This document shows positions 1 to 25,736 of a DNA stretch of 25,736 bases, one piece after another. Under the pieces are notes generated by a model, which worked only from the letters and a program-made list of their open reading frames with translations, was not told the origin of the DNA and did no database searches. The number at the start of each line of letters is the position of its first letter. The first letter of the stretch is position 1. Location of the stretch: the IMG/VR virus record IMGVR_UViG_3300017991_000372, positions 1-25,736 of that record; one strand, written 5' to 3'. The DNA is from a virus. The position numbers and the translations under genes were made by a program.

Positions 1-957
1 GGCGGCACCGGCAAGACCAGCATCACGTCCGGGCATCTCGTCTACGGGAACGGCACCGGGGCGTTGAACGAAGTGGACGACGCCGGGAACACCGACGGCG
101 ACTTCATTGCATGGAACGACGCCGGGTATCCCGAGTGGCGAGACCCAAGCACGATGCCCGTGGGCAGTCACGCGCTGAACGATCACACGAACGTGAGCGG
201 GACGCCGACTACGAACGACCTGCTGAAGTGGAACGGGTCGGGCTGGGTCCCCGGTTCCGCACCGCCGCCGGACATGCCGCTCGGCGACCTGAACAACGTC
301 AACGACGACACGAAGAGCACGAACGACTTCCTGCGGTACGACGGGTCGGACTGGGTAGACACCGCTATCGCCGCATCCCACGTCCAGTCGGGGACCTTCG
401 CGAACGCCCGCATCAGCCAGTCCAGCGTGACGCAACACGAGGCGGCGCTAAGCATTGGGGCGGGCCAGATAACAGGGACCCTTGGGGAGACGCACGGCGG
501 TACAGGTACAGGTTCGTATACCAAGGGTGACATCCTCTATTCCAACGGCTCCAACAACCTGAGCAAGCTGGCTATCGGGCCGGGCGGATTCGTGCTGACT
601 GTGGACGATGCGGACGGCGTGCCCTATTGGGCTGAGTCCGGTGGCGGGGGAGCAGATAAGTACGATGACGCCGAGGTCCTACGGGCGTGGCGAGACCGCA
701 AGGACCCAAGCTTCACGCCGGATCCGGAGTGGATCGCAGACGGTCTGTTCAAGTTCGGCCCGAGCGGCTGGTACAGCCCCCACAATAAGCTGATGTCCCT
801 GGTGATCGGGGCTTCATACCAGAACAAGGACCTCATCGAGGAGAGCGTGCTCGCTCTCTCAACCGAGAACATGCAGCTGAAGGACCAGGTGGCGAGCCTG
901 GAGGAGAAACTCGCCGACGTAGTGGGCCGCGTTGAGGCCCTGGAGAAGGCCGCATGA
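1..957 (+). CDS. Phage tail fibre protein, C-terminal part (5' truncated by window)
   Basis: The reading frame is open from base 1, so the true start lies upstream; 318 residues are visible. It is Gly/Asn/Asp-rich and carries a repeated pattern of the type GGTG..[T/S]..G.L[V/L]Y.NG...L, seen at residues 1-24 and again from about residue 166, followed by LAIGPGGFVLTVDDADGVPYWAES. This pattern is common in phage tail fibre and receptor-binding proteins. The last ~45 residues (from about 275) form a heptad-rich coiled coil, which fits trimerisation or attachment of a chaperone or tip protein. The product should sit on the virion and contact the host surface. It is the last large structural gene before the lysis cassette. 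The family-level call is firm; the receptor is unknown. Confidence 0.8.
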   Translation, partial: GGTGKTSITSGHLVYGNGTGALNEVDDAGNTDGDFIAWNDAGYPEWRDPSTMPVGSHALNDHTNVSGTPTTNDLLKWNGSGWVPGSAPPPDMPLGDLNNVNDDTKSTNDFLRYDGSDWVDTAIAASHVQSGTFANARISQSSVTQHEAALSIGAGQITGTLGETHGGTGTGSYTKGDILYSNGSNNLSKLAIGPGGFVLTVDDADGVPYWAESGGGGADKYDDAEVLRAWRDRKDPSFTPDPEWIADGLFKFGPSGWYSPHNKLMSLVIGASYQNKDLIEESVLALSTENMQLKDQVASLEEKLADVVGRVEALEKAA

Positions 958-995
958 CGCGGCATCACACCACACACGAAGGACGGTAGACAAAG

Positions 996-1298
996 ATGGC
1001 AGACGGAAAGCTCACCTCACAGGACGTGCAGAACGCCATGTCCTTGATGAACCAGTCCAGCAGCCTGGTCCAGCAGGCCCGGCAGCTCGGGCAGCAGATC
1101 GACAACATCAAGGCCAACCTCGCGGCCATCGAAGCGGACGGGAACCGGAAGACCCGGACCTACGCCTTCCTCGACGGCCTGGCGGACGAGGGCATGTCGA
1201 GCAAGGACCTCAAGGGCAACCTGGACGTGCTCGACGACGTGAAGGAGGCCCTCGCTCCGCTGTTCGGGGAGGAGGGCTCGAAGAAGGGAGGCAAGTGA
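996..1298 (+). CDS. Small helical phage protein of unknown function
   Basis: A 100-residue protein starting at an ATG preceded by an AAGGACGG-like ribosome binding site. Residues 10-50 are Gln/Asn/Ser-rich with heptad spacing (a likely coiled coil), and the tail is Lys/Gly-rich. No signal peptide, membrane segment or catalytic motif is visible. It lies 38 bases after the tail-fibre gene and just before a small membrane protein, so it could be a fibre-associated or minor virion protein, or the first member of the lysis-linked group. I do not recognise the family. Confidence 0.7.
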   Translation: MADGKLTSQDVQNAMSLMNQSSSLVQQARQLGQQIDNIKANLAAIEADGNRKTRTYAFLDGLADEGMSSKDLKGNLDVLDDVKEALAPLFGEEGSKKGGK

Positions 1299-1300
1299 CC

Positions 1301-1480
1301 ATGACAGTCATCCAGATCATCGTCCTGCTGGCGGTCCTCGCGATCATCGGCCTGGTGCTGGTGGATCGCTCCGGCACTGCCCGGCGCAGGACCCGGCGGC
1401 GGTTCGAGGACCGCGACGATCCGCCGGGTGAGGACACCGAGCCCGACGAGGACGGACCCGGAGGGCGACGGGACCACTGA
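1301..1480 (+). CDS. Short single-pass membrane protein
   Basis: 59 residues. An N-terminal hydrophobic segment at about residues 3-20 (VIQIIVLLAVLAIIGLVLV) is followed by a highly charged tail, first Arg-rich then Asp/Glu-rich. The start is ATG 1301 because GGGAGG at 1287-1292 sits 8 bases upstream; a longer frame upstream would overlap the preceding gene almost completely. The single TM plus charged tail and the location before the endolysin fit a holin-like or antiholin-like accessory, but this is inference from shape and context only. Confidence 0.6.
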   Translation: MTVIQIIVLLAVLAIIGLVLVDRSGTARRRTRRRFEDRDDPPGEDTEPDEDGPGGRRDH

Positions 1481-1532
1481 CGATCTTCGCATGACGGCGC
1501 CACCGGCCTGATCAGCCGGAGGTCCGAGAGGG

Positions 1533-1596
1533 AAGGGCCGACCCTGAACGTCTCCCCCACTGTCGGCCCGGGGGAGTGGGCGGGTGTCGGCCCTTT
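1533..1596 (+). promoter_or_regulatory. Nested stem-loop in leader of the lysis genes
   Basis: AAGGGCCGAC (1533-1542) pairs with GTCGGCCCTT (1586-1595), 10 bp. Inside it CTCCCCC (1552-1558) pairs with GGGGGAG (1570-1576). Only three T residues follow (1594-1596), so it is a weak intrinsic terminator at best. The RBS AGGAGG at 1602-1607 begins a few bases after the outer stem. It may be a partial terminator, a transcript-stabilising structure or a translational control element for the XhlA-like gene. Confidence 0.6.
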
Positions 1597-1616
1597 GCCG
1601 TCAGGAGGTGAACACT

Positions 1617-1901
1617 ATGGCAGGTGACGGAGACAACGGGAAGGTCGAGTATGGCAGGCTCCTGCAGCGGGTCGAGAGCATCCACGTCCGCTTGGACGAC
1701 GTGGGTAAGAAGCTCGACGAGATACTCGATCCCAAGGGGGGGCTGCATCCCCGGGTGGCCAGCCTGGAGACCGCGGCTCAGCAGAACACCCAGGAGCACC
1801 GCACCATCTGGCGCCTCTTCAAGGTGGTCCTGGTTCTGCTTGTGATGGTCCTGATCATTCTGGGGCCGGAGGCAGCCGGCTGGATCATGAAGGTGGTGTG
1901 A
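1617..1901 (+). CDS. XhlA-like coiled-coil membrane protein (holin/haemolysin-type candidate)
   Basis: 94 residues. Start ATG 1617 is fixed by AGGAGG at 1602-1607; an earlier in-frame GTG at 1584 lies inside the upstream stem-loop and has no RBS. Residues 9-65 form an amphipathic coiled coil, followed by Trp-Arg and a strongly hydrophobic segment at about 68-86. This order (coiled coil, then C-terminal TM) is the architecture of the XhlA haemolysin family, which acts with holin/endolysin in several phages. It ends one base before the endolysin gene. Family assignment is from architecture, not from clear residue identity. Confidence 0.6.
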   Translation: MAGDGDNGKVEYGRLLQRVESIHVRLDDVGKKLDEILDPKGGLHPRVASLETAAQQNTQEHRTIWRLFKVVLVLLVMVLIILGPEAAGWIMKVV

Positions 1902-1902
1902 T

Positions 1903-2415
1903 ATGGCCTTCCGATTCAAGCGGGGCAAGACAACCCAGCTCCTCGACGAGCTGGACCGCTGCGACCTCCGGCTCAAGGCGATCGCCCTCTCGATGATGGG
2001 GTACGCCGAGCATCAGTTCGGCAAGGATCTGGTCATTACCGAGATCTACCGCACCGAGGCGGAGCAGCGCTCCTACTACCCGGACCGGCCGTACCGGCCC
2101 AGTGTCCACCAGTTCGGGCGGGGGCTGGACTTCGGGATCAGGGCGTACACTGCCGAGGAGCTGGACCCGTGGCCGTACGGGGTGGCCACACCCAACCCGG
2201 CGCTCAGCCATGATGAGGTGGCCCGGTTGGATGCGTTCTACTCCGCGCTGGTGAGCTACGACGACGAGCGCCCGGAATTCGACTCGATCATCCACCACAA
2301 CGTGGGGCTCGGGGACCACATGCACATCCAGGTCTCCTGGAGGACCACCACGCGACTGCGCAGTGACCGGAGCTTGCTGCAGCTCATCGGCCAGCGCCTG
2401 GGGGTGAGCCTGTGA
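1903..2415 (+). CDS. M15-type peptidase, probable endolysin
   Basis: 170 residues. The sequence ITEIYRT near residues 45-51, SVHQFGRGLDFGI (67-79) and GDHMHIQV (137-144) match the D-Ala-D-Ala carboxypeptidase/VanY-like M15 fold. H69 and D76 are the likely first two zinc ligands and H139/H141 supply the third ligand and active-site region. The family cleaves peptide bridges in peptidoglycan; phage members are endolysins. No signal peptide is visible, so release would need a holin, consistent with membrane-protein genes on both sides. The next gene starts within its last codons (GTG 2412). Confident as peptidase, fairly confident as endolysin. Confidence 0.8.
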   Translation: MAFRFKRGKTTQLLDELDRCDLRLKAIALSMMGYAEHQFGKDLVITEIYRTEAEQRSYYPDRPYRPSVHQFGRGLDFGIRAYTAEELDPWPYGVATPNPALSHDEVARLDAFYSALVSYDDERPEFDSIIHHNVGLGDHMHIQVSWRTTTRLRSDRSLLQLIGQRLGVSL

Positions 2416-2639
2416 GCCGGACGCTGAAAGAGAAGGCCCAGAGCACCAAGCTCCAGCAGAGCTGGTTCATCCTCCTGGTGGCCACAGTCCTGCTGCTTCT
2501 GGACAAGCTGCCGGCGGATGCATGGGTGATGGCGGTCGCTGCCTCCCAGGGGATCTATGCCGCGGCCAACGTGCGGCAGCACCGGATCTACGGGGCCGAC
2601 CAGGTGGGTCCCCGGGGGGAAGGGGTGGATGAGCCGTGA
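2412..2639 (+). CDS. Small membrane protein, holin candidate
   Basis: 75 residues with GTG start at 2412 overlapping the endolysin stop by 4 bases. A charged N-terminus (residues 1-13) precedes a hydrophobic segment at about 18-31 (WFILLVATVLLLLD) and a second, weaker hydrophobic stretch at about 35-52 (DAWVMAVAASQGIYAAANV); the tail is polar. Two potential TM segments, small size, charged ends and position next to an endolysin suit a class II-type holin. No family-specific motif proves it. Confidence 0.6.
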   Translation: MSRTLKEKAQSTKLQQSWFILLVATVLLLLDKLPADAWVMAVAASQGIYAAANVRQHRIYGADQVGPRGEGVDEP

Positions 2640-3307
2640 AGCGGGACCTGGTTCTTGCCATCCTGGTCCTCCTACTCGGCCTGGTCACCACCGAGTGGTG
2701 GGCGCAGCGGGCTAAGACCCAGACGCTTCTTGCCGTCCAGCAGTACGATGATGCTCTCCAGCAGGTGGCCTCCCGCCAGTGGCGCCGCCTCGCGGAGCGG
2801 GCCCGGGATGAGAGGGCGCTACGCCTCCGCCTCGAGGAGGAGGCCGCGGAGATGGCCGAGACCATCGAGGAGCTCAACGGCCAGCTCGCCAGCGTGACCA
2901 CCGTCACCATCACCGCCCCCGCCGAAACGCTCACCGTGGCCGTGCCCGAGACCGTGTACGCCGAGACCGGGATCCGGGAGTACCGGCTGGACTGGACCAG
3001 CGGAACCACCTGGGTGCAGGCCGACACCGTCTACTCCGCCCGGCATGAGCCCGCTCCCCAGGACCTGGTCCTCGCGATCTACCAGCGGCCGGACCGCTCC
3101 TGGTGGGTTGACGCGGAGCTCGAGCCCTACGGGAAGATCTCTGATATGCAGCTCATCGTCTATGACCCAGAGCCGACCTGGTGGGTAAGGAATCGGAGGT
3201 GGGGGTATGCAGCCGCGGGGGCTGGGGCAGCAGAGTGGATCCGGACCGGAGAGGTGGGGTACCTGATCCCGGCCGCAGCGATAGTGGTGGTGGAAGCAAT
3301 CTGGTAA
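2636..3307 (+). CDS. Membrane-anchored coiled-coil protein, spanin-like
   Basis: 223 residues, GTG start at 2636 overlapping the previous stop by 4 bases. An N-terminal TM (about residues 5-23) is followed by a long charged helix (30-88), then a beta-rich region with several Trp residues, and ends with a hydrophobic stretch (about 188-223). An N-terminal anchor plus periplasmic coiled coil after holin/endolysin resembles an inner-membrane spanin (Rz), but it is longer than usual and has an extra C-terminal hydrophobic end that could contact a second membrane. A separate lipoprotein partner was not found. Unknown function is an honest alternative. Confidence 0.55.
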   Translation: MKRDLVLAILVLLLGLVTTEWWAQRAKTQTLLAVQQYDDALQQVASRQWRRLAERARDERALRLRLEEEAAEMAETIEELNGQLASVTTVTITAPAETLTVAVPETVYAETGIREYRLDWTSGTTWVQADTVYSARHEPAPQDLVLAIYQRPDRSWWVDAELEPYGKISDMQLIVYDPEPTWWVRNRRWGYAAAGAGAAEWIRTGEVGYLIPAAAIVVVEAIW

Positions 3308-3351
3308 GACCAGCAGTTGGGAATTACGGTCACACAATCAGAGGTTGACGG

Positions 3352-3379
3352 TTGACTTCCTGAACGGGTCGGTCATAAT
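3352..3379 (+). promoter_or_regulatory. Sigma70-type promoter at the start of the accessory block
   Basis: TTGACT (3352-3357) and CATAAT (3374-3379) with a 16-base spacer; another TTGACG lies at 3345-3350. Predicted transcription start is about 3386, only a few bases before a strong hairpin with a T run. Position after the last lysis gene and at the drop in GC content suggests the accessory block has its own promoter, which would let it be expressed in a lysogen. Confidence 0.6.
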
Positions 3380-3390
3380 GGCAAGTGACA

Positions 3391-3425
3391 GGGGATTCTG
3401 GGCGTGTGCCCGGGATTCCCTTTTT
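3391..3425 (+). terminator. Intrinsic terminator / attenuator hairpin (leader hairpin 1)
   Basis: GGGGATTCTGGGC (3391-3403) and GCCCGGGATTCCC (3408-3420) form a 13-bp RNA stem with three G-U pairs and a GTGT loop, followed by TTTTT (3421-3425). It can end late transcripts coming from the lysis genes, but it also lies inside the leader of the promoter at 3352-3379, so that transcript would meet a terminator within about 40 bases. Confidence 0.75.
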
Positions 3426-3447
3426 CGTGTGTCCGGTATGCCCGGGA

Positions 3448-3470
3448 GGAATGTATCGGGAGATACATCC
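3448..3470 (+). promoter_or_regulatory. Palindrome enclosing the ribosome binding site
   Basis: ATGTATC (3451-3457), GGGA (3458-3461), GATACAT (3462-3468) is a perfect 7-bp inverted repeat, extendable by GG/CC at 3448 and 3469. The likely Shine-Dalgarno GGGAG for ATG 3471 lies in the loop and first stem base. It can be an RNA hairpin controlling translation or an 18-bp DNA operator for a dimeric repressor. Confidence 0.55.
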
Positions 3471-3695
3471 ATGCCTACTAGTGAATACAAATGTTATGCC
3501 CCTGTCTTTCCCGCACGCTCCGCATGCTGCTGCCGGTGGATGACCCTGATGTACCTGCTGGCAGTTTTCATTCTGATTGCAGGGACGCTGGGCTTGATTC
3601 AACTGTGCCCCAAGGGGCGATGCACCATTAAGCAGCTCCTCTATAAGATGGAGCATTGCATGGAGGGGAATAACGATCCGAACGTTCCACTGTGA
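3471..3695 (+). CDS. Small Cys-rich membrane peptide
   Basis: 74 residues from ATG 3471, chosen for GGGAG at 3458-3462; in-frame starts further upstream (3438, 3345) lack an RBS or precede the predicted transcription start. One hydrophobic segment at about residues 24-43 (MTLMYLLAVFILIAGTLGLI). Seven cysteines: C8, a CCC cluster at 19-21 directly before the TM, and C46, C51, C63 after it. The family is not recognised. It is the first gene of the lower-GC accessory block. The lack of homologous motifs keeps confidence moderate. Confidence 0.5.
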   Translation: MPTSEYKCYAPVFPARSACCCRWMTLMYLLAVFILIAGTLGLIQLCPKGRCTIKQLLYKMEHCMEGNNDPNVPL

Positions 3696-3702
3696 TTCTC
3701 AC

Positions 3703-3737
3703 GGGGGGGCTTACCTGGCAGTCCCCCCAATTTGTCC
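3703..3737 (+). promoter_or_regulatory. G/C-rich leader hairpin 2, before the nuclease gene
   Basis: A run of seven G (3703-3709) faces GTCCCCCC (3721-3728), giving a 6-bp G-C stem with a ~12-base interior, followed by AATTTGTCC (3729-3737). The same TTTGTCC follows hairpin 3 at 5024-5030. It lies 16 bases before the ATG of the exported nuclease, just upstream of its RBS (AGGTGG 3742-3747). Confidence 0.5.
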
Positions 3738-3752
3738 AGTGAGGTGGAATGA

Positions 3753-4559
3753 ATGAAAAGGCTCACGGTCCTGCTGTTTAGCACAGTCTTCGTACTTCCC
3801 CAATGCTCACTTGCCCAGGGCCCGCCTAACGAGCATCTCCGCTGGGGCAATCCTGGCGGGCCGGGCCAGTTGCTGGTGAAGAAATACTACGTGATCTCCC
3901 ACCACAGCGACTGGAAGATCCCGATCTGGACAGCAGTCCATATGACCGCCTATAGCGTTACCGGAACTGAGGAGCGTACGAATGACTTCCGGCCAGATAC
4001 CGAACTGCTAGAAGGACAACGGGCGGAGCTGGGGGACTACGCATCGGTCAGCGACCAACACATCCAGCGGGGCCACATGGTCGAGGCTGATGCGTTAGCC
4101 AGACTTGAGGAGTCAATGTCAGAGACCTTCCTGCTTTCCAACATGATACCCCAACATCGACACACCAATGTCGGTCGGTGGAGGGTCATCGAGGGGGAGG
4201 TACGAGAGCTGGCGGTAACTCGGGGTAGTATCTGGGTCTTCAGCGGCCCGGCTTTTCTCGCCTCGGAGGACAGCTCGCGAGTGGAACCTACCGTGCAAAT
4301 AGGTCCGAACCAGGTTGCGGTGCCCACCCACACCTTCAAGGTGGTCCTGGCCGAGCTCGGATCTGGGCAATACGAGATGTACGCGTTCCTCGTGGCCAAT
4401 GTCGCATCAGGGCATTCCGGCCACAACTCAGATGAATACCTGGTCAGCGTCGACGAAGTCGAGGCATGGACTGGTCTGGACTTTTTCTCGGCATTACCGG
4501 ACTCGATTGAATGGAACCTTGAGAGAACGAAGGTGGAGACATGGCCGATCCAGCCTTAG
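3753..4559 (+). CDS. Exported DNA/RNA non-specific endonuclease (NUC family)
   Basis: 268 residues. N-terminal signal peptide (MKRLTVLLFS..., hydrophobic core 4-16, cleavage probably after SLA at about residue 21). The NUC core is visible: QRGHMVEAD (105-113), SETFLLSNMIPQ (123-134), N139 in TNVGRW, VFSGPAF (162-168) and VPTHTFKVVL (190-199). By family knowledge H108 is the general base and N139 helps bind the metal; the usual D of DRGH is Q105 here. It should degrade nucleic acids in the periplasm or outside the cell. RBS AGGTGG at 3742-3747 supports ATG 3753. The next gene starts 19 bases before its stop. The nuclease call is strong; its role in the phage life cycle is inference. Confidence 0.85.
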   Translation: MKRLTVLLFSTVFVLPQCSLAQGPPNEHLRWGNPGGPGQLLVKKYYVISHHSDWKIPIWTAVHMTAYSVTGTEERTNDFRPDTELLEGQRAELGDYASVSDQHIQRGHMVEADALARLEESMSETFLLSNMIPQHRHTNVGRWRVIEGEVRELAVTRGSIWVFSGPAFLASEDSSRVEPTVQIGPNQVAVPTHTFKVVLAELGSGQYEMYAFLVANVASGHSGHNSDEYLVSVDEVEAWTGLDFFSALPDSIEWNLERTKVETWPIQP

Positions 4560-4939
4560 ACCGAAGCCCGCTATATGGACTCAAGAGAGTCCTGTACCGC
4601 TTCCATCAAGTATTTGCAGGGCTATTTGGAATTGCGGCAGGGTCAGCCATTGCCACATACACACCGCAATTGAAAGAGATTACTCAGGTTCCCATTGTCG
4701 TCGGTTCAGCCGGTGGGTTTCTGGGAAGTCTTACAATCGGGGCCGCATTGGGGAGAGCTCTATTCTACAAGTCACTGGAGGATGCCAATGATAGAGGGGG
4801 GCCGGTAGGAACCGTCATTCTGGCGCTCATTTCAATTATTCTCGTATTTAGCATTCTGTATATCATCACACTTCTTGTTGCCTATGGCGGAAACTTCGAG
4901 GCAGTACTCAATCGCACACTAGAACTTCTGGGCATGTAA
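4541..4939 (+). CDS. Multi-pass membrane protein of the accessory block
   Basis: 132 residues; ATG 4541 has AGGTGGAG at 4530-4537 and overlaps the nuclease gene by 19 bases, suggesting coupled translation. Hydrophobic segments at about residues 25-42, 50-72 and 88-115 predict three TM helices, with glycine-rich stretches (GGFLGSLTIGAALG). I do not recognise the family. The tight overlap suggests that it works with, or protects against, the exported nuclease, for example as an immunity or anchoring partner. That is inference. Confidence 0.7.
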   Translation: MADPALDRSPLYGLKRVLYRFHQVFAGLFGIAAGSAIATYTPQLKEITQVPIVVGSAGGFLGSLTIGAALGRALFYKSLEDANDRGGPVGTVILALISIILVFSILYIITLLVAYGGNFEAVLNRTLELLGM

Positions 4940-4940
4940 A

Positions 4941-4969
4941 TTGTCTCCATCTTGATTCATTGCTATAAG
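4941..4969 (+). promoter_or_regulatory. Extended -10 promoter for the protease gene
   Basis: TTGTCT (4941-4946), 17-base spacer, TATAAG (4964-4969) preceded by TGC, an extended -10 element. It starts 2 bases after the upstream stop codon, so the protease gene probably has its own transcript. Predicted start near 4976. Confidence 0.55.
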
Positions 4970-4991
4970 GTCGATAGGCTTGACGGTGACA

Positions 4992-5022
4992 GGGGACTTC
5001 CGGCAGATGGTCGGGGGTCCCC
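4992..5022 (+). promoter_or_regulatory. G/C-rich leader hairpin 3, before the protease gene
   Basis: GGGGACTTCCGG (4992-5003) pairs with TCGGGGGTCCCC (5011-5022): 12 bp including G-U pairs, 7-base loop, followed by GTTTGTCC (5023-5030). Upstream, GTGACAGGGGA (4986-4996) is identical to 3385-3395 in front of hairpin 1, and TTGACGG (4980-4986) matches 3345-3351. The weak T tract argues for attenuation or RNA regulation more than complete termination. Confidence 0.55.
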
Positions 5023-5057
5023 GTTTGTCCTTATGAAACGGAAGGAAGAGGTAGATA

Positions 5058-6035
5058 ATGTCAGAGGACAATGTACTTCCGAGCCAGTACAGGGAGACGA
5101 TTTCCGCCTTGATCGACATTGCCCCGGAAGAAGGCGCCTGTCTTTCTATGGTCCAGGAGGTGGCAGATTCGGGACCATGGGTCTGCATGGGCTTCATCTC
5201 TCCCTACCCGCCGGTACGAGTATCCCCAGTTGAAGCGCGCTATGCCACCATAGGTCTTGCCGAAGAATTTGCGATGGATGAGGCCATAAGCGAGGTCCTG
5301 AAGCAGACGGATTGTCGACAGCTTGTCCTCGTGATCAACAGTCCAGGCGGCGTAGCCACGTCCTCATACAAGATTGCAAAGGCACTCCGAGAGACATTTG
5401 ATCCAATTAAGGTCTACGTCCCTCACGTAGCTGCTAGCGGTGGAACATTGATTGCAATTGCCGGCAACCAGATCTCAATGGGCAGGATGAGCCACCTGAC
5501 TGCCATAGACCCCCAAGTAGTCTATAAGGGTGAGCGTGTCTCCGCCTTTGCGATTGTACGGGCGCTCTCCCGCGTATCCGACTATTTCGCGACGAGAAGA
5601 CCAGAAGAAGCTCCATATCCATGGAAGGCCCTTGCTGACAAGATCGATCCGATATTACTAGAGGACCACATGGGCAGCGTTCGTGAGGCCCAAAGGTACA
5701 TTCATTCCATTCTTCGGATGGCCGACTACTCCGAAGAAGAGGCAGTTGAAATCGTAAGTTCACTAGTCAATACTGTTGAGTCGCATGGTTCGGCAATTGG
5801 GCCAAATCATGCGAAACAGATTGGCCTGCGCATCGTCTCCAATAAGGAGGACAATCGGATTCTGCACATCGCCAAGGAGTGGCTTGGCGAGTACATGATG
5901 CAACCTTCTGAGAAGCACATTATCAGGTATGTTCTACCCAGGGAGGCCGAGCAAAGTGCCAAGAAGTCGAAGAGCACAAAGAGCAAGAGTGTCAAAGGAA
6001 AGCGCTCCCAGCCCAAGAAGTCCGAAGACGACTGA
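5058..6035 (+). CDS. SDH-type (ClpP/crotonase-fold) serine protease
   Basis: 325 residues, with a purine-rich GGAAGAGGT RBS upstream of ATG 5058. Residues 88-151 match the serine dehydrogenase proteinase/SppA-like family: LVLVINSPGG (89-98), VAASGGTLIAIAG (124-136, nucleophile candidate S127), and the region H146 to DPQ (151-153). The later KQIGL (253-257) also fits the family's C-terminal part. No signal peptide or TM is seen, so it should be cytoplasmic and, like family members, ATP-independent. The last ~30 residues are a Lys/Ser-rich tail (AKKSKSTKSKSVKGK), possibly for nucleic acid or membrane contact. It has its own promoter and leader hairpin. Fold call strong; substrate unknown. Confidence 0.8.
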   Translation: MSEDNVLPSQYRETISALIDIAPEEGACLSMVQEVADSGPWVCMGFISPYPPVRVSPVEARYATIGLAEEFAMDEAISEVLKQTDCRQLVLVINSPGGVATSSYKIAKALRETFDPIKVYVPHVAASGGTLIAIAGNQISMGRMSHLTAIDPQVVYKGERVSAFAIVRALSRVSDYFATRRPEEAPYPWKALADKIDPILLEDHMGSVREAQRYIHSILRMADYSEEEAVEIVSSLVNTVESHGSAIGPNHAKQIGLRIVSNKEDNRILHIAKEWLGEYMMQPSEKHIIRYVLPREAEQSAKKSKSTKSKSVKGKRSQPKKSEDD

Positions 6036-6150
6036 GTCCCCACATTTTGACCGTGAAGTGTTGAGGACGATTCAGGAGTGGGATTCGCTGGACGGACACA
6101 AGTACGATAGGTACTTCTTAGACCGGACGGGAGCTTCTGTACCCAAGTAG
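5989..6150 (+). CDS. Possible small ORF overlapping the protease 3' end
   Basis: A frame different from the protease gene stays open to TAG at 6148-6150. Its distal part reads LRTIQEWDSLDGHKYDRYFLDRTGAS, which looks protein-like, whereas the overlapped part mirrors the Lys-rich tail and is probably not functional. No convincing RBS supports GTG 5989; GTG 6059 would give only ~30 residues. It could be a genuine mini-protein, a remnant of a longer protease C-terminus lost by frameshift, or chance. Confidence 0.25.
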   Translation: MSKESAPSPRSPKTTESPHFDREVLRTIQEWDSLDGHKYDRYFLDRTGASVPK

Positions 6151-6179
6151 CCCCAATCACCATCAGCATCCCAAGCACC

Positions 6180-6213
6180 GGGAGGCTTTGGATTGCAGCC
6201 AAGGCCTCCCTTA
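6180..6213 (+). terminator. Terminator-like hairpin after the accessory block
   Basis: GGGAGGCTTTGG (6180-6191) pairs with CCAAGGCCTCCC (6199-6210), 12 bp with one G-U, 7-base loop. Only TT follows, so the T tract is poor; the long stable stem could still end or stabilise transcripts of the protease gene and separates the block from the attachment region. Confidence 0.55.
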
Positions 6214-6541
6214 CCATCGACTTCAACACTATTTCAACATCCAATCCCCAACCGACCGAACTGACCGAACACCACGAAACCGGGGTAACCGAAGGCCCCA
6301 CAACTCAAGACCTAACCCCCTCGATTCTGCCAGAATTCTGCCAACCCCCGCACCGGTAGGCTCGTTTCTTTCGCTTCCTTCGGTACGGGGTGTTGCCCGC
6401 CAGGCCGCGCCGTTGTGCGGTTTTCGGGCTCTCGGGGGCCTGAGCGAATGTTAGGCGAAGGTGGGGCGGGTCAGAGTGTGAAGCTCTGGCCCCGCTTCTG
6501 CTGCCGCCCAAGCATCCCCTGGATAAGCCCTTACCGCACAG
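6212..6541. other. Non-coding stretch, probable attP region
   Basis: About 330 bases without a credible gene. It contains the first pair of 11-bp repeats (6324-6345) and an imperfect hairpin GCGGGTCAGAG (6466-6476) with CTCTG/CCCGC (6484-6495). No full tRNA-like 3' end was recognised, so the 15-50 bp att core cannot be placed. Phage attachment sites normally lie next to the integrase 3' end, which is at 6542 here. Confidence 0.5.
6324..6345. repeat. Tandem 11-bp repeat pair, copy 1 (candidate integrase arm site)
   Basis: ATTCTGCCAGA (6324-6334) followed directly by ATTCTGCCAAC (6335-6345). The 11-bp period is about one helical turn. The unit recurs at 6589-6610 with a single base difference across 22 bases. 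Paired direct repeats flanking an attachment core are typical of arm-type sites bound by the N-terminal domain of tyrosine integrases. Confidence 0.6.
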
Positions 6542-7594
6542 TCACTTACCGTTTCCCGGGCCCTTCCCGCCGTTCCCACCATCCGGGGATTCTGCCAGGA
6601 TTCTGCCAACATCGAGCCTCTCCATGCCTGCCTGGAGGTCCCCTGGGACCAAGTGCGCGTACTGTTCGGCGGTGATCTCCACAGTCGCGTGACCGAGGAT
6701 CTTCGAAAGCTGGTAGATATCCCCGCCCGCCCGCAGATAGTTGGTGGCAAAGGTGTGCCGAAGGTCGTGGGGGCTGACCTTAGAGATACCCACCCGGTCC
6801 CGTGCCCGCTTGAACGCTTTCCAAACCGAACCCCGAGTGAACGGAAAGAGCCTCTCGCCCTGGCGGTCCAACTCGCCGAGGATGCCCTCCATCGCGTCGC
6901 TGACGGGCAGGTGGCGCTGCTTGCGACCCTTACCTCTCACGCGAACCGTGCGGTCGATGTCCGCCCATCTCAGCGCCAGACACTCCGATACACGCATCCC
7001 GGTCGCCCACATCCACCGGACCAGCAGGCGGTACTTCGGGGTGATCTCCGCAAGCAGGGTGCGGACCTGCTCGTCGGTGAGCACCACCTCCCGGGCGGTT
7101 CGGCCGGTCCGGAAGCGGGGCACGTCAGAGCAGGGGTTGGACTGGATCCAGTTGCGGTCGGTTGCCCACTGGAGGAAGGCGTGAACGAAGCCGCGCTCCC
7201 TGCTGGCCGTGATGGGCTTGATCTCTTCGCGCTCCATGCGGCCCTTCCAGTGCGCGAGCAGCTCCTCGGTCCGCGGGGGCCAGGAGCAGTCATCCAGCAC
7301 CCGGGGTATCACATCGCGATAGCGCTCGACGGTGAGCTCGCTGTGGTCGTCGCTCACCTCCAGGGCATCGAAGTAATCCGACTCCACGGCCATCCGGGGC
7401 CTCACGCTCCCGCTCCGGCCCAGCAGGGCGGCGAGGTTCCCCTCCTCCACCTGTCCCCGGATCGAGTTCGCCACCCGCTTATTCTTCGTCTTCGTCGAGC
7501 GCCTCAGCCGCTTGCCGGTGGGCGATAGGTCGGGCGGGATGTCGAGGTACCAGTAGTCGGAATCGGTGGGTTTGTAGAGCCGGACGTACTTCAC
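6542..7594 (-). CDS. int: Tyrosine recombinase, phage integrase
   Basis: 350 residues. Catalytic residues of the family are all visible: R201 in TGMRVSECLALRW, Lys in RGKGRKQRHLP (220-229), H276 and R279 in SPHDLRHTFAT, H302 in LGHATVEIT and Tyr nucleophile Y312 in EQYAHL. A SAM-like core-binding region spans roughly 70-160 and the first ~60 residues look like an arm-binding domain. It catalyses attP x attB integration and, with excisionase, excision. Its ATG overlaps the stop of the upstream Cys4 gene by 4 bases, making it the last gene of the leftward lysogeny operon. The C-terminus beyond Y312 is Gly-rich and contains repeat copy 2. Confidence 0.95.
   Translation of the reverse strand: MKYVRLYKPTDSDYWYLDIPPDLSPTGKRLRRSTKTKNKRVANSIRGQVEEGNLAALLGRSGSVRPRMAVESDYFDALEVSDDHSELTVERYRDVIPRVLDDCSWPPRTEELLAHWKGRMEREEIKPITASRERGFVHAFLQWATDRNWIQSNPCSDVPRFRTGRTAREVVLTDEQVRTLLAEITPKYRLLVRWMWATGMRVSECLALRWADIDRTVRVRGKGRKQRHLPVSDAMEGILGELDRQGERLFPFTRGSVWKAFKRARDRVGISKVSPHDLRHTFATNYLRAGGDIYQLSKILGHATVEITAEQYAHLVPGDLQAGMERLDVGRILAESPDGGNGGKGPGNGK
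6589..6610. repeat. Tandem 11-bp repeat pair, copy 2, inside the integrase 3' end
   Basis: ATTCTGCCAGG (6589-6599) plus ATTCTGCCAAC (6600-6610). It encodes (on the minus strand) the integrase residues around GRILAES, near residue 333. Direct orientation relative to copy 1, 265 bases apart. Being inside coding sequence, it may serve both as codons and as a binding site. Confidence 0.6.
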
Positions 7595-7797
7595 GACTCG
7601 ATACGCGGTCTGCCCTCGCGCTCAGCATACTCCGGGCACAGTCCATCGACAGGGCTGCGCTCCTTCATGCACCGCGCCCGGATGCTCACGCTCAGGCCCA
7701 CGAAGCCGCCGGATCGGCCGTCCTCGGGGAAGGCGCCGATGCCGATGGCCAGGTGTTCGCAGCTCTCGCAGAGCTCGGGGATCTGGGAGGGTTTCAC
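7591..7797 (-). CDS. Small Cys4 protein upstream of integrase
   Basis: 68 residues. C10 and C13 (CESC) plus C43 and C54 could form one zinc site. No TM. It begins 7 bases after the stop of the SH3 protein gene and overlaps int by 4 bases, so it belongs to the repressor-to-integrase operon. Similar short Cys-containing proteins occur beside phage integrases, but no function is known to me. Confidence 0.7.
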   Translation of the reverse strand: MKPSQIPELCESCEHLAIGIGAFPEDGRSGGFVGLSVSIRARCMKERSPVDGLCPEYAEREGRPRIES

Positions 7798-7804
7798 GGG
7801 CTAG

Positions 7805-8230
7805 CTACTTCGGCCGTGTCAGCGATACCTTGGTCCAGCCTGACCACCCCACATCCTGTTCGGTAACCCGGAATCTGATCCAGCCGCCTCGACGCTCAAG
7901 GACATATAGGGTCTCGGACTGCGTAAGCTCGCCCCCGGTGTCGCGGCCGGAATCTTCGGACGGGCCAGTCCATACGGGCGTATCGGCCGAGACCGGAGCG
8001 CGCATTTCAATGACCCCAGGGGGTAGGTTTGGCGAAGCATCCTCCGCCTGGTCTACCCCTGACTGGTATCCCAGCACAACCAGAAACCCGACGAGCGCCA
8101 GGAACCCGAGCTTCATGTAGGAGCCACGCCTCCACCTACGGCGCGTCGCCTCCGGTATGTCCCTGGTGCAGTACGGGCAGAACGTGGCCCGTACATCGAC
8201 CTTCTTCCGGCAGTTGGGGCATTTCGGCAT
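7805..8230 (-). CDS. Zinc-ribbon, TM, SH3-like protein of the lysogeny operon
   Basis: 141 residues from ATG 8230, chosen because GGGGGGA precedes it; an upstream ATG (8248) lacks an RBS. Order: zinc ribbon with C4/C7 and C18/C21, basic patch (RRRWRRGS), TM at about 39-55 (MKLGFLALVGFLVVLGY), acidic linker, and a bacterial SH3-like domain at about 75-138 ending in GWSGWTKVSL. This predicts a cytoplasmic ribbon and an SH3 domain outside the membrane, which could contact cell wall. It follows the repressor by 32 bases and is likely expressed in lysogens. Superinfection exclusion is a reasonable guess, not shown. Confidence 0.75.
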   Translation of the reverse strand: MPKCPNCRKKVDVRATFCPYCTRDIPEATRRRWRRGSYMKLGFLALVGFLVVLGYQSGVDQAEDASPNLPPGVIEMRAPVSADTPVWTGPSEDSGRDTGGELTQSETLYVLERRGGWIRFRVTEQDVGWSGWTKVSLTRPK

Positions 8231-8262
8231 GTGATCCCCCCCATGCATTCTCGCGATAAACG

Positions 8263-8595
8263 CTAATCAGTCTTGGTCCTCTCCCTCTTCGCCGAGGACT
8301 TTCTTGATGGGTCGGGCTGTCGCGGGGCGACGCGGCCTGCCGCTGAGCTTTCGTACTCCGACCCTGGGCCGAGGAAGAAGATGACCTCGTCCTCTATCTC
8401 CAGGGCCTTCAGTAGCAACCTCAGCGAATCGGTGTTGATGCCGCGGTCTCCTCGCTCGAACTCATAGATCGTATCCCAGTGCAGCCCCTTTCCCTCAGGA
8501 TCCAGCTCACGGGTACGCCTACTCAGCTCCTTCGCGGAACCGAATCCTCGATAGGACCTCCACGCCCTGAGCAGTCTTCCCCAGTCCCTTGACAT
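8263..8595 (-). CDS. XRE-family phage repressor
   Basis: 110 residues from ATG 8595 (GGAAG about 10 bases upstream); a longer frame to 8718 would start upstream of the predicted leftward promoter. Residues 4-70 contain an HTH_3-type fold: LLRAWRSYRGFGSAKELSRRT, then W.TIYEFERGDRGIN and the hydrophobic helix LRLLLKAL. There is no LexA-like autoprotease domain; the C-terminus is a basic/Ser-rich tail. It is the first gene of the leftward operon, divergent from the excisionase-like gene, the normal place for a lysogeny repressor. Inactivation on induction must use another mechanism, possibly an antirepressor. Confidence 0.8.
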   Translation of the reverse strand: MSRDWGRLLRAWRSYRGFGSAKELSRRTRELDPEGKGLHWDTIYEFERGDRGINTDSLRLLLKALEIEDEVIFFLGPGSEYESSAAGRVAPRQPDPSRKSSAKRERTKTD

Positions 8596-8664
8596 GCGGG
8601 AAACACTTCCGGGTGGGGGGTCGACGGGCAACTCCCTTGCGCATGATTTACGGATTTTTACGTA

Positions 8665-8693
8665 ATTATCTTGCATATCCCCGTAGTGAGTGA
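8665..8693 (-). promoter_or_regulatory. Candidate leftward lysogeny promoter
   Basis: On the minus strand, GATAAT (8670 to 8665) is a good -10; the -35 region (8693-8688, TCACTC) is poor, suggesting activation or weak activity. Predicted start near 8658. TTACGTAA (8658-8665), a perfect palindrome overlapping it, is a candidate operator, and TTTACG occurs twice 10 bases apart (8647 and 8657). Confidence 0.4.
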
Positions 8694-8699
8694 TACGAT
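8671..8699 (+). promoter_or_regulatory. Candidate rightward early promoter
   Basis: TTGCAT (8671-8676), 17-base spacer, TACGAT (8694-8699). Start predicted near 8706, just before ATG 8711. It abuts the leftward -10, so one bound repressor at TTACGTAA could affect both promoters. CGTA (8682-8685) and TACG (8694-8697) form a second short inverted repeat. Confidence 0.45.
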
Positions 8700-8710
8700 G
8701 CGCCGCAGCT

Positions 8711-8911
8711 ATGGACACTCAGACCGAACAGACGCCGCAGCTCATGACCGTAAAGGAGGTCGCCGAGCTCCTCGGGATAACCGACCGGGCCGTCTATGGA
8801 CGTGTCGCACGGAAGGAGATCCCACACATCAAGCTCGGCAACCTGTTGCGATTCAATCGCGCCGAGATCCTGGCGTGGCTGAAGGACAATAGCGTGAAGC
8901 CTGCCTCCTAA
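8711..8911 (+). CDS. Excisionase-like helix-turn-helix protein
   Basis: 66 residues. MTVKEVAELLGITDRAVYGR... to LLRFNRAEILAWLKDN (12-60) is the MerR/excisionase-type HTH_17 domain, with the typical wing and the RF.R.EI..WL ending. The family includes Xis and AlpA-like regulators that bend DNA or control integrase. Divergent from the repressor and first gene of the early operon. No RBS precedes ATG 8711 and the predicted transcript starts about 5 bases upstream, so it may be a near-leaderless mRNA; ATG 8744 would be an alternative, also without a clear RBS. Confidence 0.75.
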   Translation: MDTQTEQTPQLMTVKEVAELLGITDRAVYGRVARKEIPHIKLGNLLRFNRAEILAWLKDNSVKPAS

Positions 8912-8927
8912 CCCCGAACCCCCGGTA

Positions 8928-8951
8928 GGCAGACCGGGCCCGGTTTCTGCC
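8928..8951 (+). promoter_or_regulatory. Hairpin between the excisionase-like and CII-like genes
   Basis: GGCAGACCG (8928-8936), loop GGCC, CGGT (8941-8944), two-base TT bulge, CTGCC (8947-8951). A 9-bp stem with no T run afterwards. Position right after the first early gene fits an attenuator or antitermination-type site, comparable in place to lambda tR1, but nothing proves this. Confidence 0.45.
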
Positions 8952-8970
8952 ACGACGCGAGAGGTGAGAG

Positions 8971-9462
8971 ATGCCGAACGAAGACGCCATCCAGAAGAGA
9001 CGCTCCTCCGATCCGGTCTACCGGGTCCTCCAGGAGGAGTACCAAGCCAGCCGCTGGCACGGGAAGGTGATCGCCAGCGTGCTGGGGATGCCCGACCGCA
9101 CGGCCTACAACCGGCTGGAGGGGATCACCCCCCTGAGTCCGGCGGAGATCTTGGAGCTCACCATCGAGCTCGGCTCCCCGCGCCTGCTCAACGCCTACCT
9201 CAAGTCCCGCGGCTCGGGCTACCGCCTGCGCCTGGCGATCCACGTAGAGGGAGCCCCCGACCTGGAGGCCATCGCCCAGGCCATGGTGGACGGATACGCC
9301 GAGCTCTGCTCGCTCTACGAGGATGTCCGGGACGCGCTCGCCGACGGGCGCATCACACCCACCGAGCGCCGCAGGATCCGCCGCCACATCGACGTCTGCC
9401 TACAGAAGGCCCTGGCCGCGCCGATGGGCATCATCGGTGAGGGGGAGGCGATCACGGTATGA
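8971..9462 (+). CDS. CII/CP76-like phage regulatory protein
   Basis: 163 residues; GAGAGGTGAGAG precedes ATG 8971. The middle resembles a DNA-binding region (HGKVIASVLGMPDRTAYNRLEG) and the C-terminal half ends with DGRITPTERRRIRRHIDVCLQKAL, a pattern known from phage regulatory proteins of the CP76/CII group (Pfam Phage_CP76). By family knowledge such proteins influence the lysis-lysogeny decision. Placement directly after the excisionase-like gene agrees. Its stop overlaps the next ATG (ATGA). Confidence 0.7.
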   Translation: MPNEDAIQKRRSSDPVYRVLQEEYQASRWHGKVIASVLGMPDRTAYNRLEGITPLSPAEILELTIELGSPRLLNAYLKSRGSGYRLRLAIHVEGAPDLEAIAQAMVDGYAELCSLYEDVRDALADGRITPTERRRIRRHIDVCLQKALAAPMGIIGEGEAITV

Positions 9463-9596
9463 GGTGGCTCCGCGATGTGATCGAGCGCTGGGCCGCCCGC
9501 CGGTGGGGCACCTTCCCCGAGGACAGAGACCGGATCCGCCGGGCCACCGAGGCCTACCTGGACGCACCCGAACGCCTGGAGGCGACGGGAGGATGA
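9459..9596 (+). CDS. Tiny basic ORF between regulators
   Basis: 45 residues (MRWLRDVIERWAARRWG...), Arg/Trp-rich, coupled by ATGA overlaps to both the preceding CII-like gene and the following HTH gene. It has no recognisable domain. The tight overlaps on both sides and the absence of a gap otherwise support it being translated. Confidence 0.6.
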   Translation: MRWLRDVIERWAARRWGTFPEDRDRIRRATEAYLDAPERLEATGG

Positions 9597-9832
9597 AGCG
9601 CAGATACCTCAGCCCCGGCGAGATCGCAGAGAACCTGAGCCTGACCGATACGACCGTGCGCAACTGGACGCGGGCCGCGCTCCGCACCGGCAGGCTCATT
9701 GAGGGCGAGGACGTACTGGTCCTGGGCAGCGCGAAGCGGACCCTGCTGAGGATCGACCTGGAGGCATTCAAGCGGGCGGCGAGAGTGCGCCGTCCGGGGC
9801 GGCCGGTTGAGCCGCTGCGACAGGGGGGATGA
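9593..9832 (+). CDS. Small HTH DNA-binding protein
   Basis: 79 residues; ATG 9593 overlaps the previous stop and has GGGAGG just upstream. Residues 5-28 (YLSPGEIAENLSLTDTTVRNWTRA) form a helix-turn-helix like those of MerR/excisionase-type proteins, then a short hydrophobic wing and a basic C-terminus (RVRRPGRP). Likely a transcriptional regulator or replication-linked DNA-binding protein of the early operon. The specific role is unknown. Confidence 0.65.
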   Translation: MKRRYLSPGEIAENLSLTDTTVRNWTRAALRTGRLIEGEDVLVLGSAKRTLLRIDLEAFKRAARVRRPGRPVEPLRQGG

Positions 9833-9875
9833 GTTGACAGTGAGCACCAATCCGAACGAACGCGAGGAGCAGACC

Positions 9876-11075
9876 ATGACCAACGAGACAACCGCGCTTG
9901 AGCGAGCAGTCGCCGGCGCACCGACACAGCAGGAAGTGGAGGAGCTCCGCCAGCGCGGTGCCCTCCTCGTCCAGAAGTCCAAGGAGCTGCAGTCCCTTGC
10001 AAAGGAGATCGAGGGATGCCAGTGGGGCAGCGGCTCCTCCCTGGTGAAGGGTAGCAACTTCAGCGAGGCTACGCGAATGGCCTTCGCGAAGTTCTGTTAC
10101 CTCACCAAGGCCAACCCCATGATCCACATCGATGTGCTCGGTGGGGGTCCCTACCTGAATGCGGAGTACTGGTCGGACAAGATGAACTCCGACCCCACCT
10201 TCATCCGCTACGAGCAGTTCCCGATTGACAGGGGAACCGAGGCCAAGTGGCGGGAACGTGCCAAGCGGCTCCGTGCCCAGGCTTCAGAGCTCAAGGACCT
10301 GGAACCCCAGCGGGCCGCGGATTTCATCGGAAAGGCCCAGTATGCCGAAGACAAGGCCGACTGGGTCGAAGAGCAGCGCATCCAGTGGGAGGTCCCGGAC
10401 GCGGCACCCTCGGCCTACCTGACGGACATCTACAAGTTCGGCAACCACGCACCCCTCGAGAAGATCCGCTCCGGCGAGATCCAGGACTTCGACAGGTACG
10501 TGGTGAAGGTGAGCGAGGCCAACTGGGCCGGGAACAAGAGCAGTGATCCGGTCGGGAAGGCCGAGGCCGAGAAGACCGCTCGGACCCGCTCACTGAGACG
10601 AGCCGGCGTGCGGGCATTCTCGGCATGGCTCCAGCAGTACGAGCAGGAGATCTCCAAGGTGGAGAACGCCATGGAGGCCGAGTTCGAGATCATCATGGAC
10701 GAGCGTGCCGAAGAGCGTGCTTCCCTCCCCAGCTCCGACGAACCACAGGCCGTCAGCACCTCCCAGGGGGAGCCGAGCGTGGCCCAGGAGGACGAGGCTC
10801 AGGACCTGCCGTCCGCTACCGACCCCGCGGTGGAAGAGGACATACCTGCTCCTGAGATCAGCGAAGAGGAACAGAGCCTGGATGAGCCCGAGCCCTTCGA
10901 CCGGGGGGACTGGCACCGGAAGTACTTTGCCTTATTGAAGGAGGCGGGGATCGACGAGCGGAAGCCGTGGCAGGTAGACAACTTCCTGCCCGAGTCGGTC
11001 ACCGAGTGGGAGCCTCACCACTATAAGACCGCCTGCCGGCTCCTCGAGGAAATCGTTGAGGGGGCGAGAGCATGA
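9876..11075 (+). CDS. Putative recombination / ssDNA-annealing-type protein
   Basis: 399 residues; start ATG 9876 has GAGGAG 8-9 bases upstream, whereas GTG-type starts further up lack one. The N-terminal region is a coiled helix, then a conserved-looking core (FCYLTKANPMIHIDVLGGGPYLNAEYW), and EKTARTRSLRRAGVRAFSAWL near 225-250 recalls the KA.TRAL.RAL motif of RecT/Erf/Rad52-like annealing proteins. An acidic linker (about 280-345) separates a C-terminal helical domain. Position immediately before SbcD/SbcC genes strengthens a recombination role. I could not assign a specific family; a structural or ssDNA-binding role is an alternative. Confidence 0.5.
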   Translation: MTNETTALERAVAGAPTQQEVEELRQRGALLVQKSKELQSLAKEIEGCQWGSGSSLVKGSNFSEATRMAFAKFCYLTKANPMIHIDVLGGGPYLNAEYWSDKMNSDPTFIRYEQFPIDRGTEAKWRERAKRLRAQASELKDLEPQRAADFIGKAQYAEDKADWVEEQRIQWEVPDAAPSAYLTDIYKFGNHAPLEKIRSGEIQDFDRYVVKVSEANWAGNKSSDPVGKAEAEKTARTRSLRRAGVRAFSAWLQQYEQEISKVENAMEAEFEIIMDERAEERASLPSSDEPQAVSTSQGEPSVAQEDEAQDLPSATDPAVEEDIPAPEISEEEQSLDEPEPFDRGDWHRKYFALLKEAGIDERKPWQVDNFLPESVTEWEPHHYKTACRLLEEIVEGARA

Positions 11076-12241
11076 AGTCCCTCCACGCCTCCGACACGCA
11101 CCTGAACTTCCGGGCGTACTCCGCTCTCATCGAGGGTCGGAACGCACGGGAGGTCGACGTCGAGCGGGCCTGGCAGCGGCTCGTGGACATCTCCGTAGAG
11201 GAGAGGCCCGACCTGGTCGCACTGGCCGGCGACATCTTCCACCACCCCAGGCCCGGGTTCCGCGCGGTGAAGGCCTACCGCGACGGGATTCGGCGCATCA
11301 TCGAGGATACCCGAGCCCGGGTGATCATCCTCCAGGGCAACCACGATGCGGTGAAGACCGCGGACGCCCTGAGCCCGATCTGGATCCCAGACGACTACGA
11401 TCGGGTCTACATCATCACAGAGCCCCAGCGGGTCCGCATGGAGACCGCGGAGGGAGAGAAGATCTCCGTGGCCTGCTTCCCCTTCGTCGGGCTGGGGGAG
11501 CCGCAGACGTACCGGCTCCGCCCCGAGGAGGACGCGGACATCAACATCCTCCTCATGCACGCCGCGGTGAAGTCCTCAGAGGCCGAAGGAGCCCTCCCAT
11601 TCTTCTACCAGGGCCCGCATGCCCTGGACGTGGGGCGGGAGGCTGAGCGGTGGGACATCATCGCCCTGGGGGACTACCACGAGTTCACCCCGCTGCATCC
11701 CTTCCGGCCAGTCTTCTACTCCGGATCCATCGAGCGGACCTCGAGCAACATCTGGGTCGAGCACGAGCCGAAGGGGGTCGTGGTGTGCGAGACCGGATCG
11801 GAGCCGGACATGATGACGGTCTACCGATTCCGGGAGATCGAGACCCGCCCGATGCAGGACTACGACCTGGGTGACTTCGACCTGCCCCCCGGGGCCTCCG
11901 CCGAGGAAGTGAACGGAGCGCTCCGGGAGGCCCTCACCTACGACACCACCAAGGATGCCATCGTCCGCCTGAAGGTGGACAGCTTCCCCCGCGGCCAGCG
12001 TGACGAGATCGACTGGACGCTGGTGCGTGAGCTGAAAGCCCACTGCCTCCACTTCCAGCTGAATCTCCGCTTCGCCGAGGGCGCTGCCGTCGAGCTCGGA
12101 GACCGCCGGGAGCGAGGGGCGAAGACCCTGGTCCAGGAGGCCCAGGAGTTCTTCGCCGAGGATGAGAACGAGGTCCGGGAGTGCGCCCTTCGGTACCTGA
12201 CCGCGGGTGATCCCGAGGCCGAGGAGGAGGTGTCCGCATGA
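11072..12241 (+). CDS. sbcD: SbcD/Mre11-type nuclease subunit
   Basis: 389 residues. Metallophosphoesterase motifs: D8 and H10 (SDTH), D54 (GDIFHH), N90-H91-D92 (GNHD), H163 (LLMHAA), and GDYHEF (200-205). These coordinate two metal ions. With SbcC it forms a complex with ATP-dependent exonuclease and endonuclease activity on DNA ends and hairpins. It starts in the ATGA overlap with the previous gene and overlaps sbcC likewise. C-terminal ~120 residues probably form the capping and SbcC-binding parts. In phages such pairs act in recombination-dependent replication or end processing (T4 gp46/47 analogue). Confidence 0.92.
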   Translation: MKSLHASDTHLNFRAYSALIEGRNAREVDVERAWQRLVDISVEERPDLVALAGDIFHHPRPGFRAVKAYRDGIRRIIEDTRARVIILQGNHDAVKTADALSPIWIPDDYDRVYIITEPQRVRMETAEGEKISVACFPFVGLGEPQTYRLRPEEDADINILLMHAAVKSSEAEGALPFFYQGPHALDVGREAERWDIIALGDYHEFTPLHPFRPVFYSGSIERTSSNIWVEHEPKGVVVCETGSEPDMMTVYRFREIETRPMQDYDLGDFDLPPGASAEEVNGALREALTYDTTKDAIVRLKVDSFPRGQRDEIDWTLVRELKAHCLHFQLNLRFAEGAAVELGDRRERGAKTLVQEAQEFFAEDENEVRECALRYLTAGDPEAEEEVSA

Positions 12242-14688
12242 AGCTGCTCAGCCTGAAGCTGAAGAATTTCCGCCAGCACGCCGACACCGAGCTCCGCTTC
12301 CCCGAGCAGGGGCTCATCGGAGTCATCGGTGCCAACGAGAGCGGGAAGTCCACCCTGATCGAGGCCATCACCTGGGCGCTGTTCGGTGCCCGGGCCACCA
12401 GAGGGAAGGTCGACTCCATCCGCTGGAAGCGGGCCGTGGCTCGCCAGACCGCCCAGGTGGAGCTGGTCCTCGAGGTCGGGGGCAACACCTACCGGATCCA
12501 CCGGACTGAGAATGAGGCGAAGGTCTACGAGGGGGACAGCAACGTCCCGATCGTCACCTCGATCTCCCACGCCGACTCGAAGATCCCCGAGCTCATCGGG
12601 ATGGACCTGGACGAGTTCAGCGCCACCTACCTGTGCCGGCAGAAGGACCTCAATGCCCTGCAGAGCATGGGGGGTGTGGAGCGCCGGCAGTTCGTGCTTC
12701 GGGTGATGGGCGTGGGCACGGTGGACGATGCCCTGCAGTACTGCCGCCGGCAGAAGAACGACCTGGCGAAGGAGAAGGAGGGGCTGGAGGCCGGGCTGGG
12801 CAGTCGGGACTCCTACGAGCAGGCCGTGGCCGAAGCCCGGGAGCAGGCCAAGGGGTGCGAGGGACGCCACGCCGACGCGGTGGACGATCTCGCACAGTCC
12901 GAGGAGCTGCACACCTCCGCCCAGGAAGCTCTGGCCGAGGCCGATCAGAAGAAGGCCCGCCACCAGGAACTCCAGCGCAAGCTCGAGGAGGCCCGCAAGC
13001 AGCGGACCGAGGCGGATGAGGAGATCACCCGCCTGGGCGGAAAGATCCACGAGGCCAGGCAGGCACAGGAGCGCATCGCCCCTGCCGAGCGGGAGCTATC
13101 CGAACTCCCCCGGCTCCGCGAGAAGCGTGATGAGCTGAAGGAGGCCCGGGCCCGGAAGGCGGAACGGAAGCGCCTCCGGGAGTCCATCACACGTCAGGAG
13201 GGGGAGCTCCGGAAGGCCGAGGAGCAGCTGGGCAACATGACCCCCGGCGAAGAGCCGGCAGATCCCACCGCCCTGAAGGACAAGCTCGGCGCGAAGCGCG
13301 AGCAGTACGAGTCGATCCGCAAGGAGCGGGAACAGCGCCGGGGAGAGGCCGTGGCCGCGGCCAACCGTGCCGCCCAAGACGCCCGCCAGGCAAAGGAGAA
13401 GCTCGAGAAGCTCGAAGACCTGGGCGAGGAAGGGACCTGCCCCACCTGCCAGCAGGCCCTGGGCGATGCCTTCGGCGAGGTGATTGGCCACTACCGCCGG
13501 GAGAGGGAGCAGGCGGAGAAAGACGCCGCTGAGTTCCAGCGTACGGTCCAGACCCTCTCCGAGCCCCCTGAGCAGGAGAAGGCCCTCCAGCGTGAGGTCC
13601 AGATCCTCGCCCAGGAGGTCGAGGACACCCGGATGGCCCGGGCCCGGTGGGACCAAGCTCGTCAGCGCCACCAAGAGAAGCAGGGGGAGATCGAGGGGCG
13701 CCGGAAGCAGCTGGCCCACGACCGGGCCACGCTCGAGCAGATCCCCGACGCCGACGTGGATGAGGACCACTTCACCCAGGTCGAGTCCCGGATCCGTGAG
13801 CTCGAGGAGCTGCAGAAGCGGACCGAGGGCGACCGGGCGAAGGCCCAGGGCCACGAATCCCTCCAGGAGGACCGTGCCCGCTGGACCGAGAAGCTGAAGG
13901 CCTCAGAGACCGCAGAGGAGGAGGCCAAGCAGGGCCTGCGGGACCTCGCCTTCTCCACTGAGGCCTACGCTGAGACGGCCCAGGCGGCCGAGACGGCCCG
14001 GAAGGTGTACGAGGAGGCCAAGGTCACGCTGGCCCGGACCGAGGAGGCGCTCAAGGCGGCTCAGGCCCGCACCGAACAGGCCGAGAAGGCCCTGGAGGGC
14101 TGGGAGTCCCGGTCCGGCCGGCTGAAGGAGGTTGCCGGGGAGCTGCGAGTCCACGAGCGGACCGCGGAGCGCCTGAACGACTTCCGCACGGCCATGGCCT
14201 CGACCATCCGGCCCGAGCTCGAGGAGCTCACCAGCGCCTTCATCCACACCCTCACCGACGGGCGCCACGAGGGTGTGAGCCTGACCGAGGACTTCGACGT
14301 GATCCTCCAGGAGGGAGGCCTCGACCAGGAGGTCGTCTCCGGGGGGGCCGAGGACATCACCTCCATCGCCCTGCGCCTGGCGATCAGCCACATGATCGCG
14401 GCCCGGGCCGGGCATCCCCTCTCCCTGCTCATCATGGACGAGCCGTACGGATCTCTCGACGAGGTCCGGCGCCGGAACGTCACCGCGCTCCTGGAGCGGC
14501 TCAAGGGCACGTTCGCCCAGGTCCTCCTCATCACCCACGTGGACGAGGTGAAGGACACGGTGGACTACCCGGTCCATGTCGAGTTCGACGAGGCGAAGGG
14601 GAAGAGCCAGGTCACCGGCGCGGAGCCGGTGGAAGAGCAGACAGAGAGTGAGCCGGTCGCCCTGGTGGAGTGGGTGGAGGTCCCATGA
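12238..14688 (+). CDS. sbcC: SbcC/Rad50-type ATPase subunit
   Basis: 816 residues. Walker A GANESGKST (31-39), two long coiled-coil arms (about 180-390 and 415-650), zinc hook CPTC (C401, C404) at the apex, ABC signature region SGGAED (701-706) and Walker B LLIMDEP (I732-M733-D734-E735). The domain order is that of Rad50/SbcC, shorter than most cellular SbcC (about 1000). It powers and gates the SbcD nuclease. The signature reads SGGAEDITSIALRLA rather than the classic LSGGE, a small variation. Coupled by ATGA overlaps to neighbours. Confidence 0.95.
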   Translation: MKLLSLKLKNFRQHADTELRFPEQGLIGVIGANESGKSTLIEAITWALFGARATRGKVDSIRWKRAVARQTAQVELVLEVGGNTYRIHRTENEAKVYEGDSNVPIVTSISHADSKIPELIGMDLDEFSATYLCRQKDLNALQSMGGVERRQFVLRVMGVGTVDDALQYCRRQKNDLAKEKEGLEAGLGSRDSYEQAVAEAREQAKGCEGRHADAVDDLAQSEELHTSAQEALAEADQKKARHQELQRKLEEARKQRTEADEEITRLGGKIHEARQAQERIAPAERELSELPRLREKRDELKEARARKAERKRLRESITRQEGELRKAEEQLGNMTPGEEPADPTALKDKLGAKREQYESIRKEREQRRGEAVAAANRAAQDARQAKEKLEKLEDLGEEGTCPTCQQALGDAFGEVIGHYRREREQAEKDAAEFQRTVQTLSEPPEQEKALQREVQILAQEVEDTRMARARWDQARQRHQEKQGEIEGRRKQLAHDRATLEQIPDADVDEDHFTQVESRIRELEELQKRTEGDRAKAQGHESLQEDRARWTEKLKASETAEEEAKQGLRDLAFSTEAYAETAQAAETARKVYEEAKVTLARTEEALKAAQARTEQAEKALEGWESRSGRLKEVAGELRVHERTAERLNDFRTAMASTIRPELEELTSAFIHTLTDGRHEGVSLTEDFDVILQEGGLDQEVVSGGAEDITSIALRLAISHMIAARAGHPLSLLIMDEPYGSLDEVRRRNVTALLERLKGTFAQVLLITHVDEVKDTVDYPVHVEFDEAKGKSQVTGAEPVEEQTESEPVALVEWVEVP

Positions 14689-14921
14689 ACGACCTGAACC
14701 GATCTGGATTTCGTCGCCGGCTGGGATTCCTGGCCTTCCTGCAGCTCCTCGGCGGCCTGAATGAGCACAGCTGGTCCGGATCCAGGTCCGGGAGCGGCTC
14801 CACGAAGCGGCACAAGAGCCCGAAGGTCGCGGCGAAGAAGAAGCGCCGGCGCCAGATGGCCCGGAGGAGCAAGCAGATCAACCGCCGGAAGAAGAAGGGC
14901 ATGAAGTGGAGGCATCTATGA
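14685..14921 (+). CDS. Small, very basic protein
   Basis: 78 residues from ATG 14685 within the sbcC stop. After an N-terminal hydrophobic patch (RLGFLAFLQLLGGL) it becomes Ser/Gly and then Lys/Arg-rich (KKKRRRQMARRSKQINRRKKKGMKW). Charge suggests nucleic-acid binding. No family recognised. Overlaps its neighbours by 4 bases, supporting translation. Confidence 0.6.
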   Translation: MNDLNRSGFRRRLGFLAFLQLLGGLNEHSWSGSRSGSGSTKRHKSPKVAAKKKRRRQMARRSKQINRRKKKGMKWRHL

Positions 14922-15112
14922 ACACGGTCGTGAAGGTACTGCAGCTCATCATGGCGGCGCCGGCGATCCTCGCGCTGATTCTCCTCCTCGGTCTGGGCCT
15001 GGTCGCCATTGGCCTCCAGATGTACCCGCCCAGGGTACGGGATCCCATCATCGACCGCTTCCTGGCCCTGGTGCGGAAGGTGTTCACCCTCGGCGGGAAG
15101 GTGATCTGGTGA
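14918..15112 (+). CDS. Small single-pass membrane protein
   Basis: 64 residues from ATG 14918, overlapping the previous stop by 4 bases. Hydrophobic segment at about 8-33 (LQLIMAAPAILALILLLGLGLVAIGL) followed by a basic amphipathic tail. Function unknown. A membrane peptide inside a recombination/replication operon is unexpected and may tether other early proteins. Confidence 0.6.
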   Translation: MNTVVKVLQLIMAAPAILALILLLGLGLVAIGLQMYPPRVRDPIIDRFLALVRKVFTLGGKVIW

Positions 15113-15387
15113 CTGAGCGGGACGTGCAGACCGCAATCGTGGAGGTGCTGCGGAAGATGGGCTGGGAGGTCCGGCCCACCAGCGATAAGCGGCGCTCGAT
15201 CATGCCGGGCATGCCAGACCTCTACTGCCGCCACTACGGCCGGAAGCGCCGCGTGTGGCTCGAGGTGAAGGGACCCGGGGGCAAGCCCTCCCAGGACCAG
15301 CTGGACTGGATCGAGCGGGAGCGGGCCGCGGGGGGAGAGGTCCACATCGTCTATAGCCTGGAGGAAGCGCTGGAGGTGGTCGCGTGA
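15109..15387 (+). CDS. VRR-NUC domain nuclease
   Basis: 92 residues, GTG start at 15109 overlapping the previous stop. Core motifs: E3 and Q7 in helix 1, G34-MPD37-L, E52-V-K54-G and Q64 in PSQDQLDWI. This is the PD-(D/E)xK fold of VRR-NUC proteins, with D37, E52 and K54 as the metal/catalytic set. Phage stand-alone VRR-NUC proteins act on branched or nicked DNA. Beside SbcCD it likely resolves or trims recombination intermediates. Confidence 0.85.
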   Translation: MTERDVQTAIVEVLRKMGWEVRPTSDKRRSIMPGMPDLYCRHYGRKRRVWLEVKGPGGKPSQDQLDWIERERAAGGEVHIVYSLEEALEVVA

Positions 15388-15629
15388 GCTTCGTATGGGG
15401 CGTGCTGATTGGCGGAATTGTGGCCGCAACCGCCATGGCCATCAGGGCCCACTACCGGGATGCGCAGGACACGACCGAGGCCTACCGGGCCGGACAGCGC
15501 CATGCCCGGGAGCTTGCCCAGGGGGACCCGCCGGGGGTCCTCGACGATCGCCCACTCTTCCTCTGGCCCGACCAGGTGAGGGACCCGGAGGAGGCACACA
15601 CCACCGGGAGGGCGGGGAGTCATGCCTGA
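15384..15629 (+). CDS. Small membrane-anchored protein
   Basis: 81 residues, GTG start overlapping the VRR-NUC stop. N-terminal hydrophobic segment (FVWGVLIGGIVAATAMAI, 3-20), then a polar helix and a Pro-rich stretch. It ends inside the next gene (8-base overlap). No family recognised. Confidence 0.6.
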   Translation: MSFVWGVLIGGIVAATAMAIRAHYRDAQDTTEAYRAGQRHARELAQGDPPGVLDDRPLFLWPDQVRDPEEAHTTGRAGSHA

Positions 15630-15987
15630 GCAGCTGGCCATGGGACTCGTCCTGGAGGAGCAGGGGGAGGACTCTCCCCCGGAGATCCCCGAGCACCTGA
15701 ACTGGAGCGAGACGAATGCCAGGCGGGTGCTCTACGACCTGTACCGCGACCGGCTCCACCGGTGGATCGCAGTCAGGCCGACCATCAGTCGGATCACCGG
15801 CACCAAGCATACCCAGCGGAACTCCGATATCCGGCGTGATGTACTGGCCGGCTCGGAGTGGACCATCCAGAACCGCATGAAGTCAACGGATGGGCCCGAC
15901 GGGGAGCGAGTCATCTACAGCTGGTACCGGCTCACCACCAAGGAGCGGGCCCGGACCGAGCCGAAGTGGCCGGAGGGAGAGGTATGA
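15622..15987 (+). CDS. Conserved-looking early phage protein, possible winged helix
   Basis: 121 residues from ATG 15622. The central part ([29 protein letters not shown]... to [10 protein letters not shown]) alternates helices and a short beta hairpin, like winged-helix domains of phage early proteins, but no defining motif is seen. Overlaps the DUF5131 gene by 4 bases. Could be a DNA-binding accessory of recombination or replication. Confidence 0.55.
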
Positions 15988-16859
15988 GCAAGATCGAGTG
16001 GACCGACGAGACGTGGAACCCCGTGACCGGATGCACGAAGGTCTCCCCGGGATGCAAGCATTGCTACGCCGAGAGGATGGCCACCAGGCTCCGGGGGCGC
16101 CACGGATACCCAGAGGATGATCCCTTCCGGGTGACGCTGCATCCCGACAGGCTGGACCAGCCCCTCCGGTGGAGGCAGCCCCGGCGGGTCTTCGTGTGCT
16201 CGATGTCGGACCTATTCCATCCGGACGTGCCGGACGAGTACATCCGAAGCGTCTTCGTGTCCATGGAGACGAGTCACAAGCACACCTTCCAGGTTCTCAC
16301 CAAGCGCCCGGAACGGATGGCCGGCTTCCTGCAGGACTGGTGGAGCATGACCTCCCCCTACGGTGAAGACTCTTACGGTCCCGCACCCAACGTCTGGCTC
16401 GGGACCAGCGTGGAGGACCAGGAGCGTGCGGACGAGCGTATCCCCCACCTGCTGAAGACCCCGGCGGCTGTGAGGTTCCTGTCCTGTGAGCCGCTGCTGG
16501 GGCCGGTGGCCTTATCAAACTGGCTGCCACCCCGCCCACCGGCCTACCCGGGATACCCACAAGAGGCCGACCTGGCCGGCCCACACCTCAATTGGGTGAT
16601 CGTCGGAGGCGAGTCCGGCCCCGGTGCCCGCCCGATGAACCCCGACTGGGCACGGTCCATCCGGGACCAGTGCCAGGCGGTTGGGGTGCCGTTCTTCTTC
16701 AAGCAACACGGGGCCTGGGCATCCGTGTCTGGCGTCGGTTGTCGAGGGGAGCACCACTACTTCAAGAATGGACCGACAGTCCGGCGAGTTGGCAAGAAGG
16801 CCGCTGGCCGCGAGCTCGACGGACGCACCTGGGATGAGTACCCGGAGGCCCCATCGTGA
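15984..16859 (+). CDS. DUF5131 (phage Gp37/Gp68-like) protein
   Basis: 291 residues. [13 protein letters not shown]17 TKVSPGC24 KHC27 YAE at the start, [46 protein letters not shown], and the C-terminal [13 protein letters not shown]...PFFFKQHG are diagnostic of the Gp37/Gp68 family. The three cysteines and overall pattern recall radical-SAM-type iron-sulphur proteins, but the biochemical activity is not established. Common in phage genomes beside replication or recombination genes. It starts in the ATGA overlap with the upstream gene. Confidence 0.85.
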
Positions 16860-17191
16860 CCCCCTGCATCCTCCACACCAAGGACGGATCCGACGAGGTC
16901 CGCCTGGAGAGCCCCTACAACGGCTGGTTCGTGGAGCGCTTCAAGCAGGCGGTCCCCCACCTGGACCGGCAGGCTCACTACGAGCAGCACAGCGTGGTGG
17001 GCGATTCGAAGACCTTCAAGCACTGGACGTTCAACCGCTCCTGGTTCGACCGGGTCGTGGAGGTATGCCTGGAGTGCTGGGAGCTGGTGATGCACCACCA
17101 CACGCTGCCCTCCGGGGAGGTCCGCCAGGTGAATCTGAGGACCGGGGAAGTGATCACCCAGGGAGACCTGTTCGCAACACCTAATCAGTAG
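16856..17191 (+). CDS. Hypothetical early protein
   Basis: 111 residues, GTG start at 16856 overlapping the DUF5131 stop. Contains [27 protein letters not shown] and a CLECW motif followed by HHH. Mixed alpha/beta, no TM, no recognised domain. A gap of 8 bases separates it from the replication gene. Coding support comes from tight packing and protein-like composition. Confidence 0.6.
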
Positions 17192-17199
17192 GGAATGGG

Positions 17200-17985
17200 A
17201 TGGGACGCGAAAAGCTACCGCACATCCAGTTCTACACCGGGGACTGGCTCAAAGATCCGGCGGTCAACGCCCTGACACTCGAAGAGCAGGGGGCATGGGT
17301 GAGACTTTTGTGCTACATGCACGAGTCCAGTGAGCGCGGATACCTGGTGGTCAACGGCATCCCGGTAAATGACCGGATTCTCGGCCAATACCTCGGTTGC
17401 GAGGAAGCAAAGGCCAAGCAAATCCGAAGCAAATTGTTGGAGTACGGTGTCGCGAGTGAGGATGAAAGGGGAGCCCTCTACAGCCGCAGAATGGCCCGAG
17501 ACGAGGAAATACGGGAGAAGAGGGCGAGGGCTGGCCGGAGGGGTGGGAAGCAAAACTCAAGCAAATCCAAAGCAAACTCCCCCGCGCGCGCCGACAGTGA
17601 CAATGACAATGACACTGATACTGACTCTGAAACTGACACTGAGGTAGTGCCCTACCAGGAGATCGTAGATCGGTGGAATGCAACTTGTGGGAAGAAGCTT
17701 CCCGGGGTGAGGGCGCTGAGCAGCAAGAGGCGCCGGGGCATCCGGTCCCGGGTCGGCCAGATGGAGCAGGTCGCGGGGGATGATGCCTACGACCCGGACT
17801 GGTGGGATCGGGAGATCTTCCAGCGGATCCTCCGATCCCCGTTCCTGACCGGCGACAACGACCGGGGGTGGACAGCGGACTTCGACTTCGTGTTCACCCG
17901 GCAGGACGCAGCGCTGCGGATCCTGGAGGGCAAGTACGACGACGGCCGCGTGGTGCGTGGCCACAGCATGTACGAGCGGATGTGA
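17200..17985 (+). CDS. O-like replication initiator / helicase loader
   Basis: 261 residues. The N-terminus (HIQFYTGDWLKDPAVNALTLEEQGAWVRLLCYMHE) matches the DUF1376/YdaU-type winged-helix domain of phage replication proteins. A basic stretch (RRGGKQNSSKSKA), an acidic low-complexity linker (D132-E148, only D/N/S/T/E) and a C-terminal domain ending DFVFTRQDAALRILEGKYDD, the usual ending of phage helicase-loading proteins, follow. The DnaB-type helicase gene starts one base after its stop. The 5' two thirds is lower in GC than the 3' third, suggesting mosaic origin. Strong as replication protein, moderate on exact role. Confidence 0.8.
   Translation: MGREKLPHIQFYTGDWLKDPAVNALTLEEQGAWVRLLCYMHESSERGYLVVNGIPVNDRILGQYLGCEEAKAKQIRSKLLEYGVASEDERGALYSRRMARDEEIREKRARAGRRGGKQNSSKSKANSPARADSDNDNDTDTDSETDTEVVPYQEIVDRWNATCGKKLPGVRALSSKRRRGIRSRVGQMEQVAGDDAYDPDWWDREIFQRILRSPFLTGDNDRGWTADFDFVFTRQDAALRILEGKYDDGRVVRGHSMYERM
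17593..17643. repeat. Degenerate TGACAC/TGACAA repeat tract, candidate replication origin
   Basis: Inside the O-like gene, short units such as CAATGA, CACTGA, TACTGA and CTCTGA repeat in a 6/12-base rhythm. This AT-richer tract follows a CGCGCGCG run. In lambda, origin iterons lie in the middle of gene O, so this is a plausible origin. It may instead merely encode the acidic linker. Confidence 0.4.
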
Positions 17986-17986
17986 G

Positions 17987-19255
17987 ATGAGCGAGAACGG
18001 GCGAACCGATGCGATGGCCATGGTGCTCGCCGCACTGAGCACCTCGCAGCAGGCGCGGGGTGAGGTGGGCCGCATCCTGCCCGAGGAGTGTCTGCCGGAA
18101 TACGTGCGGGACACCTACCGGGCCCTGCTGTCCGCGTCCACCGAGCAGGACGTGGCGCGTGCCTGGATGGGGATGCCCACCGGGCTCGGGGAGGCCGTGA
18201 CCAGGGCGATGGACGAGCTCTATCTGCCCGCGGCGATCTCGAAGGCGAAGTGGCTGAGGGACCACTGGCGGGAGACCGCGATCCGCGAGGAGTTGGAGGC
18301 GACCAGGCGGGATAAGGGGCGCGTCACCCCCGCCGACCTGGAGGCAGCGCTGGAGAAGTACCCCGATGCGCCCGATGGGGACGACGGACCCGAGGGCGTG
18401 GAGGAGCTGGCCGGCCGCGTGCTGGACCTCATCGACCAGCGGGGTGGGCAGTGGACCCGGTGCGGGATCGAGAGCGTGGACCGCCGGACCTGGGGTATGA
18501 GGCCCGGAGATGTGTGGGTAGTAGCCGGACGGCCGAACCACGGCAAATCGCAGCTGGCCTACTACATCACCCACAACCTGCTGAGGCAGGACAAGCGGGT
18601 GCTGGTCTTCACCCTGGAGATGCCCGCCCACCAGGTGATGATGCGCCTGCTGGGCATCGAGGCGGGTGTGGAGATCGCCGATGTGGTCACCGGGCACAAG
18701 GGCCCGGAGTGGGAACAGCAGGCGATCTCCCACTTCGGGAGGGCGGTCAGTGAGGTCTCCGGCCACTGGGATGAGCGCCTGACCATCCTGGAGGGCTCTC
18801 AGCGCTACAGCTCGATCGCCGCGGCGGTGGCCCGGTATGAGCCGGATGTGTGGGTGGTCGACCAGGTGGGGCTGGTCACCGCCGACGGAGACAACCGCGC
18901 CCAGGCGCTGAGCGGGCTGGTTTACTCGCTGAAGGGCCTGGCGGGGGACACCGGCACCACCGCGGTGCTGGTCCACCAGCTCTCCCGGTCCATCGAGCAC
19001 CGCAGCAAGAGCGTCTGGCGCCCCCTGATGAGCGATCTGAAGGACTCAGGGGGCGTCGAGGAGGTGGCCGACCACATCCTGTGCATCGTCCGGGAGTACC
19101 TGGTCAGCGAGGACCCCTCTGAGCGCAGCATCTCGACGGTCTACCAGGTCAAGAACCGGCTCACCGGACAGGTCGGGATGGTCACCGTGGCCTATGAGTC
19201 GGGCGGTCGGTTCCGCGAGATGGTGGCCAAGGGGCATGAAGATGAGCCCTTCTGA
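17987..19255 (+). CDS. DnaB-type replicative helicase
   Basis: 422 residues from ATG 17987. N-terminal helical domain (1-140), then a RecA-like core: Walker A GRPNHGKS (181-188), LEMPAHQVMMR, Walker B VWVVDQVGLV with D292, and VLVHQLSRSIEHR...MSDLKDSGGVEEVADHI, the DnaB loop and arginine-finger region. It unwinds DNA 5' to 3' at the fork as a hexamer. Coupled to the O-like loader upstream. Asp at D292 is followed by Gln where many DnaB have Tyr; this varies among phage helicases. Confidence 0.9.
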   Translation: MSENGRTDAMAMVLAALSTSQQARGEVGRILPEECLPEYVRDTYRALLSASTEQDVARAWMGMPTGLGEAVTRAMDELYLPAAISKAKWLRDHWRETAIREELEATRRDKGRVTPADLEAALEKYPDAPDGDDGPEGVEELAGRVLDLIDQRGGQWTRCGIESVDRRTWGMRPGDVWVVAGRPNHGKSQLAYYITHNLLRQDKRVLVFTLEMPAHQVMMRLLGIEAGVEIADVVTGHKGPEWEQQAISHFGRAVSEVSGHWDERLTILEGSQRYSSIAAAVARYEPDVWVVDQVGLVTADGDNRAQALSGLVYSLKGLAGDTGTTAVLVHQLSRSIEHRSKSVWRPLMSDLKDSGGVEEVADHILCIVREYLVSEDPSERSISTVYQVKNRLTGQVGMVTVAYESGGRFREMVAKGHEDEPF

Positions 19256-19448
19256 GCGGCTCGACGCGCTGCGCCTGCGCATCCGGATCGCCCGGATGAT
19301 GGGCGATGAGACGTGGATGAGGGACCTGCTGCGCGAATACCAGCAGCTCACCTACCGGAGGATCCGGGAGGCGATGGAACTTTCAAGCCCCGGGGAGAGC
19401 GTGGAGAAGCTCAAGGACACGGTTGGGAGGCCCCGCCATGTCGGCTGA
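19242..19448 (+). CDS. Small helical protein after the helicase
   Basis: 68 residues from ATG 19242 (AAGGGG about 7 bases upstream; ATG 19236 is too close to it). Highly helical and charged (SERLDALRLRIRIARMMGDETWMRDLLREYQQLTYRR). Overlaps the helicase 3' end by 14 bases and the next gene by 11. No domain recognised. Confidence 0.55.
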   Translation: MSPSERLDALRLRIRIARMMGDETWMRDLLREYQQLTYRRIREAMELSSPGESVEKLKDTVGRPRHVG

Positions 19449-19626
19449 CGGCATCTGGGACGGCACCATCCTCGCCCGGATGATGGTCCTCGACGGATAC
19501 ACGTTCCGGTGCATCCGGTGCAGCCGCTTCATCCGCGACCTGGAGACATGCTGCCTGCTCGACGACGGCGAGGGCGGACAGAGCGTGATCTGCGAGACGT
19601 GTGGGGAGGAGTACGACGATGCGTGA
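19438..19626 (+). CDS. Small zinc-finger-like protein
   Basis: 62 residues from ATG 19438. Cysteine pairs FRCIRCSRF, ETCCLL and ICETCGEEY give six to seven Cys, enough for one or two zinc sites of rubredoxin/zinc-ribbon type. Acidic C-terminus. Overlaps both neighbours. Role unknown, likely a small regulator or host-interaction protein. Confidence 0.6.
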   Translation: MSADGIWDGTILARMMVLDGYTFRCIRCSRFIRDLETCCLLDDGEGGQSVICETCGEEYDDA

Positions 19627-19993
19627 CCGTAGACCGGAAGTCGGTGTGACCCTTGGCGGCGTGACCTGGCAGAGAAGTCGGGCTTCCGAGATGGCGATAG
19701 CTGCCGCCAACCTCGTCGAAGTCGACACGCGTATCTACATGGCCGAACGTCCCGATGGTCTCCTCAAGCTCATGGTGAGCCACGACCCAGGGCTAGGATG
19801 GCACATAAGCATATCCCACACCGAACGTTACCCGACTTGGGATGAGATCAAAGACGTGCGGTACGCGTTTCTTCCGGACGACATCACTATGGGCATCCTC
19901 CTTCCGCCACCGAGTGAGTACGTGAACATCCACCCTAACTGCTTTCACCTGCACCAGGTTCCGAATGACGGGGAATGGAGCCCGCATGCCTGA
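19619..19993 (+). CDS. DUF7694-like phage protein
   Basis: 124 residues from ATG 19619. The pattern LLKLMVSHDPGLGWHISISHTERYPTWDEIKDVRYAFLPDDITMGILLPPPSEYVNIHPNCFHLHQV closely resembles a small phage/bacterial family (DUF7694 as I recall) with conserved His, Trp and the ending YVN.H.NCFHL. The many His residues could bind metal. No enzymatic role is known to me. Confidence 0.65.
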   Translation: MRDRRPEVGVTLGGVTWQRSRASEMAIAAANLVEVDTRIYMAERPDGLLKLMVSHDPGLGWHISISHTERYPTWDEIKDVRYAFLPDDITMGILLPPPSEYVNIHPNCFHLHQVPNDGEWSPHA

Positions 19994-20378
19994 CCTCACC
20001 GTCCACGAGGCCCACCGCTCAGAGGCCTACATAGCCTGGGTCATGGACGAGCACGAGATATGTCAGCTCTGCGGTAAGCGGGTAGCGGAGCAGTTCATGC
20101 ACCCCCGCCGGATTCGGCCCTGGATCGGGAAGGTCAACGGGACGTGGAGCCAGTCGAAGTCCAAGGCCTCGGACCTCGGCGGATTAGCAGGGTGTCAGGT
20201 GTGTCACGACGCTATGCACCGTGGAAGGCTCGTGGTGAGCGCCACCGATTGGGATCTGCTGGCGGTAGAGAACCTACTGGCCTACGCCGAGTCTCTGGAC
20301 TGTGGGACCGACCTGTGGGCCGAGACGGTGGAGTGGATGCAGGGCAGGATTCTGGAAATGGAGGCAGGAGATGAGTGA
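19986..20378 (+). CDS. HNH-like zinc-binding protein, possible nuclease
   Basis: 130 residues from ATG 19986. C26/C29 (ICQLCG), H39 in MHPRRI, then C70/C73 and H74...H78 (GCQVCHDAMHRG). This is the Cys4 scaffold of many phage HNH nucleases, but the usual first-histidine pair (HH) and central Asn are not clear. The C-terminal half is helical. It may be an HNH endonuclease with divergence or an inactive zinc-binding protein. Confidence 0.55.
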   Translation: MPDLTVHEAHRSEAYIAWVMDEHEICQLCGKRVAEQFMHPRRIRPWIGKVNGTWSQSKSKASDLGGLAGCQVCHDAMHRGRLVVSATDWDLLAVENLLAYAESLDCGTDLWAETVEWMQGRILEMEAGDE

Positions 20379-20592
20379 CTTCTATGTGAGGGGTTTGGCT
20401 CGGGAGGTAATTGTTGCCCATGTTGTCGCGGCCACACCCAAACACTACCACAAGTATGCCAAAGAGCCGTGTCGAGCCTATGGGGCCTATTTGAGAGGCA
20501 TGATAAGGATGATAAGCGCACAAGAGGATGCCCCTCTCCTTCTGGACGCAATCGGAACATGGGACCGTACATTGGGGGAGGCTGGGTCATGA
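20371..20592 (+). CDS. Small hypothetical protein
   Basis: 73 residues from ATG 20371 (GGAGGCAGGAG upstream). Lower GC than its neighbours. Helical, with YVRGLAREVIVAHVVAATPKHYHKYAKEP; no motif recognised. 8-base overlap with the previous and 4-base overlap with the next gene. Confidence 0.5.
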   Translation: MSDFYVRGLAREVIVAHVVAATPKHYHKYAKEPCRAYGAYLRGMIRMISAQEDAPLLLDAIGTWDRTLGEAGS

Positions 20593-20942
20593 GTGACGTA
20601 CAGGGCAGGCTTGAGAGGGCGAGGGCTTACGTCGATACACTGGGGCTGACATCCGAACAGCGGGCCGAGGTCAAGTACAGAATGGATGCCCTCGCCGCTC
20701 TATCCGAGGGGGAGGGGGAACGGGAGGAGGTCCAGCGTCTCCGGTCCGCACTGGAATGGATCGGGCAGAAGGTGTGGGATGGCGGAGACGTGGACGGCGG
20801 TCACTGGCAGGACGAGATGGCGAAGCGTGGGATACTGGTGGAGGTTCCTGCCGGTGAACGCTTCCGGGAGGAATACGATTGCGACACGATGTTCACGTTC
20901 TACTGGCTGGCCACCCCCCGAGAGGAAGGTGGTGAAGGATGA
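20589..20942 (+). CDS. Small acidic hypothetical protein
   Basis: 117 residues from ATG 20589. N-terminal helices with Glu/Arg heptads, then a region with WIGQKVWDGGDVDGGHWQDEM and C-terminal TPREEGGEG. The GGEG ending and following ATGAGTGA start are shared with the next junctions. No domain recognised. Confidence 0.55.
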   Translation: MSDVQGRLERARAYVDTLGLTSEQRAEVKYRMDALAALSEGEGEREEVQRLRSALEWIGQKVWDGGDVDGGHWQDEMAKRGILVEVPAGERFREEYDCDTMFTFYWLATPREEGGEG

Positions 20943-21325
20943 GTGAACGAGTCTACTGGATGACCATGACCTACGGCTGTGCCTCGTGCGGCCACAAACA
21001 GCGGGTCTTGCTCGAACGTGGACTGGAGGGCCCAAGGGAGCAAAAGATACCGTGCCCGCGAATCAGGGGCGCTTCCCGGAGAGACTTCCCGAAGGAAGTG
21101 GATGCGACATCGGAGGGGCGGATGATCCTTCCGGTGCCGATGTATGCGTTCGGGTGTCCTAACTGCGGAAAAGAACTAGCCCACATCCAGTGGAGCGATG
21201 ACCGTGTGCTGAAGCCACCCATTGAGGGCCCAATCAACGTCCGGCGATTCGACTACCCGGAAGGTCGCTTGCGGGACCAATCGTGCGGGGTCCCCGTGCA
21301 GCCAAGGCGAGGTGGTGAGGGATGA
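20939..21325 (+). CDS. Small zinc-ribbon-like protein
   Basis: 128 residues from ATG 20939. CASCG (C14, C17) and CPNCG later in the chain suggest a split zinc ribbon; the insert between them carries basic residues. Ends in RRGGEG. Probably metal-binding; no function recognised. Confidence 0.55.
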   Translation: MSERVYWMTMTYGCASCGHKQRVLLERGLEGPREQKIPCPRIRGASRRDFPKEVDATSEGRMILPVPMYAFGCPNCGKELAHIQWSDDRVLKPPIEGPINVRRFDYPEGRLRDQSCGVPVQPRRGGEG

Positions 21326-21507
21326 GCGAGAAGCCGGAATACAGGTGCGATGAGGGCTGTAGGTGGTTGGACCAAGAGCGGTCTAATGCCAACTGGACCG
21401 TCTGCACCAAGCCTGCGCTTCCCCCGGAGAACATTAAGCAGATGGTCGAGCACGGCGGATGTGACCTGTGGGAGAAGGCCCCCCCCCACCAAGGAGGCGA
21501 AGGATGA
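21322..21507 (+). CDS. Small Cys-containing protein
   Basis: 61 residues from ATG 21322. Four cysteines (CDEGC, C in VCTKP and GGCDLW) could make one metal site. Ends in HQGGEG, like its neighbours. Function unknown. Confidence 0.5.
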   Translation: MSEKPEYRCDEGCRWLDQERSNANWTVCTKPALPPENIKQMVEHGGCDLWEKAPPHQGGEG

Positions 21508-21683
21508 GTGAGAAGATGCTGACTGTCGTGATGGCAGACCACGGACCAGTGGCTGCAGGGGGAGACTCGGTGCCGAGCTACCGAACGGTCCACCTGACGC
21601 TAACCCCTAAACAAATCAAGGCCATAGAGCCCCGGAATCAGTACGAGCGGGTCAGCCGAGCATACATCGAGGACACCCCATGA
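21504..21683 (+). CDS. Small hypothetical protein
   Basis: 59 residues from ATG 21504 (AAGGAGG upstream). Beta-rich start (KMLTVVMADHGPV) then a LTLTPKQIKAIEPR helix. No known domain. Third of three genes beginning MSE(R/K) at the near-identical junctions. Confidence 0.5.
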   Translation: MSEKMLTVVMADHGPVAAGGDSVPSYRTVHLTLTPKQIKAIEPRNQYERVSRAYIEDTP

Positions 21684-21702
21684 CTGACAAGGGAGGACTG
21701 AC

Positions 21703-21945
21703 GTGACGGCCCGCGCATACATCCGGGGCCATGCGATGGTCCATACCCCCGCCGGATGGAGATATGAGGATTCCGGGGAGCCGTTCGACGAGACGAGGCC
21801 GTGCGGATTCTGTGGTAAGCCGTCCACCCCGGAGGGATACGACGCCTGCATAGGGTACATACCAGGTGCCATGAACGCGTGTTGTGGGCATGGGATCCTC
21901 GCCGAGGCCTACATACAATTCGAGGACGGAAGGCGCATACCATGA
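21703..21945 (+). CDS. Small Cys/His-containing protein
   Basis: 80 residues, GTG start 21703 with GGGAGG 10 bases upstream. CGFCGKP and later ACCGHG give a possible Cys4/His zinc site; AHVMVHT-like start. The gene overlaps the next tiny ORF by 4 bases. Function unknown. Confidence 0.5.
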   Translation: MTARAYIRGHAMVHTPAGWRYEDSGEPFDETRPCGFCGKPSTPEGYDACIGYIPGAMNACCGHGILAEAYIQFEDGRRIP

Positions 21946-22019
21946 TTGACAAGCCACTGAAGCTGCTGGACAAGTGGGGGCTGACGGTCTGGACGAAGGC
22001 CCACAACAGGGAGGGATGA
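21942..22019 (+). CDS. 25-residue mini-ORF
   Basis: MIDKPLKLLDKWGLTVWTKA... starts in the ATGA overlap with the previous gene and ends 3 bases before the next ATG, filling the gap exactly. Amphipathic and basic. Could be translated or only serve coupling. Confidence 0.3.
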   Translation: MIDKPLKLLDKWGLTVWTKAHNREG

Positions 22020-22022
22020 GGG

Positions 22023-22214
22023 ATGAGGTACCAGGAGAACGAACAGGAGTTGGCTCTGCTCGACCGGTTGGCCGACTTCGCGGCTACGGCTGAGCGGGAG
22101 TATGAGGTGGCGGCCGACTCGGGCGCGACGGTCGGGATTGAACTGAGCCCTGTGGAATCGCTCAGGCTCCACTACCTGATCACCATCTATCGCATGCAGG
22201 CCAAGGGGGACTGA
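22023..22214 (+). CDS. Small hypothetical helical protein
   Basis: 63 residues from ATG 22023, with GGGAGGGATGAGGG upstream. Two helices with Glu/Leu heptads (ENEQELALLDRLADFAATAEREYEV and SLRLHYLITIYRM). Function unknown. Confidence 0.5.
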   Translation: MRYQENEQELALLDRLADFAATAEREYEVAADSGATVGIELSPVESLRLHYLITIYRMQAKGD

Positions 22215-22216
22215 GC

Positions 22217-22330
22217 ATGGCCCGATTCGAACTGCACCTGCTCACCTGCCCCCACGGGAAGCCGTGCATTGCTTGTGAGACGAGCCTGCGCCTGCGCCGG
22301 GAACTCTTTCCCGAGGCCGACCATGACTGA
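22217..22330 (+). CDS. 37-residue Cys/His mini-protein
   Basis: MARFELHLLTCPHGKPCIACETS...: CPHGKPCIAC gives a C-x-H-x3-C-x2-C cluster able to hold one zinc. Starts 2 bases after the preceding stop and overlaps the following ATG (22323) by 8 bases. Compact metal-binding peptides of this sort occur in phage early regions. Confidence 0.55.
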   Translation: MARFELHLLTCPHGKPCIACETSLRLRRELFPEADHD

Positions 22331-22661
22331 GCCACTAAGCATAGACGAGTGTGTGGAGGCGATGGAAACCGAGGTGGAGCAACTGGAGGCGCAACTCAAC
22401 TCCCGTCGCCCCGCCTTTGACAGCCCCAACTCGATGCACCGCAAGATGATCGGGGGAGAACTGCGAATCGCCCGATCCATCCTCCACCACCTACAGGCGT
22501 ACAAGCAAACCCAAGATGCACCGAGGTATCGGGTGGGCGATGAGCCGGGGTCTATGGTGCCCCACGAGAACGGCCTGTGGGTCCCGGCGTCCCATGTTTT
22601 TATGTGCAAGCCCCACGAATCCGAGGCGTACAAGCGGATGCAGGAGGAAGGCAGTGCCTGA
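22323..22661 (+). CDS. Hypothetical protein before the AAA ATPase
   Basis: 112 residues from ATG 22323. N-terminal acidic coiled coil (IDECVEAMETEVEQLEAQL), helical middle and a short Pro/His-rich tail. Its 3' end carries AGGAGG for the BCS1-like gene. A possible partner of that ATPase, by adjacency only. Confidence 0.55.
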   Translation: MTEPLSIDECVEAMETEVEQLEAQLNSRRPAFDSPNSMHRKMIGGELRIARSILHHLQAYKQTQDAPRYRVGDEPGSMVPHENGLWVPASHVFMCKPHESEAYKRMQEEGSA

Positions 22662-23877
22662 TCTTCACGCACTCCTGACCGACAACCAGCTCTTTCAGGG
22701 CGGCTTCGTGCTCATGGTGCTCGGCGGGGCCTTAGCCTACCTCAGGTATGCCCCCAAGCTGGTCGGACGCCTCATCCAGCGGTGGGGAACGGCGACCCTG
22801 CACGTGAGGCAGCCCAGGATGGTGGAGTGGATTGGGGAGTGGCTGGCGGACAGCGACTATGCGGAGCGATGCCGAAGGCTTGACGCTTCGCTCAGTTTTG
22901 CCCAGGACACCCCACGGGCCGTCATGGCACCCGGCATCGGATACCACGTGTTTCGGTATAAGGGGAAGTGGGTGCTGCTTGAGCACGCAATTGAGGACAG
23001 CGGAAGCGAGGACAACCCTTTCATTCGCCGGGAGACGATCACCCTCAAGATGTTCGGGCGTCGAGCCAACAGACTTCGCGAGATCGTCACACAGGCAGTG
23101 GACATGGCGAATGAACGGCGTAGGGGCAAGCAGGTAGCCTTCATCAACAACGGGTACGGCGAGTGGATGCAGATCAGCGCCTCCGAGCCCAGAAAGCCCG
23201 AAAGCGTGGTGCTTCCGGGAGACATGCGGGAGGAGATCCTGGGTGACGCGGCGTGGTTCCTCGGGGCCTTCGAGTGGCATCAACGCCGGGGGCTCCCATA
23301 CCGCCGGGGCTACCTGTTCCACGGACCCCCGGGGAACGGCAAGAGCACCATGATCCAGGTCCTGGCGGGTCGCTTCGACCTTCCGATCTACGTCCTCAGC
23401 CTCACCGAGGACAACCTGACCGACTCCCGTTTGGTGGCCTGTATGGCACGGGTCCCCTCCAGGGCGGTGGTAGCGATTGAGGACGCGGATAAGGTCCCCT
23501 TCTCCGAAAAGAGCGGCGAGGGCGTGACGATGGCGGGTCTGCTCAACGCGATCGATGGTGTTCTGGCATCCAGCGGCAGGCTGCTGGTGATGACCGCGAA
23601 CGACATAAGTGGGCTTCCAGAGCCTCTTCTTCGGCCCGGACGGATTGACAGGAGGTGGCTTTTTTCCGTTCCAGACAAAGACGAGCTTTCTTTGATGTTC
23701 ACCCGGTTCTTCCCCGAAGGCAACGGCTACGGCAATCTGTTCGCATCTCAAGTCGCTGGCCAAGGACTACCAATGTCGGCGATTCAGCAGCATCTTGCTC
23801 GCCACCAAAACGGGGAGGAAGCCATAGAGGGAATCTCACTTCTCACAGCGGCCCCCAACGGAGAGGAAGGCGGATGA
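22654..23877 (+). CDS. BCS1-like AAA ATPase with N-terminal TM
   Basis: 407 residues; GTG start 22654 with AGGAGG at 22642-22647. A TM at about residues 14-34 (GFVLMVLGGALAYLRYAP) precedes a BCS1_N-like domain (about 50-185), and a AAA core: GPPGNGKS (224-231), Walker B VVAIEDAD (E276, D277), sensor-1 region LLVMTANDI and the RPGRIDRRWLFSVPD block (arginine fingers). In mitochondria Bcs1 is an inner-membrane protein translocase/chaperone; bacterial and phage members are poorly understood. Family call is strong. Membrane anchoring makes a role at the cell envelope plausible. Confidence 0.85.
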   Translation: MPDLHALLTDNQLFQGGFVLMVLGGALAYLRYAPKLVGRLIQRWGTATLHVRQPRMVEWIGEWLADSDYAERCRRLDASLSFAQDTPRAVMAPGIGYHVFRYKGKWVLLEHAIEDSGSEDNPFIRRETITLKMFGRRANRLREIVTQAVDMANERRRGKQVAFINNGYGEWMQISASEPRKPESVVLPGDMREEILGDAAWFLGAFEWHQRRGLPYRRGYLFHGPPGNGKSTMIQVLAGRFDLPIYVLSLTEDNLTDSRLVACMARVPSRAVVAIEDADKVPFSEKSGEGVTMAGLLNAIDGVLASSGRLLVMTANDISGLPEPLLRPGRIDRRWLFSVPDKDELSLMFTRFFPEGNGYGNLFASQVAGQGLPMSAIQQHLARHQNGEEAIEGISLLTAAPNGEEGG

Positions 23878-24065
23878 CCTACGCCGAGCACGACACCCTC
23901 CTGGGACCAGAGATCGAGCGGTGCCCGGACTGTATGGGCCCGATGGTTCGTGCCCCATGGGGGAAGCACTGCCCTGCCTGTCGCCCTCCGGAGTCGATGG
24001 ACTCGGTCTACATGGAGGACCAGCTCGAAGAGGCCATGCGCGATCAGGGGTGGGAGGCAGGGTGA
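23874..24065 (+). CDS. Small zinc-ribbon protein
   Basis: 63 residues from ATG 23874. C-P-D-C and C-P-A-C pairs (RCPDCMGPM...KHCPACRPP) form a classic zinc ribbon, followed by an acidic helix. Coupled by ATGA to the AAA ATPase gene. Possibly a regulator or adaptor of it. Confidence 0.6.
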   Translation: MTYAEHDTLLGPEIERCPDCMGPMVRAPWGKHCPACRPPESMDSVYMEDQLEEAMRDQGWEAG

Positions 24066-24550
24066 TGGGGCAGGTCTATGGAATCTATCGGGGCGACAAT
24101 GGGGCGTGCTTCTACATCGGGGCAACACGGGGTTCTGCAGAGGAGCGATTTAGGCAGCATCTGGCTGCAAGCAGATGTGGGTACCACCACAACATCCATT
24201 TTCAGAACATCGTTCGCAAACTCGGAGAGAGCCGGGTTTGGATGCGGGTTCTTTCCGATACAGGAGAATCTGATACGTTCGACACTGAGCGCCTGCTTAT
24301 ACAGGAGGCCGAGGCATCAGGGCAACCACTGGTCAATCGATACCATAAAGACGGCCGAAGGCCTCCTATGCGCCCCAGGAGACGCCGAACGGAGGGTCTT
24401 CGTGAGCGGGTAACAAGCGCGTTGGGCGGCCTCCATCAAGGCAGACTTCTTCCCGGTGTGCCCCAAGACACAAGGCATCTGTTTGCTGAAGCATTAGCCG
24501 GGATGCTCAAGACCATTGAAGCAATCGAGTCACAAACGGAGAGCTCATGA
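24065..24550 (+). CDS. GIY-YIG nuclease, possible homing endonuclease
   Basis: 161 residues from ATG 24065 (preceded by GTG 24062). GIY-YIG core: GQVYGIY (2-8), FYIGAT (16-21), R28 in EERFRQHL, E75 in TERLLIQE and N91 in LVNRYH. By family knowledge Y5/Y17, R28 and E75 form the active site. The C-terminus is basic (RPPMRPRRRRTEG) then helical, possibly DNA-binding. Lower GC than its neighbours suggests recent arrival. It could be a free-standing homing nuclease or an accessory DNA-cutting protein. Confidence 0.8.
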   Translation: MGQVYGIYRGDNGACFYIGATRGSAEERFRQHLAASRCGYHHNIHFQNIVRKLGESRVWMRVLSDTGESDTFDTERLLIQEAEASGQPLVNRYHKDGRRPPMRPRRRRTEGLRERVTSALGGLHQGRLLPGVPQDTRHLFAEALAGMLKTIEAIESQTESS

Positions 24551-24837
24551 CCCAGGACCGCTCCTACACCAGCTCCGACGAGTACCTCCTCCAGGAGAAC
24601 GGATGCACCACCTGGGCGGAGATGTGGGAGCGATACCAGGCCGGAGAGCTCGAAGGCGTCCTGCACTGGGTGGCGAAGGGAGCGAACATCCCGGTGATCA
24701 TCCAGCGGGAGATGGTCAGGGAGCGCATCGAGTCTGCCCCCGAGTCGTCGTCGGTCTCCGAGGTGTGCAGGGCCATCGCCGAGGAACTAGGCACGAGCGT
24801 AAGCAGGGTCCGCAGCATGTACTACCACCACGGCTAG
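24547..24837 (+). CDS. Small HTH protein at the end of the early operon
   Basis: 96 residues from ATG 24547. The C-terminal 30 residues (SVSEVCRAIAEELGTSVSRVRSMYYHH) look like a helix-turn-helix; the N-terminal part includes TTWAEMWERYQAGE. Last early gene before the terminators, so it may be a late-gene activator. Evidence is position plus the HTH-like pattern. Confidence 0.55.
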   Translation: MTQDRSYTSSDEYLLQENGCTTWAEMWERYQAGELEGVLHWVAKGANIPVIIQREMVRERIESAPESSSVSEVCRAIAEELGTSVSRVRSMYYHHG

Positions 24838-24908
24838 CCCACCTGTTACGAAATTGAACAACCCCTTCCCGGACTGACCCCACCGCACCTACCATGTAAC
24901 CCGATGGC

Positions 24909-24931
24909 AGGAGCTACGCGTCAGCTCCTTT
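24909..24931 (+). terminator. Hairpin 1 of the early/late boundary
   Basis: AGGAGCT (24909-24915) and AGCTCCT (24923-24929), 7 bp, 7-base loop, followed by TTCGTTC. A weak to moderate intrinsic terminator. Confidence 0.55.
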
Positions 24932-24942
24932 CGTTCGGAGAG

Positions 24943-24981
24943 ACCCCCGGCTGCCGGCACTCACCCCGGTGTCGGGGGTTT
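24943..24981 (+). terminator. Hairpin 2 of the early/late boundary
   Basis: ACCCCCG (24943-24949) pairs with CGGGGGT (24973-24979), with a further short internal stem, then TTTCGTTATT. This is the stronger of the two terminators and lies 19 bases before the small-terminase start codon, within its leader. Confidence 0.65.
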
Positions 24982-25000
24982 CGTTATTCGGGGGGATTCC

Positions 25001-25555
25001 TTGGGCCAGAAGAAGAAGACCTGCGGGGACTTCGGGGGGCAGAAGACCGATGGATCTCCATGCGGCCGGGCCGCGGGCTGGGGAACGGACCGAGAGCACG
25101 GCCGATGCAAGCATCACCCGGAGCCGTCCCCCTTCGAACACATTCAGCATCCGAAAAAGAGGGCCTACCTCGCCGCTCTGTCCGAGACAGGCAACAAGAG
25201 CAGGGCGACCGAGATTGCAGGTATCGACCGGAGTACCCCGTACACCAAGCAGTGGCTCGAGGACTCCGAGTTCCAGGAGGGCGTGCATCGGGCCGAGCAC
25301 ATGGCCGCCGACCTGCTCGAAGAGGAGGCACGCAGGCGCGCAGTCGATGGGGTAAGCGAGCCTGTGGGATGGTATCGGGGGACGGCTGGGGGGACGGTTC
25401 GCAGGTACTCAGATACCCTCCTGATCTTTCTGCTCAAGGGAGCCCGGCCCGATAAGTACCGCGAGCGCATGGAGCACACCGGGCCAGACGGTGGCCCCCT
25501 GGGTGTGAAGATCTACCTCCCCGAGAACGGCCGCGACCCCGTCGATGAGCAATGA
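25001..25555 (+). CDS. Terminase small subunit
   Basis: 184 residues with a TTG start at 25001, fixed by GGGGGGA at 24990-24996. N-terminal CGDFGGQKTDGSPCGRAAGWGTD...GRCKHH is the Cys/His zinc module often seen in phage small terminases and related proteins. Residues 62-90 (ETGNKSRATEIAGIDRSTPYTKQWLEDSE) form the DNA-recognition HTH, and an acidic helix follows. It recognises the packaging site and feeds DNA to the large subunit, which starts 11 bases before its stop. Confidence 0.8.
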   Translation: MGQKKKTCGDFGGQKTDGSPCGRAAGWGTDREHGRCKHHPEPSPFEHIQHPKKRAYLAALSETGNKSRATEIAGIDRSTPYTKQWLEDSEFQEGVHRAEHMAADLLEEEARRRAVDGVSEPVGWYRGTAGGTVRRYSDTLLIFLLKGARPDKYRERMEHTGPDGGPLGVKIYLPENGRDPVDEQ

Positions 25556-25736
25556 GAGCTCCCCCGTCGAGATCGGACCGCAGCCGGGCCCGCAGGAAGC
25601 CATCCTCGCTTCCCCGGCGGACATCGTCATCGCCGGAGGAGCTGCAGGTGGGGGGAAGAGCTTCGCGCTCCTCCTCGAGCCCCTCAGGCACTCCCACATC
25701 CACAACTTCACCGCGGTCATTTTCCGGCGCACGTAC
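25545..25736 (+). CDS. Terminase large subunit, N-terminal fragment
   Basis: 64 residues visible; open at the window's right edge. GPQPGPQEAILASPADIVIAGGAAGGGKSFALLLEP contains the Q motif-like region and Walker A GGAAGGGKS (31-39), then TAVIFRRTY, as in phage packaging ATPases. The nuclease domain lies beyond the window. ATG 25545 overlaps the small subunit gene by 11 bases. Confidence 0.88.
   Translation, partial: MSNESSPVEIGPQPGPQEAILASPADIVIAGGAAGGGKSFALLLEPLRHSHIHNFTAVIFRRTY

Follow-up and report, generated by a model that had tools for sequence, protein, structure and literature searches.

A low-G+C cargo block encoding a nuclease, a membrane protein and an SDH-type protease beside the putative attP of a temperate phage probably infecting Gemmatimonadota

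The DNA analysed here, referred to as the window, is a virus record of IMG/VR with a length of 25.7 kb (25,736 nt), and the block under study occupies positions 3308-6213. The block comprises four plus-strand frames, encoding a Cys-rich peptide, a nuclease (NUC), a small membrane protein (the TM gene) and an SDH-type protease (SDH), with the lysis genes on its left side and the putative attP and integrase gene on the other:

1903-2415, plus strand: endolysin-like gene of the lysis set, at the left border of the slot; weak match to phrog_2649 endolysin (E 0.0045)
2636-3307, plus strand: Rz-like spanin gene, the final gene of the lysis set; weak match to phrog_1403 (E 0.0067)
3352-3379, plus strand: promoter-like site TTGACT-16-CATAAT, 10/12, the best in the block by motif scan
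3390-3421, plus strand: leader hairpin, terminator-like, with a T tail and opening with TGACAGGGGA; -25 kcal/mol, z -3.0
3471-3695, plus strand: open reading frame for a putative Cys-rich single-TM peptide of 74 aa, with a hydrophobic stretch
3703-3728, plus strand: weaker hairpin GGGGGGG/CCCCCCC 5' of NUC; z -2.2
3753-4559, plus strand: NUC, DNA/RNA non-specific endonuclease, predicted to be exported; PF01223, E 2e-42
4541-4939, plus strand: open reading frame for a 132-aa membrane protein with three long predicted helices (hydrophobicity, model)
4992-5022, plus strand: terminator-like hairpin in the gap between the TM and SDH genes, in the SDH leader, with the motif TGACAGGGGA; -28 kcal/mol, z -3.7
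5058-6035, plus strand: SDH-type ClpP-fold serine protease, soluble, with a Lys-rich C-terminus; PF01972, phrog_11747, NF047768
6180-6210, no strand assigned: terminator-like hairpin at the end of the block; -23.5 kcal/mol, z -3.7
6323-6345, plus strand: putative left arm of attP, a 23-bp direct repeat, 96% identical
6588-6610, plus strand: putative right arm of attP, a 23-bp direct repeat within the 3' end of int
6542-7594, minus strand: tyrosine integrase gene int; PF00589, 5e-31; phrog_1, 1e-62

The endolysin and spanin family matches of the lysis genes are weak (E about 0.005). The endolysin-like protein carries the pattern H..GR..D...H.H, as read from its sequence, and the spanin is 21% identical over about 200 aa to the product of the gene in the spanin position of a related contig (L002). 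The lysis genes stop at position 3307, the left border of the block. On the other side, the 23-bp repeats most plausibly represent arm sites of the integrase, which would place the block between the spanin gene and an attP newly defined here. In this regard, L002 has 20-bp repeats at a nearly equal spacing (276 bp, versus 265 bp in the window), which flank a tRNA 3' end sequence recognized by eye, and ARAGORN reported no whole tRNA gene. A search for attB with the attP core against 395 genomes returned short, chance-like matches, the best of 57 bp at 81%, and no tRNA; neither Rfam nor tRNA scanning of the window gave a match, and PADLOC on the window gave no meaningful result. Since phage genes flank the block on both sides, it lies inside the phage and not in flanking host DNA.

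The G+C content of the block is 53.8%, versus 64.6% for the rest of the window, and non-overlapping windows of equal size average 64.7% (sd 2.3%) with a minimum of 60.6%. The block is thus essentially the lowest-G+C stretch of its size in the window. The same difference appears at third codon positions, where block genes have a GC3 of 0.47-0.69 (0.59-0.69 for NUC and SDH, 0.47 for the TM gene) versus 0.74-0.93 for most phage core genes. Low values were also observed outside the block, for a GIY-YIG-like gene at 24062 (0.56) and for the repressor gene at 8263 (0.68). In composition the block differs from the phage core, one of the marks of moron cargo.

A second mark of such cargo, absence or replacement at the same place in relatives, was found in L002 and in another contig, L003, which have in common with the window phage an early protein preceding SbcD (44% identity) and SbcD itself (56-59%). 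In L002 the slot is empty, with attP and int coming directly after the spanin gene; L003 has genes for a HipA-like kinase (HipA_2) and a partner behind its lysis genes. Neither contig has a match to NUC or SDH. The empty site in one relative and the other genes at the same place in the second define a variable cargo slot. An earlier note on this DNA had described a lower-GC block of accessory cargo between the lysis cassette and attP/int, with genes for a nuclease, a three-TM protein and an SDH-type protease; our results bear out each of these points, and all three genes are intact. Queries of viral contigs with the integrase, NUC and SDH returned no close relative. A contig from a Gemmatimonadota metagenome-assembled genome (L005) encodes a protein related (46% identity) to the early protein of positions 9879-11075, and this one prophage-like contig points to Gemmatimonadota as the likely host group. 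Streptococcal prophages carry DNases and toxins in a slot bounded by the lysis genes and the attachment site, and the window phage resembles them in the position of its slot; it differs from them in its expected diderm host and in that no toxin was seen in the block.

The expression signals of the block are of unequal strength. The hairpins are strong (z to -3.7), that at 4992-5022 falling in the lowest 0.1% of 45-nt windows, whereas the three promoter-like sites compare with 1.9 ± 1.5 expected from shuffles. Hence, of the block's own promoters and hairpins claimed in the earlier note, the hairpins stand while the promoter matches are no more numerous than chance predicts, and expression from the block in the lysogen remains putative. 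The hairpins at 3390-3421 and 4992-5022 have in common an 11-mer, both opening with TGACAGGGGA (simulated p about 3e-4); a third copy of this motif, within a gene at 10226, has no comparable hairpin. They may act as terminators of upstream transcription or as leader controls of the next gene, and their common 11-mer could reflect joint control and hence some unity of the block. The strong hairpins would nonetheless divide it into at least two units. Additionally, the Cys-rich TM peptide of the earlier note is only partly borne out: its frame, which reaches upstream to 3345, is open, its ribosome site is plausible and it would encode a single TM stretch, yet it has a weak codon signature and searches found neither a family nor a phage match, so that it is kept here as a putative gene. 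Near the right end of the block, a stray open tail (FDREVLRTIQEWDSLDGHKYDRYFLDRTGASVPK, 6046-6150) resembles a gene remnant; a family search with it gave no match.

NUC belongs to the PF01223 family, with a score of 145.8 bits against a gathering score of 23, and its matches in the PDB are EndoG, EXOG, Anabaena NucA and the Serratia nuclease. A signal peptide is predicted at about residues 1-22, as read from the sequence. In an alignment of six relatives, R106-G107-H108, N139 and E147 are invariant; the Asp of the DRGH motif is replaced by Gln and the catalytic His is retained. From these conserved active-site residues, NUC is predicted to be catalytically complete. Close relatives of NUC were observed in integrase-bearing islands together with a Tle1-like (DUF2235) hydrolase (L055 and L057). 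The start of the TM gene overlaps the end of NUC by 19 nt, and translational coupling of the two genes is therefore likely. The TM protein was modelled by AlphaFold without an alignment as three helices at low confidence (pLDDT 66), and no relatives were found in viral contigs, phages or the 395 Gemmatimonadota genomes.

The NUC-TM pair is most economically read as an extracytoplasmic DNA barrier of the lysogen. The nuclease, once exported, would degrade DNA in the periplasm or beyond the cell, acting on natural transformation and perhaps on the DNA of superinfecting phages, while the coupled three-helix protein would anchor or guard it. In line with this notion, the DNases of the Campylobacter prophages CJIE1 and CJIE4 are expressed and render the host non-transformable (PMC3995785). 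The C. jejuni genes (dns of CJIE1 and CJE1441 of CJIE4) are, like NUC, exported DNase genes on temperate elements, and the CJIE4 nucleases, which appear among the phage matches of NUC, are likewise DNA/RNA non-specific endonucleases. NUC differs from them in lying between the lysis genes and attP, in overlapping a membrane protein gene and in having a protease gene nearby; its sequence identity to them is only about 24-26%, and its effect on the lysogen is put forward by analogy.

A different use of the pair, in which both proteins are made late together with the lysis proteins and released at lysis, the nuclease then degrading surrounding DNA or scavenging nucleotides, seems unlikely to us. 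NUC does lie on the same (late) strand, directly 3' of the lysis genes, the promoter matches of the block are at chance level, and large phages are also among the carriers of NUC-type nucleases. However, the terminator-like hairpin at 3390-3421 separates the spanin gene from NUC, L002 and L003 keep their lysis genes yet have no NUC, and the composition of the block is foreign.

SDH matches PF01972 (E 6e-17), phrog_11747 (E 2e-32) and NF047768 (E 2e-21). Its 62 bits against PF01972 exceed the gathering score of 31.3 and place it in that family; against the NF047768 equivalog it reaches 77 bits, below the cut-off of 250, and it is therefore not filed under that name. In a 13-sequence alignment S127, D151 and H243 are among the sole invariant positions, and we take them, from the residue types known for the family, to be the Ser-Asp-His triad. 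The protein has neither a signal peptide nor a TM stretch and is predicted to be cytoplasmic; a single-sequence AlphaFold model, made without an alignment, has a pLDDT of 39. Family profile and triad are thus those of the SDH-type ClpP-fold proteases (PF01972, NCBIfam Clp_like_SDH), from which the window protein differs in its identity of about 22% at best, its score against NF047768, its Lys-rich tail and its phage-borne location.

The phage matches of SDH are weak head-maturation proteases and a few accessory genes: (i) a gene directly 3' of xis-int in a phage-like circle of 44 kb from P. aeruginosa, (ii) a gene in a Shewanella Mu-like phage with a late regulator on one side and a lysozyme on the other, and (iii) a gene adjoining hicAB in a Porphyromonas phage. 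That SDH is a displaced head-maturation protease of the phage is hardly credible, although many of its phage matches carry a head or capsid maturation protease annotation. PF01972 and phrog_11747 match it more strongly than any head protease does, its gene adjoins attP, the relatives have no SDH match, and relative G003 has an S49 protease-scaffold gene of its own beside a portal-like gene. We rejected this candidate on the S49 gene of G003 and on the position of SDH, which is not adjacent to portal or capsid genes. In the SDH tree the three accessory phage genes cluster with moderate support, and the window protein forms a very long branch outside them. With such a branch and about 22% identity, any transfer of role from these relatives to the window protein is weak.

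Among bacterial relatives, defence-type neighbours occur at 6/12 of the inspected Gemmatimonadota SDH loci. The neighbourhoods recorded at SDH loci include the following:

L049: C5 methylase and HNH adjoining
L051: order hsdS-SDH-hsdR
L053: N6/N4 methylase neighbour
L067: IrrE neighbour
L069: ThiF E1 neighbour
L070: JAB-ThiF and methylase neighbours, named from the sequence
L062, on a Methylocystis plasmid: order multiubiquitin-E2-ThiF-DUF6527-SDH

From these 12 loci, the association of SDH with defence-type genes is a lead and not a statistic, and a search for SDH proteases in defence or Bub systems found no direct match within the literature collection covered. In Bub-type operons the SDH-family gene stands with multiubiquitin, E2 and ThiF or with JAB-ThiF genes, whereas the window block has no ubiquitin-like, E1 or E2 gene. 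Bub operons are putative immune pathways, whose protection against phages has not been demonstrated (PMC13373217). A bolder and quite doubtful proposal is that stand-alone SDH-type ClpP-fold proteases form an unrecognized class of phage-conflict proteins, with bacterial members inside hsdS-SDH-hsdR or ubiquitin-like operons and phage members in accessory slots, where they would cut proteins or conjugates of such defences or shield the lysogen; the SDH of the window would then count as a distant member.

The block might also be a neutral pick-up, that is, host or mobile DNA caught by imprecise excision near attP and functionless for the phage. Features that argue against this are the three intact genes and their ribosome sites, the probable coupling, the conservation of active sites and the structured leaders. 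The position next to attP, the divergent low-GC genes and the remnant-like tail FDREVLRTIQEWDSLDGHKYDRYFLDRTGASVPK at 6046-6150 would fit such an origin, which we nevertheless consider distinctly improbable.

Whether the parts work together was addressed in the 395 Gemmatimonadota genomes by comparing the contig lists of SDH-like and NUC matches. An SDH-like match is present in 125/395 genomes, many of these probably being NfeD- or SppA-type core proteases, a NUC match in 69/395 and a TM match in 0/395. NUC and SDH occur on one contig only in G317, more than 500 kb apart. The earlier note had suggested that the set may be one system and had named lack of co-occurrence beforehand as evidence to the contrary; with the NUC and SDH families separate and the TM protein unmatched, we rejected a single nuclease-membrane-protease system for this sample. 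Cooperation of the three, for instance with the protease activating or releasing the nuclease, is accordingly very unlikely. The adjacency of the genes on one strand and the TGACAGGGGA common to both leader hairpins speak for it, as does a trypsin-like protease gene immediately 3' of close relatives of the exported NUC in four genomes from two lineages; pairs of nuclease and protease may therefore occur, though with another protease fold than that of SDH. Against it, NUC is never near SDH across the sample, the TM protein has no relatives, a terminator-like hairpin precedes SDH, and an exported NUC and an SDH without signal peptide should occupy different compartments. Taken together, the predicted compartments, the intervening hairpin and the missing co-occurrence separate NUC-TM and SDH into two units.

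Our findings allow us to propose, with moderate confidence, that the block is a swappable moron island, carried by a temperate phage whose host is probably in the Gemmatimonadota and made of independent parts: a NUC-TM DNA barrier and a separate SDH, serving prophage protection. Lying between the lysis genes and attP, the block would in the prophage be at the end adjoining the host chromosome. SDH would be controlled separately from the nuclease and its membrane partner and act alone in the cytoplasm in prophage protection, a role suggested by those relatives that occupy accessory sites in phages or adjoin restriction or ubiquitin-like operons.

An island as prophage cargo is of a known kind; what merits further attention is its content, together with the way SDH proteases recur in accessory and defence contexts. 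Little was found in the literature on lysogenic conversion in Gemmatimonadota phages. In this regard, the present analysis provides a mapped cargo slot with putative attP arms for a phage group probably infecting Gemmatimonadota. A further outcome is that SDH-type proteases become candidates in phage-host conflict, with members of the family lying within operons of the restriction and ubiquitin-like types and, in unrelated phages, at accessory sites.

Relatives of the SDH-type serine protease of the window are found in operons of two kinds. Within a type I restriction operon of the Gemmatimonadota genome G061 (L051:1368-7779), the order hsdS-SDH-hsdR encloses an SDH-type protease gene, which overlaps hsdR by about 20 nt; this hsdR also contains a Schlafen AlbA_2 domain. 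At three other loci, ubiquitin-like conjugation genes (multiubiquitin, E2, ThiF/JAB-ThiF) lie immediately 5' of the protease gene:

L062:3365-6642, SDH behind ubiquitin-like genes, Methylocystis plasmid AP027146
L069:1039-3742, SDH behind ubiquitin-like genes
L070:1170-5307, SDH behind ubiquitin-like genes, followed by a DNA methylase

Additionally, an SDH protease gene immediately follows int in the 44-kb circle CP137442 of P. aeruginosa (L058:5737-8669), which is recorded as a plasmid and, with its excisionase, integrase and methylase, looks like an excised phage. Immediately 3' of SDH in the window itself lies an open tail, FDREVLRTIQEWDSLDGHKYDRYFLDRTGASVPK (6046-6150), for which no family match was found and which looks like the leftover of a gene end.

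With respect to the exported nuclease NUC, two Gemmatimonadota islands (L055:2956-7486 and L057:1276-4156) carry such a gene together with a tyrosine integrase and a Tle1-like (DUF2235) hydrolase. A trypsin-like protease gene lies directly 3' of NUC in L057 and in L036 (L036:1273-2855), an arrangement present in four genomes of two lineages.

Among the early genes, an overlapping series (9879-14688) comprises an early protein gene (9879-11075) followed by SbcD-like and SbcC-like genes. The early protein has no match in PHROG; it is also found in a Gemmatimonadota MAG (L005). This gene order is retained in the related phage L002, and its first two members in the related phage L003. Elsewhere in the window, a GIY-YIG-like gene (24062-24550) of low GC3 (0.56) is probably a further recent acquisition.

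In L003, the slot equivalent to the cargo slot of the window (L003:1445-3107) holds, on the opposite strand, a HipA_2-like kinase gene together with a partner gene that overlaps it and encodes 288 aa. Between int and repressor, the minus strand of L002 encodes zinc-ribbon, outer-membrane-like and Ig-like lipoprotein products (L002:4560-6852), whereas the corresponding part of the window holds a zinc-ribbon protein alone (7805-8248); this interval is perhaps a second cargo slot.

Follow-up and report, generated by a model that had tools for sequence, protein, structure and literature searches.

The window, by which we mean the whole stretch of DNA that was analyzed, is an entire virus record of 25,736 bases, and it raises the question of whether an O-like gene within it carries both a replication origin and a joint at which gene modules are exchanged. 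An earlier note had tentatively placed both functions in a tract of TGACAX repeats inside this gene, with the repeats serving as origin iterons. The record is probably a fragment of its genome, and its gene content resembles that of a portion of a temperate phage. An integrase gene is followed by repressor-like and CII-like genes, recombination genes, the O-like gene, a DnaB helicase gene, and, at the right end, a gene for a small terminase. The open reading frame that the note had described is indeed present on the plus strand at positions 17200 to 17985 and encodes a protein of 261 amino acids, which is our proposed origin-bearing initiator. Directly 3′ of it on the same strand lies the DnaB-type replicative helicase gene (17987–19255; PF03796, E = 1.3e-39; PHROG 19). 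A search for close relatives of the phage by its DnaB protein found none. GC-skew was rejected as an origin test because of the probably fragmentary record and because skew follows gene strand, switching sign at about 6 and about 9.5 kb of the window, where minus-strand genes lie.

Three other regions of the window were noted in passing. Positions 11072 to 14688, upstream of the replication genes, hold a gene pair for an SbcD-like phosphoesterase and an SbcC/Rad50-like ATPase. A phage gene at 22516 to 23877 encodes BCS1-type N-terminal and AAA domains (PF08740, 3.6e-19), an arrangement whose best-known case is a mitochondrial chaperone. Near the integrase gene, a lower-GC region (3753–6035) carries genes for a DNA/RNA non-specific endonuclease and a ClpP-like SDH-type protease.

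The O-like identity of the gene is supported by two lines of evidence. Residues 25 to 249 of the protein match positions 43 to 292 of the 297-position profile of PHROG 345 (replication initiation O-like; E = 1e-22), and the C-terminal two fifths match by tblastn the O genes of HK97, of other lambdoid phages, and of others. The tblastn search with the window protein matched 110 phage records, none of which covers 80% of the protein, and the 40 matches listed all fall within residues 150 to 255. In its N-terminal half, the protein shows 32 to 48% identity to DUF1376-type N-domains in alignments, with a Pfam DUF1376 score of 23.6 bits that lies below the curated cut-off of 30.1. Membership of RepA_N and of Phage_rep_O was rejected on sequence, as neither Pfam profile matched the window protein up to E 0.1; Phage_rep_O was found at 4e-36 in the relative L012. 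Only three relatives (L003, L004, and L006) match the window protein over both domains.

An AF2 model of the protein permits a division into three parts, all encoded on the plus strand. Codons 1 to 115 (17200–17544) specify a DUF1376-like, winged-helix-like N-terminal domain that is predicted to bind DNA, with block pLDDT values of 91 to 98 over residues 21 to 110. Codons 116 to 150 (17545–17649) form a low-confidence, probably disordered linker, with block values of 46 to 65 over residues 111 to 150 and values below 50 at residues 137 to 146. Codons 151 to 261 (17650–17982) specify the O-type C-terminal domain, which is modeled as helical (helices 152–242) with middling confidence and is predicted to recruit the helicase. 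When the N-domain was submitted to Foldseek, the top six rows were RepA initiator N-domain entries (E 0.008–0.03; none at or below 0.001), with the RepA_N initiators of pSK41 and pTZ2162 and the PLE RepA in the first rows, and among these entries one set is in complex with DNA. By Z score, the RepA N-domains (7.3–7.9, the latter with 3.9 A over 92 residues) are tied with RbkR (7.8), LexA and CRP lie within 1 of them, and all remain below 8; the DnaD N-domain reaches 7.0. These matches support a DNA-binding fold but not assignment to one family.

Several RepA_N plasmids carry iterons inside repA. As described in PMC7145576, RepA_N initiators combine a DNA-binding N-domain with a host-group-specific C-domain and act with iterons. 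Most of these iterons are semi-palindromes built around a poly-A centre, and PLE has its origin in non-coding DNA. The window protein differs from these initiators in having no Pfam RepA_N match and a fold likeness that is tied with other winged-helix proteins.

The TGACAX tract itself is present at 17593 to 17642 on the plus strand, where it encodes DSDNDNDTDTDSETDT. TRF detected it with a period of 6, 8.3 copies, 81% matches, and a score of 58, the highest among 15 rows in the window. The GC content of the tract is 42%, compared with a mean of 64.5% for 300-nt blocks, which puts it at about rank 28 from the bottom among 2569 50-nt windows but is not AT-rich in absolute terms. Its 6-bp periodicity was reached in 41 of 1000 protein-preserving shuffles and hence stems mostly from the protein, whose dipeptides force it. 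A DnaA-trio reading of the tract was rejected because, by eye, neither the polarity nor the sequences of the units agreed with it. The lower GC content that the note had reported for the 5′ part of the gene was also recovered, with the best split at 17701 (56.1% to the left, 68.4% to the right) and a likelihood ratio reached by 4 of 300 codon-order shuffles. With the repeats removed, the left side has 59.9% GC, and so the repeats make up part of the contrast.

A stronger signal than the TGACAX tract, and one that the note had overlooked, comes from arrays of the heptamer AAGCAAA. Two plus-strand arrays, each of three units at 11-bp spacing, lie in the gene upstream of the tract: array 1 at 17405 to 17433 (codons 69–78, within predicted helix 69–81) and array 2 at 17548 to 17576 (codons 117–126, in the linker). 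They belong to 31-nt repeats at 17403 to 17433 and 17546 to 17576 that are identical at 27 of 31 positions and stand 143 bp apart. Array 2 adjoins the tract, with 16 nt between the end of the one and the start of the other. AAGCAAA occurs seven times in the window, six times inside the O-like gene, against an expectation of 0.55 for the record, and no other 7-mer in the record is as strongly clustered (six copies; the next has three). In 500 shuffles that preserve protein and codon usage, no shuffled gene had more than 4 copies, against the 6 observed, and the best 31-nt pair, 27 as observed, stayed at or below 23; a further 200 shuffles gave a best pair of at most 26. The units use all three reading frames, and therefore the likeness of the arrays does not reflect one repeated peptide. 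As a positive control we used lambda O, whose iterons are annotated at 39034 to 39118 inside the gene; its best 18-nt pair (16/18) was reached by 0 of 200 shuffles.

On these sequence data, we consider it likely that the gene encodes a phage initiator with a lambda-like intragenic origin and that the tract doubles as a module-exchange joint. The claim of an origin within the gene is thus well supported by sequence, with the candidate iterons being the upstream AAGCAAA arrays and probably not the TGACAX units. The converse assignment, in which the TGACAX units are the iterons and the arrays are incidental, can draw on the top TRF score of the tract and on the recurrence of 6-bp tracts at the same place beside other arrays (see below). 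However, at a 6-bp pitch each unit should face the other side of the helix from its neighbors, and the tract unit varies between relatives, whereas the arrays draw on a small set of similar words. Moreover, dipeptides almost explain the TGACAX periodicity, whereas the protein does not explain the arrays. We regard that assignment as very improbable.

The comparison with lambda is instructive on both likeness and difference. According to PMC3349717 and PMC6022878, the lambda origin lies inside the O gene, where iterons are followed by an AT-rich stretch, and the O protein joins an N-domain thought to bind DNA to a P-binding C-domain through a flexible linker. The window likewise has iteron-like sites inside an initiator gene, with array 2 in the linker and array 1 in the N-domain part. 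The four iterons of lambda are 18 bp long and internally symmetric and start 20 to 24 bp apart; the window instead has two sets of three 7-bp units at 11-bp spacing, an N-domain without a Phage_rep_O match, and a DnaB helicase gene rather than P as the next gene. The putative origin would be of the lambda and SPP1 kind, as portrayed in PMC3349717, PMC6022878, and PMC6316719, with a distinct iteron pattern. SPP1 gene 38 with oriL is likened to the window by description only; SPP1 differs in having another origin besides and in using a distinct protein, gp39, as its loader.

A search by motif alone found three AAGCAAA units at 11-bp spacing in at least 120 viral stretches. Among the arrays listed, 107 of 123 are inside viral ORFs of at least 120 aa, which form 71 clusters. 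A lag-6 tract lies downstream in 73 of these 107 listed ORF arrays and upstream in none, with a median gap of 13 nt. Representatives of the 71 clusters of listed arrays match DUF6291 in 41 cases and DUF1376 in 7, and their PHROG matches, which overlap, include primosomal protein (16), replisome organizer (10), and replication initiation protein (9). Linker repeats and tracts occur in both DUF families, to neither of which Pfam assigns a known function. Because this holds for DUF6291, not every array-bearing gene is a proven initiator.

The other 16 of the 123 listed viral arrays are outside ORFs of at least 120 aa, one of them (L045) in a 106-aa ORF that is DUF6291-like by eye and others intergenic. 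Iteron-binding initiators often repress their own genes too, and the arrays might be operators or sites of transcript-level control through which an initiator regulates itself, with no origin involved. These 16 arrays, one of which sits directly before a gene (L076), fit such a role. Autoregulation is harder to reconcile with the location of the 107 arrays within ORFs, and in the DUF1376 genes viewed the arrays come after the N-domain rather than at a promoter. In addition, many arrays are followed by a periodic tract, just as iterons precede an AT-rich stretch at lambda ori in the account given in PMC3349717. We therefore judge control sites without an origin to be unlikely.

Arrays outside long ORFs were also observed in their own right in L076 (8731, 9643, and 10887), L126 (350 and 489), and L085 (3614), some with diverse spacers, and these are possible non-coding origins. 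In bacterial genomes, 54 of the 117 arrays listed are in ORFs of at least 120 aa, and spacers are identical in 37 of the 63 others. Such bacterial arrays with identical spacers outside long ORFs resemble plain tandem repeats, and the picture is weaker than the viral one.

Searches with other words and spacings put the viral count in context. The permuted motif AACAAAG at 11 bp occurs in 69 viral stretches (a complete count), with 64 of 69 arrays in ORFs of at least 120 aa, and 41 of 51 distinct ORFs match PHROG 2514, named DnaD-like helicase loader. It was rejected as a null motif because its arrays are mostly in DnaD-type initiator ORFs. By its sequence contexts (loci L259–L327), AACAAAG looks like a second, initiator-linked iteron word, and a 6-bp tract lies downstream in only 4 of 63 arrays examined. 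After this failure, ACAAGAA, which has the same composition, was taken as the null motif, and the same search in a complete scan returned 13 viral stretches. The array is in ORFs longer than 300 aa at 4 of these 13 loci, and L607 and L613 represent one protein. When AAGCAAA was sought at 12 bp, the matches listed combined, by eye, initiator-like proteins with low-complexity ones; given this mixture and counts that are lower bounds, the 11- and 12-bp spacings are not comparable by count. Four genes from the 12-bp search that are DUF1376-like by eye (L151, L152, L160, and L254) carry two arrays each, like the window.

Relatives of the two DUF families were gathered with profiles of the N-domain alone, leaving out the linker. 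After near-duplicates and proteins shorter than 150 aa were dropped, 63 of 80 DUF1376 and 49 of 80 DUF6291 relatives were retained. The motif search had itself supplied all of the DUF6291 queries and, among the seven DUF1376 queries other than the window, three, which makes these samples partly dependent on the motif.

Most DUF1376 relatives carry another word than AAGCAAA. An exact 7-mer is repeated at 12 bp in 59 of 63 genes (mean of five shuffles, 17.8), for which the TTCATC tract is the main driver, and at 11 bp in 19 of 63 (shuffles, 3.8). AAGCAAA nevertheless totals 75 copies in the 63 relatives versus 30.3 in 100 shuffles (maximum 44), but only five genes have two copies spaced by 11 or 12 bp (shuffles 0.4, maximum 2). 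The near-palindrome TTTG[GC]TTAA[GC]CAAA, of which AA[GC]CAAA is the right half, occurs in 32 of the 63 genes versus 0.6 in shuffles, and perfect palindromes take the form TTTGGTTAACCAAA in 10 genes and TTTGCTTAAGCAAA in 7. Copies of AA[GC]CAAA lie upstream of the DUF1376 tract in 67 cases and inside or downstream of it in 9. A lag-6 tract is present in 45 of 63 genes versus 3 to 9 in shuffles, and its commonest unit varies among relatives (TTCATC, AATGTA, and AACAAT in rotation). Poly-Ser tracts alternate TCA and TCT codons, with P(i=i+2) = 0.80 versus 0.47 when shuffled, an alternation that the protein does not require.

Among DUF6291 relatives, an 11-bp AAGCAAA pair occurs in 30 of 49 genes (shuffle mean 4.2, maximum 9) in a sample that is biased toward the motif, and a tract occurs in 42 of 49 versus 32 to 39 in shuffles, which is hardly above the protein-forced level. 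The DUF6291 and DUF1376 profiles do not match each other, although the alignments are small and a distant relation is possible. The DUF6291 model is all-helical, and comparing it with the PDB at E up to 10 gave 105 matches, no one of which had an E of 0.001 or less. A Pfam search for DUF1376 in eight genomes (0/8; controls 0/14) was uninformative.

Fifteen of 20 whole-protein loci were examined singly, and seven of these have an 18-nt repeat pair that was reached by 0 of 60 shuffles, with various words. One of the loci, L007, has an 11-bp repeat at codon 118. L003 and L004, which have both domains in common with the window protein, contain no AAGCAAA, and their best pairs were reached by 21 and 4 of 60 shuffles, respectively. 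A separate observation concerns GIY-YIG-type domains (T5orf172/MUG113), which Pfam places at or next to the iteron linker in L457 (codons 137–217) and L012 (codons 133–216) and which were seen by eye in L460, L471, and L474. The sequences look as if a nuclease domain of this type had entered at the iteron-linker position.

These data also bear on whether the repeats are products of coding drift, whereby disordered linkers rich in K, Q, S, A, and N and runs of dipeptides expand by slippage without any function of the DNA. Slippage does produce such runs, the tract periodicity of both the window and DUF6291 is near the protein-forced level, and successive spacers are identical in 20 of the 107 listed viral ORF arrays. 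However, the first two spacers are unlike in the other 87, which indicates that the word was kept while its surroundings diverged, and the excess of iterons survives shuffles that preserve protein and codons. The alternating codons of DUF1376 poly-Ser and the existence of some arrays outside long ORFs likewise speak against drift, which we consider quite unlikely.

The second claim of the note, recombination at the linker, was addressed with the 117 of 160 relatives that have a complete gene of at least 450 nt with a tract, using pairs defined by nucleotide identity on the N side. Of the 173 pairs of at least 80% identity, 112 lose similarity inside the tract, 61 remain similar past it, and none loses similarity before it; at a threshold of 75%, 268 of 407 pairs stop inside the tract and 24 before it. 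Among closer pairs, 16 of 61 (at least 85%) and 5 of 47 (at least 90%) stop in the tract, and 45 and 42, respectively, run past it. C-domain likeness is undetectable in 72 of the 112 pairs that end in the tract. In reading these counts, the pairs are not independent, all genes bear a tract, and faster change of the C-domain could add to the effect. A single pair from the O-type family (L019 and L020) illustrates the pattern, with DNA that is 92.5% identical from about codon 147 of L019 and first 87 residues of L019 that have no blastp match in L020. Exchange at the linker is thus supported for the family, in which similarity ends in the tract and the O-type C-domain occurs with different N-domains. 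For the window's own gene, the sole basis is the GC step, from which we infer that its C-domain came by exchange.

The arrays, their excess at the DNA level, the order of array then tract in other phages, and the similarity boundaries in relatives are directly seen, and they can be joined into a model for the window locus in which protein binding, unwinding, and origin activity are inferred steps. The winged-helix-like N-domain would bind the AAGCAAA iterons, each group of three being aligned on one face of the helix by its 11-bp spacing. The bound initiator may then wrap or bridge the two array groups 143 bp apart and thereby strain the tract, so that the AT-richer hexamers 16 nt downstream open. 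The O-type C-domain would recruit the DnaB helicase that is encoded by the next gene. As a repeat at a flexible linker, the tract would tolerate crossovers, so that initiator-plus-iteron modules could trade C-domains there while the N-domain and its iterons travel together.

Several observations weigh against this model, among them the lack of AAGCAAA in L003 and L004 and the tendency of closer pairs to run past the tract, and another fits it poorly. AAGCAAA is common to DUF6291 and DUF1376, which have no detectable relation, a finding that is difficult to reconcile with the N-domain being solely responsible for recognizing it. More tentatively, and with less probability than we give to the initiator model, there may be a portable intragenic origin cassette, in which AA[G/C]CAAA-type heptamers spaced by one helical turn are combined with a hexamer tract. 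Such a cassette would propagate, or arise by convergence, at the level of DNA among unrelated-looking N-domains and would perhaps be read by a common factor instead of by the individual N-domains. The tract would then be a routine crossover point for the swapping of helicase-recruiting halves.

Searches of an open-access library turned up no description of these AAGCAAA arrays. If the proposed intragenic origin is correct, one short DNA signature would predict replication origins in very many uncharacterized phages and prophages, and DUF1376 and DUF6291 would gain a likely role. It raises the puzzle of how the same iteron word is kept by N-domains without detectable relation. A single sequence would have to encode the linker of the protein while also acting as the origin and as the joint for recombination, and the mosaicism of phage initiator genes would become testable, with the joint being the origin's own tract.
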